A DNA stretch of 64,000 bases. It comes from Rhizobium binae. Lineage in GTDB: Bacteria; Pseudomonadota; Alphaproteobacteria; Rhizobiales; Rhizobiaceae. Position numbers and translations under genes: made by a program. The notes under the pieces were generated by a model. It searched no databases and was not told where the DNA came from. It saw nothing but the letters and a program-made list of their open reading frames with translations. Position 1 is the first letter of the stretch, and every line of letters starts with the position of its first letter. The DNA is taken from contig NZ_CP071604.1 in NCBI RefSeq assembly GCF_017357225.1, positions 1,801,001 to 1,865,000 of the forward strand, written 5' to 3'. Shown here in pieces: positions 1 through 64,000 of this stretch.

Positions 1-201
1 ATTGACATCGACATCCCGAACCGCACCATCAGCCTGCGCGTCAGCGAAACCGAACTTGCCGACCGCCGCGCCGAGCAGGATGGCAAGGGCTGGCACCCGA
101 CGGAAGTGCGCAAGCGCAACGTCACCACGGCGCTGAAGGCCTATGCTGCCTTCGCGACGAGCGCCGACCGCGGCGCTGTGCGCGATCTGAACGCCCGCTA
201 A
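1..201 (+). CDS. ilvD: Dihydroxy-acid dehydratase, C-terminal end (partial)
   Basis: The window opens inside a reading frame that ends at the TAA at 199-201. The last 66 residues start with the motif [13 protein letters not shown] and continue with a [23 protein letters not shown] tail. This is the characteristic C-terminus of IlvD, which dehydrates 2,3-dihydroxy-3-methylbutanoate in valine, leucine and isoleucine synthesis. The Fe-S cysteines and the substrate-binding part lie upstream of the window. The final residues (DLNAR) are the usual short rhizobial extension. The call rests on recognition of this tail only. Confidence 0.9.
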
Positions 202-251
202 CTGGTCGAACCCGCTGATTAACAGTCAGCTGCTCTACTGACTGGTCGCTT

Positions 252-605
252 TCAAAGCGGCCGGTTGATGTTTTTGTAGGTCTCGCCGAGCTGCGTCAAC
301 CGCTCCTCATAGGCGGCCTTGAGGCAGTCGGCATCGGCCCCGCATTCCTGCCGCTTCTTCAGCCAAGCCGTCTGTTCGTCCTGCAATGTTCCGCGCGAGC
401 CCATGGCCAGCAGCCCGGAGAGCAGCTCGAAAGTCGTGACCATCCGGACATCGGCGTCGTTGAGTGCGCGGTTGTCGCAAATTGCTTTTTCATCCGGCTT
501 CAATTCTTTCGCATCGCAATCGAAGCTTGCCGCCTTCGCCATCCCCGATACGAGGAAAAGGATCATAAGGCCAAGGACCGTCGTCGTCGCTTTTTTCGTC
601 ATCAT
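252..605 (-). CDS. Secreted DUF1311 / LprI-N-like small protein
   Basis: This is a 117-aa protein with an N-terminal signal peptide (MMTKKATTTVLGLMILFLV, then an Ala-rich cleavage region). The mature part has the C-x(n)-C pattern and the LxxxQxxWLKxRxxCG core of the DUF1311/LprI N-terminal family. Four cysteines (in FDCDAK, AICDN, QECGAD and ADCLK) probably form two disulfides in the periplasm. Members include lysozyme-inhibitor-like proteins, but the function is unproven here. I chose the start at 605 rather than 632 because the signal peptide begins there and AGGAACAGAG lies just upstream. It follows the YkvA gene on the same strand by 23 bp, so the two are probably co-transcribed. Confidence 0.75.
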   Translation of the reverse strand: MMTKKATTTVLGLMILFLVSGMAKAASFDCDAKELKPDEKAICDNRALNDADVRMVTTFELLSGLLAMGSRGTLQDEQTAWLKKRQECGADADCLKAAYEERLTQLGETYKNINRPL

Positions 606-628
606 TTCTCTGTTCCTGTTGCCGCCCA

Positions 629-1009
629 TCAAGCGAGCTTGCGCAATGCCAGAGCCAGGAAGATGATGCAGGCGAGCCAGACGGCAAGGATGAAGATCAA
701 TCCGCCTCGCCCCGAGGGACGCTCGATGCGTCTTGCGGCTTCCTCGCGAAGCTCGCTCATGACAGCTGCCGGAATGAGCCGTATTGCCAGCAGAATGCCG
801 AGCGGCACGATGACGAGATCATCGAGATAGCCGAGTACGGGAATGAAATCGGGAATGAGATCGACCGGCGAGAGTGCATAGGCCGCAACGGTGCCAGCCA
901 CCACCTTCGCATACCACGGCACACGGGTGTCACGTGCGGCGAGCCACAGCGCGACGATGTCACGCTTCAGTGACTTCGCCCAGATTTTGGCTTTTGATAT
1001 CAGTCGCAT
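629..1009 (-). CDS. YkvA family (DUF1232) membrane protein
   Basis: This 126-aa protein carries the DUF1232 signature YALSPVDLIPDFIPVLGYLDD at about residues 44-64, including the SPxDxIPD core that defines the YkvA family. A hydrophobic stretch follows directly (residues 66-84), and a second C-terminal membrane segment lies at about 103-122. The family is widespread and of unknown biochemical role. It is divergent from the Do-type protease gene, with a 146-bp shared upstream region (1010-1155) in which I see no clear operator. Confidence 0.85.
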   Translation of the reverse strand: MRLISKAKIWAKSLKRDIVALWLAARDTRVPWYAKVVAGTVAAYALSPVDLIPDFIPVLGYLDDLVIVPLGILLAIRLIPAAVMSELREEAARRIERPSGRGGLIFILAVWLACIIFLALALRKLA

Positions 1010-1155
1010 GGCCGGTCTTCCTGAATCGAATTGGCAAAGGCTTCAAGCGAAATCTCTTGGGCGCCGGCTGGCTCGTTCTTCCATCCTTCCGCCCTCTTTC
1101 CTTTCTAGCGTCGGGCGCTAAAACGTTGCTCAAGAGGATTCAAAAAGGGATACCC

Positions 1156-2559
1156 ATGCAAGGCCTGTTCAAGCACGCCTCCGTCTCGCTGCTCGCTGTG
1201 ACGCTCCTTCTGCCGGCTGCCGCCCATGCGCAGACCACGAAAACCGTGCCCGAGAGCCAGATGCAGATGCAGCTCTCCTTCGCGCCGCTGGTGAAGCAGA
1301 CATCTGGCGCCGTCGTCAATGTCTATGCGGAAAAGATCGTTCAGCGTCAGTCGCCTTTTGCTGGCGATCCCTTCTTTGAGCAGTTTTTTGGCCAGCAGAT
1401 GCCGAACCGGTCGGAGAAGCAGACTTCGCTCGGCTCGGGCGTCATCGTCGAGGCAAACGGCACTGTCGTGACCAATAATCACGTCGTCGAGGGCGCTGAC
1501 GACATCAAGGTGGCGCTGCCGGATGGCCGTGAATTCCCCTGCAAGGTGGTGCTGCGCGATGACCGCGTCGACCTCGCCGTGCTGAAAATAAACAGCGAAG
1601 CGAACTTTCCGACACTGCCGATCGGCAATTCCGATTCCGTCGAAGTTGGCGATCTCGTGCTGGCGATCGGCAACCCGTTCGGTGTCGGCCAGACGGTGAC
1701 GAGCGGCATAGTTTCGGCGCTTGCGCGTAATCAGGTCGTCAGGAACGAGTTCGGATTCTTCATCCAGACCGACGCCTCGATCAACCCGGGCAATTCGGGT
1801 GGCGCGCTGATGAACCTGAAAGGCGAGCTGATCGGTATCAACACGGCGATCTTCTCGCGCGGCGGCGGTTCGAACGGCATCGGCTTTGCCATTCCCGCCA
1901 ACCTCGTCAAGGTCTTCCTCGCTTCGGCCGATGCGGGTGTCAAATCCTTCGAACGGCCCTATGTCGGCGCGAGCTTCGATGCCGTGACCTCCGAAGTCGC
2001 AGAGGCCCTCGGGCTCGACAGGGTCCGCGGCGCGCTCGTCGTCAAGGTTTCGGAGGGCGGGCCGGCCGCCAAGGCCGGACTGAAGGCGGGCCAAATCGTC
2101 ACCGCTGTCAACGGTATTTCTGTTGAACATCCGGATGCATTGCTCTATCGCCTGACGACGGCTGGCCTCGGCAAGTCGGTCAATCTGACAGTCATCGAAA
2201 ACGGGCGCGAGGAGCAGCTGTCGCTGGCACTCGACCGTGCGCCGGAAACCTCGCCGCGCGACCAGCGCGTGATCGGCGGACGCACCCCCTTTACCGGCGC
2301 CGTTGTCGAAAACCTGTCGCCGCGTGTCGCCGACGAACTTCGCATGCCCTCGGAATCGACCGGCGTCGTTGTCGCGAATGTCAAGGAGGACTCGCCGGCC
2401 GCCCGTCTCGGCTTCGAGCCCAAGGATATCATCGTCTCGATCAACGGCACGGAAGTGAAATCCACCAAAGAACTGGCCGAAATTGCCAGCAGCGAGCCCG
2501 GCCTTTGGCGGGTGGAGATCGAGCGCGACGGGCAGCGCATCCGGCAGTTCTTTCGATGA
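1156..2559 (+). CDS. Do/DegP family periplasmic serine endoprotease
   Basis: This 467-aa HtrA-type protease degrades or refolds damaged envelope proteins in the periplasm. A signal peptide (residues 1-23, ending AAAHA) is followed by the trypsin-like domain. The catalytic triad is visible as His in TNNHVVEG, Asp in DDRVDLAVLK and Ser in NPGNSGGAL. Two PDZ domains follow (roughly 255-345 and 365-465), as in DegP and DegQ. The open frame extends upstream to 874, but the ATG at 1156 is preferred because it starts the signal peptide and has AAAAGGG upstream. Its stop overlaps the rarA start (ATGA), so the two genes are translationally coupled. DegP versus DegQ cannot be settled from sequence alone. 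Confidence 0.92.
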   Translation: MQGLFKHASVSLLAVTLLLPAAAHAQTTKTVPESQMQMQLSFAPLVKQTSGAVVNVYAEKIVQRQSPFAGDPFFEQFFGQQMPNRSEKQTSLGSGVIVEANGTVVTNNHVVEGADDIKVALPDGREFPCKVVLRDDRVDLAVLKINSEANFPTLPIGNSDSVEVGDLVLAIGNPFGVGQTVTSGIVSALARNQVVRNEFGFFIQTDASINPGNSGGALMNLKGELIGINTAIFSRGGGSNGIGFAIPANLVKVFLASADAGVKSFERPYVGASFDAVTSEVAEALGLDRVRGALVVKVSEGGPAAKAGLKAGQIVTAVNGISVEHPDALLYRLTTAGLGKSVNLTVIENGREEQLSLALDRAPETSPRDQRVIGGRTPFTGAVVENLSPRVADELRMPSESTGVVVANVKEDSPAARLGFEPKDIIVSINGTEVKSTKELAEIASSEPGLWRVEIERDGQRIRQFFR

Positions 2560-3872
2560 GCAATGATCTCTTCGCGCCGCGTGTTCCGGAAGAGGTCGCC
2601 GCCAGGCGGCCGCTTGCCGACCGGCTGCGGCCGAAGACGCTTGCCGAGGTCACCGGGCAGGAACATCTGACCGGTGAGAATGGCGTCCTGAAGCGGATGA
2701 TCGAAAGCGGTTCGCTCGGCTCGATGATCTTCTGGGGTCCGCCCGGCACCGGCAAGACGACGGTGGCGCGGCTGCTGTCCGGCGAGGCGGGGCTGGCTTT
2801 TGAGCAGATATCGGCGATCTTTTCCGGCGTGGCCGACCTCAAGAAGGTATTCGAGACAGCCCGCCTGCGCCGCATGGACGGCCGTCAGACGCTGCTCTTC
2901 GTCGACGAGATCCATCGTTTCAACCGCGCCCAGCAGGACAGTTTCCTGCCTGTCATGGAGGATGGCACCGTCATCCTCGTCGGCGCCACCACCGAAAACC
3001 CGTCCTTCGAGCTCAACGCCGCTCTTCTATCGCGCGCTCGCGTGCTGACCTTCAAGGCGCATGACGAGCAGAGCCTGGAGGAGTTGCTGAAGCGCGCCGA
3101 AGCCAGCGAGCAGAAGCCGCTGCCGCTGACGGAGGAAGCCCGCGCCAGCTTGATCCGCATGGCCGACGGCGACGGCCGCGCGGTGCTGACACTTGCCGAA
3201 GAGGTCTGGCGCGCCGCGCGCGAGGGCGAGAGCTTCGACACCGAAGGCCTGACCCGCATCGTCCAGCGCCGCGCCCCCGTCTACGACAAGGCGCAGGATG
3301 GCCACTACAATCTGATTTCGGCACTGCATAAATCCGTGCGCGGCTCGGATCCCGATGCCGCCCTCTATTATCTCGCCCGTATGTTCGATGCCGGCGAGGA
3401 TCCGCTCTATCTCGGCCGGCGGCTGGTGCGCATGGCGGTGGAGGATATCGGCCTTGCCGATCCGCAGGCGCTGGTGATCTGCAACGCCGCCAAGGACGCC
3501 TATGATTATCTCGGCTCGCCGGAAGGGGAACTGGCGCTAGCCCAGGCCTGCGTCTATCTCGCCACCGCGCCGAAATCCAATGCCGTCTACACCGCCTTCA
3601 AAGCTGCAAGCCAGGCCGCCAAGCAGAACGGCTCACTGCTGCCGCCGAAGCATATCCTCAACGCGCCGACCAAGCTGATGAAAGGCGAGGGGTATGGCGA
3701 AGGTTATCGCTATGACCATGACGAGCCGGACGCCTTTTCCGGCCAAGACTATTTCCCGGAGAAAATGGGCCGCCAGACCTTCTATGACCCGCCGGAGCGT
3801 GGCTTCGAGCGCGACATCCGCAAGCGGCTAGAATGGTGGGCGAAGCTTCGCAAGGAACGCAATCCGCGCTGA
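2556..3872 (+). CDS. rarA: Replication-associated recombination protein A (MgsA/RarA AAA+ ATPase)
   Basis: This 438-aa AAA+ ATPase of the RarA/MgsA/WRNIP1 family acts at stalled replication forks. Visible motifs are the Walker A GPPGTGKTT (about residues 60-68), the Walker B/DEAD-like LLFVDEIHRFN, a sensor-1 region GATTENPSF and the C-terminal tetramerisation part with the SDPDAALYYLARM and YHxPxxxG-like segments. The start at 2556 overlaps the protease stop by 4 bp. Pairing of an HtrA protease with rarA is common in rhizobia. Confidence 0.93.
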   Translation: MSNDLFAPRVPEEVAARRPLADRLRPKTLAEVTGQEHLTGENGVLKRMIESGSLGSMIFWGPPGTGKTTVARLLSGEAGLAFEQISAIFSGVADLKKVFETARLRRMDGRQTLLFVDEIHRFNRAQQDSFLPVMEDGTVILVGATTENPSFELNAALLSRARVLTFKAHDEQSLEELLKRAEASEQKPLPLTEEARASLIRMADGDGRAVLTLAEEVWRAAREGESFDTEGLTRIVQRRAPVYDKAQDGHYNLISALHKSVRGSDPDAALYYLARMFDAGEDPLYLGRRLVRMAVEDIGLADPQALVICNAAKDAYDYLGSPEGELALAQACVYLATAPKSNAVYTAFKAASQAAKQNGSLLPPKHILNAPTKLMKGEGYGEGYRYDHDEPDAFSGQDYFPEKMGRQTFYDPPERGFERDIRKRLEWWAKLRKERNPR

Positions 3873-3905
3873 CGCCGCTGTGGTTGTTCGGTTGGCGAAC
3901 GTTGC

Positions 3906-4580
3906 TCAGCCGCCAAGAGCGATGGCGATTGCGACCAGTAGCAATCCGAGACAGGTCATCGTCATGCCTGCCTGAATAGGTCTGCCACCGGAAGATTTCG
4001 CCCACGCATATCCCGTCACAAACAGCAGCATGATCAGAAACAGATTGCTGACCCTCAAGGCAAGGTGCGCATCCTCGATAAGAAAGAATGGGATAACTGC
4101 CGGAATGGCGGTAGCCGAGACCAGGAGGAAGACGGCAATTGCTGCGGACAGATCGCCTTTCGATAACGATACCTTCACTGGATCGGCCCGGCGTGCGAGC
4201 GTCAACAATGATCGATAGAGCGCGTCCGTGTCGGCGGACCTCGCAGAGAACGGCGCTTCATTGATCGGGAATTCGTTCGCGAGCACCGTGAGCGCCTCAG
4301 ACTCGTTTTCGGCGGCTTTGACTTGCCGAAAAAGGCGCAGCCGCCTGCTCTTATAAAACGTGGTCCCTAGAATGAACAACATGGCGTCAATGATTCCCCA
4401 GGCGACATTGCATCCGATCGTCGCCACGATCAACTCGTGGACATTTAAACCTTCTTCTTCAAAAACAAGCCTGGAACCGACCGTCCAGGTCAGCGCCATG
4501 ATCAATCCGAAAAGGACTTCGCCGAGCGCATCACCTGGATCAATGATTTTGGTGATGCGACCGATCGGGTTCGAAGTCAT
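3906..4580 (-). CDS. Multi-pass membrane protein, possibly VIT1/CCC1-related
   Basis: This 224-aa protein has about five hydrophobic segments. Two are near the N-terminus (about 19-36 and 50-75), followed by a charged cytoplasmic loop (about 80-140), then three C-terminal helices. The layout, with DALGEVLFGLIMALTWT near the start, recalls small VIT1/CCC1-like proteins, but no metal-binding signature is clear. Its 3' end converges on rarA with a 33-bp gap. The function is unknown; transport is a guess from topology. The 205 bp upstream (4581-4785) hold no gene I can support. Confidence 0.6.
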   Translation of the reverse strand: MTSNPIGRITKIIDPGDALGEVLFGLIMALTWTVGSRLVFEEEGLNVHELIVATIGCNVAWGIIDAMLFILGTTFYKSRRLRLFRQVKAAENESEALTVLANEFPINEAPFSARSADTDALYRSLLTLARRADPVKVSLSKGDLSAAIAVFLLVSATAIPAVIPFFLIEDAHLALRVSNLFLIMLLFVTGYAWAKSSGGRPIQAGMTMTCLGLLLVAIAIALGG

Positions 4581-4785
4581 GGGCTACTCCCACGTGATGA
4601 AAATCCTGCAGCGCCGCGCGTCCTCGAGCCGATTTGCAGCTTGGCCTGAAAAATTGTGATCGACGCAGCCGCCTAAATCATTGATCGCGATCAAGAGTAG
4701 GATGATTGGCCATATTCTGACCGGCCCTTTTCCGATAGGGCGCTGTCTGCGCCTGCGCGACGTTTCCGCGAGAGAAGGCCCGGTG

Positions 4786-5091
4786 CTACCGCGGCGTCTT
4801 CTGGTTGGCCGGCGCGGCGATTACCTTTACGGCGGATTCCGCCAGCCCGTGATGACCTTCCATGTCGACGACGACGTGCCAGTGACCGCTTTCGGGAACG
4901 GCGAGCTTGACCGGCGATTTGCGCGCCACGCCGCCGATATATTTGAAGTCGAGAACTTCGGTGAAGCGCTGGAAATTCGGCGCGGTCATCAGGCGCACAT
5001 TGTTCACCGCATTCAACGACACCTCGACGATCGTTCCGGCGCGTTGTTCCTTAAGGTCGTAATGGGTGAAGCGGAAATTCGGTTTCGGCAT
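4786..5091 (-). CDS. DUF1883 domain protein
   Basis: This 101-aa protein matches the DUF1883 pattern closely. The N-terminal FRFTHYDLKEQRAGTIVEVSL block is followed by NVRLM, then GGVARKSPVKLAVPESGHWHVVVD. In the family this small beta-rich domain occurs alone or fused to TIR and other signalling domains, and often accompanies stress or conflict proteins. Here it stands alone. The ATG at 5091 has GAGACC upstream. No function is established. Confidence 0.8.
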   Translation of the reverse strand: MPKPNFRFTHYDLKEQRAGTIVEVSLNAVNNVRLMTAPNFQRFTEVLDFKYIGGVARKSPVKLAVPESGHWHVVVDMEGHHGLAESAVKVIAAPANQKTPR

Positions 5092-5221
5092 TGGTCTCGT
5101 GGCGTCTTAAGTCTATGCGCCAGAATTTTACCAGCATGCCAGTTAAAGAAGGGTTGGAAATAGCCCATGAACGCATGTCTTCCTGCTCCCGCCGGGTGAA
5201 GTGGCGGGAGCTCGGCAGAAT

Positions 5222-5485
5222 CTAGTGGATTTTCGCGTTGCCACGCGCAAAGGGCGTGAATTCCAGCGCCAAGCCCTCGGCCGCCCTGTGGATGTCGGCC
5301 GAGGGGCAGTTGCATTCCCCTGCGGCGAAATGAAGGGCGGCCGCCTCATTGATGAAAAAGCCGCCGACGAGGCCATCGCGGTCGTGGACGATCCACCGGC
5401 CGCTTCTGTCACGCCCGACAGTAAAGCGAGCGGAAGGCGAGGGCGTTGCGGCGGGAAGAATGCGGCGTTGCTGTGCGTTTGCCAT
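5222..5485 (-). CDS. Conserved hypothetical protein (rhizobial)
   Basis: This 87-aa soluble protein has an aromatic/aspartate-rich core (RFTVGRDRSGRWIVHDRDG, then GGxF and a short AALHFA helix). I recognise the pattern only as a small hypothetical common in Rhizobium. Start ATG 5485 has AAGGATC upstream. It follows the small ORF at 5512-5694 by 26 bp on the same strand and is probably co-transcribed with it. Confidence 0.6.
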   Translation of the reverse strand: MANAQQRRILPAATPSPSARFTVGRDRSGRWIVHDRDGLVGGFFINEAAALHFAAGECNCPSADIHRAAEGLALEFTPFARGNAKIH

Positions 5486-5511
5486 TTTGGTGATCCTTGG
5501 GTCCTGATGCT

Positions 5512-5694
5512 TCAGCGGGAGATGAAGTTGAAGGTCATCTGCACCAGTCCGGCAAAGGCCATCGCCGTTAAAAGGCGGGGCGCGACGGCGGCAAGACCGG
5601 AGAATATCGGATGGGAGGGATCGGCGGCGACTGCTCTGATGCGGCTCCGTTGCAGCGGGTCGATTTTGGCACTCGGTTCAGTCAGGCGTGACAT
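5512..5694 (-). CDS. Small hypothetical protein with C-terminal hydrophobic segment
   Basis: This 60-aa protein has a basic, polar N-terminal half and a hydrophobic C-terminal half (GLAAVAPRLLTAMAFAGLV), probably one membrane helix. The frame stays open upstream to 5892, but the ATG at 5694 has a good ribosome binding site (AAAGGAC) and begins the conserved-looking part. It is not recognised. Confidence 0.5.
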   Translation of the reverse strand: MSRLTEPSAKIDPLQRSRIRAVAADPSHPIFSGLAAVAPRLLTAMAFAGLVQMTFNFISR

Positions 5695-5747
5695 CGGTTT
5701 TGTCCTTTCGAAGCCTCGCTCAACCGCCGCTTGATGGTGCGGCGGTG

Positions 5748-6734
5748 TCACGCTTCTGAAGATAAGGCCGGGCGGATAGGGTTTCCATTTGGCGCTGGAG
5801 AAGAAAATATTAAAATCTGATAGGGATAACGCCAAACCAGTGCTGCTTTCGTCGAGGAAAGGCGCAAGCGCCTGGCCGATTGCGAACCGCACCTCCGGCT
5901 CGGCAGCGACAAGCGGAGGCGAAGCTCGGCCTCTGTTCCGCGGATCAGCCGTAGCCCATGTTTTATCCTGGCTGGATCGGATTCCGGCCCAAGCGCGGCA
6001 AACATTGGCAGCAGCCGGTGGTGCAGCGAAAGTGCCGCTGAAAGGTTTCCGGCCCGAGCGGCCTGCTGCATCGATGTGAAGCGCCGCGGCATCACGTTGG
6101 CGCCCGGCGAGATCATGCCGTCGCCACCCGCGACGGTGAAAGCTAGCGCGGAAGGATCGTGACCGGAAAAGAATCGAAAGCGTTGGCGCAGGAACGGCGA
6201 GAGGCAGGCGAAGCGGGCGATATCGCCCGTGGCGTCGAGGATGCCGAGAATCCCTGGGATGGCCGCCAGCTTGCCGAGCGTTTCCACCGAAAGATCGCTC
6301 GCAGTCCGCGCCGGCGCATTGTCGACGAGAACAGGCAGTCCGCCTGCTTCAGCCACTTGCTCGAAGTGATGGAGGATGCCGTTTTGCCCCGGCTTGGAAT
6401 AATAAGGCACAGTCACGAGCGCCGCGGCGGCGCCGAGCGTTTCCGCCAGCCGGATAAGCATGATCGTGCTTTCGGTGGAATTGGTGCCGGTGGCGGCGAT
6501 GACGGGCACGCGGCCGGCCGCGCGGACGCTGAGATCGATCACCTCTGCGCGCTCCGGCGGCGAAAGCGTCGGGCCTTCTCCCGTTACGGAGCAGACGGCA
6601 AGCCCGTCGACACCGCTGAGGATTTGCCATTCCACAAGCGCCCGAAGCGCCGGTCTGTCGAGGTCGCCATTGCAGAACGGCGTGACGAGGGCGGCGATCG
6701 CACCGGCAAGGCGCGGCATTCTCGCCGTTTCCAT
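5748..6734 (-). CDS. DapA/NAL-family (dihydrodipicolinate synthase-like) protein lacking the Schiff-base lysine
   Basis: This 328-aa TIM-barrel protein of the DapA family has the N-terminal LAGAIAALVTPF, the TGEGPTLSPPER loop, and PYYSKPGQNG with the conserved tyrosine pair. The usual GIKEATG motif reads GILDATG, so the catalytic lysine is Leu166 (codon at 6237-6239), and the YNxPxRT motif reads VDNAPART. Aldolase chemistry through a Schiff base is therefore not expected unless another lysine serves. The last 60 residues do not look like the family; one base earlier in the frame near 5924-5930 the DNA encodes a good DapA-like end (LVAAEPEVRFAIGQALAPFL). A single-base frameshift is likely there. 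Start ATG 6734 lies 8 bp after the small gene upstream. Confidence 0.75.
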   Translation of the reverse strand: METARMPRLAGAIAALVTPFCNGDLDRPALRALVEWQILSGVDGLAVCSVTGEGPTLSPPERAEVIDLSVRAAGRVPVIAATGTNSTESTIMLIRLAETLGAAAALVTVPYYSKPGQNGILHHFEQVAEAGGLPVLVDNAPARTASDLSVETLGKLAAIPGILGILDATGDIARFACLSPFLRQRFRFFSGHDPSALAFTVAGGDGMISPGANVMPRRFTSMQQAARAGNLSAALSLHHRLLPMFAALGPESDPARIKHGLRLIRGTEAELRLRLSLPSRRCGSQSARRLRLSSTKAALVWRYPYQILIFSSPAPNGNPIRPALSSEA

Positions 6735-6742
6735 AGCCAGCC

Positions 6743-6901
6743 TCAGAGCGCGCCGAGAACGACGTAAAGTTCGACACAGGCGAGCACGACGCCGAAGACC
6801 ATCAGCGCCTGAGCGGTACGCCTCTCGCGCACCTGCCGACTGCCGCGCTTGATCTTGTACGGGCGAAGAGGTTGGAAGCCGGAGGACATGACATTTCTCA
6901 T
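6743..6901 (-). CDS. Small single-pass membrane protein
   Basis: This 52-aa protein has a strongly basic N-terminal half (RPYKIKRGSRQVRERR) followed by one membrane helix (ALMVFGVVLACVELYVVLG). The ATG at 6901 has AAAGG upstream. It precedes the DapA-like gene by 8 bp, so the two form a transcription unit. The function is unknown. The basic flank predicts an inside N-terminus. Confidence 0.5.
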   Translation of the reverse strand: MRNVMSSGFQPLRPYKIKRGSRQVRERRTAQALMVFGVVLACVELYVVLGAL

Positions 6902-7086
6902 GGCATTTTGACCTTTGCAGTGATGGCAATAGCGTACTGCCGTCTGCGATAGGAAATCCATTCGGGCCAAGGAGCGAAGATATAGGAATGGCATAAAGGC
7001 CGACGCAGGAAATTTCGGAGCGTGGTGTCGGAAAGGGATAGCCGCCGCCGTCCTTGCGGTATCGAACCCGAAAAGGAGCACGGAAA

Positions 7087-8031
7087 ATGTCAAAGATGAC
7101 GCTGATTTCGATGATCGCAACGGCTGCCGCATTCCTTGCCGCGTCCGATATATCAGGCGCCGGAAGTGCCGCGCCGATGATCGAGGAGAAGAAGGCCGCG
7201 CCGGTTGTCAGGAAGGGAAGTCTGCCGGTCAACGGCATCGACTATTATTACGAGATCCGCGGCGAGGGCGAGCCGCTGCTGCTGCTCCACGGCGGCCTCG
7301 GGCAGATCGAGATGTTCGCGCCCGTCATGCCGATCTTTTCCGATCACCGACAGATCATCGCTGTTGATCTGCAGGGCCATGGCCGTACTCCGCTCGGCAA
7401 GCGGCCGATCGAACTGCCGGCGATCGGCGCCGACCTTGCGATCCTGGTAAAGGAGCTCGGCTACGACAAGGTCGACGTCTTCGGTTATTCCTTCGGCGGC
7501 GGGGTGGCGCTGAACATGGCGGCGAATGCGCCCGACCGCGTGCGCCGCCTGGTGATACTCTCGGCGCCCTATGCGCAAAACGGTTTCTTTCCCGAGATGC
7601 TGCCGCAGCAGGCGGCCGTCGGCGCTGGGATGGCCGAGATGATGAAGGCCACGCCGATGTTCCTCTCCTACAAGGCGGTGGCGCCCGACGTTTCGGAGTT
7701 TCCCAAGCTGCTCGATGCCATGGGCGCACTGATGCGCGAACCCATCGACTATAGCGACGCGGTCGCGAAGCTCACCATGCCTGTTATGTTGATCTATGGT
7801 GATGCCGACATGATCCGCCCCGAGCACATGATCGACTTCTACCACAAGCATGGCGGCGGCCTGCGCGATGCGGGCTGGATGCGTGAGAACATGTCGAAGA
7901 ACCGGCTGGCGATCCTGCCTGATCTGACCCACTACGAAACCTTCGCTTCGCCCGTCATGGCGACTATGGCGATGACCTTCCTCGACGGCGGCGATAAGCC
8001 ACCGAACTGGGCCGAGCAGGTTGGAAAATAG
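7087..8031 (+). CDS. Secreted alpha/beta hydrolase
   Basis: This 314-aa alpha/beta-hydrolase fold protein has an N-terminal signal-like segment (residues 1-28). It shows LLLLHGGLG (oxyanion strand), the nucleophile elbow GYSFGGG, an Asp in YGDADMIRPEH and a C-terminal His in LPDLTHYET, so the triad is complete. The class covers esterases, epoxide hydrolases and haloalkane dehalogenases, and the substrate cannot be read from sequence. ATG 7087 follows AAAAGGAG. It is divergent from the small membrane protein gene across a 185-bp gap. Confidence 0.8.
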   Translation: MSKMTLISMIATAAAFLAASDISGAGSAAPMIEEKKAAPVVRKGSLPVNGIDYYYEIRGEGEPLLLLHGGLGQIEMFAPVMPIFSDHRQIIAVDLQGHGRTPLGKRPIELPAIGADLAILVKELGYDKVDVFGYSFGGGVALNMAANAPDRVRRLVILSAPYAQNGFFPEMLPQQAAVGAGMAEMMKATPMFLSYKAVAPDVSEFPKLLDAMGALMREPIDYSDAVAKLTMPVMLIYGDADMIRPEHMIDFYHKHGGGLRDAGWMRENMSKNRLAILPDLTHYETFASPVMATMAMTFLDGGDKPPNWAEQVGK

Positions 8032-8065
8032 GCGAGGTGCCGAGCTCCCGGCCACGATTCCCTCT

Positions 8066-8094
8066 GCCGCATCAGGGTCGAATCCTGATGTGGC
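8066..8094. terminator. Stem-loop between convergent genes
   Basis: An 11-bp stem with one mismatch (GCCGCATCAGG at 8066-8076 against CCTGATGTGGC at 8084-8094) and a 7-nt loop sits between the converging hydrolase and ketopantoate-reductase-like genes. There is no clear U-tract. It probably works as a bidirectional 3' stem. Confidence 0.45.
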
Positions 8095-8111
8095 GGAGTA
8101 TCGTTGCAAGA

Positions 8112-9116
8112 TCAGCGGCCGCGCTGATTTTCCCTGTCGAGCTGTTTCACCAACGCCAGGATCGTTTCAGAAACCGGGGTCGGAACCGCGGTCAGGCGTC
8201 CAAGTGCCACCACCATGCCAACCAGCGGCGTGATTTCAAGCGCTTTGCCGCCGATCAAATCCTGCAGCATCGATGTCCGAACGCCGCCGATGTGACGCGA
8301 TTGTTCCAGCCGCTGCTCGACGGTCATGCTGAAATGCGCGCCGAGCGCATCGCCGACATCGCGCACCTCCTTCATGACTTTGCTGACCATGTCCATCAGC
8401 GCCGGGTCCGCCATGATGTCCGTCATCACTGCCCGCGTCAGGGCGCTGATCGGGTTGAAGGCGGCGTTGCCCATCAACTTGCTCCAGATTTCGTTGCGGA
8501 TCTCCGGCGTGGTTGTGATGCTGAGACCGGCGTCGGTCAGCGCGGCCGCTATGGCCGCAAGATCGACGGACATTTCGCCGGACGGCTCGCCAAGCACGAA
8601 GCGGCCTTTGTGGGAAAGCTGGATCTCACCCGGCCTGATCACTTCCGCGCCCTGATAGGCAACGCAGCCAATCACGCGCTCCGGCCCGATCAACCGCCAA
8701 AGCCTGCCGCCGGAATCGAGTTCGTCGAATTGCAGCTCCGCACGGCCGCCCCTGGCATCGCGATGAAAATACCACCAGGGAATGCCGTTGAGGATCATGA
8801 CGACGCGGGTGCCCTGTTTGAGAAGGCCCGCAATACCCTCGGCGGCGGGCGCCAGTTGATGCCCCTTGAGGCCCGTGATGATGAGATCCTGCGGCGGCAG
8901 CGTCTTCGCATCGTCGGTTGCCGTCAGTTGGACGTTAAGCGGCGTCTCCGCATCGGCTTCGTGCAGCCTCAGTCCGTTGCTGCGAATGGCATCGAGATGC
9001 GCCCCACGCGCGACGACGGAGACGTCGATACCGTTGTCGGCCCCGCTGGCGAGCTTCGCAGCGATGGTGCCCCCAAGGGCGCCGGCGCCATAAATGCATA
9101 TGGTCTTGATGGACAT
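8112..9116 (-). CDS. 2-dehydropantoate 2-reductase family oxidoreductase (ApbA/PanE-like)
   Basis: This 334-aa NADP-dependent reductase has the N-terminal Rossmann motif IYGAGALGGTIAAKLA and a conserved KLMGNAAFNPISALTR segment, where the lysine and asparagine match the substrate site of ketopantoate reductases. ELxxVAxAxG-like motifs follow in the C-terminal helical domain. It could make pantoate or be one of the many paralogues acting on other 2-oxo acids; no pan genes are nearby, so I leave the symbol blank. ATG 9116 has GAGAGG upstream. Confidence 0.82.
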   Translation of the reverse strand: MSIKTICIYGAGALGGTIAAKLASGADNGIDVSVVARGAHLDAIRSNGLRLHEADAETPLNVQLTATDDAKTLPPQDLIITGLKGHQLAPAAEGIAGLLKQGTRVVMILNGIPWWYFHRDARGGRAELQFDELDSGGRLWRLIGPERVIGCVAYQGAEVIRPGEIQLSHKGRFVLGEPSGEMSVDLAAIAAALTDAGLSITTTPEIRNEIWSKLMGNAAFNPISALTRAVMTDIMADPALMDMVSKVMKEVRDVGDALGAHFSMTVEQRLEQSRHIGGVRTSMLQDLIGGKALEITPLVGMVVALGRLTAVPTPVSETILALVKQLDRENQRGR

Positions 9117-9271
9117 GCTTTGCCTCTCACGGGTCACGGTCTCACCTACATCTAGGCTATCCGCGGCCGGAGGCGAATGCCAATTTGCCGCAAGGCATTC
9201 TTTCCCGCGTCAAGATGTGCCGCCGCCGCATTCGGAAATGTGGATGCGTCGTCGGCATCGGTTTTGGCGCC

Positions 9272-10123
9272 TCAGGACACAGCCGTCGTTTCGCTTGCAA
9301 AATCCGTAGAGAGGGCGAGCTCCCGCCAGGCGGCCAGTTCCTTTTCGACGCTCGCATGCTGCGCCTCGATCATCGCTACCGTATCGCTGCCGAACGGCAT
9401 GCGCAGCGGCGGGTTGGCCGAGCTGACCATCGTCATGATGCCGGCAGCGAGCTTGGCAGGGTTGCCGGGCTGGGCATGGTTGGCGTCGGCGGCGAAATTG
9501 CGCATGTTGCCGGCCGGCGTGCCTTCGTAGTCGGCAATGGAGGCCGGGCTTACCGCCAGCGACGTGTCGGAAAGAAAGTCCGTCCGGAAGAAGCCGGGTT
9601 CGATAATTGTCACCTTGATGCCGAAGGGCTCGAGCTCGGCGGCCAGCGATTCCGAGAGCCCTTCGACGGCGAATTTCGTCGAGCCGTAGACACCCCAGCC
9701 GGGATAGCCGAAATAACCGCCGATCGAGGAGAAGTTCAGGACATGGCCGGAGCGCTGGCGGCGCATATGGGGCAGCACGGCGCGTGTCACCTTCAGGAGA
9801 CCAAAGACGTTCGTGGCATAGAGTTTTTCGATCTCTTCGGCGGTGGCCTCCTCGACAGCACCGAGCAGCCCGTAGCCGGCATTGTTGGCGAGAACATCGA
9901 TGCGGCCGAAGCGGGCGATGCCGGCAGCCGCAGCCTCTTTCGCCTGCGCCTCATTGGAAACGTCGAGGGCGACCGCAAACAGGTTGGGATGATTGCCGAA
10001 CTGCTCGGTCACCGTCTTCGGGTTGCGGGCGGTGGCAATGACGGCATCGCCAGCTGCCAGCGCTTCCTTGGTCATCAGCGCGCCGAAGCCACGGGATGCA
10101 CCCGTGATGAACCAGATTTTCAT
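9272..10123 (-). CDS. Short-chain dehydrogenase/reductase
   Basis: This 283-aa classical SDR has the cofactor motif TGASRGFG, then NNAGYG, the catalytic Ser in NFSSIGGYFG, and YGSTKFA (Tyr and Lys of the YxxxK motif). It resembles NAD(P)-dependent oxidoreductases of unknown substrate. The frame opens earlier, but ATG 10123 (AAGGAATTC upstream) begins the fold. It is divergent from the LysR gene at 10254, the usual arrangement of a regulator and its target. Confidence 0.88.
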   Translation of the reverse strand: MKIWFITGASRGFGALMTKEALAAGDAVIATARNPKTVTEQFGNHPNLFAVALDVSNEAQAKEAAAAGIARFGRIDVLANNAGYGLLGAVEEATAEEIEKLYATNVFGLLKVTRAVLPHMRRQRSGHVLNFSSIGGYFGYPGWGVYGSTKFAVEGLSESLAAELEPFGIKVTIIEPGFFRTDFLSDTSLAVSPASIADYEGTPAGNMRNFAADANHAQPGNPAKLAAGIMTMVSSANPPLRMPFGSDTVAMIEAQHASVEKELAAWRELALSTDFASETTAVS

Positions 10124-10253
10124 GACGAATTCCTTTGTGACTAATGGATCGTGTTGGCGTCGCATCTCTGTGCTGACGGGGATGAATTTGACCGAAAAAC
10201 TGCTGATGTATAAGATTTATTATTCTTGAATCTATGATGAGTACAATTCAGCA
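10124..10253. promoter_or_regulatory. Divergent SDR/LysR promoter region
   Basis: This 130-bp AT-rich gap lies between the divergent SDR and LysR genes. LysR regulators usually bind a T-N11-A box in such a gap. Candidate AT-rich half-sites occur around 10200-10240 (for example TAAGATTTATTATTCTTGA), but no single operator is certain. Confidence 0.4.
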
Positions 10254-11141
10254 ATGCGCGCCACCGAACTCTCCGAACTTGCGGCCTTCGCGGCGTTGGC
10301 GCGCCACAAGAGCTTCCGCAAGGCGGGGGAGGAACGGGGCGTTACCGCCTCTGCCGTCAGCCATGCCGTGCTCAATCTCGAGGACCGGATCGGCGTCCGG
10401 CTGCTCAACCGCACGACACGCAGTGTCTCGCTGACCGAAGCCGGCGAACTCCTGGTCTCCCATCTCGATCCGGCCTTCGGGGAAATGGCGGCGGCGCTCG
10501 ATGCGTTGAACCGTTACCGCGACACGCCCTTCGGCAAGGTGAGGATCAACGTGCCGAATTCGATCGGCACCTTCGTCATCGGCCGCATCATTGCGCCGTT
10601 GCTCCAGCGCAATCCGAACTTGCAGCTGGAAATCAACGCGACCGACAGGCTCGTCGATATCGTCGAGGAGGGCTTCGATGCCGGCATCCGTTTCGGCGAG
10701 CGTGTCACCGAGGGCATGATCGCGCTACGCATCAAGCCGCGCATTCGCCTGGTCGTAGTCGGTTCGCCTGCCTATTTCGAGACCCGGCCCAAACCGGCGA
10801 CGCCGCACGAGCTCAAGCGCCATCTCTGCATCCAGAACATGTTTCCATCGGGCGCGCGTTATGCCTGGGAATTCGAGAAGGATGGCCAGACCGTCAGCTT
10901 TCAGCCGACCGGACCGCTGTCGCTCGACGATCACGAGCTCATGACGCAGGCAGCGCTCGGCGGTGTCGGTCTTGCCTATATCTGGGAGCCCCGCGTCGAA
11001 AAGGCCATTGCTGGCGGCGAGCTGATCCAGGTACTCGACGACTGGTGCCAGCCGGAGGAGCCGCTTTATCTCTATTATCCCAGCCGCCGCCACATGTCGG
11101 CTGGCTTCAGGGCGGTCATCGACGCTATCAGGGCCGAGTAA
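10254..11141 (+). CDS. LysR family transcriptional regulator
   Basis: This 295-aa LysR regulator has an N-terminal winged helix-turn-helix at residues 1-60 ([28 protein letters not shown]), then a type-2 periplasmic-binding-like effector domain. It resembles the DsdA/PgrR-like subgroup, with [15 protein letters not shown] after the HTH. By position it most likely controls the divergent SDR gene. The 3' end converges on the nucleoside deoxyribosyltransferase gene, 13 bp apart. Confidence 0.9.
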
Positions 11142-11154
11142 GGATGCCTTATTC

Positions 11155-11718
11155 CTATCCGCGCATGCTGGCGATCGTCTGAAGCGCCTCGAAATAAATC
11201 GTCAGGTCGCGGGCGGGATCCGCCGGCAGCGCGATCGCACGGCACACCTTGCCTCCCGCCGCCTCGATCCCTCCGTCGATCATCAGGTTGTCGGCCATGC
11301 CGTGATTTTCAATTGCGATGCCGTCCGGTCCGCGCGGGCGTCCGCTCGTCTCATCGATCGGCTGTCCCGCATACCAGGTCGAGCGAACACGCAAGCCGTA
11401 GTCGTCGGGATGATTGGTATAGGCGAAGACCGATTTGCCGAGTGCAATCATGAAGCCGATCTCGTAGACCGTACCCGGATCGGCGCTGACACCTCGAAAC
11501 GGCGTGATATTGGCCAGGCAGATCTCGGCTTGGCGCATGGCGACATCGTTGCGCGCGTAGATCTCTGCGGACGTCCGCTTCACCGGCGTCTGGTTTTCGT
11601 CGCTGCCGGGACCGGTTGGTTCGAAACCGAACTGGCGCGCCAATCGGCGTTTTTCGGCCATGATGGGCATGGCGTCGGGAAGAAAGACTTCCGGGCCGGC
11701 AAGATAAATCGTGGTCAT
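11155..11718 (-). CDS. Nucleoside 2-deoxyribosyltransferase family protein
   Basis: This 187-aa protein has the family motifs IYLAGPEVF at the N-terminus, a central ANITPFRG and the catalytic-glutamate region PGTVYEIGFMIALGK. Such enzymes move deoxyribose between bases in nucleotide salvage or hydrolyse (deoxy)nucleotides. The strand partner and substrate are unknown. Start ATG 11718. Confidence 0.85.
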   Translation of the reverse strand: MTTIYLAGPEVFLPDAMPIMAEKRRLARQFGFEPTGPGSDENQTPVKRTSAEIYARNDVAMRQAEICLANITPFRGVSADPGTVYEIGFMIALGKSVFAYTNHPDDYGLRVRSTWYAGQPIDETSGRPRGPDGIAIENHGMADNLMIDGGIEAAGGKVCRAIALPADPARDLTIYFEALQTIASMRG

Positions 11719-11952
11719 CGGTATCCTTGATGCCGGCGCGAGTGAGGCGCCGGGGTTGGGCAGGGCACCTTATTTCCGACGGAAGCGCGGCAATTGGCAA
11801 GCCGCGCCGGCCGGAATGGTCGTTTTTCTTTTCGGCCATCGGCTGATGCGGGCGCATGAAAAAGCGCGAGATTCATGCCCGACACCCTTTTGACTCCGGT
11901 AGGCGAAGCGGCCAAAGATACGACCATCGCCAGCATCATCGGGAGAGGTTTG

Positions 11953-12990
11953 ATGAAGGGTCGGACTTTGCCAAATCAAAGAGCGCCCAAGCGGCTCGGC
12001 TACCTTTTTCCCGCCTTGGCGGCGCTGCTGCTATCGGTGTCGGCAGCGCCGGCACAGGACATCGGGCCGCAAAGCCAGGGCTCGCATGCGCAGGTCGAAA
12101 AACTGCTCGGTCTCTGGAAACAGCATTTTGCCGGCGCCGACAGCCTGCAGGAGCGTCGGACGGCTTTCGAGCGGCTGATGCAGACGATGCCTGGACCGAC
12201 GCGCATCCAGGTCCGGCAGGTCGATGCCGATGGCGTCGATGCCGAGCTGATGTGGCCCGCCCGACTTCATCACCCGATCGGCGAGAGGGTGATCCTCTAT
12301 ATCCATGGCGGCGGCTTTTCCGGCGGCTCTATCCGCACGCACGGCCTGTTCGCCGGCTCGCTCGCCAAGGCCGCATCGAGCGACGTGCTGCTGATCAATT
12401 ATCGTTTGATGCCGGAAAATGGCTATCCCGCCCAGATCAACGACGCTGTGACGGCTTACCGCTGGCTTCTCGACAACGGCTATCGCAACGACAATGTCGT
12501 CGTGGCAGGCGATGGTGCCGGCGGCAACATCGCGCTCGAGACGGTGCTGCGGGAAATACAGGCAGGAAAGGCGCTGCCGGCGGCCGTCATTGCGCTCAGC
12601 CCCATCACCGATCTTGCCGCGACGGGCGGATCGATGACATCGAATGCCGACAGCGATCCGCTGGTAGGCAAAGACGGGATGGAGACTTTGCGCAAGGCCT
12701 ATCTCGGCCGAAAGTCCCCCACCGATCCCCAGGTATCGCCGCTCTATGCCGATCTGACCGGTTTTCCGCCGCTATTGCTGCAGGTGGGCTCCGGCGAGGC
12801 CCTGCTGGACGATACGCTGCGTCTTGCCGACAAGGCGCGTCAGGCGGGTGTGAACGTCACCACCGAAGTGTGGCCGGGCATGCCGCATCAGTGGCAGTTG
12901 TTTCCCGCTCTGCTCGACGACGCCGACCGCTCCAGCCAGACTATCGCCGAGTTTGCAATCCGGCATTTTGCGGACAAGCCGCAGGAGTAG
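11953..12990 (+). CDS. HSL-type alpha/beta hydrolase with the nucleophile serine replaced by glycine
   Basis: This 345-aa secreted protein has a signal peptide to about residue 35 and the hormone-sensitive-lipase oxyanion motif HGGGFSGGS. The nucleophile motif GDSAGG reads GDGAGG: Gly188, codon GGT at 12514-12516, one base away from AGT serine. The acid (in GEALLDDT) and His (MPHQWQ) are still there. It is therefore either a non-catalytic paralogue or a recently inactivated esterase. I chose ATG 11953, with GGGAGAGG upstream, over 11875 because the signal peptide starts there. Confidence 0.78.
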   Translation: MKGRTLPNQRAPKRLGYLFPALAALLLSVSAAPAQDIGPQSQGSHAQVEKLLGLWKQHFAGADSLQERRTAFERLMQTMPGPTRIQVRQVDADGVDAELMWPARLHHPIGERVILYIHGGGFSGGSIRTHGLFAGSLAKAASSDVLLINYRLMPENGYPAQINDAVTAYRWLLDNGYRNDNVVVAGDGAGGNIALETVLREIQAGKALPAAVIALSPITDLAATGGSMTSNADSDPLVGKDGMETLRKAYLGRKSPTDPQVSPLYADLTGFPPLLLQVGSGEALLDDTLRLADKARQAGVNVTTEVWPGMPHQWQLFPALLDDADRSSQTIAEFAIRHFADKPQE

Positions 12991-13002
12991 GGGTCCACGC
13001 CC

Positions 13003-13626
13003 TCATTGCGATGTGCCGCGCGATGGGGAAGGCGCAAGGGGCCTCTCGACCTCCCGGCCGACGCTCAGCGCCTTTCGCACATTTGGCTCCAGCCGTTCCA
13101 TATAGGCGTGGTCGGGTGCAGCGCCGAGCGCATCGAGCATTTTCGAGAAGAAACAGCGGGCCGCTGCCGCGGCCGTGACGTCGAAGATTTCGGCATCGCT
13201 CAGCCCGTGTTTCTTCAACCCGTCGACATCCTGCTGCGTGACCGATGTCGCATCGCGCGCCACCTTGGCGGCAAAAGTCATGATCGCGCGTTCGCCGGCG
13301 TCGATCGGTGCCTTTTCCGTCTCGTTGACGACGGCCGTCAGCCCGTCGCTGGTAAACCCCTCGCGCAGCAGCACAGAGCCGTGCGCCAGCATGCAATAGG
13401 AGGATTTCAGTTCCTTGGCCGCCGCCAGCGTTACCAGTTCGTAGCGCCTGAGGCTCATATGGCTGCGAATGCTCGAAAGGAGCGCCGCCCAGCACTCCAT
13501 CACCTCAGGCCGGTGGCCGAAAGCGCGATACATGTTCGGCAGATACCCATAACTGGCCTCCGCCGACGCATACATCGAGGTCGTCTTCTCGCTGGCGGAT
13601 GCATTGGGGGTTTGAATGAAAGCCAT
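13003..13626 (-). CDS. Carboxymuconolactone decarboxylase-family, peroxidase-related protein
   Basis: This 207-aa all-helical protein of the AhpD/CMD superfamily has the motif ELKSSYCMLAHGSVL (CxxxH with one cysteine rather than the CxxC of AhpD) and the N-terminal GYLPNMYRAFGHRPEVM typical of the uncharacterised peroxidase-related subfamily. It may have antioxidant or alkylhydroperoxide-linked activity, unproven. ATG 13626. It converges on the HSL-like hydrolase, 12 bp apart. Confidence 0.8.
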   Translation of the reverse strand: MAFIQTPNASASEKTTSMYASAEASYGYLPNMYRAFGHRPEVMECWAALLSSIRSHMSLRRYELVTLAAAKELKSSYCMLAHGSVLLREGFTSDGLTAVVNETEKAPIDAGERAIMTFAAKVARDATSVTQQDVDGLKKHGLSDAEIFDVTAAAAARCFFSKMLDALGAAPDHAYMERLEPNVRKALSVGREVERPLAPSPSRGTSQ

Positions 13627-13740
13627 GGCATGGTCCTCCTCTATTGCGAGAAGGATAGGGTAGATATGCGGGACAGCAATCCTGTGCCGCCAGTTCGAGC
13701 CTACCGTCAGCCTAGATAATTCGATGGTGCAGGGGGCTGC

Positions 13741-15291
13741 TTAAGATGCCTGGGTGATCGCGCTATCATTGTTCGTCGGAACGTTGTCGTATCTCTTGAT
13801 CGGAAGGGTGATGGTGAACGTCGATCCACACCCTCTTGCGCTTTGCACTTCTATCGAGCCCTGGTGCAGTTCGACGATCTGCTTCACCAGGTTGAGGCCA
13901 ATGCCGGTTCCGGCAATCCCGGTCGAAGTCCGGGCGCGGAAATAGCGCTGAAACAGCCGAGGCACGTCTTCGGCATCGATCCCCACTCCTTCGTCGCTGA
14001 TCGAAACCTTGACGTTGCCGGTTTCCTTCCATCCCGCAATCCGAATCTCTGAGGTTCCGGGTGCGTATTTCACGGCATTGGAGAGCAGGTTGGTAAAGAC
14101 CTGCGTCAATGTGCGGGGATCGGCATCGATAAATTCCGGCAGCCCGTCTACGTCGAGCATGAAGCTGTGCGTCTTCGAGATCGTCGATTGCTGCTCGCAG
14201 CAGCTTCGGATCAATGATCTCAGCGCGCAGACGCCGTAGGTGATATCGATCGCGCCGGTGTCGAGGCGTTCGGCTGAGAGGATACTCTCCATGAGATCGA
14301 CGATCCGGCTTACCGATGCACGGATCTGTTCGGCTTTGTCGGACAGAAATTCGGGTTCTACCGTGCCTCCTTTTCGCAGCAGCCGTTGGGCGGCGGCGTC
14401 GATAATTGCGAGCGGCGTGCGGAATTCATGCGATGCCATCGCCACGAACTGCCGTTGCAATTCGTTGATATTTCTTTCCTGCGCGAGCATTCGCTCCAGC
14501 TCACGCGCCTGCCGCTCGACCTCAGCCGTGCGGTTGCGCACCGTAACTTCGAGCTGATCGTGGTGGCGGCGCAGTTCTTCAGCGAGCCGCACGGTCTTGG
14601 TGACGTCCTCATGGGTCGCCACATATCCACCGTTCTGCATTGGATTGTGAGTGATTTTGATGATGCGGCCGTCGGTGAGCGCGATGTTCTGGCTGGCCGG
14701 CGCACCGAGTGCCGTCGCTTCGAAGACGACGTCAAAATAGCTGGCGGTGTCGGCGGGCCCATTTCCCTGCTCGGCCCGATAGGCCAGGATATCTGCGAGC
14801 CGCGTTCCCGGTTGTGTCAGTCGATCCGGCAGATTGTACATCCGCGCGTAGGACGCGTTGCACAATATCAGGCTCTTGGTTGAATCAAACATGCACAGCC
14901 CATGCGGCATGTTGCTAAGGGCTGCATCGAACCGGTGATGTTGCTCGGCCAGGCTGTCCTCGACGCGAATGAGTGTCGAGATGTCTTCATAGCTCAGGAT
15001 CCAGCTTCCCTCTCTCGAGGGCGCGCAGGTCAGCGAGATCATCCGTCCGTCCGGCAATGCGAACTGGGAGGCGTGCGGCTTGCCTGTCGGCGAGCGCAAA
15101 CATGCCGCTGCATGACAGTCCGAGGTGCCCGGCAATCCGTCGATATCCATTCCCTTCCTTAGGGCGCCCTCCGGAAGGCCGAGAACGTCCAGCGCGCGGG
15201 AGTTGAAGGCTGTAACCGTATTGGCAGAATCAAGCAGAACAATGCCCTGCGGCAGGTTTTCCAGAATGGATTCGAACGAATGCGGCATCAT
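13741..15291 (-). CDS. PAS-domain sensor histidine kinase
   Basis: This is a cytoplasmic histidine kinase of about 516 aa with no membrane helix. Two PAS-like sensory domains (about 1-110 and 120-235) precede a coiled coil (about 240-295). Then come the H-box ASHEFRTPLAIIDAA, the N-box NLLSNAVKYAP, the G1 box DEGVGID and the G2 box GTGIGLNLVKQI. No response regulator is adjacent, so it is an orphan kinase or acts on a distant partner. The frame opens at 15336, and the start at 15291 is only a preference. It is divergent from the LacI gene across 320 bp. Confidence 0.88.
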   Translation of the reverse strand: MMPHSFESILENLPQGIVLLDSANTVTAFNSRALDVLGLPEGALRKGMDIDGLPGTSDCHAAACLRSPTGKPHASQFALPDGRMISLTCAPSREGSWILSYEDISTLIRVEDSLAEQHHRFDAALSNMPHGLCMFDSTKSLILCNASYARMYNLPDRLTQPGTRLADILAYRAEQGNGPADTASYFDVVFEATALGAPASQNIALTDGRIIKITHNPMQNGGYVATHEDVTKTVRLAEELRRHHDQLEVTVRNRTAEVERQARELERMLAQERNINELQRQFVAMASHEFRTPLAIIDAAAQRLLRKGGTVEPEFLSDKAEQIRASVSRIVDLMESILSAERLDTGAIDITYGVCALRSLIRSCCEQQSTISKTHSFMLDVDGLPEFIDADPRTLTQVFTNLLSNAVKYAPGTSEIRIAGWKETGNVKVSISDEGVGIDAEDVPRLFQRYFRARTSTGIAGTGIGLNLVKQIVELHQGSIEVQSARGCGSTFTITLPIKRYDNVPTNNDSAITQAS

Positions 15292-15553
15292 CCGGCCCTG
15301 CTTCAGATCTGGCGCGTTTGCGCATATCCATAGCATTCGTCAGAAACAATAAAGTTTCGCTAATGTTCGTCGATAGGAGCCCTCGACGAAGACCAGGCCT
15401 TCAGCCGAGCCCCCCAGATCCGCTTGCCCGTAAAAGGCGGTATTCCAAGTCCCCTCCGGTTCGGAATTTAGATCGATCCAAATTTCAATCATCGGAATTA
15501 TAGAAAAGCATAACGCAAAAGGCACAAAAATGGCGAAATCTTTTAAATTTCTC
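15292..15553. other. Gap between the PAS kinase and the LacI promoter
   Basis: About 260 bp before the LacI promoter hold no gene I can support. The 92-aa minus-strand frame here (15340-15618) runs through the LacI promoter and has no recognisable protein features. The stretch at 15490-15555 is AT-rich, consistent with upstream promoter DNA. Confidence 0.4.
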
Positions 15554-15582
15554 TTGACATCATTGGAACGTTCCAAATAACT
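15554..15582 (+). promoter_or_regulatory. Promoter of the LacI-headed operon with an embedded palindromic operator
   Basis: A consensus -35 box TTGACA (15554-15559) and a -10-like ATAACT (15577-15582) are spaced by 17 bp. The spacer holds a perfect 14-bp palindrome TTGGAACGTTCCAA (15563-15576) with a central CG, the standard form of a LacI-family operator. Bound repressor would block RNA polymerase, so the regulator at 15612 probably represses itself and the genes behind it until an inducer appears. Confidence 0.75.
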
Positions 15583-15611
15583 AAGGTTCAAGCGGCACGA
15601 TTGGAGAGGGC

Positions 15612-16637
15612 ATGACAAGAGCGCGGGTAACAGTCATCGACATTGCGAAGGCCGCCGGCGTTTCGAAGTCGACGGTGTCGCTGGTGCTTCAGGGTTCTTC
15701 TCTGGTCAACGAGGGGACGCGCTCCAAGGTCAATGCCGTGATGCGAGAGCTCGGCTATGTCTATAATCGCGGCGCGGCGAACCTCCGCCAGGCCGGGGCT
15801 AAGTCGAGGATCATCGGCGTCGTCGTCAACGATCTGACCAACAGTTTCTTTGCTGAGTTGGCGGTCGGCGTCGACATGGTCGTCCAGTCGGCCGGCTTCG
15901 TGCAGTTCCTGTCGAACACCGGCGAGAGCATCGACCGGCAGCGTGAGGTTGTTGCGTCGATGCGCGAGCACGGCATTTCGGGGCTCATTGTATCGCCGGC
16001 GCGCGCCACCGATGCCGCAGATTTCAAGCCGTTGGTTGCGGCGGGCATACCGGTTGTGGTCGTCGTTCGAAACCTGCCTGGCGCCAAGGTCTCTTCCATC
16101 GTCTCGGACAATCAGGCCGGCATGATGTCGGCGGTCAAGCACCTGGCGGGGCTGGGTCACAGGCGCATCGCCTTTCTCGGAGGCTTTCCCGACACGGCAG
16201 TCTTCGACGACCGCCTTGCCGGCTACCGAAGCGGGGTAGAAGCGGCCGGGCTCGGCTACCGCGAGGAGCTCGTCGTCTCGTCCGCGCCTTCGCGGGCCGG
16301 TGGGGTCGAGGCGATCGGAAAGGCGATTGCTCTTCCCGATAGACCGACGGCAGCCGTCTGCTTCAATGACGCCGTCGCCTTCGGTGTTTGCGATGGGCTG
16401 CGCGCGCGCCGTCTGGAGCCGGGCGCCGATTTCGCCGTCGTCGGTTTTGACGATGTTATCGAAGCGCAGGCGGCGGTTCCGGCGCTGACGACCGTCTCGG
16501 TCGATCCACAGGGCATAGGGCGGCGCGGAGCGCAAATGCTCCTAAAGCAGATCAATGCAGGCAAGGCCGAGGCGGAGACGGTGACGACCGCCGTTCGGCT
16601 GGTCGTCCGCGAGAGCTGCGGCGCCGCAAGAGCGTGA
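15612..16637 (+). CDS. LacI family transcriptional regulator
   Basis: This 341-aa LacI-family repressor has the N-terminal HTH TVIDIAKAAGVSKSTVSLVL, the hinge helix region YNRGAANLRQ, then a periplasmic-binding-protein-like sensor domain (from about residue 62, IIGVVVNDLTNSFFAEL) with the usual sugar-pocket pattern (DNQAGMMSAVKHL, GHRRIAFLGG, FNDAVAFGV, VGFDD). It heads a run of eleven further genes on one strand. The operator in its own promoter implies autoregulation, and the effector should be the imported sugar-like substrate or a metabolite. Confidence 0.92.
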   Translation: MTRARVTVIDIAKAAGVSKSTVSLVLQGSSLVNEGTRSKVNAVMRELGYVYNRGAANLRQAGAKSRIIGVVVNDLTNSFFAELAVGVDMVVQSAGFVQFLSNTGESIDRQREVVASMREHGISGLIVSPARATDAADFKPLVAAGIPVVVVVRNLPGAKVSSIVSDNQAGMMSAVKHLAGLGHRRIAFLGGFPDTAVFDDRLAGYRSGVEAAGLGYREELVVSSAPSRAGGVEAIGKAIALPDRPTAAVCFNDAVAFGVCDGLRARRLEPGADFAVVGFDDVIEAQAAVPALTTVSVDPQGIGRRGAQMLLKQINAGKAEAETVTTAVRLVVRESCGAARA

Positions 16638-16665
16638 AAACCAGACAGGATACCGAGTGACGCCC

Positions 16666-18279
16666 ATGAAGAAACAGATCACCCCAGCCGAAGCGGCCGC
16701 GCTCATCCCGGATGGCGCCGTCGTGACGGTATCGTCCTCGAGCGGTCTCGGTTGCCCGGATCTCATGCTGAAGGCGATCGGCGAACGTTTCGATGCGACC
16801 GGCCATCCCCGCGACCTCACCACCCTGCATCCGATCGCCGCCGGTGATATGAGCGGCATCAAGGGCGTCGATTATATCGCCAGGAAGGGCCTCCTCAGGC
16901 GCATCATCGGTGGGTCTTATCCATCCGGGCCGTCATCGTCCGAGCCGCCGCTGATCTGGCAGATGATCACCAATAACGAGATCCCGGCCTACAACATTCC
17001 CTCCGGCATTCTGTTCGACATCCATCGCGAAGCCGCCGCCAAGCGGCCGGGCGTGCTGACCAAGATCGGCGTCGACACGTTCGTCGACCCCCGGCGGCAG
17101 GGCTGCGCGATGAACGAGCTGGCGTCGGAACAACAGGTGGTCAAGCGCGTCAGCTTCGAGGGTGACGACTGGCTGTTCTTTCCAGCGATCATCCCTGAGG
17201 TCGCGATCGTCCGCGCCACCACCGCCGACGAGCGCGGCAATCTGACATATGAACATGAAGGAGCCTATCTCGGCGGCCTCGATCAGGCGCTTGCTGCCCG
17301 CAACAATGGCGGCATCGTCATCGCCCAGGTCAAGCGGATCACCAAGGAAGGCTCGCTGAAACCGCATGACGTCCGGGTGCCGGGAATGCTGGTCGACTAT
17401 ATCGTCGTCGATCCCGAGCAAAAGCAGACGACGCAGACGGGGTATGACCCGGCGATTTCGGGCGAGATTTTCCGGCCGCTCGACAGCTTCCACATTCCTG
17501 AATTCAATGTGCAGAAGGTCATCGCGCGCCGTGTCGCGCAGGAGCTGCAGGCCGGAAGCTGCGTCAATCTCGGCTTCGGCATCTCGGCCAACGTACCGCG
17601 TATTCTGCTGGAGGAGGGGCTCCACGGCGCCGTCACCTGGGTCATCGAACAGGGCGCGGTCGGGGGCGTGCCGCTGCTCGATTTCGCCTTCGGCTGCGCG
17701 TCCAATGCGGACGCCTACATGCCATCTCCCTACCAGTTCACCTATTTCCAGGGTGCGGGTTTCGATGCGTCGCTGCTGTCGTTCCTTGAAATCGGCAAAG
17801 ACGGTTCGGTCAATGTTTCCAAGCTCTCCTTCCGGCCGCATGTGACGGCCGGCGCTGGCGGCTTCGTCGACATCACGGCGCGGGCAAAGAAGATCGTCTT
17901 CTCCGGCATGTTCAATGCTGGCGCAAAGCTTTCGATCGCCGATGGGGTACTCCTCATCGAAAAGGAAGGTAAGTTGAAGAAGCTGGTGAACGAGGTCGAA
18001 CACGTCACCTTCAGCGGTAGACGGGCGATCGAGCAGGGGCAGGACATCACCTATGTCACCGAACGGTGCGTGATGAAGCTGACTCCTGATGGCATCGTTC
18101 TGACCGAGATTGCGCCCGGCGTCGATCTTCAGTCCCACATATTGGACCAGTCGGAATTTCCGCTGATTGTCGCGCCCGGCCTGAAGATCATGGACGCCGC
18201 GCTGTTCGGCGAGGCGAATATCGGTCTGTCGCTGCCGACAAAAAATGCGCGGACACTGGAGGGCAACTTCCATGGCTAG
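16666..18279 (+). CDS. Acyl-CoA:acetate/3-ketoacid CoA-transferase (fused alpha-beta type)
   Basis: This 537-aa protein fuses the two family I CoA-transferase subunits in one chain, as in E. coli YdiF. The N-terminal half (VTVSSSSGLGCPD, then GGSYPSGPSS) is the alpha-like part. The C-terminal half holds NLGFGISANVP and the active-site glutamate region WVIEQGAVGGVPL. It would move CoA between acyl groups, activating a carboxylic acid intermediate of the pathway. ATG 16666 matches the family start; a GTG at 16657 with AGG upstream is an alternative. It overlaps the enoyl-CoA hydratase start by 8 bp. Confidence 0.88.
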   Translation: MKKQITPAEAAALIPDGAVVTVSSSSGLGCPDLMLKAIGERFDATGHPRDLTTLHPIAAGDMSGIKGVDYIARKGLLRRIIGGSYPSGPSSSEPPLIWQMITNNEIPAYNIPSGILFDIHREAAAKRPGVLTKIGVDTFVDPRRQGCAMNELASEQQVVKRVSFEGDDWLFFPAIIPEVAIVRATTADERGNLTYEHEGAYLGGLDQALAARNNGGIVIAQVKRITKEGSLKPHDVRVPGMLVDYIVVDPEQKQTTQTGYDPAISGEIFRPLDSFHIPEFNVQKVIARRVAQELQAGSCVNLGFGISANVPRILLEEGLHGAVTWVIEQGAVGGVPLLDFAFGCASNADAYMPSPYQFTYFQGAGFDASLLSFLEIGKDGSVNVSKLSFRPHVTAGAGGFVDITARAKKIVFSGMFNAGAKLSIADGVLLIEKEGKLKKLVNEVEHVTFSGRRAIEQGQDITYVTERCVMKLTPDGIVLTEIAPGVDLQSHILDQSEFPLIVAPGLKIMDAALFGEANIGLSLPTKNARTLEGNFHG

Positions 18280-19051
18280 CGGAACGGTCAGAGTTGACGT
18301 CGATAGGCATGTTGCGACCTTGACGATTTCTCGTCCGGAGAAGCTGAACGCGCTCGATCTCGATATGCTGAAAGCGCTGGCCGAGGCGGCGGATGCGGTA
18401 GAGACGAATGCGGATATTCGCGCTGCCGTTCTCACCGGCGAGGGTAAGGGCTTTTCCGCCGGAGGCGACATCAAGGCCTGGGGCGGGATGTTGCCTCAGG
18501 AGTTCGGTCACGCCTGGGTAAGGCATGGTCATCGTATCTTCGAAAGACTGGCAACCCTCAGGGTGCCGCTCGTCGCGGCGCTGAACGGCCACGCCCTCGG
18601 AGGCGGGCTCGAACTGGCGGGCGTTGCCGACATTCGCATTGCCGAGGAACACATCAAGATCGGCCTGCCGGAGACCGGCCTCGGCATGGTGCCGGGCTGG
18701 TCCGGCACCCAGCGTCTAGTGCGCCGGTTCGGCGCGCAGGTCGTGCGTCGCATGGCGCTCGGCGGCGAGATATTCACCGCCGAGGAAGCCCGCCTGCTCG
18801 GTATGGTCGACGCGGTCGTTCCGACAGGAAACTCGGTCGCCGCCGCCAGGGAATATGCCGGGCGGATCGCGGCGAGGGGACCGGCGGCCCTCGAGATCGC
18901 CAAATTGATGATCGCATCGGCGAACGGCGAAGACAACGGAACGGCGGTCGAAGCCTTGGGCTCGATCCTCGCTGCCAAGACCGGCGATCTGAAGGAGGGC
19001 GTCGCATCGTTCAGCGAGAAGCGCCCGGCAACGTTCAAGGGAGAATGGTAA
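18272..19051 (+). CDS. Enoyl-CoA hydratase/isomerase family protein
   Basis: This 259-aa crotonase-fold enzyme has the first oxyanion region GFSAGGDIKAWG and NGHALGGGLELAGVADIRIA with the first catalytic Glu. The second Glu is in LPETGLGMVPGWSGTQRL. Both catalytic glutamates of enoyl-CoA hydratases are present, so a hydratase or hydro-lyase is likely. It overlaps the CoA-transferase by 8 bp and the aldehyde dehydrogenase by 1 bp (TAATG), so the three are coupled. Confidence 0.9.
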   Translation: MASGTVRVDVDRHVATLTISRPEKLNALDLDMLKALAEAADAVETNADIRAAVLTGEGKGFSAGGDIKAWGGMLPQEFGHAWVRHGHRIFERLATLRVPLVAALNGHALGGGLELAGVADIRIAEEHIKIGLPETGLGMVPGWSGTQRLVRRFGAQVVRRMALGGEIFTAEEARLLGMVDAVVPTGNSVAAAREYAGRIAARGPAALEIAKLMIASANGEDNGTAVEALGSILAAKTGDLKEGVASFSEKRPATFKGEW

Positions 19052-20571
19052 TGACGGTTCTCGTCAACCCCACGGCGCTCAGCGATCACAAGGCGCGCGA
19101 TTTCAAGATGCTGATCGACGGCAAATGGCAGGCCGGCGCCTCCGATCCGATCGAACGCATCGCGCCGAGCCATGGCGTCGTGGTCAGCCGGTTTTCGACC
19201 GGCCGCCGGAAGGATGCCGAGCGCGCGATTGCTGCGGCGCGCAAGGCCTTCGATGACGGGCCCTGGCCACGCATGACGGCGTCCGAACGCTCCGCCATCC
19301 TGCTCAGGGCTGCCGATCTGATCGCGGCACGTTCCGAAGAACTGGCATTTCTCGATGCCATCGAAGCAGGCAAGCCTATCACCCAGGTGCGGGCAGAAAT
19401 CGCCGGTTCGGTCGACATCTGGCGCTATGCGGCGGCTCTCGCACGCGACCTCCACGGTGAAAGCTACAACACGCTCGGCGACGGCACGCTCGGCGTCGTC
19501 CTGCGCGAAGCGATCGGCGTGGTCTCGATCATCACACCCTGGAACTTTCCGTTCCTGATCGTCGGCCAGAAGCTGCCCTTCGCTCTCGCCGCAGGCTGCA
19601 CGGCCGTCGTCAAGCCTTCGGAATTGACGTCGGGATCGACGCTCGTGCTCGGAGAGATCCTGCAGCAGGCGGGCGTTCCGGATGGCGTCGTCAATATTGT
19701 CACCGGTACGGGACCTGAAGTCGGCGCGGTCATGACCTCCCATCCCGACGTCGACATGGTCTCCTTCACCGGCTCGACCGGTATCGGAAAACTGACGATG
19801 TCGAATGCCGCGCAGACGCTGAAGAAGGTTTCGCTGGAGCTGGGCGGCAAGAATCCGCAGATCGTTTTCCCCGACGCCGACCTCGACGCCTTTATCGATG
19901 CCGCCGTCTTCGGCGCCTATTTCAATGCCGGCGAGTGCTGCAACGCCGGCTCGCGGCTGATCCTGCATAAGTCGATCGCGACGGACGTCGTCAGGCGCGT
20001 CGCCGAGCTGGCGAAGGGTGTGAAGGTCGGCGATCCCCTTGATCCCTCGACGCAGGTCGGCGCGATCATCACGCCGCAGCATCTGGAAAAGATCTCGGGC
20101 TATGTTGCCGGCGCCAGGAGCAGCGGCGCCCGCGTCGCCCATGGCGGCGACACGCTCGACCTCGGCATGGGGCAGTTCATGTCGCCGACGATCCTCGAAG
20201 CGGTCACCCCCGATATGGCGGTGGCGCGCGAGGAAGTCTTTGGCCCGGTGCTGTCGGTTCTGACATTCGAGACGACTGCCGAAGCGGTCAGCATTGCCAA
20301 TTCCATCGACTACGGCCTGTCGGCCGGTGTCTGGAGCCGTGATTTCGACACCTGCCTGACGATTGGCCGGTCGGTGCGGGCGGGCACGGTCTGGATGAAC
20401 ACCTTCATGGACGGCGCCTCGGAGCTTCCCTTCGGCGGTTACAAGCAGAGCGGCCTTGGCCGCGAGCTCGGACGCCACGCGGTCGAAGACTACACCGAGA
20501 CCAAGACGCTGAACATGCATATCGGCAAGCGCACCAACTGGTGGATGCCACAGAAGGAAAAGCTGGCCTGA
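19051..20571 (+). CDS. Aldehyde dehydrogenase family protein
   Basis: This 506-aa NAD(P)-dependent aldehyde dehydrogenase has the nucleotide-binding ITPWNFPFL and FTGSTGIGK, the general-base Glu in LELGGKNPQIVF and the nucleophile Cys in NAGECCNAGSR. The C-terminal PFGGYKQSGLGRELG is typical of betaine/gamma-aminobutyraldehyde-type enzymes. In this operon it would oxidise an aldehyde produced by the GMC or other dehydrogenases. ATG 19051 overlaps the upstream stop. Confidence 0.93.
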   Translation: MTVLVNPTALSDHKARDFKMLIDGKWQAGASDPIERIAPSHGVVVSRFSTGRRKDAERAIAAARKAFDDGPWPRMTASERSAILLRAADLIAARSEELAFLDAIEAGKPITQVRAEIAGSVDIWRYAAALARDLHGESYNTLGDGTLGVVLREAIGVVSIITPWNFPFLIVGQKLPFALAAGCTAVVKPSELTSGSTLVLGEILQQAGVPDGVVNIVTGTGPEVGAVMTSHPDVDMVSFTGSTGIGKLTMSNAAQTLKKVSLELGGKNPQIVFPDADLDAFIDAAVFGAYFNAGECCNAGSRLILHKSIATDVVRRVAELAKGVKVGDPLDPSTQVGAIITPQHLEKISGYVAGARSSGARVAHGGDTLDLGMGQFMSPTILEAVTPDMAVAREEVFGPVLSVLTFETTAEAVSIANSIDYGLSAGVWSRDFDTCLTIGRSVRAGTVWMNTFMDGASELPFGGYKQSGLGRELGRHAVEDYTETKTLNMHIGKRTNWWMPQKEKLA

Positions 20572-20668
20572 CGCATCGGCCCGAAAATCGGAATCGATTT
20601 TCGGAAAGCACGATGCGTCGATTCAAAGTGTTACAGCGTCCTTTGCGCGCCGGAAAGGCGCGCGGCGC
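20571..20668. repeat. Rhizobium-type palindromic intergenic repeat (RIME-like)
   Basis: Two nested hairpins fill the gap between the aldehyde dehydrogenase and the transporter genes. The first has an outer stem ACGCATCG/CGATGCGT (20571-20578 with 20611-20618) and an inner perfect stem CCGAAAATCG/CGATTTTCGG (20581-20590 with 20595-20604). The second is GCGCGCC/GGCGCGC (20645-20651 with 20657-20663). The order and wording match the Rhizobium-specific intergenic mosaic elements that I know as dispersed repeats. Such units can act as terminators or mRNA-stability elements inside operons. Confidence 0.7.
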
Positions 20669-20760
20669 GGTAAGCGGCAAAGGAACTACGCCCGGGGAGG
20701 GCGGGTAATTGATGCGGGAATGGTCCTGCATCTTCCAAGAGGGAACTGGGAGGTTCTTCG

Positions 20761-22023
20761 ATGAACAAGTTTTTGACCACGACCGCAATGATCGCATTGG
20801 CTCTGGCGGGCGCTCATGCCTCCGCCCACGCAGCCGACGTCAAGGAAGTGCAGATGCTGCACTGGTGGACGTCTGGCGGCGAGGCTGCGGCTTTGAACGT
20901 GTTGAAGGAGGATCTTGCGAAGGAAGGTTTTGCCTGGAAGGACGTTCCGGTTGCCGGCGGCGGCGGTGATGCGGCGATGACGGCGCTGAAGGCGATGGTG
21001 GCGGCGGGCACTTATCCGACGGCCTCGCAGATGCTGGGTTACACCGTGCTCGATTATGCCCAGGCCGGCGTCATGGGCGACCTGACGGAGACGGCCAAGA
21101 AGGAAGGCTGGGACAAGTCGGTGCCGGCGGCCTTGCAGAAGTTCTCGGTCTATGACGGCAAGTGGGTCGCAGCTCCCGTCAATGTCCACTCGGTCAACTG
21201 GCTGTGGATCAACAAGGCGGTGATGGACAAGATCGGCGGCAGCCAGCCGAAGAGCTTCGACGATCTGATGGCGCTGCTCGACAAGGCGAAGGCGGCCGGT
21301 GTCATTCCCTTGGCGCTCGGCGGCCAGAACTGGCAGGAAGCGACGATGTTCGATTCCATCGTGCTGTCGACCGGCGGCCCGGAATTCTACAAGAAGGCCT
21401 TCAACGACCTCGACGAGGAAGCGCTGAAGTCGGACACGATGAAGAAGTCCTTCGACAACCTGGCGAAGATCGTCCAATACGTCGATCCGAACTTCTCCGG
21501 CCGCGACTGGAACCTGGCGACCGCCATGGTCATCAAGGGCGATGCGCTGGTGCAGGTGATGGGTGACTGGGCCAAGGGCGAATTCGTCGCCGCCAAGAAG
21601 ACCCCGGACAAGGACTTCCTGTGCTACCGCTTCCCCGGCACCGACGGCAGCGTCATCTACAACTCCGACATGTTCGGCATGTTCAACGTCCCCGACGACC
21701 GCAAGGCAGCGCAGGTGGCGCTGGCAACGGCAACGCTGTCGAAGAGCTTCCAGTCGGCCTTCAACGTCGTCAAGGGTTCGGTGCCGGCCCGTACCGACGT
21801 CCCCGACACCGACTTCGACGCCTGCGGCAAGAAGGGCATCGCCGACCTGAAGGCGGCCAATGAGGGCGGCACGCTGTTTGGTTCGCTCGCCCAGGGTTAT
21901 GGCGCGCCTCCGGCGATTGCCAATGCCTATAAGGACGTCGTCTCGAAGTTCGTCCACGGCCAGATCAAAAGCTCCGACGAAGCCGTCAAGCAGCTCGTCC
22001 AGGCGATCGACGACGCCCGCTGA
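20761..22023 (+). CDS. Sugar ABC transporter substrate-binding protein (glucose/mannose-type)
   Basis: This 420-aa periplasmic binding protein has a signal peptide (residues 1-24, ending ASAHA). The mature start [19 protein letters not shown] is the hallmark of the GtsA-like glucose/mannose subfamily of family-1 solute binders. It delivers substrate to the permeases at 22152 and 23102. A strong ribosome binding site (GGGAGG) precedes ATG 20761. A hairpin follows the stop, as is common where the binding protein must be made in excess. Confidence 0.92.
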
Positions 22024-22040
22024 GGCTGTCGATGACAAAT

Positions 22041-22068
22041 GCTTCCCCGCGCGTTCTCGCGGGGAAGC
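22041..22068 (+). terminator. Stem-loop between binding-protein and permease genes
   Basis: A perfect 11-bp stem (GCTTCCCCGCG at 22041-22051 against CGCGGGGAAGC at 22058-22068) with a 6-nt loop lies 18 bp after the binding-protein stop. There is no U-tract. It likely protects the upstream mRNA or causes partial termination, raising binding protein over permease. Confidence 0.65.
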
Positions 22069-22151
22069 TTCAAGCTCCGCGCCGACCATGCGCGGATCAT
22101 CATGCGGGCTCGATCATGCCGGGCCGATGATGCAGGAGGGAGACGATATCC

Positions 22152-23105
22152 ATGAGCACAGTTGCCACCACCGATCCGGTTCTGACCCCCGGGCAAGCGA
22201 CGCCGATCTCGCTGCGGGGCCGGCTGCAGGATGCGCTGCCGAAGATCGTGCTGGCGCCGAGCTTCGTCATCACCCTGGTCTTCGTCTACGGCTTCATCGT
22301 CTGGACGGCCTATCTGTCCTTTACCAATTCCAAGACCTTCCCGTCCTATGCGCTGACGGGGCCACGCGCCTATCAGCGGCTGTGGCGCTGGACCTTCGAG
22401 AGCGATCCGCCATCCTCCTGGTACACCTCGATCACCAACATGGCGATCTTCGGCTTCCTCTATGTCGGCATCTGCCTGGCACTCGGCCTGCTGCTCGCCA
22501 TCCTGCTCGACCAGAAGATCCGCGGCGAGGGGCTGCTCAGGCCGATCTTCCTCTATCCGATGGCGCTTTCCTTCATCGTCACAGGCGTTGCCTGGAAGTG
22601 GTTCCTCGATCCCGGCCTCGGGCTCGAGCAGACGCTGCACCACTTCGGCTGGACGAGCTTCCACTTCGACTGGATCAAGAACAAGGACTTCGTCATCTAT
22701 ACCGTCGTCATCGCCGGCGTCTGGCAGGCGTCGGGCTTCGTCATGGCGATGTTCCTGGCGGGTCTGCGCGGCATCGACGGCGAGATCATGAAGGCGGCGC
22801 AGATCGACGGCGCCTCGCCCTTGCAGCTTTATCGCCGCATCGTCATTCCGCTCTTACGGCCGATCTTTCTCTCCGCCTTCATCGTGCTCGCCCATATGGC
22901 GATCAAGTCCTACGACCTGGTGGTGGCGCTGACCTCAGGCGGGCCGGGCGGCTCGGCCTGGCTGCCGTCCAACTTCATGTATGAATACACCTTCAAGCGC
23001 AATGAGATGGCCGTCGGCTCGGCCAGCGCCATCATCATGCTGATGACGATCTCGGCGATCATCGTTCCCTATCTCTATTCCGAACTGAAGGAGAAGGCGC
23101 GATGA
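22152..23105 (+). CDS. Sugar ABC transporter permease (MalF/GtsB-like)
   Basis: This 317-aa inner-membrane protein has six predicted helices and the EAA-loop AAQIDGASPLQLYRRIVIPLLRP that contacts the ATPase. It is the first of two permeases and overlaps the second by 4 bp (ATGA). ATG 22152 has AGGAGGGAG upstream. Confidence 0.92.
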   Translation: MSTVATTDPVLTPGQATPISLRGRLQDALPKIVLAPSFVITLVFVYGFIVWTAYLSFTNSKTFPSYALTGPRAYQRLWRWTFESDPPSSWYTSITNMAIFGFLYVGICLALGLLLAILLDQKIRGEGLLRPIFLYPMALSFIVTGVAWKWFLDPGLGLEQTLHHFGWTSFHFDWIKNKDFVIYTVVIAGVWQASGFVMAMFLAGLRGIDGEIMKAAQIDGASPLQLYRRIVIPLLRPIFLSAFIVLAHMAIKSYDLVVALTSGGPGGSAWLPSNFMYEYTFKRNEMAVGSASAIIMLMTISAIIVPYLYSELKEKAR

Positions 23106-24037
23106 GCATCTCGGCTTCCTCTCCCTCCCATTCCAACAACACCCGCTGGATCGGCCGGCTGGTCATCTACGGCCTGCTGGTGATCTTCGCCATCCTCTAC
23201 CTGATGCCGCTCTTCGTCATGCTCGTGACCTCGTTCAAGACGATGGACGAGATCCAGGGCGGCAACATGCTGGCGCTGCCTGAGGCCCCGACCTTCGATC
23301 CCTGGATCAAGGCCTGGGGCGAGGCCTGCGTCGGGCTGACCTGCGCCGGCATCAAGGGCTACTTCTGGAACTCGATCAAGATGGTGGTGCCGGCGGTGGC
23401 CATCTCCACCATCATGGGAGCGCTGAACGGCTATATCCTGACCAAGTGGCGCTTTCCCGGCCATACGCTGGTGTTCGGGCTGATGCTGTTTGCCTGCTTC
23501 ATCCCGTTCCAGTCGGTGCTGCTGCCGATGGCGACCATCCTCGGCTCGCTCGGCCGCTTCGGCGTCACCCTGCAGAACGCCACCGGCTTTTCCTTCGGCT
23601 TCGGCAATTCGACGGTCAACCTGGTCTTCGTCCATGTCGTCTATGGCTTGGGCTTCACGACGCTGTTCTTCCGCAATTTCTACGAGGCCTTCCCGACCGA
23701 GCTGGTCCGGGCCGCCCAGGTCGACGGCGCCAGCTTCTTCCAGATCTTCCGCCGCATCATGCTGCCGAACTCGCTGCCGATCATCGTCGTCACCGTCATC
23801 TACCAGTTCACCAACATCTGGAACGACTTCCTGTTTGCCTCGGCCTATGCCGGCACCGGCGACTCCATGCCGATGACGGTGGCGCTCAACAATGTCGTCA
23901 ACACCTCGACCGGGGTGGTCGAATACAATGTCAACATGGCGGCGGCGATGATCGCGGCCGTGCCGACGCTCATCGTCTATATCCTCGCCGGCCGCTACTT
24001 CGTGCGCGGTCTGATGGCGGGCGCAGTCAAAGGGTAA
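23102..24037 (+). CDS. Sugar ABC transporter permease (MalG/GtsC-like)
   Basis: This 311-aa partner permease has an N-terminal helix (YGLLVIFAILYLMPLFVML), the MalG-type periplasmic loop and the EAA loop AAQVDGASFFQIFRRIMLPNS. The C-terminal LAGRYFVRGLMAGAVKG ending is typical of the CUT1 family. It lies between the first permease and the ATPase, with overlap and a 3-bp gap respectively. Confidence 0.92.
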   Translation: MSISASSPSHSNNTRWIGRLVIYGLLVIFAILYLMPLFVMLVTSFKTMDEIQGGNMLALPEAPTFDPWIKAWGEACVGLTCAGIKGYFWNSIKMVVPAVAISTIMGALNGYILTKWRFPGHTLVFGLMLFACFIPFQSVLLPMATILGSLGRFGVTLQNATGFSFGFGNSTVNLVFVHVVYGLGFTTLFFRNFYEAFPTELVRAAQVDGASFFQIFRRIMLPNSLPIIVVTVIYQFTNIWNDFLFASAYAGTGDSMPMTVALNNVVNTSTGVVEYNVNMAAAMIAAVPTLIVYILAGRYFVRGLMAGAVKG

Positions 24038-24040
24038 GTC

Positions 24041-25156
24041 ATGGCCTTCCTCGAAATCTCCGGTCTTAGAAAACGCTTCGGCGCCGTCGACATCCTCAAG
24101 GGCATCGATCTCGAACTCGAAAAGGGCGGCTTCCTGGTGCTGGTCGGCCCGTCCGGCTGCGGCAAGTCGACCCTGCTCAACACCATTGCCGGGCTGGAGA
24201 CGATCACCTCCGGCGATATCCGGATCGACGGCCGCGCCATCAACGGTCTGCACCCGTCCAAGCGCGACATCGCCATGGTGTTCCAGTCCTATGCGCTCTA
24301 TCCGAACATGACGGTGGCGGGCAACATTGCCTTCGGCATGGAGATCCGCGGCGTGCCGAAGGAGGAGCGGGCCAAGGCGATCAAGCAGGTCTCCGACATG
24401 CTGCAGATCGGCCATCTGCTCGACCGCAAGCCAAGCCAGTTGTCGGGCGGCCAGCGCCAGCGCGTCGCCATGGGCCGGGCTCTGGTGCGCAATCCGCAGG
24501 TCTTCCTGTTCGACGAGCCCTTGTCCAATCTCGACGCCAAGCTGCGCGTCGACATGCGCACCGAGATCAAGCGGCTGCACCAGCGCATGGGCACCACCTT
24601 CGTCTATGTTACCCACGACCAGATCGAGGCGATGACGCTGGCGACCAAGATCGCCGTGCTCAAGGACGGGGTGCTGCAGCAGTTCGGCACGCCGGCCGAG
24701 ATCTATAACAGCCCCGCCAATCTCTTCGTCGCCGACTTCATGGGATCGCCGGCGATGAACCTGCTTGCCGCCACCGTCGAGAATGGCGCCTCAGGGCTTG
24801 CCGTGTCGCTGGAGCGGCCGAACGGCGCGCCGCTGCGATTGCCGGTCGTTGCCGGCGCCAACGGTCTCTCCGCCTATGCCGGCAGGCAGGTGATCTTCGG
24901 CATCCGCCCCGAGGCCTTGACCGACCCTGACGGTGCCGACCGCAAGGCGCGCTCGCTGACCGAGGACGATTGCCTGATCGAGGTCGTCGAGCCGGCCGGC
25001 TCCGACACCTTCGCCGTCACCAAGCTCGGCGGCAAATCCGTCGTCGCCCGCCTGCGCGCCGATGCCGGCATCGCTCCAGGCCAGAACACACGCCTCGCCT
25101 TCAATCTCGACAAGGCCGTCTTCTTCGATCCCGACAGCCAGATGCGCATCGCGTGA
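24041..25156 (+). CDS. Sugar ABC transporter ATP-binding protein (MalK/UgpC type)
   Basis: This 371-aa ATPase has Walker A GPSGCGKST, the Q-loop VFQSYALYPNMT, the signature LSGGQRQRVAMGR, Walker B VFLFDEPLSNLDAK and the switch His in VTHDQ. A C-terminal TOBE/MalK regulatory part starts at about residue 235 (FMGSPAMNLL). It energises the CUT1 importer of this operon. Confidence 0.95.
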   Translation: MAFLEISGLRKRFGAVDILKGIDLELEKGGFLVLVGPSGCGKSTLLNTIAGLETITSGDIRIDGRAINGLHPSKRDIAMVFQSYALYPNMTVAGNIAFGMEIRGVPKEERAKAIKQVSDMLQIGHLLDRKPSQLSGGQRQRVAMGRALVRNPQVFLFDEPLSNLDAKLRVDMRTEIKRLHQRMGTTFVYVTHDQIEAMTLATKIAVLKDGVLQQFGTPAEIYNSPANLFVADFMGSPAMNLLAATVENGASGLAVSLERPNGAPLRLPVVAGANGLSAYAGRQVIFGIRPEALTDPDGADRKARSLTEDDCLIEVVEPAGSDTFAVTKLGGKSVVARLRADAGIAPGQNTRLAFNLDKAVFFDPDSQMRIA

Positions 25157-25171
25157 TGACCAGAGGCTAGG

Positions 25172-26710
25172 ATGAGCAGTTCACCAGACATCGTCATCAT
25201 CGGCTCAGGCGTCGGCGGCGCCACCGTCGCTGCCGGCCTGGCCGCGACCGGCGCTGACATACTGATCCTCGAAGCAGGCGACCACATTCCGGATCTTCCG
25301 GTCAATCGCGACCAGCGCGCCATCTTCCAGCGGGGGCATTTCCGCCCGAAAGAGATCTGGTACGAGGCGAACGGCAAGGGCTTCAATCCCGGCAACTATT
25401 ACAATGTCGGCGGCAATTCAAAATTCTACGGCGCCGTCTTGTCGCGCTACCGCAAGCAAGATTTCGGCGTCATCAAACACCGCGAAGGCGTGTCGCCGGC
25501 CTGGCCCTTTCCTTATGAGGAGCTGGAGCCCTGGTACTCGAAGGCGGAGCGGATGTATCAGGTCCGCGGCAGTCTCGGCGACGATCCGACCGAACCCTAT
25601 CACTCGACTGCCTACGAATTCCCGCCTGTGCCCGACGAGGCGCCGATCGCCGATGTCAGGGCCCGCCTCAAGGCGAAAGGCCTGCATCCGTTCTCCCTGC
25701 CGCTCGGTCTCGATCTTGACGCCTGGCTGTCCAAGGCGCGCACGCCTTGGGATGCCCATCCGAATGCCCGCGACGGCAAGATGGATGCCGAGACGGCAGC
25801 GCTTGCGGTGGCGCTGAGACATAAGAACGTGCGGCTCGAAACCAATGCGCGGGTGACACGGCTCGACACCGGAGCCGGGAGCCGGATCGACCGGGTCACC
25901 TATATCAGGGACGGTGAGGTGCTGACTGTCTCGCCTGAGATCGTCATCCTCTCGGCCGGGGCGGTCCAATCGGCGGCACTTTTGCTGCGGTCGAAAAACG
26001 ACCGCTTCCCCAAGGGCCTCGCCAACTCTTCCGATCAGGTGGGCCGCAACTTCATGAACCACAACGCCTCAGCTGTGATCGGTGTTTCGCCGCGGTTCAG
26101 GAACACCGCCGTCTACCAGAAGACTTTTGCCTTCAACGATTTCTATCTTTCCGACGGGGAGGGCGGTCCGCCGCTCGGCAATGTGCAGCTCTTGGGGCGC
26201 ATCTCCGAGAGGGTCCTGAAGGGCTCTCTGCCGCAGGCTCCGGAATGGCTTCTGCGATTCATCACCGGCCACGCCATCGACTTCTATGCGATGAGCGAAG
26301 ACGTGCCCAATCCCGAAAGCCGCGTCATGGTCGATGGAGATCGGATTATTCTGCAATGGCAGCGAACCAACTGGGACGCCCATCTGGCGCTTGTCGCCAA
26401 GCTCGAGGCGATCCTGAAATCGATCGGGTTTCCGATCGTGCTGTCGCGGCCGTTCGACAAGCGCACACCGTCCCATCAGTGCGGGACGATCAGGATGGGC
26501 ACCGACCCTGCGACGGCACCGCTCGATCCCTATTGCCGGTCCTACGATCATGAAAACCTCTTCGTCGTCGACGCCGGCTTCCTGCCCACGTCGGCTGCGG
26601 TCAATCCGGCGCTGACCGTCGCCAGTCAGGCGCTGAGAGTTGCAGATCACATCGCATCGAAGGACTTGCAGACACGGGCGGATCCGTTGGCGGATGCCGG
26701 CCTCATATAG
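25172..26710 (+). CDS. GMC family FAD-dependent oxidoreductase (glucoside/fructose dehydrogenase-like)
   Basis: This 512-aa flavoprotein has the FAD motif IIGSGVGGATVAAGLA, then NVGGNSKFYGAVLSR, and the C-terminal HQCGTIRMG and NPALTVASQALRVADHI blocks with the His/Asn catalytic pair. It resembles the large subunits of fructose or glucoside-3 dehydrogenases more than choline dehydrogenase. There is no signal peptide and no hitch-hiker small subunit or cytochrome nearby, so the electron acceptor is unclear. It probably oxidises a hydroxyl of the imported sugar-like compound. Confidence 0.85.
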   Translation: MSSSPDIVIIGSGVGGATVAAGLAATGADILILEAGDHIPDLPVNRDQRAIFQRGHFRPKEIWYEANGKGFNPGNYYNVGGNSKFYGAVLSRYRKQDFGVIKHREGVSPAWPFPYEELEPWYSKAERMYQVRGSLGDDPTEPYHSTAYEFPPVPDEAPIADVRARLKAKGLHPFSLPLGLDLDAWLSKARTPWDAHPNARDGKMDAETAALAVALRHKNVRLETNARVTRLDTGAGSRIDRVTYIRDGEVLTVSPEIVILSAGAVQSAALLLRSKNDRFPKGLANSSDQVGRNFMNHNASAVIGVSPRFRNTAVYQKTFAFNDFYLSDGEGGPPLGNVQLLGRISERVLKGSLPQAPEWLLRFITGHAIDFYAMSEDVPNPESRVMVDGDRIILQWQRTNWDAHLALVAKLEAILKSIGFPIVLSRPFDKRTPSHQCGTIRMGTDPATAPLDPYCRSYDHENLFVVDAGFLPTSAAVNPALTVASQALRVADHIASKDLQTRADPLADAGLI

Positions 26711-26720
26711 GACAGAGTAA

Positions 26721-28376
26721 ATGGGATTCGATTATATCATCACCGGTGCCGGTCCTGCAGGCTGCGTCCTGGCAAGCCGGCTCAGCGAAGATCCCGATGT
26801 CAAAGTACTGCTTCTCGAAGCGGGCGGAGGCGATTGGAATCCTCTTTTTCACATGCCCGCCGGTTTTGCCAAGATGACCAAGGGTGTGGCCAGCTGGGGA
26901 TGGCAGACCGTTCCGCAGAAGCACATGAAGGGCAGGGTGCTTCGCTACACCCAGGCGAAGGTCATCGGCGGCGGCTCCTCCATCAACGCTCAGCTCTACA
27001 CGCGCGGAAACGCGGCCGACTACGATCTCTGGGCCAATGAAGACGGCTGCGAGGGCTGGGACTATCGCTCGATCCTTCCCTATTTCAAACGGGCGGAGGA
27101 CAACCAGCGCTTCGCCGACGACTACCACGCCTATGGCGGTCCGCTGGGGGTCTCGATGCCGGCTGCGCCTCTGCCGATCTGCGACGCCTATATCCGCGCA
27201 GGGCAGGAGCTCGGCATTCCCTATAATCACGATTTCAACGGCCGCCAGCAGGCCGGCGTCGGATTTTACCAGCTTACCCAGCGCAACCGCCGCCGATCCT
27301 CGGCCTCTCTTGCCTATCTCTCGCCGATCAGGGACAGGAAGAACCTGACCGTCCGGACGGGTGCGCGCGTCGCGCGGATCATCGTCGAAGGAGGCCGAGC
27401 GACTGGCGTCGAGATCGCGACCGCGCGCGGCTTGGAAATCGCCCGCGCCGAACGTGAGGTCCTGGTGTCGTCAGGCGCGATCGGATCGCCGAAGCTGCTT
27501 CTGCAGTCCGGCATCGGGCCGGCCGATCACCTCAAATCGGTGGGCGTCAAGGTGAAGCACGATCTGCCCGGAGTCGGCGGCAACCTCCAGGATCATCTGG
27601 ATCTTTTCGTCATCGCCGAATGTACCGGCGATCATACCTATGACGGCGTCGCGAAGCTGCATCGCACGCTCTGGGCCGGGGTTCAATATGTCCTGTTCCG
27701 CACCGGCCCGGTCGCCTCGTCACTCTTCGAGACCGGTGGATTCTGGTATGCCGATCCTGAAGCGCGGTCTCCCGATATCCAGTTCCATCTCGGCTTGGGA
27801 TCAGGCATCGAAGCCGGCGTCGAGCGGCTGAAGAATGCAGGCGTGACGCTCAACTCCGCCTATCTGCATCCGCGCTCGCGAGGGACGGTGCGTCTGTCAT
27901 CCGCCGACCCGGCTGCGGCACCCTTGATCGATCCCAACTACTGGTCCGATCCGCACGACAGGAAGATGTCGCTGGAGGGGCTCAAGATCGCCCGCGAGAT
28001 CATGCAGCAGGCGGCGCTGAAGCCCTATGTCATGGCCGAAAGGCTTCCTGGGCCGAAGGTCATGACCGACGAGCAGCTTTTCGACTATGGCTGCGCCAAC
28101 GCCAAGACCGATCATCATCCCGTCGGCGCCTGCAAGATGGGAACTGGGCCGGAGGCCGTTGTTGGGCTCGATCTCAAGGTGCACGGGTTGGAAGGCCTCA
28201 GGGTCTGCGACTCCTCAGTCATGCCCCGCGTGCCGTCATGCAATACCAATGCGCCTACGATCATGGTCGGCGAAAAGGGTTCAGATCTCATCCGAGGCCT
28301 GCCGCCGCTGCCTTCCGCCATCTTCGCCTACGAACGCAACGATACGAGGCCGAGAGCCCGTGCGGAAATCCAGTAG
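26721..28376 (+). CDS. GMC family oxidoreductase (choline/alcohol dehydrogenase-like)
   Basis: This 551-aa GMC flavoprotein is of the choline/alcohol dehydrogenase branch. It has the N-terminal FAD motif ITGAGPAGCVLASRLSED, the GMC signature 1 region KVIGGGSSINAQLYTRG, signature 2 VSSGAIGSPKLLLQSGIGP, and the catalytic His in HHPVGACKMG with DSSVMPRVPSCNTNAPTIM at the end. It starts 10 bp after the first GMC gene. Two GMC enzymes of different branches side by side suggest two oxidation steps on one substrate. Confidence 0.88.
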   Translation: MGFDYIITGAGPAGCVLASRLSEDPDVKVLLLEAGGGDWNPLFHMPAGFAKMTKGVASWGWQTVPQKHMKGRVLRYTQAKVIGGGSSINAQLYTRGNAADYDLWANEDGCEGWDYRSILPYFKRAEDNQRFADDYHAYGGPLGVSMPAAPLPICDAYIRAGQELGIPYNHDFNGRQQAGVGFYQLTQRNRRRSSASLAYLSPIRDRKNLTVRTGARVARIIVEGGRATGVEIATARGLEIARAEREVLVSSGAIGSPKLLLQSGIGPADHLKSVGVKVKHDLPGVGGNLQDHLDLFVIAECTGDHTYDGVAKLHRTLWAGVQYVLFRTGPVASSLFETGGFWYADPEARSPDIQFHLGLGSGIEAGVERLKNAGVTLNSAYLHPRSRGTVRLSSADPAAAPLIDPNYWSDPHDRKMSLEGLKIAREIMQQAALKPYVMAERLPGPKVMTDEQLFDYGCANAKTDHHPVGACKMGTGPEAVVGLDLKVHGLEGLRVCDSSVMPRVPSCNTNAPTIMVGEKGSDLIRGLPPLPSAIFAYERNDTRPRARAEIQ

Positions 28377-28400
28377 GCCCTTTCGAGAGGAGTAACGACA

Positions 28401-29570
28401 ATGTCTGAAGTGAGGGTTGCAGTGCTTGGCGCCTCGGGCTGGATGGGAAAGGTCCACACCATGGCCTATCAGACCTTTCCACACTTCTTCGGCGTGTCGG
28501 ATGGAACGGCGCGGATCGTGACGCTTGTCGACGGCAATCCGAGCGTCGCCGAGAATCTTGCCAACCGGGCGCCCGGTGCAAGGATCCTTCAGGATTGGCA
28601 TCCGGCCGTTGCCGATCCCGACGTCGACCTGATCGATATCTGCCTGCCTGACCATCTTCATTATCCCGTGGCCAAGGCGGCCTTGCTCGCCGGCAAGCAT
28701 GTCTATTGCGAGAAGCCCTTGGCAAATACCGCTGACGAGGCGCGGGAGCTTGCCGACATCGCCAGAGAAAAAGGCGTGATTACGCGTGTCGGGCATGCGT
28801 TTCCCCGAAACCCCGTCCATGATCTGGCGAAAGACATCATCGATTCAGGTGAAATCGGCGAGATCAAGCTGTTTCGCGGCTGCCAGCACGTCGACATGTA
28901 TGGCGATCCCATGGCCCCCTTCATGTGGCGCGCCGATGGCAAGCTGGCGCCGACGGGGATTGTCGGCGACACCGGCTCGCATATCTTCAGCTTCATGGAT
29001 TTCCTGGTCGGCCGCGTCAGTTCCCTGATTGCCGACAATCTCATCGTTACGCCGCGCCGGCCCGTCGTCGAGGGCCTTGCCTATGGCGAGGAGGTAAAAC
29101 TGACAGGCAACGAATCCTGGGCCGACATCACTAACCCGGACGCGACGAACCTGTTGTGCCGGTTTGCCAACGGCGCCGGCGGCATCGTCGATTTCAGCCG
29201 CGTCGCGACCGGCCGAAAATTCATGCAGACCTACGAAATCTACGGAACGAAAGGCAGCATCGCCTATACTTACGATGAGATAAACCGGCTGCGTTTTTAT
29301 TCCAATGACGACCGGACGGGGCGGCGGGGTTTTCGCGAGATCGACGTGGGGCCGGAAAACCCCACCTTCCGCGCTTTCCTGCCTCTGCCGAATTTCGGCA
29401 TCGGCTATAATGAAAGCAAGATCATCGAGGTCGCTGAGGTGATCCGCTCGATCGTCTCAAACAAACCGATGTGGCCGACATTCGATACCGGGCACCACAT
29501 CTGCCAGATCGTCGATGCGTGCATGGAGTCTTCCCGGCAGAAGCGCTGGGTCGACATCCCGTTCGGATAA
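28401..29570 (+). CDS. Gfo/Idh/MocA family dehydrogenase
   Basis: This 389-aa NAD(P)-dependent sugar or cyclitol dehydrogenase has the Rossmann start VAVLGASGWMGKVHTMAY, the conserved lysine motif HVYCEKPLANT and a C-terminal substrate domain with the DTGSHIF block (Asp and His). The family covers inositol, glucose and 1,5-anhydrofructose-type substrates. ATG 28401 has AGAGGAG upstream. In the operon it fits reversible oxidation of a sugar-like ring. Confidence 0.9.
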   Translation: MSEVRVAVLGASGWMGKVHTMAYQTFPHFFGVSDGTARIVTLVDGNPSVAENLANRAPGARILQDWHPAVADPDVDLIDICLPDHLHYPVAKAALLAGKHVYCEKPLANTADEARELADIAREKGVITRVGHAFPRNPVHDLAKDIIDSGEIGEIKLFRGCQHVDMYGDPMAPFMWRADGKLAPTGIVGDTGSHIFSFMDFLVGRVSSLIADNLIVTPRRPVVEGLAYGEEVKLTGNESWADITNPDATNLLCRFANGAGGIVDFSRVATGRKFMQTYEIYGTKGSIAYTYDEINRLRFYSNDDRTGRRGFREIDVGPENPTFRAFLPLPNFGIGYNESKIIEVAEVIRSIVSNKPMWPTFDTGHHICQIVDACMESSRQKRWVDIPFG

Positions 29571-29575
29571 CGCCG

Positions 29576-31660
29576 ATGACCATAGACGTCCCGCAGGAAA
29601 TTCTCGATGCGCTGACCGATGTCGATATGCCCAGGCTTCCGCCTGAGGCCGGTCCCTCGGCAATGGCCCGGCTCGCCGGTGTCGAAGTGCCGATGTATCG
29701 AGCCGGCTGTGTCGTCGTCGGATCCGGCGCGGCGGGTCTGCGTGCGGCTGTGGAAATGAAGCGGCGCGGCGATGATGTCGTCATCGTCAGTCAAAGCGCC
29801 TGGGGCGGAACCTCGGCCTGTTCCGGTTCGGACAAGCAGACCCTGCACACGGCGAACACGGCGGATCAGGGCGACAATTACAAAGCGATGGCCCGCGCCA
29901 TCCGCAGCGGCGGCGCCATGGACGAGGACACCGCCTATGTCGAGGCCGTGGGCTCGTCGCGGATGATGGCATCGCTGCAATTCATTGGCTTGCCGCTGCC
30001 GCAGGATTCGCTTGGCGGAACGCTGCGATATCAGACCGATCATGACGAAGTCGGCCGCGCCACCAGCTGCGGCCCGCGCACCTCGCGCCTGATGGTCAAG
30101 GTGCTGGCCGAGGAGGTGCTCCGTCTCGGTGTGGCGTTCTACAACCAGACCACCGCCGTCAAAATCCTCACCGAGGGTGAGGGAGCGGATCGCCATGTCG
30201 TCGGCATCTTGGCCATGCGCGCCGGCAATCGCACGCAGGAGAACCCGCTCGGCATTACGCTGTTCCTCAGCGGCGTGATCGTGCTCGCGGCCGGCGGGCC
30301 GGGCGAGCTCTATCGCGACAGCGTCTATCCCAATGGCTGCTTCGGCTCCCTCGGGCTGGCGCTCGAGGCAGGCGTCGAGCTCGTCAACCTGACCGAAAGC
30401 CAGTTCGGCATCGGAACGCGCCGGGAAGGATTTCCGTGGAATCTCTCCGGCACCTATGTCCAGGCTGTGCCGCATATCTATTCGGTCGATGCGAGAGGCG
30501 TCGAACACCATTTCCTGGCAGACTATTACCGCAGTACGCAGGAGCTGGCGTCGAACATCTTCCGCAAGGGGTATCAATGGCCATTTCACGCGACGCGCAT
30601 GCTCGATTTCGGCTCGAGCCTGGTGGATCTTGCCATTTACCGTGAAACCGCCGCCGGCCGGCGCGTCTTCATGGACTTCAACCGCAATCCGTTACCCATG
30701 CCCGGCGACCTGCCGTTCAGCCTGGAGCGACTGGATGAAGACGTTCGCCTGTATCTCGGCAAGGCCGGTGCCGATCAGGAAATGCCGATCGACCGGTTGA
30801 AGCACATGAACCCGCTCGCGATCGAGCTTTATCGCCGCTACAAGATCGACATTGCCGCAGAGCCGCTGGAATTCGCGGTCAACAATCAGCACATGAACGG
30901 CGGCATCATGGTCGACATCTGGGGCCGCAGCAACCTTCCAGGCTGTTACGCGGTCGGCGAAGCCGCGGGCACTCATGGGGTAACAAGGCCTGGTGGAGCG
31001 GCGCTGAATGCCGGACAGGTCTTCGGCACCAGGGTGGCCGAACACATCGGCGCCAGCGGCAGGGGAAAACGGGCCGCCCCCGAGAGCATACCGGGGGCCG
31101 CGGAGGCGGGTATCGCCGATCTCCTTGCCGCCCTGCGAGCTGAAAGCCCGCTCAGCGTCAAAGCCATCCGCTCGGCAGTACAGGCGCGAATGAGCGACAA
31201 AGCCGGCATCATCTGCGATCAGGAGAGCGTCGGCCAGGCCTTGATCGAGGCCCGCAAACTGAATGCCGAAATTCGCGCCAGCGGCGTCGCTTATGGTCGT
31301 GCGGCGGAAGCGGTCCGAGGAGTGCAATGGCGGCACATGGCGATCGCTTCGGAAGCAGTGCTCAGCGCGCTCGACTTCTTCATTCGCAATGGCGGCGGCA
31401 GCCGCGGAGCACGCGCGATCTGCGATGCCGACGGCGAATCCCTTCCGCTGGCAAGCTCTGGTCCGTTGCAGGACTATCGCTTCCGGAGGGAGCGCGAAGC
31501 CCATCGCAACGAGCAGATCGTCGTTCGCCTCGACGCCGATGAGATCAGGCTTTCGACCCGGCCGAACCGCAATCTGGATGAACGCGTGAAATCCTTTTTC
31601 GAGCGGGACTGGCCCGACTGGCTGACGGGCCGCATCTATGATCTCGGCGCCGGCGAATAG
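29576..31660 (+). CDS. FAD-binding fumarate reductase/succinate dehydrogenase-like flavoprotein
   Basis: This 694-aa protein has the dinucleotide motif VVGSGAAGLRAAVEMKRRGDD and a flavin-proximal AWGGTSACSGSDKQT. The C-terminal NQHMNGGIMVDIWGRSNLPG and GEAAGTHGVTRPGGAALN blocks are those of L-aspartate oxidase/fumarate reductase flavoproteins. No Fe-S or membrane-anchor subunit is encoded next to it. It could reduce or desaturate a C-C bond in an unsaturated acid, which fits a crotonase and CoA-transferase in the same operon. It is the last gene of the block. The start at 29576 lies 5 bp after the upstream stop. Confidence 0.82.
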   Translation: MTIDVPQEILDALTDVDMPRLPPEAGPSAMARLAGVEVPMYRAGCVVVGSGAAGLRAAVEMKRRGDDVVIVSQSAWGGTSACSGSDKQTLHTANTADQGDNYKAMARAIRSGGAMDEDTAYVEAVGSSRMMASLQFIGLPLPQDSLGGTLRYQTDHDEVGRATSCGPRTSRLMVKVLAEEVLRLGVAFYNQTTAVKILTEGEGADRHVVGILAMRAGNRTQENPLGITLFLSGVIVLAAGGPGELYRDSVYPNGCFGSLGLALEAGVELVNLTESQFGIGTRREGFPWNLSGTYVQAVPHIYSVDARGVEHHFLADYYRSTQELASNIFRKGYQWPFHATRMLDFGSSLVDLAIYRETAAGRRVFMDFNRNPLPMPGDLPFSLERLDEDVRLYLGKAGADQEMPIDRLKHMNPLAIELYRRYKIDIAAEPLEFAVNNQHMNGGIMVDIWGRSNLPGCYAVGEAAGTHGVTRPGGAALNAGQVFGTRVAEHIGASGRGKRAAPESIPGAAEAGIADLLAALRAESPLSVKAIRSAVQARMSDKAGIICDQESVGQALIEARKLNAEIRASGVAYGRAAEAVRGVQWRHMAIASEAVLSALDFFIRNGGGSRGARAICDADGESLPLASSGPLQDYRFRREREAHRNEQIVVRLDADEIRLSTRPNRNLDERVKSFFERDWPDWLTGRIYDLGAGE

Positions 31661-31679
31661 GACGATGCCATAATCGCAA

Positions 31680-31862
31680 TCAGTCGGGATTGGCAACCGG
31701 TGGTGGGACACGGACGCGCTCGGTATCGTCGGAGCCTTCAGCCACGGCTTCCTCGCTTTTGCACACGCGCCTTGGCGGATCCTTTCCTTCGCCCGGCCTC
31801 GGCGACAGCTGGTCGTCGGCCGGTATTTCGTCGGTGTTGAGATAGTTCTTGCTTTGGTCCAT
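31680..31862 (-). CDS. Small acidic hypothetical protein
   Basis: This 60-aa hydrophilic protein is rich in Asp, Glu and Pro and has no membrane segment. ATG 31862 has GGAAG upstream. It converges on the end of the catabolic operon (19 bp). I do not recognise it; the composition suggests a disordered stress-type protein. The 214 bp upstream of it (31863-32076) hold no gene I can support. Confidence 0.45.
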   Translation of the reverse strand: MDQSKNYLNTDEIPADDQLSPRPGEGKDPPRRVCKSEEAVAEGSDDTERVRVPPPVANPD

Positions 31863-32076
31863 GGCGGTCACTTCCATTTGGAGAGGGGCCGATGTGGTCC
31901 TTCTGGTTGGCCGCGGCTGTCTCCGGATCGGAGTCCACCAGCACAAGCCGCCCGCCTCGCGGCTGCTGTCCATGCCGGCGGGCGGCTGCGCTGGTGGACA
32001 ATCTCCTTCACAGGCTAGCTAACTCCGGTCGGCATCGCCGGTTCCCTGGCTCGGCTGCGATCGATGCCACCGCGGC

Positions 32077-32868
32077 TTACACGGCTTCAGCTCCGGGAAC
32101 GTCGAGTTCGATCACGACGGGCGCATGGTCGCTGGTATGCTCCCAGCCGCGTGGATTTCGCCGGACGGCTGCCGATCGAAGCCACGGAGCAACCGTCGGG
32201 CTGAGCAGCAGGTGGTCGATCCGCAGCCCGGCGTCGCGCTCGAAACTGTGCCGCCAGTATTTCCAGAAGGTGTAGATGCGCTCTCCCGGATGCAGATGCC
32301 TGACGGCATCCGTCCAGCCCTGGGCCACGAGTCGAGCATAGGCCTTGCGCACTTCCGGCCGGAAAAGCGCGTCGTCTCGCCAGCGTTCCGGCTTGTAGAC
32401 GTCGATCTCCGTCGGCATGACGTTGAAATCACCGGCCAGGATCGACGGCACCTCGATCTCGAGGAGTGAGGCGGCGTAGGCGTGCAGGCGGCGGAACCAG
32501 CGAAGCTTGTACTCGAACTTGGCGCTGGGAAAGGGATTGCCGTTCGGCAGATACAGGCATCCGATCAGCATGCCATCGACGGCAGCTTCGACATAGCGGC
32601 TGTGGGTGTCATCGGGATCGCCGGGCAGACCGCGCCGGGTCAGGATCGGCGTCTTGCCCTTTGCCAGTATGGCGACCCCGTTCCAGGATCTCTGTCCGTG
32701 CCAGACGGCGCCGTAGCCGGCCCGTTCGATCGCCTTTCGCGGAAAGCTGCCGTCATCGGTCTTCAGCTCCTGAAGGCATGCGACATCAGGGGCATCCTCT
32801 TTCAGCCAGCGCAGCAGAATGTCCAGGCGCCCATTGATTCCGTTGACGTTATAGGTTGCGATTTTCAT
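32077..32868 (-). CDS. xthA: Exodeoxyribonuclease III (AP endonuclease)
   Basis: This 263-aa DNA repair nuclease of the ExoIII/APE1 fold shows the metal-binding Asn in ATYNVNGI, Glu in CLQELKTDD, the catalytic LAGDFNVMP, and the C-terminal RIDHLLLSP and HTSDHAPVVIEL with the essential His. It cuts 5' of abasic sites in base-excision repair. Rhizobia usually carry more than one copy; this is the shorter xth type. Confidence 0.93.
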   Translation of the reverse strand: MKIATYNVNGINGRLDILLRWLKEDAPDVACLQELKTDDGSFPRKAIERAGYGAVWHGQRSWNGVAILAKGKTPILTRRGLPGDPDDTHSRYVEAAVDGMLIGCLYLPNGNPFPSAKFEYKLRWFRRLHAYAASLLEIEVPSILAGDFNVMPTEIDVYKPERWRDDALFRPEVRKAYARLVAQGWTDAVRHLHPGERIYTFWKYWRHSFERDAGLRIDHLLLSPTVAPWLRSAAVRRNPRGWEHTSDHAPVVIELDVPGAEAV

Positions 32869-32900
32869 GGAACCTCCTACCGAGGCGATCCCGCTCTAAT

Positions 32901-33302
32901 CTATAAACGCTCCCGTGTTGTCTCCTCTGGAAGCCCGTGCCCGCAATCGGCCCAACCAAGGCGGCTCTCGACGCCGTAATGCCCGGCCGGTCGAATCCGT
33001 TCGGGGTTGTCGAGCGACCCGGCGGTCACGCGGATGAGCGCATCGCCGTCATATTGGAGATAGAGCGGTGTCCCGCAATTGCCGCAGAAACCGCGCGTGG
33101 CGATGGGCGAGGACCGATAGACGGCGGGGGAGCCGGCGGTCCAGAGGAGATCTTCGACCTTGGCCTGGAGGAGCACGGCGAAAGGACCGCCGGTTGCCTT
33201 CTTGCACATATCGCAATGGCAATATCCCGAATGCGGCGGATCGCCGGCGAATTCGTATCGGCAGGATCCGCAAAGGCAGCCGCCGGTCCACTGGCTTGCC
33301 AT
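32901..33302 (-). CDS. GFA (CENP-V) family zinc protein
   Basis: This 133-aa protein has the GFA fold cysteines CLCGSC, CHCDMC and GFCGNCGTPLY, which bind zinc in glutathione-dependent formaldehyde-activating-like proteins. Most members are not true formaldehyde enzymes. ATG 33302 has GAGAG upstream. It follows the DUF883-like gene by 10 bp on the same strand. Confidence 0.85.
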   Translation of the reverse strand: MASQWTGGCLCGSCRYEFAGDPPHSGYCHCDMCKKATGGPFAVLLQAKVEDLLWTAGSPAVYRSSPIATRGFCGNCGTPLYLQYDGDALIRVTAGSLDNPERIRPAGHYGVESRLGWADCGHGLPEETTRERL

Positions 33303-33312
33303 GACGAATCTC

Positions 33313-33780
33313 TCAACGCGTCGCGCCGAAGACAAAAGCGATGCCGGCGACGATCGCTGCGGCCGTCAGCGGCTGCCGTCTTATCCGATCCTCGATCTCC
33401 TGGACGAAACTCTTCGCTTCCGCTTTCGCCAGGCGTGCTGTTCCGGATGCAAGCTCCGAAGCGGACTCTGCGATGCGGCCGGCTTCTTTCTGAAGTGCAC
33501 GCAGTTCCTCGTGGTCTCGCCCACTCGAGCGCAGGACCTGGTCGACCATAGGATATTCTTGGTCAACCGCTGTGGGATCAGGCTCGCGCTTTACGCGCTC
33601 AGCCGCCTCCACATCGCTACGACCGGCGGGTATCGAGGTATGGGTGATCGAAACCGGATCGGACGCCGGAAACGTATCTTCAATCGCTTTGTCGAGTTCG
33701 CCCTTTCGGGCCTGCTTTCGTTGCTCCGCCTGTTCTTTGCGCAGGGACTGGACCGCAGGTGATTCGCTGGAATTTGGCAT
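33313..33780 (-). CDS. DUF883 (ElaB/YqjD-like) membrane-anchored protein
   Basis: This 155-aa protein has a long charged, helical N-terminal part (residues 1-130) and a C-terminal single helix LTAAAIVAGIAFVFGATR after an RRQP motif, as in the YqjD/ElaB ribosome-associated inner-membrane proteins. The first 75 residues (with DTFPASDPVS, a motif seen in other rhizobial small proteins) are an extra segment. ATG 33780 has AGAGGAAG upstream. The larger open frame to 34503 is a low-complexity artefact. Confidence 0.72.
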   Translation of the reverse strand: MPNSSESPAVQSLRKEQAEQRKQARKGELDKAIEDTFPASDPVSITHTSIPAGRSDVEAAERVKREPDPTAVDQEYPMVDQVLRSSGRDHEELRALQKEAGRIAESASELASGTARLAKAEAKSFVQEIEDRIRRQPLTAAAIVAGIAFVFGATR

Positions 33781-34081
33781 CGGGGGCTTCCTCTGTTGCA
33801 CTTTGATAATCAAAGCGATGACGAAGAAAGAAGTTCCAGAAAAACGCGTCAGCGCCTCAGGCAGTAACGTCTCGGCAAGGGAAGTTGAATTATACCCCCT
33901 ACACCGTTTGTGATGACATCGCTCGCATATGGGCTCATTCAACCGTAGGCCAGTTTGCCGGACCAAAGTCCTGCCTGTCTTGGTACCTTTGGTCCGGTTG
34001 CATTTAACCTTCGGAAAAGCGAAAATTCGCGCGCGTACAGCAAGCGTAGAATTGGGAAGAACGGATGGACGAGGCGACGGC

Positions 34082-34615
34082 ATGACAATCTCTATGACAA
34101 TCTCGAAGCGTAATTTTTTGAGATTGGGTGGTTGTGCGGCCTTCGCTCTGGTTGCTGCCGCATCACCTCTGACTGTTGGTTTTGACGGCTCCCTGCCGAA
34201 GCTGGCGCTCAAGCATGCGCAGGCAAAAGACGGCAATAACGGGAACGGCAACGGCAACAGCGGCGGCGGCAGCGGCAATGGCGGCGGAAACGGCGGCGGC
34301 GGCAATGGCGGTGGCAACGGCGGAGGCAATAGTGGCGGCAACGGCAATGGGGGCGGAAGCAGCCATAGTGGTTCCGGCAACAGTGCGGGCGGAAACTCCA
34401 GCAAATCCTCTTCCACTTCAGCCGCCTCGTCGACAGGAGTGGGCGCGAAGGCGACTGAAGACTCCGACGGATCGATCAACGTTCGCCACGCAAACGGCAT
34501 CACCGAAAGCCTGCGCAGCGGCCGCTATGTCATGAAGGACGCGAAAGGCAGGACGATCATCAGCCGTCAGGCGACAGCCAACGACGCCCGCCGGCTGAGC
34601 CGCTTCCTTCGCTAG
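34082..34615 (+). CDS. Secreted Gly/Asn-rich low-complexity protein
   Basis: This 177-aa protein has an N-terminal twin-basic hydrophobic signal (KRNFLRLGGCAAFALVAAA) and a long Gly/Asn/Ser repeat (about residues 52-110), encoded by GGC/AAC-type codons. A folded-looking 65-residue C-terminal end follows (DSDGSINVRHANGITESL, then DAKGRTIISRQAT). The C-terminal part looks like a small beta domain seen in rhizobial secreted proteins. ATG 34082 is chosen for the signal peptide; a second in-frame ATG lies four codons on. Confidence 0.6.
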   Translation: MTISMTISKRNFLRLGGCAAFALVAAASPLTVGFDGSLPKLALKHAQAKDGNNGNGNGNSGGGSGNGGGNGGGGNGGGNGGGNSGGNGNGGGSSHSGSGNSAGGNSSKSSSTSAASSTGVGAKATEDSDGSINVRHANGITESLRSGRYVMKDAKGRTIISRQATANDARRLSRFLR

Positions 34616-34708
34616 AGCAAGATGCCGAAAAGTGTGGGTGCTTTCCGGAGGACACATACTAACTCTTTAAATGAGAACGGGATGATTTTCGGCCGACCCC
34701 GGCCGAAA
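34614..34708. repeat. Rhizobium-type intergenic repeat with 3' stem-loop
   Basis: The stretch after the Gly-rich gene begins AGAGCAAGATGCCGAAAAGT and matches the opening of a dispersed Rhizobium repeat that I recognise. It ends with a perfect 9-bp stem TTTCGGCCG/CGGCCGAAA (34687-34695 with 34700-34708) around an ACCC loop. It lies between two convergent genes and can end both transcripts. Confidence 0.6.
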
Positions 34709-34736
34709 TCCCACTTTAGCGCGGTCCGACCCGGCG

Positions 34737-35360
34737 CTACCGCCGTTCGCGCCATTGCAGGGCCGCTTCGGTCCTGTTTGAGACGCCGAGTTTGCTCAGA
34801 ATCTGAGTCATATGGTGCTTTACGGTCTTTTCCTGCAGGTTGAGGCGCAAGCCGATATGCTTGTTGGAAAGGCCTTGAGCGACGAGATTCATCACCTCGC
34901 GCTCCCGTGGCGTCAGGCTGTTCTTGTCGGAGGCTGCGTCATGCAGCGAATTCTCCATGACCTTTGTCGACATCGTCGGAGAGATATATCGCGCTCCGCT
35001 GAGGACGGTCTGGATCGCTTCGGCAAGACCTCGGGAGCCGACACCCTTGAGAACATAGCCCATCGCGCCCTGTTGCAGGGCTCCCAGCAGCGTGTCCACC
35101 TCCTCAGATACCGTCAACATCAGCACTTTCGTTGTCGGGCTCCGCGCGAGGACGTTGCCGATCGCCGCCAATCCGCCGCCGGGCATCGAGACGTCGAGAA
35201 GCATGACGTCGGGACGGTTGTTCGAAGCGATCATGGCGGCGTCTTCGCTGCTGGCGCCTTCGCCAATTACCACGAAGTCGCTCATCTCCGACAAGCTGCG
35301 CGTTACGCCCTCGCGAAAGAGCGGGTGGTCGTCCACGACGCCGACGGTGATTGCAGTCAT
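34737..35360 (-). CDS. LuxR/NarL family response regulator
   Basis: This 207-aa response regulator has a receiver domain (acidic pocket VVDDHP, phospho-acceptor Asp56 in VMLLDVSMP) and a C-terminal LuxR HTH (LTPREREVMNLVAQGLSNKHIG, then LQEKTVKHHMTQILSKLG). It starts 4 bp after the stop of the kinase gene upstream, so the two are a two-component pair. The conserved Thr and Lys switch residues are visible (LTVSEE, LKGVG). Confidence 0.92.
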   Translation of the reverse strand: MTAITVGVVDDHPLFREGVTRSLSEMSDFVVIGEGASSEDAAMIASNNRPDVMLLDVSMPGGGLAAIGNVLARSPTTKVLMLTVSEEVDTLLGALQQGAMGYVLKGVGSRGLAEAIQTVLSGARYISPTMSTKVMENSLHDAASDKNSLTPREREVMNLVAQGLSNKHIGLRLNLQEKTVKHHMTQILSKLGVSNRTEAALQWRERR

Positions 35361-35364
35361 CTCT

Positions 35365-36753
35365 CTAGTCTCCAACTTCCATAGGCTCGAAGGTCATGGT
35401 CACCGTCGTCCCTGCTTCGCCTGTCTTGATTTCGAAGGATCCCCCCAGGCTGTCGATGCGCTCGCGAAGTCCTGCCAGGCCGAGGCTTGCCGGCCTCACT
35501 TCCGCCGGGTCGAAACCATTGCCACGATCGCTGACCTCGACATGAACATGACCGTTGTCCGACACGGCTTTTACGGTCTGCTGAACGCCGCCGCCGTGGC
35601 GATAGGCGTTATTCAGGGCTTCCTGAATGAAGCGATAGATACAGATCTTTACGGCAGTTGCGAGTTCGGGTCCATCCTCGTTGATGATCGTTTCGACAAG
35701 GGTTTCGGTTTTGTGCTGATGCGCTTCGACGACCCGCAGCACGATCTCGGTGATCGTGGATTTTTCGATCTGCGGGAGCACCAGTCCGTTGCAGATGTTG
35801 CGGATCTCCGTCATCGCCTCGGCCAGGCTCGAGCGTATCCAGGCAAGTTCCTTTTCCCGGGCTTCGGGCCTGGTAGACGCGTTGATCAAGAGGTCGCTGT
35901 CGAGTCGCAGTGAAGCATAGGCGATGTGCTGTGCCGGCCCGTCGTGCAGATCGGCGCCGATGCTGCGCAGATATGTTTCGTTCAGTGCCGCCACCCGTTG
36001 CGAGGCGCGCTGCAGCCGCCGCTGAAGCCCGCGATTTTCGGCGAGCAGCGCAGACAATTCCGTAACCCGTTCTTTGAGATCCTTGCGCTGCGCTTCGATC
36101 GTGCGGCTGCCACGAAACACCAGGGCGGAGAGAACGAGGAAGAAGACGCCAGTGAGAGCTGCGACCGCCCCCCAGCTCCGCAGTCTCGCATGCGCCAGGC
36201 TGTCGGCCAGACTTTCTGCCGTCTCGTAGAATTCGAGCACGGCGACCGCCTGGCCGGACCATGGCTGCAGAACCGGATTGTAGATTTCCATCAAGGGTTT
36301 GCCGAGCGCGCGCTCGACGCCGCTTTCCGGGTCATTGGGGATCTCGTAGCGCGCAATGAGCGACCCGGCGAATGCCTTCTGCAGCTTGTCGCTTACGGGA
36401 AACTTCTGGCCCACCAGTTCCTTCTCGTTCGAATAGAGAATGGTGCCGTCGCTTCGCCACAGCTTGAACGAGATAAGGCGCCTCCCGAGCGCGCCCTGGC
36501 CAAGCGTCTCGTCCAGTGCCTGAGCGCTGCCTTCATCGAGCAGCGATTCCGTTTGCATGTCGGGGAGCAGCGGCGCCACGACGCTGTCAACGTAAAGCGC
36601 CGTCGCCGCGCCGGAATTATGAATGACGGCTTCCTCGATCAGATGGGTCACGAGAAGACCGACCAGAAACATGACGGCGATCGAGACCAGGCCGCCCGCG
36701 ATGAAAAATTGCGAGGCGAGTGAGCGGGCATTCCAGCGGCGAAGCCAATTCAT
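35365..36753 (-). CDS. NarX-type sensor histidine kinase (HisKA_3)
   Basis: This 462-aa membrane kinase has an N-terminal helix (about 15-36), a periplasmic sensor of about 150 residues, a second helix (about 190-210), then a coiled coil. The HisKA_3 box is GADLHDGPAQHIAYASLRLD with the phospho-histidine in DLHDGP. The HATPase part has IQEALNNAYRHGGG and SDRGNGFDP. It controls the LuxR regulator downstream, but the signal is unknown. Start ATG 36753. Confidence 0.92.
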   Translation of the reverse strand: MNWLRRWNARSLASQFFIAGGLVSIAVMFLVGLLVTHLIEEAVIHNSGAATALYVDSVVAPLLPDMQTESLLDEGSAQALDETLGQGALGRRLISFKLWRSDGTILYSNEKELVGQKFPVSDKLQKAFAGSLIARYEIPNDPESGVERALGKPLMEIYNPVLQPWSGQAVAVLEFYETAESLADSLAHARLRSWGAVAALTGVFFLVLSALVFRGSRTIEAQRKDLKERVTELSALLAENRGLQRRLQRASQRVAALNETYLRSIGADLHDGPAQHIAYASLRLDSDLLINASTRPEAREKELAWIRSSLAEAMTEIRNICNGLVLPQIEKSTITEIVLRVVEAHQHKTETLVETIINEDGPELATAVKICIYRFIQEALNNAYRHGGGVQQTVKAVSDNGHVHVEVSDRGNGFDPAEVRPASLGLAGLRERIDSLGGSFEIKTGEAGTTVTMTFEPMEVGD

Positions 36754-36817
36754 TTTGATACCGGCAAGTGACTTTGCCGACTAACCTACAGCGTCTTCAG
36801 AGTTTTTCCAGACAGGA

Positions 36818-36994
36818 TCAGGGCAGATTCCTAGTATCGAAGACCTCAGCGCCTCTGACGCTCTCGGTCAACCGGAGGCTGTCGCCTGACATGGCTGCAC
36901 CGAAGACATAGAGGAGGCCGGCCAGAACGACGACAAGCGCGATGACGGTGACGTTCCACGCGTCATTCCCATGGGATCTGTTAGTGCGGCTCAT
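36818..36994 (-). CDS. Small single-pass membrane protein
   Basis: This 58-aa protein has one helix (NVTVIALVVVLAGLLYVFGAA) after a short polar N-terminus. ATG 36994 has a strong AAGGAGAT site. It lies 64 bp upstream of the NarX-type kinase on the same strand and may share its transcript. The function is unknown. Confidence 0.55.
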   Translation of the reverse strand: MSRTNRSHGNDAWNVTVIALVVVLAGLLYVFGAAMSGDSLRLTESVRGAEVFDTRNLP

Positions 36995-37154
36995 GTGGGA
37001 TCTCCTTCCGTGTCTTTCAAACGACGCCGTCGGCCCCCCCGTTCCATGCCGGGGACTTCGGTCGAAGAGGTGTGGGACCATGGTCCGACCACCGTGGACA
37101 ACGGCTGATTCAGCCATATTTCCTATTCGACGGAGTTGGTTTGGAGACGTATGA

Positions 37155-38006
37155 GTGACAATCTCCGCGGACATCGAAGGCGGCGCAGACGCCGTATTTG
37201 CCACACCTCCGGCGCCGTTCGGGGAAGGCGTCGCCGACTTTTACCAAGCCCTTTTCGTGCCGCTTCTCTTCGAACCCTATGCGTCGGAGATGGCGATTGT
37301 CGCCGAACGGTTTAACCCCGTTAGCGTGCTCGAAGTCGCGGCGGGGACCGGCGCCTTGACACGCGCTCTGCGCGCGAGGCTCGATCCGACGGCTGAGATC
37401 GTCGCCACCGATCTCAGCCAAGCAATGATCGACGTCGGCGCCCCGTCCTTGACGTTGTCGCGGACCCACTGGATGCATGCGGACGCGCAAAATTTGCCCT
37501 TCGCCCACGCAATGTTCGATCTCGTCATCTGTCAGTTCGGCGTCATGTTCTTTCCGGACAAGCCCAAGGCCTATGGCGAGGCGAAACGAGTTTTGCGGAG
37601 CGGCGGCCGTTTCCTGTTTTCGACATGGGATTCGCTTTCGGTCAACGACTTCGCAAGATGTGTGAACGAAAGTGTGGCACGGCTATTTCCGTCGGACCCT
37701 CCGGACTTCCTGGAACGTTTGCCATACTCCTATTTTGACCCCTGTACGATCAAGTCAGAGGTTTCCTCGGCGGGATTCGAGGCGGTTTCCTGCGATCGGG
37801 TGAAGCTGACCTCGGTCGCAGCCACCGCCCACCACGTTGCGGCGGCATTCTGCCAGGGCTCGCCGCTCAGAGGAGAGATCGAATCGCGGGCGCCGGAGCG
37901 GATGTCCGAGATCGTTGATGAGGTGGCGCAGCAGGTCGCGTCGCGCCACGGCGCGAGCCCTTCCGGAGGCATGAGCGCGTTCATCGTCACCGGCTGCGTC
38001 CCGTAA
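37155..38006 (+). CDS. Class I SAM-dependent methyltransferase
   Basis: This 283-aa methyltransferase has motif I VLEVAAGTGALTRALR, an acidic residue after strand 2 (IVATDLSQAM), motif LPFAHAMFDLVICQFGVMFF and motif III LRSGGRFLFSTW. It resembles the UbiE/COQ5-like Methyltransf_11 group, and the acceptor is unknown. The best start is GTG 37155 with GGAG at 37143-37146; no in-frame ATG gives a full N-terminus. Confidence 0.85.
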   Translation: MTISADIEGGADAVFATPPAPFGEGVADFYQALFVPLLFEPYASEMAIVAERFNPVSVLEVAAGTGALTRALRARLDPTAEIVATDLSQAMIDVGAPSLTLSRTHWMHADAQNLPFAHAMFDLVICQFGVMFFPDKPKAYGEAKRVLRSGGRFLFSTWDSLSVNDFARCVNESVARLFPSDPPDFLERLPYSYFDPCTIKSEVSSAGFEAVSCDRVKLTSVAATAHHVAAAFCQGSPLRGEIESRAPERMSEIVDEVAQQVASRHGASPSGGMSAFIVTGCVP

Positions 38007-38064
38007 CTGTTCACGCCGCAGATCGACATGCAGAGCGGGCGTCTGATCGACGCGGAAGCTGTGA

Positions 38065-38337
38065 TTAAGGGATCATCAAGTAGTGCGTAGGGGAGGGTTC
38101 GTGCATCGCGCCGATGACGTGCTGTTCGATCTCGACGCAGGTTTCGTCATATTCCCGCACCAGCTTTAAATTGAACCTTCGTCTTCGCAGCCGATCACGC
38201 GCTTCGACTGCCATCTGGTAGGCCTCGAAAAGCTCGAGCTGCCACGGCTCGCGCGCATCCATGATCAGCGTCCGCATTTGCGGCAGACGCATGGCCAGGC
38301 GCCTGCGTCCAGCTTCCCGGCGGCTGGATCGTATCAT
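38065..38337 (-). CDS. Small basic hypothetical protein
   Basis: This 90-aa helical protein is very rich in Arg and Glu, with no membrane segment and a clear AGGAG site 10 bp before ATG 38337. The frame stays open far upstream (to 38724), but that part lies opposite the DUF1236 gene and looks like a shadow. It is not recognised. Confidence 0.45.
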   Translation of the reverse strand: MIRSSRREAGRRRLAMRLPQMRTLIMDAREPWQLELFEAYQMAVEARDRLRRRRFNLKLVREYDETCVEIEQHVIGAMHEPSPTHYLMIP

Positions 38338-38518
38338 CTCCCTCGGTCTCCTGCCCAAGCTCGCGATGAATCCAAGAATAGCGCCGCCAACGAATATTGA
38401 AATCCAGACTAAGGGCCGGGATCCCTCAGACCGAGGTCCGGGGCCTGGAACGACCTCGTTGCCAGCAAGTTGGTTTGACAGCGGCAAGCAGGCCGCATTG
38501 AAAGGCAAGGAGGAAAAG

Positions 38519-38917
38519 ATGCTCATCAAACTTATTGCAGGCGCGGCAACTGCTATGACCCTGATGTCAGGTGTCGCATTCGCCCAGTCCTCGACCGTCA
38601 ATGGTGCGGCTGGTGGCGCAATCACCGGAGCTATCGTTGGTGGTCCGGCCGGTGCTGCCATCGGCGGCGTTGCCGGTGCAGTCGTCGGCACGGCGATCGA
38701 TCCGCCGCCCGAAAAGGTCGTCACCTATGTCCGCGAGGCTCCGGCACCGTCGGCACGCGTCGTTGTGAAGGAAAAGGTGGTCGTCGGCCAACCCCTGCCG
38801 GAAACGGTCGTCGTGACCCCCGTTCCGGACGATCCGACATATGCCTACGCGGTGGTCAATGACGAGCGCGTCATCGTCGAACCCTCATCCCGCAAGGTGA
38901 TTCAGGTGATCAAGTAA
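38519..38917 (+). CDS. Secreted DUF1236-type protein with glycine zipper
   Basis: This 132-aa protein has a signal peptide (residues 1-22, ending VAFAQ), a glycine-zipper segment (GAAGGAITGAIVGGPAGAAI) and a C-terminal DUF1236-like domain with two short repeats (VVGQPLPETVVVTPVPDD; YAVVNDERVIVEPSSRKVIQ). The family is common in Rhizobiales as envelope proteins without known activity. ATG 38519 follows AAGGAGG. Confidence 0.78.
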   Translation: MLIKLIAGAATAMTLMSGVAFAQSSTVNGAAGGAITGAIVGGPAGAAIGGVAGAVVGTAIDPPPEKVVTYVREAPAPSARVVVKEKVVVGQPLPETVVVTPVPDDPTYAYAVVNDERVIVEPSSRKVIQVIK

Positions 38918-39021
38918 CCTGATCGTTCATGTGGCTCTGCCGCGTCTTCCAAATCATCTTCAGACAGCCGCACGATGGACGGCAGCGTCATCGTGCGGCC
39001 GCCGAGTCGAGGAGAGGGAAC

Positions 39022-39183
39022 ATGATTTATCCCGAAGAGAAATCCGCTGGTCTCGCCGTGCCACTGATCGCCATCCTCTTGGCGATCGTAGGCATTCTCG
39101 CCGTGCTGGTCGCCACCGGCGGTCACAGTAGCGCCGCGGCGCGCGTCTGGGTTTCCCCGGCACAACAGCAGGAGGCGGGCTGA
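39022..39183 (+). CDS. Small single-pass membrane protein
   Basis: This 53-aa protein has one strong membrane helix (GLAVPLIAILLAIVGILAVL). ATG 39022 has GAGGAGAGGG upstream. The stop overlaps the start of the BA14K gene by one base (TGATG), so the two are translationally coupled. Confidence 0.55.
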   Translation: MIYPEEKSAGLAVPLIAILLAIVGILAVLVATGGHSSAAARVWVSPAQQQEAG

Positions 39184-39764
39184 TGAATGGCATTGCGACG
39201 GTCGCCTTCGGCATCGTCAGCTCGATTGGCGCCTGTATGGCCGCGGCATCCGTTGCCTCGCATGTGGTGGCGGATTCCGAGCCGCGCGCGTTCACGGACC
39301 TTGCCGCCCCCGATCTGTGGACGACGAGACCGGTGAAAGTCGATCCCCATCGGCAGCATTATGAGCGAATTCCGCCTGTCTATTCCAGCTATGTCACCGA
39401 GGCTCTGGCGACCGAAGTGCTAAGGATGGTCTCACAACCCGCTCGTCCGTCGACAGAACTGCAGGCACCGCAGCCAGAATTCTCCGCCGAGCACCTTGCC
39501 TGGTGCGCCAAGCGCTACCGTTCCTTCGATCCGGCGACCAACAGCTACCGATCGTACAAGGGCGAGATCCGCGAATGCTCCTCGCCGTTCCAGCAGACTA
39601 TCGCCGCAAGCCCTGAGGTCGGCGGCACGAAAGTCAATGCCCAGGCGGCTGCCCGATGCGCCGCCCGCTTCAGATCGTACCGACCGGAAGACAACAGCTA
39701 CCAACCCTGGGGCGGACCGCGGCGAAGCTGCGAAATGTCGGATCTGGTCGCGACGAGCAATTAA
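39183..39764 (+). CDS. BA14K family protein with two BA14K motifs
   Basis: This 193-aa exported protein has an N-terminal hydrophobic segment (about residues 5-27). Two copies of the BA14K signature follow, HLAWCAKRYRSFDPATNSYR at about 101-120 and AARCAARFRSYRPEDNSYQP at about 158-177. Each ends with a paired cysteine (REC and RRSC). BA14K was described as an immunoreactive Brucella protein; in rhizobia such proteins are envelope proteins. It is coupled to the small membrane gene upstream. Confidence 0.82.
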   Translation: MNGIATVAFGIVSSIGACMAAASVASHVVADSEPRAFTDLAAPDLWTTRPVKVDPHRQHYERIPPVYSSYVTEALATEVLRMVSQPARPSTELQAPQPEFSAEHLAWCAKRYRSFDPATNSYRSYKGEIRECSSPFQQTIAASPEVGGTKVNAQAAARCAARFRSYRPEDNSYQPWGGPRRSCEMSDLVATSN

Positions 39765-39877
39765 CGATGGCCGGGCAGCGCGTACAAAATGGTACCGTGC
39801 TGGCTGGCCAGACTAAAGTCCGTGTTGTAATCGCACCGGTTGTGATATCCGGTTGCATTTGAGGGCGGAGAGCGGGG

Positions 39878-40192
39878 ATGGCGACGACGCTGATAGCAGA
39901 AATCCACCAGGCGCAGACACGGCTTCCGTTCTTGAGCAGGGCGGAGCGCGGATCTCTTATCGTTCGCATTCTTCGCGAGTTGAAGATGCTCCGTCGCGAA
40001 GTTCTAGGGAATGTGCCGGCCGATCGCTGCGTTTGGATCGACAAACTGATCGCGTCGGTTTCTTCGACGGTATCGGAAATCGTCACGATGCCCGACGCCG
40101 AGTTCAACCGCGTCTTGAACGAGTTCGAAAAGCTCATGGCAACGCTGCATAACATTTCGCATCCGCAGAAGCCGTCGAAGACGGTTCATTAG
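39878..40192 (+). CDS. Conserved hypothetical helical protein
   Basis: This 104-aa protein is mostly helical (LSRAERGSLIVRILRELKML at the start) with no signal or membrane segment. ATG 39878 has GGAGAGCGGGG upstream. A strong hairpin terminator follows at 40214. I do not recognise it. Confidence 0.5.
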   Translation: MATTLIAEIHQAQTRLPFLSRAERGSLIVRILRELKMLRREVLGNVPADRCVWIDKLIASVSSTVSEIVTMPDAEFNRVLNEFEKLMATLHNISHPQKPSKTVH

Positions 40193-40213
40193 CGTCGTTA
40201 AGGCGACGTACGG

Positions 40214-40249
40214 CCGCGCCGGAAACCGATTCCGGCGCGGAAGCGTTTT
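40214..40249 (+). terminator. Intrinsic terminator
   Basis: A perfect 11-bp stem (CCGCGCCGGAA at 40214-40224 against TTCCGGCGCGG at 40230-40240) with an ACCGA loop is followed by a short T run (TTTT at 40246-40249). It ends the 39878-40192 transcript just before the next gene. Confidence 0.65.
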
Positions 40250-40255
40250 CCGCCT

Positions 40256-41140
40256 ATGACCGAAACAAAATCGCCCGCTGACCAGGACGAGATGTCGCCC
40301 CGTGACGATGAGCCGAAGCCAGGCGCAGAGGTTTCATTCCCTTACGACAGGATGACTGTCGAGCAGTTCCGAAACCGCTTCCCGCGTGCCCGCTGGAACG
40401 ACGTGCGCAAGGCCTGGTTCGTTCCGGGCCGAACCGCGTCCCGTCGCATCGGCCGATGGCTTGCCGAGCTGGAGGCCGAAGCCGACGCGCATGCGGATGC
40501 GAAGGGGCGCGATGCCTTCGCCTTCGATCCCATTGACAGTCCATATCTGGAACTCGGCAAGGCCGGCTTTCGAATCCGCACGCCCTATTCAAAAACAGTC
40601 GTCGACGAACTGCGCGAGGTGCCGTTCTCGCGATGGGACGGCGATCTTCGAATATGGCACGTGCCCTTTCGATCCTATGAGGAGCTGAGACGCAGATGGG
40701 CCGCCATTGAAGCGGCGGCTCGCAGAAACGAACCGGAGGAGAGGCGACGGCGTGCCGACGAGCAGAAGGGAACCGAACGGGAGATGCGCAGCAGGCTTAG
40801 CGCAGCAGAACGCAAGCGCCGCCGTTACCCGCTTCCGACCCACGACCTGCCGCCGACAGGGCGTCCGCTGGCCACCTCGTATGGTATCGTCGTCTTCACT
40901 TATATCACCGGCGAACTGGTCGATCCGGCTCTCGTCGCGGATTTCTATCCTGGGGTCACGGAGGATTATCTCTGGGGGTACTGGCGGGTGCCGACATTCG
41001 ACGAACTTGTACGTACCTGGCCTGCGAAAACGCCTCCCCCTCTGGATGCCAAATGGTGGCAGCCGACGATCGAAGAACTGAGGCCCGCCCGCCGCGCCGC
41101 AAGATCACGCGAAGCCAGGAAGCAAGCGAAGGCGTCGTGA
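40256..41140 (+). CDS. Stand-alone protein with two HARP-like repeats
   Basis: This 294-aa soluble protein has two similar segments (about 26-60 and 97-147) with the pattern F-PYD/PYS, a short helix, then RWNDVRKAWFVP or RWDGDLRIWHVPF. They resemble the HARP domain that binds forked DNA in SMARCAL1/HARP annealing helicases, but there is no helicase domain here. A basic linker (about 165-195, RRRADEQKGTERE) and a C-terminal domain with GYWRVPTFDELVRTW follow. It may bind branched nucleic acid; that is inference from the repeat alone. The RBS is weak and follows the terminator closely. Confidence 0.55.
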   Translation: MTETKSPADQDEMSPRDDEPKPGAEVSFPYDRMTVEQFRNRFPRARWNDVRKAWFVPGRTASRRIGRWLAELEAEADAHADAKGRDAFAFDPIDSPYLELGKAGFRIRTPYSKTVVDELREVPFSRWDGDLRIWHVPFRSYEELRRRWAAIEAAARRNEPEERRRRADEQKGTEREMRSRLSAAERKRRRYPLPTHDLPPTGRPLATSYGIVVFTYITGELVDPALVADFYPGVTEDYLWGYWRVPTFDELVRTWPAKTPPPLDAKWWQPTIEELRPARRAARSREARKQAKAS

Positions 41141-41239
41141 CCGGAGGCTGCCACCGGTCCTGCGGACTTGTTGCAGATGCTCCGTCGACGATGCCCGGCT
41201 GGCGTGGGAACAAATTCCCACGTCGGCCATTTGTTGTCC

Positions 41240-42232
41240 ATGAAAACAGACCTGCCGATGACGCTGCTCGCTCTGATCCTCTCCGTTGGCGGTGCCCACG
41301 CGGGGGAGCTTCACCCCGAAATGATCAACGCCGCTTCCATTGCCGACATCGGTAAAGGAAGGCTGTCGCCCGCAGATCCGAACCCGGCGATCGTCCGGCT
41401 TCAGGTCCTGCTCGACCGGGCGGGTTCGTCTCCCGGCGTGATCGACGGCCTATCCGGGGAGAACGTCAACAAGGCCGTGGCCGGCTTCGAGGCGATGAAC
41501 AAGCTTCCTGTCGACGGCAGGCCGGATCCCGAGGTCGTTTCCCGCCTGGAAGACAATGCCCCCATCGTCATAAGCTACGTCGTCTCGCCGGAGGACGCCA
41601 CCGGTCTCGTCGAGACGATCCCCGAGGATTACGGCGAGAAGGCAAAGATGCAGAGGCTCGGCTATACCAGTGTTGCGGAGAAGTTGTCCGAACGCTTTCA
41701 CATGAGTCTCGACCTGTTGAGCGCGCTCAACCCGGCTTCGCAGTTTGCCCCTGGAGACACGGTGTGGGTCGTCGACCCCGGCCCCGCAAGGGCAGGCAAG
41801 GTCAAGAAGATCGAGGCCGACAAGAAGATAGGCCAGGTGCTGGCCTATACAGAGGACGGATCTTTGCTGGCCGTCTATCCGGCGACGATCGGAAGCAAAG
41901 ACAATCCGTCACCCTCGGGAAAGCACAAGGTCAAGGGCGTCGCGAGAATGCCGGTCTACCGGTATGACCCGAAGCTCAACTTCAAGCAGGGAAAGAACGA
42001 CGAGGTCCTCACCATTCCGAAAGGTCCGAACGGGCCGGTCGGCAGCGTCTGGATCGACCTGACCGAGCCGACCTATGGAATCCATGGCACACCGGAGCCC
42101 AAACTGATCGACAAGGTCGGCTCGCATGGCTGCGTGCGGCTGACGAACTGGGACGCCGAAGAACTGGCCGGCATGGTCAAGCCGGGCGTCCTGGTCGATT
42201 TCGTCAATCGCAGTCCGGCCGCTCCGAAGTGA
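41240..42232 (+). CDS. L,D-transpeptidase (YkuD) with peptidoglycan-binding region
   Basis: This 330-aa envelope enzyme has a signal peptide (MTLLALILSVGGAHA), a PG_binding_1-like helical segment (about 50-90), a LysM-like middle, and a YkuD domain. The YkuD active site GIHGTPEP and SHGCVRLTNWD contains the catalytic cysteine. It cross-links peptidoglycan or attaches proteins to it. I chose ATG 41240 over the longer 41168 frame because the signal peptide begins there. Confidence 0.87.
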   Translation: MKTDLPMTLLALILSVGGAHAGELHPEMINAASIADIGKGRLSPADPNPAIVRLQVLLDRAGSSPGVIDGLSGENVNKAVAGFEAMNKLPVDGRPDPEVVSRLEDNAPIVISYVVSPEDATGLVETIPEDYGEKAKMQRLGYTSVAEKLSERFHMSLDLLSALNPASQFAPGDTVWVVDPGPARAGKVKKIEADKKIGQVLAYTEDGSLLAVYPATIGSKDNPSPSGKHKVKGVARMPVYRYDPKLNFKQGKNDEVLTIPKGPNGPVGSVWIDLTEPTYGIHGTPEPKLIDKVGSHGCVRLTNWDAEELAGMVKPGVLVDFVNRSPAAPK

Positions 42233-42273
42233 GAGCGGCATTTGGCACACCGACTCTTTCCCTCGAATAGCGG

Positions 42274-43065
42274 TTACGAGGCCTTGGCTTCGAAGGCCGG
42301 AGCGAAGTCACCCAGCGTTTTCGCCTTGAGGATCATGCCGCCGATATCCTGCTCCACGATCGCTTCAAGATCGGCAAAACTGTCGATGACGTAGTAGATC
42401 GGCTGGAGGATGTCGATGCGGTAGGGGGTCCTGAGAACGCTCATCAGATCGAACGGCCGGAATTCGCACGCCGTCCCTTCGGTTGCCGCCTTGGCTTCGC
42501 TCGGCGACGAGACGATGCCGGCGCCGAAGCAGCGGCGGCCCTGAGCCGTGTTAATCAGGCCGAATTCGACGGTGAACCAGAAAATCCGGAACAGATGCCA
42601 GGAATAGCCCTTGCCGAGGCGCACGGCGGTTTCGCCGAAATGCCGGACGAAATTGGCATAGCTCTGGTTGGTCAGCAGTGGGCAATGGCCGAACACTTCG
42701 TGGAACAGATCTGGCTCCTCGATATAGTCGATATGTTCGCGGCGGCGCAGGAAAGTGGCGAGCGGGAACTTGCCTTGAGAGAGAAGCTCATAAAAGCGTG
42801 AGGGCGGGATGAGCGCCGGCACGCCTTCTACGCCGAAGCCGGTGGTTTCGTGCAGGCGTCTGTCCACATCGAGAAGCTGAGGCACTTTCTCCGGCTTCAA
42901 GCCCAGCAGTTTGACGCCATCCAGATATTCCTGGCAGGCCGTGTCGGCCAATATCTTCATCTGACGCCGGTAGAGTTCGCCCCAGATCGCATCTTCCTCG
43001 GGCGTGTAGTCATAGAGGCCGTCGGGGCCTGGCAGTTTGGCGGTGTAGCTGCTTTCCTTGGTCAT
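42274..43065 (-). CDS. phhA: Phenylalanine 4-monooxygenase
   Basis: This 263-aa pterin-dependent aromatic amino-acid hydroxylase converts phenylalanine to tyrosine. The iron ligands are His122 and His127 in DLFHEVFGHCPLL and Glu167 in FWFTVEFGL. The length matches the bacterial monomeric form. The frame extends to 43407, but ATG 43065 has GGGGAGG upstream and starts the family. It is divergent from an Lrp-type regulator at 43190, and it heads the tyrosine degradation genes that follow. Confidence 0.95.
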   Translation of the reverse strand: MTKESSYTAKLPGPDGLYDYTPEEDAIWGELYRRQMKILADTACQEYLDGVKLLGLKPEKVPQLLDVDRRLHETTGFGVEGVPALIPPSRFYELLSQGKFPLATFLRRREHIDYIEEPDLFHEVFGHCPLLTNQSYANFVRHFGETAVRLGKGYSWHLFRIFWFTVEFGLINTAQGRRCFGAGIVSSPSEAKAATEGTACEFRPFDLMSVLRTPYRIDILQPIYYVIDSFADLEAIVEQDIGGMILKAKTLGDFAPAFEAKAS

Positions 43066-43160
43066 TGGCTGATCCTCCCCAGGTATGACGACGTCGCTGT
43101 CATTATCCTCCAGCTTTGCCGGATTTTCTTTTCTTTCGTGCTGGCTCTTGCCATTATGAT

Positions 43161-43173
43161 GGGAAATATTCCC
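43161..43173. promoter_or_regulatory. Inverted repeat between phhA and its Lrp regulator
   Basis: The arms GGGAA and TTCCC flank ATA (43161-43173), and a second short arm pair CCCA/TGGG (43171-43182) overlaps it. The site sits just upstream of the regulator start and 100 bp from phhA. It is a plausible Lrp/AsnC operator by position. Confidence 0.45.
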
Positions 43174-43189
43174 AAATATGGGGCTTAAA

Positions 43190-43651
43190 ATGAAAGAAAC
43201 TGGGAGCTTTCGCCGAACTCTGCTGCAACTCATCCAGGCTGACGGCAGCCTGTCGCTGGCTGACCTGGCGGCGAAGGCCGGCATGTCGCAGAGTTCGGCT
43301 TGGCGGAAGATCCAGGAACTGGAAGCCGATGGTGTCATCCGCAAACGCGTGACGCTGCTCGATCCCGGCAAACTCGACCTCAAGCTCTGCGTGATCGCGC
43401 ATGTCACGCTGGAGGATCACCACGAAGAGGCGGTCGCCTCTTTCGCTTCGGTAGTGCTGGAGCGGCCAGAGATCATGGAGTGCTACGCCTTGTCGGGCGC
43501 GTTTGATTACATGCTGAAAATCCGGGCGAGGGACGTCGAAAGCTACGAAGCCTTCATGACGCGCTACCTCATGCGCAACCCGCATGTGCGCACCGTGGTC
43601 TCGAGCTTCGTACTGCGCGAGTTGAAATTCTCGACTGAACTGCCGCTCTGA
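43190..43651 (+). CDS. Lrp/AsnC family regulator (phhA side)
   Basis: This 153-aa regulator has an N-terminal HTH (SLADLAAKAGMSQSSAWRKI) and a C-terminal RAM ligand domain (CYALSGAFDYMLKIRARDVE). Being divergent from phhA, it probably activates phhA in response to phenylalanine or tyrosine. ATG 43190 has GGGG at good spacing; ATG 43178 in the same frame is the alternative and would overlap the operator. Confidence 0.9.
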   Translation: MKETGSFRRTLLQLIQADGSLSLADLAAKAGMSQSSAWRKIQELEADGVIRKRVTLLDPGKLDLKLCVIAHVTLEDHHEEAVASFASVVLERPEIMECYALSGAFDYMLKIRARDVESYEAFMTRYLMRNPHVRTVVSSFVLRELKFSTELPL

Positions 43652-43678
43652 CGTTTGTCGCGAGACGATTACCCTCAG

Positions 43679-44173
43679 TCAGCGTGTGCCGTCGCCGTGC
43701 CAACTCCCCGGCACCGGAAAACCTTCGAAAGTCTTCAGCGTGTCGAGCACGATCGACGTCTTCACGTGCTGCACCGAGTCGTGCGGCAAGAGAACGTCGT
43801 TGACGAATTTGGAGAGGTCGGCGAGCCCGCGTGTCGCCACCTTCAGGTGGTAGTCCATTTCGCCGGTCAGCGCATACGCTTCGAGAACCTCCGGCAGCCC
43901 ATTGATCAATTGGGAAAACCGCCGGGCATTGTCCCTGTTGTGGGTCGCAAGCGTCACGGAAATGACCACCAGCATATCCAGCCCGAGTTTTTCCCGATCG
44001 AGGTAGGCGCGGTAGCTGCGGATATAGCCCTCGGCTTCCAGCCGCGCGCGCCGGCGCGAGCATTGAGAGGGTGAAAGCGCAATGCGATCGCCCAGTTCGT
44101 TGTTCGTCAGCCTGCCGTCTTTCTGAAGTTCCTTGAGCAGGCGCAGATCCGTTTTGTCGAGCTGTTCATTCAT
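43679..44173 (-). CDS. Lrp/AsnC family regulator (hpd side)
   Basis: This 164-aa regulator has an HTH in residues 1-50 (LTNNELGDRIALSPSQCSRR) and a RAM domain with YALTGEMDYHLKVATRG. It is divergent from hpd and has a palindromic site in the gap. It probably controls the hpd-hmgA-fahA-maiA genes in response to an aromatic amino acid or keto acid. ATG 44173 has GAGGTG upstream. Confidence 0.92.
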   Translation of the reverse strand: MNEQLDKTDLRLLKELQKDGRLTNNELGDRIALSPSQCSRRRARLEAEGYIRSYRAYLDREKLGLDMLVVISVTLATHNRDNARRFSQLINGLPEVLEAYALTGEMDYHLKVATRGLADLSKFVNDVLLPHDSVQHVKTSIVLDTLKTFEGFPVPGSWHGDGTR

Positions 44174-44200
44174 TGCGCAACACCTCAAAAATACTCACAA

Positions 44201-44275
44201 ACTGTGCATAATATCTTCTGATGGTATAAAGAATGCAAGAACGTTGCGCGCATTTTGGTCCACACTGTGCACAGT
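44201..44275. promoter_or_regulatory. Operator region of hpd and its Lrp regulator
   Basis: A perfect 12-bp palindrome ACTGTGCACAGT at 44264-44275 and an imperfect copy ACTGTGCATA at 44201-44210 lie in the divergent gap. They are about 63 bp (six helical turns) apart, which suits looping by an octameric Lrp-type protein. The palindrome sits 26 bp before the hpd start. Confidence 0.6.
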
Positions 44276-44301
44276 CAAGCTCCAATCTTCAGGAGGAGAA
44301 A

Positions 44302-45411
44302 ATGGGCCCTTTCCCACATGATGCGCCGCCGTCGGAAATCACCGCCGACAATCCGGCCGGCACCGACGGCTTCGAATTCGTCGAGTTCGCTCATCCCGAA
44401 CCAGAAAAGCTCAGCGAGCTCTTCACACGCATGGGCTACGCTGCCGTCGCCAGGCATAAGACCAAAGACATCACGGTCTGGCGCCAGGGCGACATCAACT
44501 ATATCGTCAATGCCGAGCCCGGCAGTCACGCCGCCCGCTTCGTCGAAAAGCACGGTCCCTGCGCCCCCTCGATGGCCTGGCGTGTCGTCGACGCCAAACA
44601 CGCTTTCGACCATGCGGTCTCGAAAGGCGCCGTTCCCTATGAAGGCGATGACAAGATGCTGGACGTCCCGGCAATTGTTGGCATTGGCGGCTCGCTGCTT
44701 TATTTCGTCGAGACCTATGGCGCCAAGGGATCGGCCTACGACTCCGAATTCGATTGGCTGGGCGAGCCTAATCCGCGCCCGGAAGGGATCGGCTTCTACT
44801 ATCTCGACCACCTCACGCACAATGTCTTCCGCGGCAACATGGACAAGTGGTGGGATTTCTACCGCGAGCTGTTCAATTTCAAGCAGATTCACTTCTTCGA
44901 TATTGACGGCCGCATCACCGGTCTGGTCAGCCGCGCCATCACCTCGCCCTGCGGCAAGATCCGCATCCCGCTGAATGAATCGAAGGACGACACCAGCCAG
45001 ATCGAGGAATATCTGAAGAAGTACCGGGGCGAGGGCATCCAGCACATCGCCGTCGGCACCGAGGATATTTATAGGGCCACGGACCGGCTTGCCGACAACG
45101 GCCTGCGCTTCATGCCGGGACCGCCGGAGACCTATTACGACATGTCCTATGAACGTGTGAATGGCCACAGTGAACCCATCGAGCGCATGAAGAAGCACGG
45201 CATACTCATCGACGGCGAAGGTGTGGTGAATGGCGGCATGACGAAGATCCTGCTGCAGATCTTCTCGAAAACCGTCATCGGCCCGATCTTCTTCGAATTC
45301 ATTCAGCGCAAGGGTGACGAGGGTTTCGGCGAAGGCAATTTCCGCGCTCTTTTCGAGTCGATCGAGGCCGATCAGATCAAGCGTGGTGTCATCGGGACCG
45401 CAGCGGAGTAA
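44302..45411 (+). CDS. hpd: 4-hydroxyphenylpyruvate dioxygenase
   Basis: This 369-aa non-haem iron dioxygenase turns 4-hydroxyphenylpyruvate into homogentisate. The metal ligands are seen as His in DHLTHNV, His in IQHIAVGTEDIY and Glu in FFEFIQRKG. ATG 44302 has AGGAGGAG upstream. It is the first gene of the homogentisate operon. Confidence 0.96.
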   Translation: MGPFPHDAPPSEITADNPAGTDGFEFVEFAHPEPEKLSELFTRMGYAAVARHKTKDITVWRQGDINYIVNAEPGSHAARFVEKHGPCAPSMAWRVVDAKHAFDHAVSKGAVPYEGDDKMLDVPAIVGIGGSLLYFVETYGAKGSAYDSEFDWLGEPNPRPEGIGFYYLDHLTHNVFRGNMDKWWDFYRELFNFKQIHFFDIDGRITGLVSRAITSPCGKIRIPLNESKDDTSQIEEYLKKYRGEGIQHIAVGTEDIYRATDRLADNGLRFMPGPPETYYDMSYERVNGHSEPIERMKKHGILIDGEGVVNGGMTKILLQIFSKTVIGPIFFEFIQRKGDEGFGEGNFRALFESIEADQIKRGVIGTAAE

Positions 45412-45423
45412 ACTCTGCTGCCC

Positions 45424-45445
45424 CCGCGTGTCTGAAGGCACGCGG
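45424..45445 (+). terminator. Stem-loop between hpd and hmgA
   Basis: A 7-bp stem CCGCGTG/CACGCGG (45424-45430 with 45439-45445) lies in the 79-bp gap. There is no T run. It probably tunes mRNA levels and does not end transcription fully. Confidence 0.4.
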
Positions 45446-45490
45446 ACGCCGGAGTTTTCGGGACTTGAGTTTTGGGGGAGGAGTTGAGCA

Positions 45491-46852
45491 ATGGACCAGA
45501 CATCGATCCAGGCTTCCAGCGGTGAAACGGCGGCGGCCGACCAACTGAAATATATGCCGGGCTTCGGCAACGACTTCGAAACCGAGTCGCTTCCCGGCGC
45601 ACTGCCGCAGGGCCAGAACAGCCCGCAGAAATGCAATTACGGCCTCTATGCCGAGCAGCTTTCCGGCTCGCCGTTTACCGCCCCGCGCGGGACCAACGAA
45701 AGATCTTGGCTTTACCGCATTCGCCCGAGCGTGCGCCACACGCGCCGCTTCTCCAACGCTTCCTATCCGCTCTGGAAGACCGCGCCCTGCCTCGACGAGC
45801 ATTCGCTGCCTCTCGGTCAGCTTCGCTGGGACCCTATCCCTGCGCCGACCGAAAGACTGAATTTTCTGGAAGGCGTACGGACGATTACGACGGCAGGCGA
45901 CGCCACGACCCAGGTGGGCATGTCGGCGCACGCCTATGTCTTCAACGAGGACATGGTCGATGACTATTTCTTCAATGCCGATGGCGAACTGCTGATCGTG
46001 CCGCAGCTCGGCGCCATCCGGGTGTTCACGGAAATGGGCATCATGGATGTCGAGCCATCGGAAATATGCCTCGTCCCCCGCGGCATGATGTTCAAGATCC
46101 TCACCTCAGGCACGCAGATGGCCTGGCGTGGTTATATATGCGAGAACTACGGCGCCAAATTCACGCTGCCGGAGCGGGGCCCGATCGGCGCCAACTGCCT
46201 GGCAAACCCGCGCGATTTCAAGACGCCTGTCGCCGCCTACGAGGACAAGGAGAAGCCCTGCCGCGTGCGTGTGAAGTGGTGCGGAAAATTCTATGTCACC
46301 GAAATCGGCCATTCGCCGCTCGATGTCGTGGCCTGGCACGGCAATTATGCCCCGTTCAAATACGATCTCAGGACATTTTCTCCGGTCGGCGCCATCCTCT
46401 TTGACCATCCCGATCCGTCGATCTTTTCGGTGCTGACCGCGCCGACGGAAGATGCGGGTACGGCGAATGTCGATTTCGTGATCTTTCCGCCGCGCTGGCT
46501 GGTGGCCGAGCATACCTTCCGTCCGCCCTGGTATCACCGCAACATCATGAGTGAGTTCATGGGGCTGATCCATGGTCAGTATGACGCCAAGGAGGAGGGC
46601 TTCGTGCCGGGCGGCATGAGCCTGCACAACATGATGCTGCCGCACGGCCCGGATGCGCTCGCCTTCGAAAAGGCAGCCAATGCCGAGCTCAAACCGGTGA
46701 AGCTCGATCACACCATTGCTTTCATGTTCGAGACCCGATACCCGCAGCAGCTGACGAAATACGCCGCCGAGTTGGAAACGCTGCAGGAGGATTACCTTGA
46801 ATGTTGGGACGGGTTGGAACGCAAGTTCGACGGGACGCCAGGCATCAAGTGA
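45491..46852 (+). CDS. hmgA: Homogentisate 1,2-dioxygenase
   Basis: This 453-aa ring-cleaving dioxygenase converts homogentisate to maleylacetoacetate. It has the N-terminal [20 protein letters not shown] and the metal-binding region [18 protein letters not shown] (Glu and His ligands), all as in the HgmA family. ATG 45491 follows GGGGGAGGAG. Confidence 0.97.
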
Positions 46853-46902
46853 TAACCTCGAGCCAAGATCGCCCACGTTTTCTCCGGCACCGGATTTGAG
46901 AG

Positions 46903-47928
46903 ATGAAGCTTGCAACGTTAAGAGATTCCACCCGGGACGGCCGCCTCGTCGTCGTTTCCCGCGACCTGACCCGCTGCTCGGAAGTCGGTCATATCGCCCG
47001 CACGCTGCAGGCAGCACTCGACGACTGGGAGCATGTGGCGCCGAGACTTGCGGGGATTGCCGAAGGCATCGAGACCGGCGCCCAGCCGACGACGCGGTTT
47101 CACGAACACGACGCCGCATCGCCTTTGCCGCGCGCCTATCAATGGGCCGACGGCTCGGCCTACGTCAACCATGTGGAGCTGGTGCGCAAGGCGCGCGGCG
47201 CCGAAATGCCGGCAAGCTTCTGGACCGATCCGCTGATGTATCAAGGCGGCTCGGATGGTTTCCTCGCGCCGCGAGATCCGATCCTCGCGGCGGATGAGGC
47301 CTATGGGATCGACATGGAGGGAGAGGTTGCCGTTATCACCGGCGACGTTACCATGGGAGCCAGCCCCGAGGCTGCGCGCGGCGCCATCCAGCTGCTGATG
47401 CTCGTCAACGACGTGTCGCTGCGCGGCCTGATCCCCGAGGAGCTTGCCAAGGGCTTCGGTTTCTTCCAGTCCAAGCCGGCCTCGGCCTTTTCTCCGGTCG
47501 CGGTGACGCCGGACGAGCTCGGCGACGCCTGGGATGGCGGCAAGCTGCATCTGCCGCTGCTCGTCAGCCTGAACGGCAAGCCTTTCGGCAAGGCCAATGC
47601 CGGGATCGACATGACCTTCGATTTCGGCCAGCTGATCGCCCATGCCGCCAAAACCCGTCGTCTCAGCGCCGGAACGATCATCGGCTCGGGAACGGTTTCC
47701 AACAAGCGGGAGGGCGGCCCGGGCCGGCCGATCGAAGACGGTGGTGACGGCTATTCCTGCATCGCCGAAATCCGGATGATCGAGACGATCGAAACCGGCT
47801 CGCCGAAAACCCCCTTCATGCAGTTCGGCGACCAGGTCCGCATCGAGATGAAGGATCGTGCCGGCCATTCGATCTTCGGCGCGATCGAGCAGACCGTCGA
47901 ACGCTATGGAGGAGAGGGGGCGCAATGA
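46903..47928 (+). CDS. fahA: Fumarylacetoacetate hydrolase family protein
   Basis: This 341-aa FAA hydrolase is of the short bacterial type and cleaves fumarylacetoacetate to fumarate and acetoacetate. It has EAYGIDMEGEVAVITGD, with the metal-binding acidic residues, and GTIIGSGTVSNK. It sits between hmgA and maiA and overlaps maiA by 4 bp (ATGA), which supports the role strongly. Confidence 0.92.
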   Translation: MKLATLRDSTRDGRLVVVSRDLTRCSEVGHIARTLQAALDDWEHVAPRLAGIAEGIETGAQPTTRFHEHDAASPLPRAYQWADGSAYVNHVELVRKARGAEMPASFWTDPLMYQGGSDGFLAPRDPILAADEAYGIDMEGEVAVITGDVTMGASPEAARGAIQLLMLVNDVSLRGLIPEELAKGFGFFQSKPASAFSPVAVTPDELGDAWDGGKLHLPLLVSLNGKPFGKANAGIDMTFDFGQLIAHAAKTRRLSAGTIIGSGTVSNKREGGPGRPIEDGGDGYSCIAEIRMIETIETGSPKTPFMQFGDQVRIEMKDRAGHSIFGAIEQTVERYGGEGAQ

Positions 47929-48557
47929 GCGAGGTCGTTCTCTATGACTATTGGCGATCGTCGGCGAGCTATCGCGTCCGCATCGCGCTCAACCTGCTGG
48001 AGATCGATTACAGGACGGTGCCGGTCAATCTCTTGGAGGCAGCCCACAGAAGGCCGGACTATCTCACGCTCAACCCGCAGGGGCTGGTGCCGACGCTCGT
48101 GATCGACGGACAAATTCTCACCCAGTCGCTGGCCATCATCGAATACCTGGCCGAGCTTCGGCCGGAATGCGGATTGCTGCCATCCGATATTGCCGATCGC
48201 CGAAAGGTGCGGGCGCTTGCCTATGCGGTTGCCATGGACATCCATCCGATCTGTAATCTGCATGTCGTGGCGCATCTGATCGAAGTGACCGAGAGGCCCT
48301 ACGCCCGCGAGGAGTGGATGAAGCATTTCATCGCCGACGGACTTGGCAAACTCGAAGCCATGATCGGCGAAGCCGGCGGAACCTTCAGTTTCGGCGATAC
48401 ACCGACGATGGCGGATCTCTGCCTGGTCCCACAGGTCTACAATGCCCGTCGCTGGGGCGTCGATATCACGGATTTCAAGCGCATCATTGCGATCGATGCC
48501 AGGTGCGCCGAACTGCCGGCCTTCCGGGCGGCGCATCCCGACCGCGTGAATTCGTGA
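47925..48557 (+). CDS. maiA: Maleylacetoacetate isomerase (zeta-class GST)
   Basis: This 210-aa glutathione-dependent isomerase has the zeta-GST active-site motif YWRSSASYRVRIALN at the N-terminus, then LNPQGLVPTL and QSLAIIEYL for glutathione binding. It converts maleylacetoacetate to fumarylacetoacetate. It completes the pathway encoded from hpd onward. Confidence 0.94.
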   Translation: MSEVVLYDYWRSSASYRVRIALNLLEIDYRTVPVNLLEAAHRRPDYLTLNPQGLVPTLVIDGQILTQSLAIIEYLAELRPECGLLPSDIADRRKVRALAYAVAMDIHPICNLHVVAHLIEVTERPYAREEWMKHFIADGLGKLEAMIGEAGGTFSFGDTPTMADLCLVPQVYNARRWGVDITDFKRIIAIDARCAELPAFRAAHPDRVNS

Positions 48558-48579
48558 CGTCACCGGTGGGGACAACGCA

Positions 48580-49073
48580 TCAGCCTGAGGCCGGGCGGCC
48601 GGCTGGCGAGCCTACGCGTCCCGCCACTATCGCAGCCTGGCCCAACCGCTTGCCCGTTTCATCGACGAGCTGCCAGACGGTCACCTTCTCGATCCAGAAA
48701 CGACGGCCCGATTTCGCGATCCTGAGGCCGCGGCCATTCTCGACAAAACCATCGCGGGTCACGCTATCCAGCAGCCGCTGACGCTCGGCGCGGTCTGGCT
48801 GCTCGGCCGAGAGCCGCGACGGCAGCGTGATGAATTCGTCCCAGTTGTATTCGAAGCAGCTTTGCGCGGTCCTGTTCGCGTAGATGAAGCGCGGATCGGG
48901 CTCGGCATTATGGGCGAGGACCGCGTAAGGCGCATGGTCGCAAAGCCAGCCCGGCCCCTGACCGTCCCGGACAAGACGCCGGCCGACGATGCGCTGGTAG
49001 CTACAGTCAGAAGCGAGAAGAAATCGGGATCGCTCCTCAGGTCAAGGGTGTGATTGTCATAGGTAGAAGTCAC
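48580..49073 (-). pseudogene. MEKHLA-domain protein, interrupted by a frameshift
   Basis: The minus strand codes for a MEKHLA-type PAS-related protein in two frames. The N-terminal 22 residues (MTSTYDNHTLDLRSDPDFF...) are in one frame. From the change near 49012-49018 the other frame gives SYQRIVGRRLVRDGQG, HAPYAVLAHNAEPDPRFIYAN and SRLSAEQPDRAERQRLLDSV. One missing base restores a continuous 160-residue protein, so this is either a recent pseudogene or an assembly error. Confidence 0.72.
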
Positions 49074-49181
49074 GACGTGTCTCGCGGGTCAGATGCTTCG
49101 GCGCAGCCGTGGTGGTGCAGCTTGCCTTAATGAGGGCGAGGCGATCATCCAAGGGGACTGTCGCAAAGCGAAAGCAATGGA

Positions 49182-49490
49182 TTAACAGCCGTCCAGTGCC
49201 GTGATCTTTGAGACCAGCGTCTTGCCAAACGCGTAGGTGGTTTGGACATCGGCGCGGCCCTGGCAACGGCCGCCATCACTGGTGACGTATTCGTAGGAAG
49301 CCCGGACATTATCATCACCGCGCAGTGCCGTGCCGGTGAGCTTGAGCGGCTGCGACATCGCGCCGAAGAAGGCGTGGATCGACCCTTCGTTGAACGAACC
49401 CTTGCCACGCTTTTCCGGAATGACCAGCGCCGAGGCGGTTTCACCATCGGCTGCTGCGAGCGCAGAGTAGAAAGCCGTCACCGTGCGCAT
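49182..49490 (-). pseudogene. Fragment of a secreted protein related to the one at 58344
   Basis: These 102 residues (AFYSALAAADGETASALVIPEK and onward) match, at residue-pattern level, the C-terminal half of the protein at 58344-59090 (AFYAALHSGDGALASSYVVPEK). The signal peptide and N-terminal half are missing, and a stop codon lies a short distance upstream in frame. It is probably a truncated paralogue. The product could still be made from the ATG at 49490, without export. Confidence 0.55.
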
Positions 49491-49646
49491 GGGATCGTGC
49501 GGAAACGTCTTGCCCCCCTCGGACGCCGGATCGGGAAAGAGGCCTACGCCGATCTCGCCTTAAATCCGCTATGACATTTCTTCGCGCGGGTCTCGATCTG
49601 ATATACCGCGAATGTCGACATCCTTTTTAACGTGATACGACAGAGC

Positions 49647-50915
49647 ATGTCAGAAGACGAGCATCCTGAGGAAAACAGCGTCCTGTCTGGATCTGACGAA
49701 CCTGAGAAGCCGCCCGAGCGCTACCAACTCGGTCTTTGCCTTTCGGGCGGCGGCTATCGAGCCATGCTCTTCCATGCGGGATCGCTTGCCCGGCTGAACG
49801 AGGCCGGTCTTCTGGCGAAGCTCGATATGATCTCCTCGGTATCGGGCGGATCCATCGCATCCGGCCTGCTCGCCTATGTCTGGCCACGGCTGGTCTTTCA
49901 GAACGGGGTCGCCGTCAATTTCAGGGTCGAATATCTGGATCGCATTCTGGCCTTCAGCCAGGTCTTTGCGGATGGGCCCAGCTTCCTGAAAGGCGTGTTC
50001 AACCCCTTCTCGAGTGCGGCAGAAGAAGCCGCCAACCTCTACGAACGATACCTGTTCGGCGGAAAGTCACCAAGCTTGCAGGACCTGCCGGAATCGCCCT
50101 GGTTCGTCTTCTGCGCCAGCAATCTCAGCACCGGTTCGCTCTTCCGGATGTCCAACCGCTATGTCGCGGATTACCGGATCGGCGTGTCGTTTCACCCGGC
50201 ATTGTCGCTCGCGACCGCGGTTGCCGCCTCCGCCGCATTCCCACCCGTGCTGTCGCCGCTGCGATTGGACCTGACGCAGTTTTCCTGGAAAAAGGAAAAG
50301 CTCGATGACACCGTCGGCGAACCGGTCGCTCCGGGCCGCGCAATATTGAGCGACGGCGGCGTCTACGACAATCACGGCATCGAGCCGGCGCTGAAACGCT
50401 GCGACTGTCTGCTTGTCAGCGATGCCGGCGCGCCCTGGCGCTCATCGACTGGCGGATACTGGAACTATCTGATCCAGCTCAAGCGCGTTCTCGATACGAC
50501 GGACAATCAAGTGCGGTCGTTGCGGCGTCGAGACCTGATCGGCGGCTTCAAGGCTGCAAAACAGGCGGATAGGCTGGGCCTCGACGATCTCGCGAAATCG
50601 GTGTTGCGTGCAAGGACCCATGGCGTCTACTGGTCGATCGACAGCAAGGACGCCGAACTCAAGCCATACGCCTCTTACACGCTGCCGCCATCATCGGTCG
50701 TTCCCTCTGAGGTCGGCACCTATCTCCATTTCCTCGGCGTGAAGGAGACCGAGCATCTGACGAACTGGGGGCACTACGTCTGTGACGCGATGCTCAACCG
50801 GTTCTATCAATCGCACTTGGCGCCATCGTCCGGGCCGCCGCTGGCCGCCGGCGCCGTGAAGCCGTCCTGGACGGCGAGGGCGAGCAAGCGCCTATTCGAC
50901 ATTCTGCCCTTGTGA
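49647..50915 (+). CDS. Patatin-like phospholipase
   Basis: This 422-aa patatin-fold lipase has the oxyanion loop LCLSGGGYRAMLFHAG (about residues 30-45), the nucleophile region SSVSGGSIASG with Ser66, and the catalytic Asp in LSDGGVYDN. There is no signal or membrane segment, so it acts in the cytoplasm or is exported by another route. Single patatins can be lipid effectors of signalling or defence operons, but no nucleotide cyclase is next to this one. ATG 49647 is preferred; GTG 49632 is in frame. Confidence 0.85.
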   Translation: MSEDEHPEENSVLSGSDEPEKPPERYQLGLCLSGGGYRAMLFHAGSLARLNEAGLLAKLDMISSVSGGSIASGLLAYVWPRLVFQNGVAVNFRVEYLDRILAFSQVFADGPSFLKGVFNPFSSAAEEAANLYERYLFGGKSPSLQDLPESPWFVFCASNLSTGSLFRMSNRYVADYRIGVSFHPALSLATAVAASAAFPPVLSPLRLDLTQFSWKKEKLDDTVGEPVAPGRAILSDGGVYDNHGIEPALKRCDCLLVSDAGAPWRSSTGGYWNYLIQLKRVLDTTDNQVRSLRRRDLIGGFKAAKQADRLGLDDLAKSVLRARTHGVYWSIDSKDAELKPYASYTLPPSSVVPSEVGTYLHFLGVKETEHLTNWGHYVCDAMLNRFYQSHLAPSSGPPLAAGAVKPSWTARASKRLFDILPL

Positions 50916-51191
50916 CAAGGGCCGGAGGTACCGGCCAAGGAGTGCTCGAAGGCGGAACCCTGACCGGGTGAGGGAAGCGGCTGCCGGGCGTGTAGCATCC
51001 ACCATATAGGGAAGAGATGCCCGCAATGGGATTACCTTGTTGAGCCGATCCCAATTCGTTGACGAAAACGGGTTCTCCGGCCAGGTCGGCGCTGTCGAAC
51101 CATTCTGCCGTGGAAGGCCCGTTCCGGACCGGCGCGGGAAATCGGGACCGTGCACCATGTCCACCAAATTCAACACCGGAAAGTGGCCTTA
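50916..51191. other. Intergenic gap without supported genes
   Basis: I see no gene, clear hairpin or operator in this 276-bp stretch between the converging patatin and phosphatase genes. The short frames on both strands have no protein features. Confidence 0.5.
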
Positions 51192-51725
51192 TTATCCCAA
51201 TGATCGTGGGGTTACGAAACGCTCGAGATAACCGGCGCCCGTCGTAATCTCGTCCCATCCGTCGAGATCGAGGTCGATGACGGCAAGTCCCGCCGTCGGG
51301 AACTTCTCCCGCATGCGTCCCACGGCATCAGCATCGCCGTCCGCCACGATAAGCGAGGCCGCATTCTCCATGCCGGGATTGTGGCCGACGATGAGCAGCG
51401 TGCGGATGCCAGGTTGGACGGCCCGGATCACATCGAGAATGCGCTCGGCCGGCACCTCGTAGATATCCGCCGCCTCGTGTTCGACCTTTTTCGAAAAGGC
51501 CCTGCGGACGAGCTTCCAGGTTTCCTGCGCCCGGCGGGCGGGCGAGACGAGGGCGAGATCGGGGATCAGTTTTTCGCGCACCATATAGGTGCCGATGACG
51601 CATGCCCCCTTGCGCCCGCGATCCGCCAATGGCCGTTCACGGTCGGCCACACCGTCGGGCCAAGCGGATTTGGCATGGCGCAGAAGGATGAGGCGGTGTT
51701 TCGGCAGCATGGGTTTCGGTGTCAT
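51192..51725 (-). CDS. SixA-like histidine phosphatase
   Basis: This 177-aa protein of the histidine phosphatase superfamily has the N-terminal catalytic motif LILLRHAKSAW (RHxK as in SixA), then SPARRAQETW and the second His in LLIVGHNPGM. SixA-type enzymes dephosphorylate histidine of phosphotransfer proteins. The target is unknown. The start is at ATG 51725 (ATG 51710 also possible). Confidence 0.87.
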   Translation of the reverse strand: MTPKPMLPKHRLILLRHAKSAWPDGVADRERPLADRGRKGACVIGTYMVREKLIPDLALVSPARRAQETWKLVRRAFSKKVEHEAADIYEVPAERILDVIRAVQPGIRTLLIVGHNPGMENAASLIVADGDADAVGRMREKFPTAGLAVIDLDLDGWDEITTGAGYLERFVTPRSLG

Positions 51726-51915
51726 TTTATCGCGAGGCCGATGTCGTCGGTTAGAGCTTGGTTGCGCGTTGACTCCTGGAGCATGAAGGGCCTCCGATAC
51801 AGCTCGCAAACTAGGCGGATGTCACTGGGGGGCAGTCGTTTCGTCCCACCTTTGCGAAACTTGAGCATCCCGCGGATTTCGGCGTGACGGTGTTCAATCG
51901 AGCCTGGAACGGGTC

Positions 51916-52091
51916 TTGTCCGAAATCGAATTAAGTTCGACCTCGCAGACGAAACTCTGGACGTCGCCCTGAGTTCCGATCCGGCAGGAGAACCGCAGCA
52001 GGTCTTCGAGCAGGCATCAACCTGTTTCGATACGCCAGATCGCAGGCTGATGCACGGGGCTATTTGCTGCGAATTCGCAAAACGGGCACCT
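51916..52091 (+). pseudogene. Decayed CYTH-domain (triphosphatase) remnant
   Basis: Read with two single-base gaps (near 51933 and 52058), the plus strand codes for EIEL(K)FDLADETLDVAL, then QASTCFDTPDRRLMHG and GYLLRIRKTG. These are the ExExK and later arginine/lysine motifs of CYTH inorganic triphosphatases. The gene lacks its C-terminal half and is not expressed as one protein. It is a relic of a once-functional neighbour. Confidence 0.6.
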
Positions 52092-52150
52092 TCCGGGCAC
52101 TTTTAGCGCCCGGACGGCTTGGCCATTTCTTCTGTCGGAAATGGCCAATT

Positions 52151-52357
52151 TCAGAGGCTTCTGGCCAGAACTAGTTTCGATTTCTCAACAGATACTTGTG
52201 CGATGACATTGACTTTGCCAGTCATTAACGGAGAATATTGAGTAAAATCAACGCACGCTTCGACACTAAGTTTGCTGCCTTTGTCGAGCCTTAATGTCAA
52301 AGCGGCCGACGTTCCGCAGGCGCGCAGGAAGCCTTGAACTCTGTTTAGCATTGGCAT
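52151..52357 (-). CDS. Possible small hypothetical protein
   Basis: A 68-aa frame with alternating hydrophobic residues (SAALTLRLDKGSKLSVEACV, then GKVNVIAQVSVEKSKLVLAR) looks like short beta strands. No good ribosome site or relative is known to me, and it sits in a decayed region. It may be a relic. Confidence 0.25.
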   Translation of the reverse strand: MPMLNRVQGFLRACGTSAALTLRLDKGSKLSVEACVDFTQYSPLMTGKVNVIAQVSVEKSKLVLARSL

Positions 52358-52464
52358 TTGATGTCAGATGGTCGGGGTGTGCCCAAACAGGCCGAGTGCC
52401 GAGGTAGTGCCGGAGTATTATTTTCCCACAGCCAGTGTGCGCCGCCTCAAGGGCGACGCCCTAT

Positions 52465-52712
52465 TTACCCGCGCATTCGTGCGACGTACGCGGTGACTGC
52501 GGCATCAAGGCCGGCGCGAGCAAAGAACTTCACGCGGACCGCCTCTGGTGGAAAGACAGGCTTCAAGCCTGCAACAATTTTTCGAAGCTGCGGTAGAGTG
52601 AAGTCGAATGCCGCCTTTGCCTGAAAAAAACTGACATAGCGAGCTTCGAAAGCCGCTGCGTCTGCCTCCGTTATAAAGCGCTGAGGTCGCCGTTGAGTGA
52701 CGTTGCGAGCGA
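52465..52712 (-). pseudogene. 3' fragment of a gene cut off by the IS21 element
   Basis: About 82 codons on the minus strand (RFITEADAAAFEARYVSFF, then KPVFPPEAVRVKFFARAGLD, ending ARMRG-stop at 52465) run without a start codon straight to the IS boundary at 52713. The helical pattern resembles the C-terminal part of TniQ-like or other HTH proteins, but I cannot name it. The 5' part is not found on the other side of the IS. Confidence 0.45.
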
Positions 52713-52746
52713 TGACTGTTGATTTGCGCTGAGAGTTGACCCGGGA
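52713..52746 (+). repeat. IS21 left terminal inverted repeat
   Basis: This 34-bp end repeat is matched exactly by the reverse complement of 55181-55214. A second related copy (GATTTGCACTGAGAAGTGAC) starts at 52745, giving the tandem end structure of the family. Confidence 0.85.
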
Positions 52747-52771
52747 TTTGCACTGAGAAGTGACCCGCCTT

Positions 52772-53584
52772 TTAGGTATCGTTCGTGTCGGTCTTGGTGG
52801 TCAAGCTCTTGCGTTTCTCCTTTGCCGTTTTGGGTTCATGTGCGGAACTGTTTTTGAAGCGGAAGCTGTCATTGCCAGTTTCCAGGATATGGCAATGATG
52901 GGTGAGCCGGTCGAGCAGCGCGGTTGTCATCTTTGCATCGCCGAACACGCTGGCCCATTCGCTGAAGCTGAGATTGGTCGTGATGATAACGCTGGTGCGC
53001 TCATAAAGCTTGCTCAGCAGATGGAAGAGCAGCGCGCCACCTGAAGCGCTGAACGGCAGGTATCCCAGCTCGTCGAGGATCACGAGATCGGAGTGAACGA
53101 GGCGATTGGCGATCTGCCCGGAGCGACCTTGTGCCTTTTCCTGTTCCAGTGCGTTGACCAGTTCGACGGTCGAGAAGAACCGAACCCGCTTGTGGTGATG
53201 CTCGATGGCCTGGACACCGATCGCCGTGGCAATGTGCGTCTTGCCCGTGCCGGGGCCGCCAACCAGGACAATGTTGTTGGCGTCATCGAGGAATTCGCAG
53301 CGGTGGAGCTGTTGCACTAGCGCCTCGTTGATCTCGCTGCTGGCGAAGTCGAAGCCGTTCAGATCGCGGTATGCAGGAAAGCGTGCGATCTTGAGCTGGT
53401 AGGCCGTCGATCGCACCTCTCGTTCAGCCGTTTCCGCTTTCAGAAGCTGTGACAGGATCGGAATGGCAGCTTCAAACGCCGGCGCTCCCTGTTCTGTCAG
53501 CTCTCCGACGGCTTGAGCCATGCCGTGCATCTTCAATTGCCGTAGCATGATGACAATGGCACCGCTTGCTGGGTTATGACGCAT
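52772..53584 (-). CDS. istB: IS21 helper ATPase IstB
   Basis: This 270-aa AAA+ ATPase of the DnaC/IstB family has Walker [12 protein letters not shown] and Walker [13 protein letters not shown], and it assists the IstA transposase. It starts inside the end of istA (11-bp overlap), the usual translational coupling of IS21. The protein is full length, with a basic C-terminal tail. Confidence 0.95.
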
Positions 53585-55100
53585 GACGAACCTCCGTCTT
53601 TCTCAAGGTGTCGTAGCGTTCGACATTGGCCTTAGGCTCATTGGTGAGCACCAGTGCCTGGGGTGCGTCGAGCGTCGGCGGCGTGAAGGATTTGCCATCG
53701 ACAAGGCGATGCAGCAGATTCAACACGTGAGTCTTGGTCGGAACCCCGGACTTCAGCGCCATGTCGACGGCCGACAGGACTGCTTGCTCATCGTGCTGAA
53801 GAACAAGCGCCAGAATATCGACCATCTCCCTGTCTCCACCCGGCTTCTTGAGCAGGTATTGCTGCAGGTTCTTGAATGCGTCCGGTAGCTCGGCGAACGG
53901 AGCACCATTGCGAAGAGCGCCGGGTTTGCGCTGTACGACAGCCAGATAGTGCCGCCAGTCGTAGATGGTCTGTCCCGGGCGGTCATGGGAACGATCGATG
54001 ACGCGGTGATGCTCGCAGACGATCTGACCTTCCGCTGCTATAACGACACGATCCGGATAGACCCGAAGGCTTACCGGCCGATTAGCGAAAGAGGCCGGGA
54101 CGCTGTAGCGGTTGCGCTCAAGATGCACGAGGCAGGTCGGCGTGACACGCTTTGTGTATTCGACAAAGCCATCGAACGGCCTGGAAACAGGCATGAGAGC
54201 CAGAGCCTCCTCAGCCCAGATGTCGGCAATGGTGCCGCGTACCTGACCATGTGGTGTCTTTGCCCAGAACTCCTTGCACCGAAGCTCAAGCCAATCATTC
54301 AAGGCTTCCAATGATGGAAAGCGCGGGATCGGTTGAAAGAAGCGATGACGCGCATCCTGAACGTTCTTCTCGACTTGCCCCTTCTCCCAACCTGAAGCCG
54401 GATTGCAAAACTCGGGCTCGAACAGGTAGTGGCTGGCCATCGCCATGAAGCGGACATTGACGTCACGCTCTTTTCCACGGCCAACCTTGTCGATCGCTGT
54501 GCGCATGTTGTCGTAGATGCCACGGCCAGGAATTCCACCGAAGACGCGGAACGCATGATTGTGCGCATCGAACAGCATCTCGTGGGTTTGCAGCAGATAG
54601 GCCCGGACAATAAAGGCACGGCTGTAGCTCAGCTTTGTATGTGCCACCTGCAGCTTGGTGCGTTCATTGCCAATGATGGCCCAATCCTCAGACCAGTCGA
54701 ACTGGAACGCCTCACCCGGTTCAAATGCCAGGGGGACAAACGTGCCACGTCCTGTCGTCTGGAGTTCTCTCTGTCGGTCCGATTTCCATTCTCGAGCAAA
54801 GGCTGCAACGCGGCAGTAGGAACCATTATAGCCGAGGCTCACCAGATCAGAATGCAATTGCTTCATTGTCCGCTTCTGCTTGCGGCTCTTTTTCGATTCA
54901 GTCTTCAGCCACGCTGATAGCCGATCCGCGAATGGATCAAGCTTGCTCGGCCGCTCCGGGACATTGAACTTGGGTTCAACGCCGCCGGCACGCAGATATT
55001 TGCGGATGGTATTCCGGGATAAGCCCGTCCTGCGGCATATCTCCCGGATCGATAGCTGATCCCGAAAATGCCAGCGCCGGATTACGCTCAGTAACGCCAT
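53574..55100 (-). CDS. istA: IS21 transposase IstA
   Basis: This 508-aa transposase has an N-terminal HTH ([21 protein letters not shown]), a DDE integrase core ([13 protein letters not shown] with the first Asp, [11 protein letters not shown] with the second, and the Glu in [13 protein letters not shown]) and a C-terminal Mu-like beta region. All three catalytic residues are present, so the element may be active. A GTG at 55109 is an alternative start. Confidence 0.94.
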
Positions 55101-55180
55101 GTCGATCACTCCAGAGCCCCCGCTGAAACCACAGGGGATGATTGAAACATGGGTCAATTCTCAGTGATATTTTCCCGCAG

Positions 55181-55214
55181 TCCCGGGTCAACTCTCAGCG
55201 CAAATCAACAGTCA
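55181..55214 (-). repeat. IS21 right terminal inverted repeat
   Basis: This is the perfect inverted partner of the left end. A weaker inner copy lies at 55151-55170. The flank beyond 55214 (ATGAAACGG) does not repeat the flank before 52713. Confidence 0.85.
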
Positions 55215-55372
55215 ATGAAACGGTGGCAACGGCACGAACCCCCTGACCGCCCAAATCACCGCGCCCGAGGCATCATGAAGCGGGTCACGATGCTAGGCTC
55301 GTTATGGCGGAAGACCTCAATGAGGCAGGAGTCACTCCGGTAGCGACCCCGGAGTGCTGGGCCATGCTTCGG

Positions 55373-56851
55373 CTAGCCTGCGCTGACAGCCTTCTTCAGA
55401 AAGGCAAACATTTCCGGGCCGTGTGGTGCACTTTCATAGCCCGGCCCGGGACCGAACTCGTCGTCCTCCTCGTCGGGCAGAGGCTTCAGATACAGGTCGA
55501 AGAATTCCTCGCCCGAGTAGCCGATCCATTCGGCATCCTCGAGAAGCATTTCCGCTCTTCCCGGATCAGAGTCTACCAAGGCGATTGCCTTCTGCCGGAT
55601 CGACGGCATCCCGGAAAAATGGAACTTAACTAAGGATTGGGAGCGCGGTCTACCTGCTCTGCCCGCTTCGCAAAGATTGAGTACCAGTCGAAATGCCGTT
55701 TCCTGGTCGAGTGAGCGCCCAATGATCCGCTCGTGGCCAGGGTTCCATCTTTCGAATGCAGCCGATGCGAACGTCTCAGCCCGATCGTGGTCGTAAGTTG
55801 CGGAGACCAACATCGATTTGGCCCGCCCCAGATGCGGATGGTCCGCGCCGAGCGCTCTCAAGAATGCCTCGGTTGCCAGCATCTTTCGAATGCAGGCGTC
55901 GAGCGTTAACCGAAGCCTGCCCGTTCCGTCGTTCAGCACCCAGTAGAAGATCTCTCGGAGAGCGAACTCGCGTTCCTCGTCGTCCAGCGAGAACTCGTTG
56001 ATTATTGCGGCGAGGGCGGCATCGACTGAGTCATTGGATTTCTGACTGTGCCGACCCAGTATCGCCGGATCCTGCGCGATGATCTCAATCAACCACGAGC
56101 TTGATGGCGGTAAGGTCCGCCGTTCCAGCAGGGTCAGTGACAGGTATTTCTGTAGCTGACTGTTCTGCTCGTTAGCCACCCAGCGCAGGAAGATCTCGGC
56201 ATTGCGCTTGAAGCGAGGGCTGCCGAACTCGTGGTTTGCAACGATGGCATTTATCACTTCCCAATGGGCGGCCGGGTCGCAGAGACTTAGCTCGTCACGC
56301 GTCGTATGCTCGTGCCCATAGGGCAGCGCTGCCGGGTACATGTCGACGTTGGTCATCTTGTGAAGGATTTCCGCGAGACCGTGCATTGCACTGATGAACC
56401 TGACCGAAAGGATTCGAGCGTGACCGTTCGCGATCATCCGTCGGGCTTCGTCTTCACCGATCATGCAGCCGGACGCATGCGCCGCTTGATTTCTTGCCTC
56501 GTATAGATGCTTGAGATAGCGCTGCTGCTCGATGTCGAGCTTTCCCCAGTTGTCTGTCAGATTGAGCACGTCGTTCTCGTAAGAGCCTTGGTGCTTGCGG
56601 ACCGATTCGAGCTTCTGCGCGAGAGTCCTGGCAGTGCCATCGAATTGGGCGAAATCTGCAGCCTTGTGCCGAATGTCATCGAAGACCGCACAAGCCATCA
56701 TCACAACCGAAGCGCGGAAGGCGCGGGCGTTGAAGCAGTTAACTGCTTCCGTGAAATAGGAGCGGGATTCCTCGTTGTGAACCTCAAGGAGCATCTTCTC
56801 GAGGTCGAACGGGATGAAGTTGTCAGTGTCAGTGGGGATGTGTGGTTGCAT
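55373..56851 (-). CDS. HEPN-like protein with Rx4H motif
   Basis: This 492-aa soluble protein has a helical N-terminal domain (about residues 20-180) of DUF4145/HEPN type. The HEPN nuclease motif R-x4-H is at Arg120 and His125 in YEARNQAAHASG. A long helical-repeat-like region (about 200-440) and an acidic tail (PLPDEEDDEFGPGPGYE) follow. HEPN domains are RNases in toxin-antitoxin and defence systems; here that role is inference from the motif and the accessory setting. ATG 56851 has AGGCAGG upstream. It converges on the IS21 end. Confidence 0.6.
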   Translation of the reverse strand: MQPHIPTDTDNFIPFDLEKMLLEVHNEESRSYFTEAVNCFNARAFRASVVMMACAVFDDIRHKAADFAQFDGTARTLAQKLESVRKHQGSYENDVLNLTDNWGKLDIEQQRYLKHLYEARNQAAHASGCMIGEDEARRMIANGHARILSVRFISAMHGLAEILHKMTNVDMYPAALPYGHEHTTRDELSLCDPAAHWEVINAIVANHEFGSPRFKRNAEIFLRWVANEQNSQLQKYLSLTLLERRTLPPSSSWLIEIIAQDPAILGRHSQKSNDSVDAALAAIINEFSLDDEEREFALREIFYWVLNDGTGRLRLTLDACIRKMLATEAFLRALGADHPHLGRAKSMLVSATYDHDRAETFASAAFERWNPGHERIIGRSLDQETAFRLVLNLCEAGRAGRPRSQSLVKFHFSGMPSIRQKAIALVDSDPGRAEMLLEDAEWIGYSGEEFFDLYLKPLPDEEDDEFGPGPGYESAPHGPEMFAFLKKAVSAG

Positions 56852-57056
56852 GATGACCTGCCTTTCTGCCACACGTGGTAGCCCGGCTGGCATGAATCTT
56901 GGCTTAGCGAGTTCGGTTAAAAGGTTACAAAGATTCAGACTTCCCCAACGTCATCTCCGGCGGACTTCATACGAATTCGAACACGAGACGGCGACCTGAG
57001 GACTGGCGTTCGCGCTCCCGCTGAATTAGGCACCATCGACGAACAAGGAGGGAAGC

Positions 57057-58311
57057 ATGGCGATCGACAATGCACGCTAGGCGGAGATCAAGGGGAAGTC
57101 AATTTTTCCCGAAGCGAGATCGGTCGCGTCTTTCAAGTACCTTACGCAGATCATTGGCCTCGACGAAATCGACAAGGCGCAGTTCGAAGGATTCGATGAC
57201 GTTTCCGCGTTCGGCTCCAAACGATCGGTCGTGTCGACAATCTACCATGAGCTTACCCATTGGTCCGACCTGCTTGGAACGATATGGGGCCGCCGTAATG
57301 GAGAGGCAGTTCTGGAAGATGGTTGCGCTGCATGATGCCGATCGCAGGCTCATGCTGCCTGGGTACTATCGCGTTCAGGAAGGTCACGGCGATTTGGGTT
57401 CGCCAAGAAACTGCAGGGTAGATTTCAGTGGAGGAATCGAATTCGATGCGAACGGGATACCGAACCCGGAACGTCCAATTCTCTTCGTCCGATTTTATGG
57501 AAGCGGCACGTTTTTCATAAGGCAGCCCCTTGTTGTTGGGGCGCTGCTCGAGACAACCGCAGTGTGGTCGGAATTGAAGTCGGGCATTGAGGTTGCCGCC
57601 ACGCTTGAAAGCGGAGCCGCAACTGTGGAGAACACCTTCATCGATAACGAGTTGCGCGGTCTGCTGGAAGATCCAACTCTGACTATCTATACCGCACCTG
57701 CCCGAATGGTCTCACATTTTGCCGACATCTCGGACTACCGTGCAGTCTACGAACTTGCCGCCAGCTTGGCGTTTGTCTGCCTAAATCTCCGCGAGCGGGA
57801 TTATTCGAGGCTCCGCGTTCCCGCCCTCATGAACGTCTGGGGGAAACGGAACGACGCGTCCCGAAAAAACATGGACCCGGCCTACGCATTCGCAGCGATT
57901 TGCGTCCATGGAGGGCGGAAGGCTGCGGGGCAAGCTTTCGAAGATTGGCTTGACTTAGGTCTGGCCAGAGCCGGGTTGCCAAAGGCCGCAGCAATCCGAC
58001 AGGCTGCGGTCGATGCGATGCGGGGAGAAGCGCACTTGCCGCCATCGCTGTGGGCTCTGCAGGGAAAGTACCTTAGAGAAGCAGGAATAATCGTTGCTGA
58101 GGCAAGATCCCGATTATCGGACCCGGCCTTGACTATGTCGCTGGCGGTCGCAGAAAACCTTCCACTTCCCCCCCTGGTCGACAGCAATCTCGAAGTCGGC
58201 CGACTTCCTTATAGCTCATTCGAATATGATGAATGGGATCCGAACGAGATGTTTGATGTGGAGTATGAGCTTATAGACGCCGTGGAAAACATGCTTTCTG
58301 CATGCCGTTGA
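57057..58311 (+). pseudogene. Metallopeptidase-like gene with an early stop and a frameshift
   Basis: A strong ribosome site (AAGGAGGGAAGC) and ATG 57057 open a frame that hits TAG at 57078-57080 after seven codons. The same frame then continues (SFKYLTQIIGLDEIDKAQF), reaching the zinc-protease motif YHELTHWSD (HExxH at 57246-57260). Between about 57285 and 57320 the coding signal moves to the next frame and runs to 58311 (FWKMVALHDADRRLMLPGYY, then RFYGSGTFFIRQPL). So the protein needs one stop read-through and one frame change to be made. It is most likely a pseudogene; assembly error is possible. The family is unknown to me. Confidence 0.6.
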
Positions 58312-58343
58312 CTTGTTCATGCTCAGCATATCGCTTCGCAGCA

Positions 58344-59090
58344 TCAGCACCCATTTTTCGCGTGGATCCCCGATATGTAATCCCGGCCGCCACGGTTTAC
58401 GGTCGTGACGGTCGCGGAACCGTCGCAGGCCCGCTTGCCGTCGCTGAAGTGGTAACGCACTGAAAAGCGGTTGTCGCTAACTCTGGAAACGTCAATCAGC
58501 GTGATCGGCTCGGAAAGGGATCCATAAAAGCTCGATAGCGCCTTTGGACTGAAGGCCCCTTTGCGTGTCTTTTCAGGAACAACATAGGACGATGCGAGCG
58601 CGCCATCCCCAGAGTGCAAGGCGGCGTAAAACGCCTCAATGGTGGTCGCCGCCGTTCCGTAGCTGGCTGTGATGTCCCGAGCCGACGAAACGGACTTCAC
58701 CCATACAAGCAAGGGTCGGTGATGATGTCCGGTCATGGCTGGCATTGGATCGGTCACATCGACGTAGACATCCGCGTCACGGAATTTCGCCATGTCCTTC
58801 GCGGTCGAGTCCGTTGGCACCAGCTGGACTTCGTCGAACATGTTGCTCGGGTCGGCAAATTCATCTCCCACGATGCAAATCGGATGGTCGAGCTTCAGCA
58901 CATATCCTGGCTCAGGCGTGTCGCCCTTCTGCACGTCCTCGAAATTTGGCGGCCCGGCGAATATCCGATGGGTCAGATGGCCAATGAGAGACGATGGCTC
59001 CTTTTTTGAGACGTCGTAACAGGCCGAGTGGGCGGCCGATGCAAATAAAGTGGCGGCTGCAGCCGTCGAAAACCAGATCGGTAGTTTCAT
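58344..59090 (-). CDS. Secreted protein with DUF4431-like N-terminal part
   Basis: This 248-aa exported protein has a signal peptide (residues 1-23, ending AAHSA). The N-terminal part has the DUF4431-like pattern CYDV, SSLIGHLTHRIFAGPPNFEDV, then KLDHPICIVG. The C-terminal half (AFYAALHSGDGALASSYVVPEK and onward) is shared with the fragment at 49182-49490. It overlaps the end of the HEPN gene upstream by 4 bp (ATGA), so the two are co-translated. The function is unknown. Confidence 0.68.
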   Translation of the reverse strand: MKLPIWFSTAAAATLFASAAHSACYDVSKKEPSSLIGHLTHRIFAGPPNFEDVQKGDTPEPGYVLKLDHPICIVGDEFADPSNMFDEVQLVPTDSTAKDMAKFRDADVYVDVTDPMPAMTGHHHRPLLVWVKSVSSARDITASYGTAATTIEAFYAALHSGDGALASSYVVPEKTRKGAFSPKALSSFYGSLSEPITLIDVSRVSDNRFSVRYHFSDGKRACDGSATVTTVNRGGRDYISGIHAKNGC

Positions 59091-59788
59091 GCATCCCTCT
59101 CGTTACGCCTGCGAACTCGCCATTCGTACGCCTTCTCCTCGCGCGACTGAATGTAGTCTACAAGCATGTCCACATGATCGAGTGCCAGAAAAAGATCGTC
59201 GGCACTAACCTCGACGCGGCGACCGAACCAGGACACTGGATCCTCGGGGTCGTGCTCTGTGGTATCGCCGCCGACGAAGTACAGGCGCCTGTGAGATCGG
59301 ATCGACTCCTCGTCATAAAACGCGTCGAAACCGGAATAGTCATTCATGTGCTGGGTGATGTTCCTGACAAGAACCACCTGTTCGATGATTGCGAAATCAG
59401 CCGGACAATCGCTCCAATCCGTGTCGAGAACCTCGCCAAGCATCACCTTGTAGGCGGGCACGAAACCCTTCTTGAACAGCTTACGCTTCTCTTTGTCCGT
59501 CGGTCTGAAGCCGAATTCCTGTTGGAAGTTTGCGAATGTGATCTTGAGCGAGTTCGACAGCATGGAAAGGCAAGAATAACCGACGACGTTCAACGCCATG
59601 TCTGCTTCCAACCATTCCTCGAGGTACGCAGGCTCGCCGCTCTCGATATCGAAGTGCGGAGGCGGCTCGTTATACGGCTCGCGCTCCTCATCGATTGCCT
59701 TGCGGGTCTCAATGAACGGCTTGCTGGCCTCGCGGTAATACCTGCGTATGAAGTCTGTTCTATGCTTCGAAAAATACTGAACGTCCAT
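59087..59788 (-). CDS. HEPN-like protein with Rx4H motif
   Basis: This 233-aa soluble helical protein has the HEPN-type motif R-x4-H at Arg142 and His147 in VVLVRNITQHMNDYSG. HEPN domains of this sort cut RNA. The frame extends to 60040, but ATG 59788 with GGGAG upstream begins the folded part. It is coupled to the secreted protein at 58344 and divergent from the caspase pair across 242 bp. A role as a toxin or RNA-cutting effector is inference. Confidence 0.6.
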   Translation of the reverse strand: MDVQYFSKHRTDFIRRYYREASKPFIETRKAIDEEREPYNEPPPHFDIESGEPAYLEEWLEADMALNVVGYSCLSMLSNSLKITFANFQQEFGFRPTDKEKRKLFKKGFVPAYKVMLGEVLDTDWSDCPADFAIIEQVVLVRNITQHMNDYSGFDAFYDEESIRSHRRLYFVGGDTTEHDPEDPVSWFGRRVEVSADDLFLALDHVDMLVDYIQSREEKAYEWRVRRRNERDA

Positions 59789-60030
59789 GGGGCTCCCGAC
59801 CGTGCGGAAATGGGTAACTGACTCCCCGCAGCGACAACACCTTACGTTGCAGCTCCTGCGAAGAAAAGCGAGAGCATTGGGTGGGCGGTCGGGTTGATAC
59901 CCAGCGTGGGCTACTAGGGACAATGCCCAAAAATAGAGTGTAAAAACATCGCTCTGGTCAAGAGCTCCGTTGCCCGACCGAACCACAGCGATATAGATTC
60001 CTTGCCTGTTCGAAACGGTGAGACGGCGAG
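59789..60030. other. Divergent gap between HEPN and caspase-operon genes
   Basis: This 242-bp gap is where promoters for both sides should lie. I see no certain operator or hairpin. The frames in it are shadows of the HEPN gene's upstream region. Confidence 0.4.
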
Positions 60031-60660
60031 ATGGCGCCATTCAAATATCAGTCCCGCGCGCGTGAGTTCAACGAGGCCTACACGAAGCAGGTAGCGGACG
60101 ATCTCGAGCGCGTTCGGGAGGGCATGATTGCACCACGCAACATGCAACGCTTTTCACACGGGCAAAGGTGGCGAACAAAGCCTGTCGTGCTTGGTGATGA
60201 GACGGGGGAGCTCACCGTGCATTCCTTCGGTATCGAGTCGCCTTTCGAGGACATAGTCAGCCACGACTTAGTGCGATTCGTCCTTGCACGGCGAAAGCTG
60301 GCATCGGGCCTGTCAGATGAACTCGCCAGAACGCTTTACCAGGCGATCAGTCAATCCACTGAAAGGTCCGGAAACATTGCTACGGCAACGCCGGATCAAG
60401 CGCCCGTCGAATCTTATCTGGACGCCATGGAGAAGATCGAGTTCGCGATCGAGGAGAGCGGGGAGGTCAGCCTGCCTACCACGTACATGGATCCTCAAAG
60501 ATGGGCGGAAATAGTAGCGCAGCTTAACGATCCGAGTTCGGAACACCACGCGAGGTGGGAGCGTATCAAGGCCGAAAAGAGCCTTCGCGCACGACAGCGG
60601 GAGAGCGAGCGCCTGGCCAAGTTTCCGGCGGCTTGGGCCGAGGAATACATATGCGAATAG
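60031..60660 (+). CDS. Unknown 209-aa protein coupled to the caspase-like gene
   Basis: This soluble, mostly helical protein has no motif that I recognise. Its C-terminal third is highly charged (RWERIKAEKSLRARQRESER). ATG 60031 has GAGACGG upstream. The stop overlaps the caspase gene by 10 bp, so both proteins are made from one message and probably act together, for example as sensor, adaptor or inhibitor of the protease. Confidence 0.6.
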   Translation: MAPFKYQSRAREFNEAYTKQVADDLERVREGMIAPRNMQRFSHGQRWRTKPVVLGDETGELTVHSFGIESPFEDIVSHDLVRFVLARRKLASGLSDELARTLYQAISQSTERSGNIATATPDQAPVESYLDAMEKIEFAIEESGEVSLPTTYMDPQRWAEIVAQLNDPSSEHHARWERIKAEKSLRARQRESERLAKFPAAWAEEYICE

Positions 60661-62588
60661 TCATAGCGGTTGGCTGCGACACATATGAGAAGCCTCCACT
60701 GGATGCGCTTTCCGGGGCGGAGAATGATGCCAAAGCAGTGTTCGATCATCTTGTCACAGACGGCTTTGGTGATAGCAGCGCGAAGGATTCAAGGCTTCTT
60801 CTGTCACCATCGATGGACGATGTGCGATCAGCCGTCGCAGCCATTCTGTTTTCGGGCAAACCCATCGAGGAGCTGACGTTCTTCTTTGCCGGGCACGGCG
60901 GGGTCAAGGACGGCACCTATTTTCTCTGCCTGAGGGATACCGACGTCGACCGGATGTCCGTAAACGCGCTCTCAATGACGCAGCTGTTTGCATGGATCAC
61001 TGAGGCGAAAATCGGACACACCAACATTATCATCGACGCATGCCAATCCGGCGGCGTTGTCCATGACATCGGGGTTCTACTTAACCCCAGCGTCATAGGC
61101 AAGACCGGGTCGATGGCAGTATCGATCCTCGCAGCTTCGAGTTCTAACGAGGCGGCTGGCGAGTCGGACGGAGCTGGCCATTGTACGAGCGCGCTGATGA
61201 GCTGCTTGAAGGGGACAACGATCGTACAGACGACGCGCCCGTCACTTGACCTGGTCGAGGTGGGACAGGTGGTTTCGCGAGCCATGCAGGGCAAGCAGCA
61301 GACGCCAGTGTGTTGGGGAATAAATCTTTTCGGCGTATCCCGCCTCGCTAAGAACCCGAGGTTTTCCGGAGACATCAACGCGATACCCGAGACTTTTCCA
61401 GGTTTCGCGGCCGATGCTGCTGGCAACGAACACATCCGTGCCGCGTCAGACGCGATCTGGGCCCAATATCTCGCTTTATCGAACGAGTTCGATGCGGAAC
61501 GCTTCCTCGATGTCATCCAGCCCGTGTGCCGAAGTTTGCATGATGAACCCGCTACGGCAGCAGCCTTCATCATGGGGTTGTCGACGACATTCGGAGTGCG
61601 AGCGGAGACGTTGGACGACCCATTCGAAATCGGCCGTGTCCACGCGGCATGCGCCGTAGCGTTGCTTCCTCTGGCGGAGTCGAACCCACTCTGTGGAAGC
61701 GCGATCCAGCAGTTGGTATCGAGGGTCGTGGATGCGGTCGTCCGAGGCGTGGAAAATCTCGCAGCCGAACTCGACCGCGAGAGCTATCATCTGCTGATAT
61801 CAGGTGCCGGTGCCGCGGACTATTATTTCCTGCCGCTGAGAGTCATGAGTATTCTCGGCTGGATTGGTGCTGCGGCCCAGTTGGCAGGCGTCGCGGGTCA
61901 AGCTGTTGCTGAGACGATGGCTCCGGCTCGTGATCTCGTGCGCGTGATTTGCTCGCACTACTGCAACTCGATTGTTCCTGTGTCGGATGAGATTGCCCCG
62001 TTCTACGTCGCTTTCGCCTCGGCAGCTGAAGCCCTCGGATGCGGTGACGAGTTGGAGACCGTTTCTTGTCTTTTGCTCAGGAAGCTTCATGACCGGGGCG
62101 GCTACCTCGCAGCACCCGGATTGAACGGCGAGGAAGCCTTCCGGTTCCTGAATGCTTCCGCCGAGGGGCGATACGAAGATTGCCGCAAGCTCATCGCGAA
62201 TCCCACGGGTCTTCTGCCAGCAGTACTGCTCGTGTTGAAGCAGATCGGACTCTCCGGTCAGGCGGAAGGTGCAATGCGAGGATTCGACCATACGAATATC
62301 AACTTTTTTATCCCCGATAATTACTGCGATTTCGGAGGTCGGGTGATCGAGGATGGCACCAATTTCACCCTGAACATCGGCCACACGATCTTCACGATCG
62401 ACGATGTCTCCATGGAGTGGGGGACGATCGCCGATGGCCTACGATCCAACACTGCCCTGGCGACAACCTCCGTCAGGGGCGCTTGTTTACTGGCGTCTCT
62501 TCTTCGACCAGATCGGATCCCATGGTTCCTGATCGCCGAGCACCAGACAGCAGAGCCAGCCAGCACTAACGACACGGTTGAGGCATAG
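60651..62588 (+). CDS. Caspase-like (peptidase C14) protease with long C-terminal extension
   Basis: This 645-aa protein has an N-terminal caspase fold (about residues 1-230). It starts RIVIAVGCDTYEKPPLDALSGAENDA, the catalytic His82 is in FFFAGHGG and Cys131 in IIIDACQSGG. Bacterial enzymes of this type often cut after arginine or lysine. The C-terminal 400 residues are helical and unknown and may sense a signal. It follows and overlaps the 209-aa gene. Two small proteins with arginine-rich ends follow, which makes them candidate substrates. The start at ATG 60651 is preferred over 60555. Confidence 0.85.
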   Translation: MRIVIAVGCDTYEKPPLDALSGAENDAKAVFDHLVTDGFGDSSAKDSRLLLSPSMDDVRSAVAAILFSGKPIEELTFFFAGHGGVKDGTYFLCLRDTDVDRMSVNALSMTQLFAWITEAKIGHTNIIIDACQSGGVVHDIGVLLNPSVIGKTGSMAVSILAASSSNEAAGESDGAGHCTSALMSCLKGTTIVQTTRPSLDLVEVGQVVSRAMQGKQQTPVCWGINLFGVSRLAKNPRFSGDINAIPETFPGFAADAAGNEHIRAASDAIWAQYLALSNEFDAERFLDVIQPVCRSLHDEPATAAAFIMGLSTTFGVRAETLDDPFEIGRVHAACAVALLPLAESNPLCGSAIQQLVSRVVDAVVRGVENLAAELDRESYHLLISGAGAADYYFLPLRVMSILGWIGAAAQLAGVAGQAVAETMAPARDLVRVICSHYCNSIVPVSDEIAPFYVAFASAAEALGCGDELETVSCLLLRKLHDRGGYLAAPGLNGEEAFRFLNASAEGRYEDCRKLIANPTGLLPAVLLVLKQIGLSGQAEGAMRGFDHTNINFFIPDNYCDFGGRVIEDGTNFTLNIGHTIFTIDDVSMEWGTIADGLRSNTALATTSVRGACLLASLLRPDRIPWFLIAEHQTAEPASTNDTVEA

Positions 62589-62701
62589 TGAACCGAAGTT
62601 GGGGGAAACGAAGATGGATCCTTGCGACGCAGCCGCAGCCTACCTACTTTCTCTATGAGATGTCTAAGCCTCGCCTCACCACATGCTCGAATCGAGGGTG
62701 A
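62588..62701 (+). CDS. Candidate 37-aa ORF overlapping the caspase stop
   Basis: A GTG overlapping the last base of the caspase stop (TAGTG) opens a 37-codon frame rich in Arg, Pro and Trp, with GAGG just upstream. It would be translationally coupled. Nothing else supports it. Another 14-codon frame (ATG 62614, with GGGGGAAA upstream) lies inside in a different frame. Confidence 0.25.
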   Translation: MNRSWGKRRWILATQPQPTYFLYEMSKPRLTTCSNRG

Positions 62702-62706
62702 CTACC

Positions 62707-62853
62707 ATGACGGAAAGAGATAGCAGCCAAGGAAGCAGAAGCGTGACGCCACGCACGACCACTCCGGCACAGCCGGATAGGTCACCGGGCGAAGTGTCGT
62801 CTAATCCGGTGACTACAGGCGACGTTACGCCGCCCTCGCTGCCAAGACGCTAG
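62707..62853 (+). CDS. Small Thr/Pro-rich protein 1 of a tandem pair
   Basis: This 48-aa disordered-looking protein is too short for most gene finders. It starts MTERDSSQGSRSVTPRTTTP and ends TPPSLPRR, with GAGGGTGAC before ATG 62707. It shares with the next small protein the blocks (S/A)-x-TPRTTT, QP, NP(V/L)TTG-like and PPxxPRR at the end. It lies 118 bp after the caspase-like gene on the same strand. The conserved arginines are suitable cut sites for a caspase-like protease. Confidence 0.6.
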   Translation: MTERDSSQGSRSVTPRTTTPAQPDRSPGEVSSNPVTTGDVTPPSLPRR

Positions 62854-62885
62854 GCGATTGATAACGACCATCGAAGGGAAGACAC

Positions 62886-63041
62886 ATGTCCGGCAATGGA
62901 AGCGATTACAGCCAGAAGAGCGCCACACCTAGAACAACAACGGTTCAGCCTCAGACTACCAGTGGTCATGGCGGGCAGCAGGGCTCCGTCCAACCACTGA
63001 CGACCGGATCGGGTGATCGGCCACCACCGCCGCGGCGCTGA
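62886..63041 (+). CDS. Small Thr/Pro-rich protein 2 of a tandem pair
   Basis: This 51-aa protein starts MSGNGSDYSQKSATPRTTTV and ends GDRPPPPRR. It is related to the previous one in block order and has its own ribosome site (GAAGGGAAG) before ATG 62886. Gly/Gln-rich spacing between the blocks differs, so this is a diverged duplicate rather than a copy error. The stop abuts the convergent gene at 63042. Confidence 0.6.
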   Translation: MSGNGSDYSQKSATPRTTTVQPQTTSGHGGQQGSVQPLTTGSGDRPPPPRR

Positions 63042-63689
63042 TCATTTTCTCCAACCAACATCAATCTGCTTGATTTCCGACCGCGGAATGTAAGTGATGG
63101 TGGTGTCGCCCGCCGCGTTTACTTGATCGAATTCACGTCTCTCGTCGCCTTCGTATACAGCCGTCACATACATGGCGATACCGTCGTCATTCAGGATGAT
63201 CGGTTTGGTCGGGATTCCGGCCTGTTCCGGCAATGCCAGCAAACTTTCGACGATCTTACCGTTGGCAAGGTGAACTTGAACGAAGCTCCACCTCGTATCG
63301 GCTGACATTACTGATCTGAACGCCGATGTCTCGTGATCGTCGTGATAGATCTTCAGCTTCGACATTGCGGCCTTGACCCACTTCTCGAGATACTTGCGCC
63401 ACAAGAGCGCAAAGCCGACCGATCCGATGATGGCGAGCACGCTGATGATTGCGACGCTCTTGTAGTCCGACTCCACAACGGTGGTCGGCGCCCAGTAGCC
63501 GAGCTTCATCACCAGCCGCGCCACTACGTACGAGAACACCCGTCCGAGCGTTCCGAAGACCAGAACCTGCAAAAGGAAGTCTTCAGTCTTATGCTCGACC
63601 TTCTTGGTGGCCGTAGTCAGCTTGTAGCCGAGATAACCCGCCACGAGGACGATCTGGATTTCGAAGGGCAGTTTCAGGAGCTCATTCAT
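63042..63689 (-). CDS. Membrane protein with soluble C-terminal domain
   Basis: This 215-aa protein has hydrophobic segments at about 8-22, 40-62 and 76-95, then a soluble domain (about 110-215) with DTRWSFVQVHLANGKIVESL and TTITYIPRSEIKQIDVGW, which look like a small beta fold. It resembles DUF6338-like membrane proteins, without certainty. It starts 8 bp after the end of the gene at 63698, so the two are co-transcribed and face the caspase operon. Confidence 0.5.
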   Translation of the reverse strand: MNELLKLPFEIQIVLVAGYLGYKLTTATKKVEHKTEDFLLQVLVFGTLGRVFSYVVARLVMKLGYWAPTTVVESDYKSVAIISVLAIIGSVGFALLWRKYLEKWVKAAMSKLKIYHDDHETSAFRSVMSADTRWSFVQVHLANGKIVESLLALPEQAGIPTKPIILNDDGIAMYVTAVYEGDERREFDQVNAAGDTTITYIPRSEIKQIDVGWRK

Positions 63690-63697
63690 CGGGTCAT

Positions 63698-64000
63698 CTA
63701 CGCCACGAACTGGGGAATGACGGGCAGGGGTGCAGCCGCCGCTTTCGATTTGCGCTCTTCCGCCGATCGGGCTGCCCCTCGCACTACTGCAACTTTTTCC
63801 TTGTCGTCGCCGAGGAGACGAAGAATGTCACCGTCGTCAGCAGTCACGATTTTTGCGGTATCGGCCAACCCGGCTTCGACCAGGGCACAATAGTCGCCGC
63901 GCGTAAGGGTCGCTCCCGCCTCACGGGCGAGATCAGCGGCGGCGCCTGGCACGCCATAGGTTAACCGCACAGCGAGCCTCTGGATGCGCTCCGCCAAGTC
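63698..64000 (-). CDS. C-terminal end of a larger protein, possibly a DEAD/DEAH helicase (partial)
   Basis: The frame is open to the window edge and ends at 63698. The visible 100 residues (AERIQRLAVRLTYGVPGAAAD, then RGDYCALVEAGLADTAKIV) form a helix-hairpin-helix-like block. This block is often found at the C-terminus of DEAD/DEAH helicases. The catalytic domains would lie beyond the window. The call is tentative. Confidence 0.4.
   Translation of the reverse strand, partial: DLAERIQRLAVRLTYGVPGAAADLAREAGATLTRGDYCALVEAGLADTAKIVTADDGDILRLLGDDKEKVAVVRGAARSAEERKSKAAAAPLPVIPQFVA

Follow-up and report, generated by a model that had tools for sequence, protein, structure and literature searches.

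A conserved pair of genes encoding a caspase-fold protein and a small upstream partner: a putative two-gene immune-type module in Rhizobium binae and other proteobacteria

Caspases run cell death in animals, and bacterial caspases are being linked to defence system by system. The last 4 kb of the window (the whole 64,000-nucleotide stretch of the Rhizobium binae genome analysed here) raise the question of which genes around a bacterial caspase act together with it, and to what end. The original prediction had grouped the caspase with a 209-aa partner, two small proteins, a membrane protein and a possible helicase as one system. Its starting observation was correct: the 645-aa caspase-fold protein has both His82 and Cys131, and its ORF overlaps that of the partner by 10 nt. 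The features of the two genes are as follows:

60031..60660, + strand: gene for the 209-aa partner (mainly helical by prediction, without a membrane helix)
60157..60159, + strand: codon of partner His43, invariant (31/31 in the partner alignment)
60610..60624, + strand: C-terminal R-x-x-[KR]-[FY] motif of the partner, residues 194-198 (R, K/R and F/Y each in 31/31)
60651..62588, + strand: caspase gene, 645 aa, caspase domain about residues 1-235, helical C-terminal part about residues 256-632
60894..60896, + strand: codon of catalytic His82 of the caspase (90/90 relatives)
61035..61037, + strand: codon of Asp129 of the caspase, in the D-A-C motif (90/90 relatives)
61041..61043, + strand: codon of catalytic Cys131 of the caspase (90/90 relatives)

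The caspase protein search retrieved at least 89 relatives (7996 candidates sharing most words were scored), and the genome scan gave 42 loci, 40 of them with this caspase (three partial); the remaining two (L074 and L075) showed weak caspase-domain matches only and had no partner. In 39 of the 40 family loci the gene immediately upstream of the caspase encodes a relative of the partner: 36 loci from the first reading, including one (L054) in which the partner is split between two frames and which was omitted from the alignments, plus the three with a partial caspase (L067, L070, L073), added later and all with the partner. In the fortieth locus (L047) the contig ends 134 bp upstream of the caspase. 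In 36 pairs the two genes were separated by 19 nt at most or overlapped by up to 29 nt, and a profile of the partner found exactly one match per genome in all 29 whole genomes searched. Pairwise distances between partners and between caspases were correlated (r 0.93; none of 2000 permutations reached this value, the maximum being 0.27), the correlation dropping to 0.52 in the 545 most distant pairs alone. Clustering of the ORFs of the 40 loci (ORFs of at least 80 aa, joined at 40% of the longer protein) recovered the caspase in 40 and, under the cut-offs used, the partner in 35; no third conserved gene emerged, as no other ORF cluster was present in more than three of the 40 loci, a clustering blind to the two small proteins because ORFs below 80 aa were excluded. 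These comparisons support the view that the 209-aa protein and the caspase form one conserved unit.

Relatives of the partner could be followed across alpha-, beta- and gammaproteobacteria. A Sulfitobacter plasmid carries the same pair, as does a contig with the label Bacteriophage sp.; this label is doubtful because there and in a Pseudomonas genome (L045) the encoded partner is identical. The occurrence of the pair is patchy: in a scan of 297 genomes of the order, some caspase-domain match was present in 47 and a full-length relative in three, the window's own genome included.

The 645-aa protein matches Pfam Peptidase_C14 over residues 2-220 (30.6 bits, cut-off 21.4), and a match to this family at E up to 1 was obtained in 17 of 28 family members (single scans). 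Loss of the catalytic pair in most relatives was looked for as a refutation of the original prediction, and the opposite was found, His82 and Cys131, together with Asp129, being invariant in the 90 caspase proteins compared. The predicted model has a caspase fold, with MALT1 structures aligning to residues 1 to about 240 only; the C-terminal part is almost all helical in the model and gave kinesin light chain TPR matches (E 0.01-0.04). The fold, the catalytic dyad and the D-x-C motif are common to Peptidase family C14 (metacaspase, paracaspase, orthocaspase), from which the 645-aa protein differs by a C-terminal family of its own and an obligate upstream partner. We take the Asp129 beside the catalytic Cys to be of the basic-P1 type, as in proteases cutting after Arg or Lys; basic-P1 proteolysis by the 645-aa caspase is predicted from this specificity.

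No curated family matched the partner above its cut-off in the collections searched, among them Pfam, NCBIfam, PADLOC and PHROGs. Six positions are invariant in the 31 aligned partners (His43, Pro149, Glu191, Arg194, a basic residue at 197 and an aromatic residue at 198), the last three belonging to the R-x-x-[KR]-[FY] motif, a candidate docking or cleavage site. The highest 19-residue hydropathy across the 31 partners was 1.09, compared with 2.47 for the membrane protein of the window, both on a simple scale rather than from a trained predictor. The predicted model (pLDDT 81.5, pTM 0.64) comprises an N-terminal helix, an extended stretch, a long helix (residues 81-113) and a C-terminal helix.

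We propose that the pair is a two-gene, caspase-effector immune-type module of the anti-phage type, a reading to which we give a probability of about 0.55. Its direct basis is the conserved pair, the invariant catalytic residues, the folds seen in the models and the defence-rich setting described below; from these we infer binding, direction of control, trigger, substrates and outcome. The product of the downstream gene would be an active cysteine protease of caspase fold that carries a long, TPR-like platform of helices, and that of the upstream gene a dedicated soluble regulator, which would bind this platform and hold the protease off. A phage product, or a change caused by the phage, would act on the regulator; the protease would then be released or brought together, and, once freed, would cut host proteins, stopping growth or killing the cell before phage production. 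Two genes suffice for a clean test of this proposal.

The roles might be distributed differently, the partner being the substrate of the caspase: either a pro-effector activated, or an inhibitor destroyed, by cleavage at its basic C-terminal motif. The motif is kept in 31/31 partners, and the principle has been shown, in the accessible text of PMC12799240, by Canu and by trypsin-nuclease pairs. We consider this arrangement rather unlikely: no match of the partner to a nuclease or any other enzyme family was found, its invariants beyond the motif (His43, Pro149, Glu191) do not read as an active site, and the motif could equally serve docking.

A further question is the origin of the partner, which may have descended from a viral shell (capsid) protein, although no statistic passes an accepted threshold. 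Weak agreeing signals suggest this origin: a Pfam capsid family, the fold of the T7 capsid protein and a profile alignment. Matches to Phage_capsid_4 (PF25209), all below the cut-off, were present in four of the 31 partners (best E 8.9e-4, 20.0 vs 27 bits), three of them located by single Pfam scans, which covered 21 of the 31; these weak matches are colinear, over about residues 47-172 of the partner. T7 gp10 gave a colinear weak match to residues 8-180 of the partner model. The alignment with the capsid profile in hhalign was also weak (score 23.1, P 0.023, probability 2.1%, 105 columns; maximum 20.7 in 20 column shuffles). When a local PF25209 profile was run against the 31 partners, 388 background ORFs and 155 shuffles, the five best matches were all partners, as were the four best with a larger PF25209 profile.

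Other searches for a capsid relationship were negative. In hhalign, neither the Mu gpT profile nor that of PF05065 picked up the partner, and hmmsearch with PF05065 gave a single match of 9.1 bits, equalled by a shuffle at 9.2. Used as the query, the partner profile did not separate capsids from background; it found two unrelated matches among PDB sequences at E up to 10, and eight matches, including the window's own protein, among 5.8 billion proteins, none with a Pfam label or a capsid name. None of the PDB structures listed by Foldseek for the partner model was a capsid shell protein (best E 2.4), and PHROGs gave scattered matches only, including two to families of major head proteins (E 0.043 and 0.09). 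Phage_capsid_4 and T7 gp10 measure about 262-345 aa and the partner about 209 aa; therefore, the partner would lack most of the C-terminal part of a capsid protein.

Built on this origin is a more specific and speculative scheme, which we regard as doubtful: the partner would be a domesticated, shortened HK97-fold phage capsid protein acting as bait, and co-assembly with newly made phage capsid protein, or a disturbed assembly state, would switch on the caspase, so that the cell is killed or arrested. If true, a caspase and a protein of viral shell origin would together make a guard-and-decoy immune pair. A capsid-derived partner would show directly that a shell protein of a virus can become bait in immunity, and would offer an easy way to study how phage capsids are sensed. 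The phage major capsid protein is described as the trigger of CapRel (PMC9712102, as far as its available text goes) and of staphylococcal Thoeris (in the portion of PMC11312562 consulted); the likeness to these systems holds only if the capsid reading does, and in both, according to the same portions of these sources, the capsid protein is supplied by the phage, whereas in the pair the effector would have a capsid-like protein encoded beside it.

The genomic setting bears on whether the module serves defence at all. In the PADLOC analysis (threshold 1e-10), 219 models, a count inflated because the Gabija models are redundant, matched the 122 flanking ORFs of 20 loci, compared with eight models, none of them GajA or GajB, in 133 ORFs of matched control stretches on the same contigs. 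These ORFs were 122 of 138 (flanks) and 133 of 147 (controls) from 20 of the 29 genomes; ORFs above 630 aa were dropped on both sides (16 flank, 13 control), plus one further control ORF. Among the 25 of the 219 models that were listed, GajB models reached up to six flank ORFs and GajA models up to four. The mad3 model goes the other way (six control ORFs, four flank ORFs), and the six loci with Gabija-like pairs belong to Pseudomonas or share its DNA (including the phage-labelled contig), and are therefore not independent. Known defence genes, Gabija above all, are more frequent in the pair flanks than in the controls, and the accessory, defence-type setting first noticed in the window extends to the relatives. 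Of the nearby features first reported in the window itself (an IS21 and HEPN-motif proteins), an insertion element with 34-nt perfect inverted ends was found at 52713-55214, and the HEPN assignment proved weak: the 506-aa protein matches HEPN_Swt1 below the cut-off (E 0.065) and the PADLOC model PD-T7-3 at E 1.7e-9. Separately, the pair is followed by a further caspase gene in Rugamonas and Massilia (L050, L060).

Many pair flanks carry ordinary metabolic genes, as would be expected if the pair served host stress or regulation by proteolysis and had no anti-phage role. The patchy occurrence, the plasmid and mobile contexts and the enrichment in defence models argue against this explanation, which we consider improbable.

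No description of the partner-caspase pair was found in the literature searched, which took in few subscription journals and no supplements. The nearest known system in gene order is EACC1-caspase and the nearest in logic is Canu; the defining features of both, as given in the parts of the sources available, are absent from the pair. In the EACC1-caspase conflict system (Kaur et al. 2020, PMC7159879, as described in the sections seen) a small 5' gene, whose product has one transmembrane helix, precedes a 3' gene for an N-terminal caspase with a further, variable C-terminal part. The pair could be a divergent branch of this system, since the gene order is the same and the NCBIfam model caspase_w_EACC1 matches the caspase domain at 3e-19. 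That match reaches 69.4 bits against a cut-off of 140; the expected transmembrane helix is missing, none of the 31 partners exceeding 1.09 in hydropathy; the partner has no fitting Pfam or NCBIfam match, including to EACC1; and the C-terminal part is here one constant family and there, in the published portion consulted, a changing set. Such a branch is, in our judgement, quite improbable.

In Canu (CanABC; PMC12799240, from the text accessible), the caspase activates the CanC nuclease by cleavage. Canu and the pair share a MALT1-like caspase that is encoded beside a protein partner, and both have a defence-type setting. Canu, in the same text, has a downstream gene for a gated nuclease of the MBL fold and an Ig-like fold after the caspase, whereas here no extra gene occurs in more than three of 40 loci and the C-terminal part is modelled as helical; as no downstream gene is conserved, a CanC-type nuclease is not part of the pair.

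The proposed two-gene module leaves the remaining genes of the locus to be placed:

62707..62853: small ORF, 48 aa, ends PRR
62886..63041: small ORF, 51 aa, ends PRR
63042..63689, - strand: membrane protein, 215 aa, starting 8 nt past the gene that is cut by the window edge

The two small proteins that follow the caspase are, as had been proposed, Arg-ended (both PRR) and paralogous, because their alignment score of 82 exceeds the maximum of 49 in 1000 shuffles. The possible helicase, to be read beyond position 64000, is real: the complete gene (L080:6698-9841) encodes 1047 aa with the domains Peptidase_C14 (19-243), DEAD (303-463) and Helicase_C (592-672), an SF2 helicase itself fused to a second caspase. 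Two caspase genes of different kinds therefore converge at this locus.

In tblastn against the 44 family loci, no match to the small or membrane proteins had an E below 0.28, and the caspase-helicase gave one generic helicase match only (L035, 27% identity). The small proteins were also sought by eye in 37 loci (ATG ORFs of at least 30 aa within 900 bp), and the 51-aa protein, the only one of the two used as a query, gave one doubtful match besides itself in the 297 genomes of the order; judged from these searches, the Arg-ended small proteins are probably local to this locus. The linkage in other genomes thus divides the original proposal: the partner is kept beside the caspase (39/40 loci) and the outer parts are missing near its homologues. 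A single system in which the pair acts together with the two small proteins, the membrane protein and the helicase, suggested by adjacency in this one genome, where two caspases face each other, is rejected as highly improbable, since no third gene occurs in more than three of 40 loci, no outer part recurs near the 44 family loci, and the caspase-helicase is found on 12 plasmids with the membrane neighbour on one of the two compared.

The caspase-helicase is a separate mobile module, present in two of the 297 genomes of the order (this one included) and in 12 plasmid records; in the gene tables of the four plasmids examined out of these 12, no partner-caspase pair was present within 4 kb of it. 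On a Rhodopseudomonas plasmid the gene after the caspase-helicase is unrelated to the membrane protein, and on a Rhizobium plasmid, where the helicase is 84% identical, the next gene encodes a 113-aa protein that shares 71% identity with the membrane protein's first half.

The loci considered here include the following features:
window 62707-62853 and 62886-63041, + strand, two small paralogous proteins;
window 63698-64000 (whole gene L080:6698-9841, the window's locus read past 64000), - strand, caspase and SF2 helicase fusion, 1047 aa;
L050:9986-11122 (Rugamonas) and L060:10112-11245 (Massilia), second caspase gene, differing from the pair's caspase;
L145:1-3092, plasmid NZ_CP133114.1, two TIR-domain genes and a further caspase gene, adjoining a caspase-helicase;
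window 52713-55214, insertion element, 34-nt perfect inverted ends enclosing a 527-aa transposase-like ORF;
window 55373-56893, - strand, 506-aa protein matching PADLOC PD-T7-3 (E 1.7e-9).

The gene of the caspase-helicase fusion is coupled to that of a 215-aa membrane protein, and the two constitute a module deserving separate study. Caspase-helicases were found in 12 plasmid records (Alphaproteobacteria, Bacteroidota and one Candidatus Manganitrophus); the L145 genes beside one such fusion make up a Thoeris-like set.

Both small proteins are Thr/Pro-rich and end in PRR, and each gene has a purine-rich stretch upstream of its start. A search for relatives of these two proteins found none. Their Arg ends, adjoining two caspases, are suggestive.

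In Rugamonas and Massilia the partner-caspase pair is followed directly by the second caspase gene. Two caspases of the pair's family in Rhizobium leguminosarum (P0009 and P0010) lie on equally long contigs, and are probably two copies on one chromosome. The pair is also present on MT835554.1 (L078), a contig that may be wrongly labelled Bacteriophage sp.; its partner protein is identical to the one encoded in a Pseudomonas frederiksbergensis genome.

The gene of the 506-aa protein, a possible additional defence gene, adjoins the insertion element.
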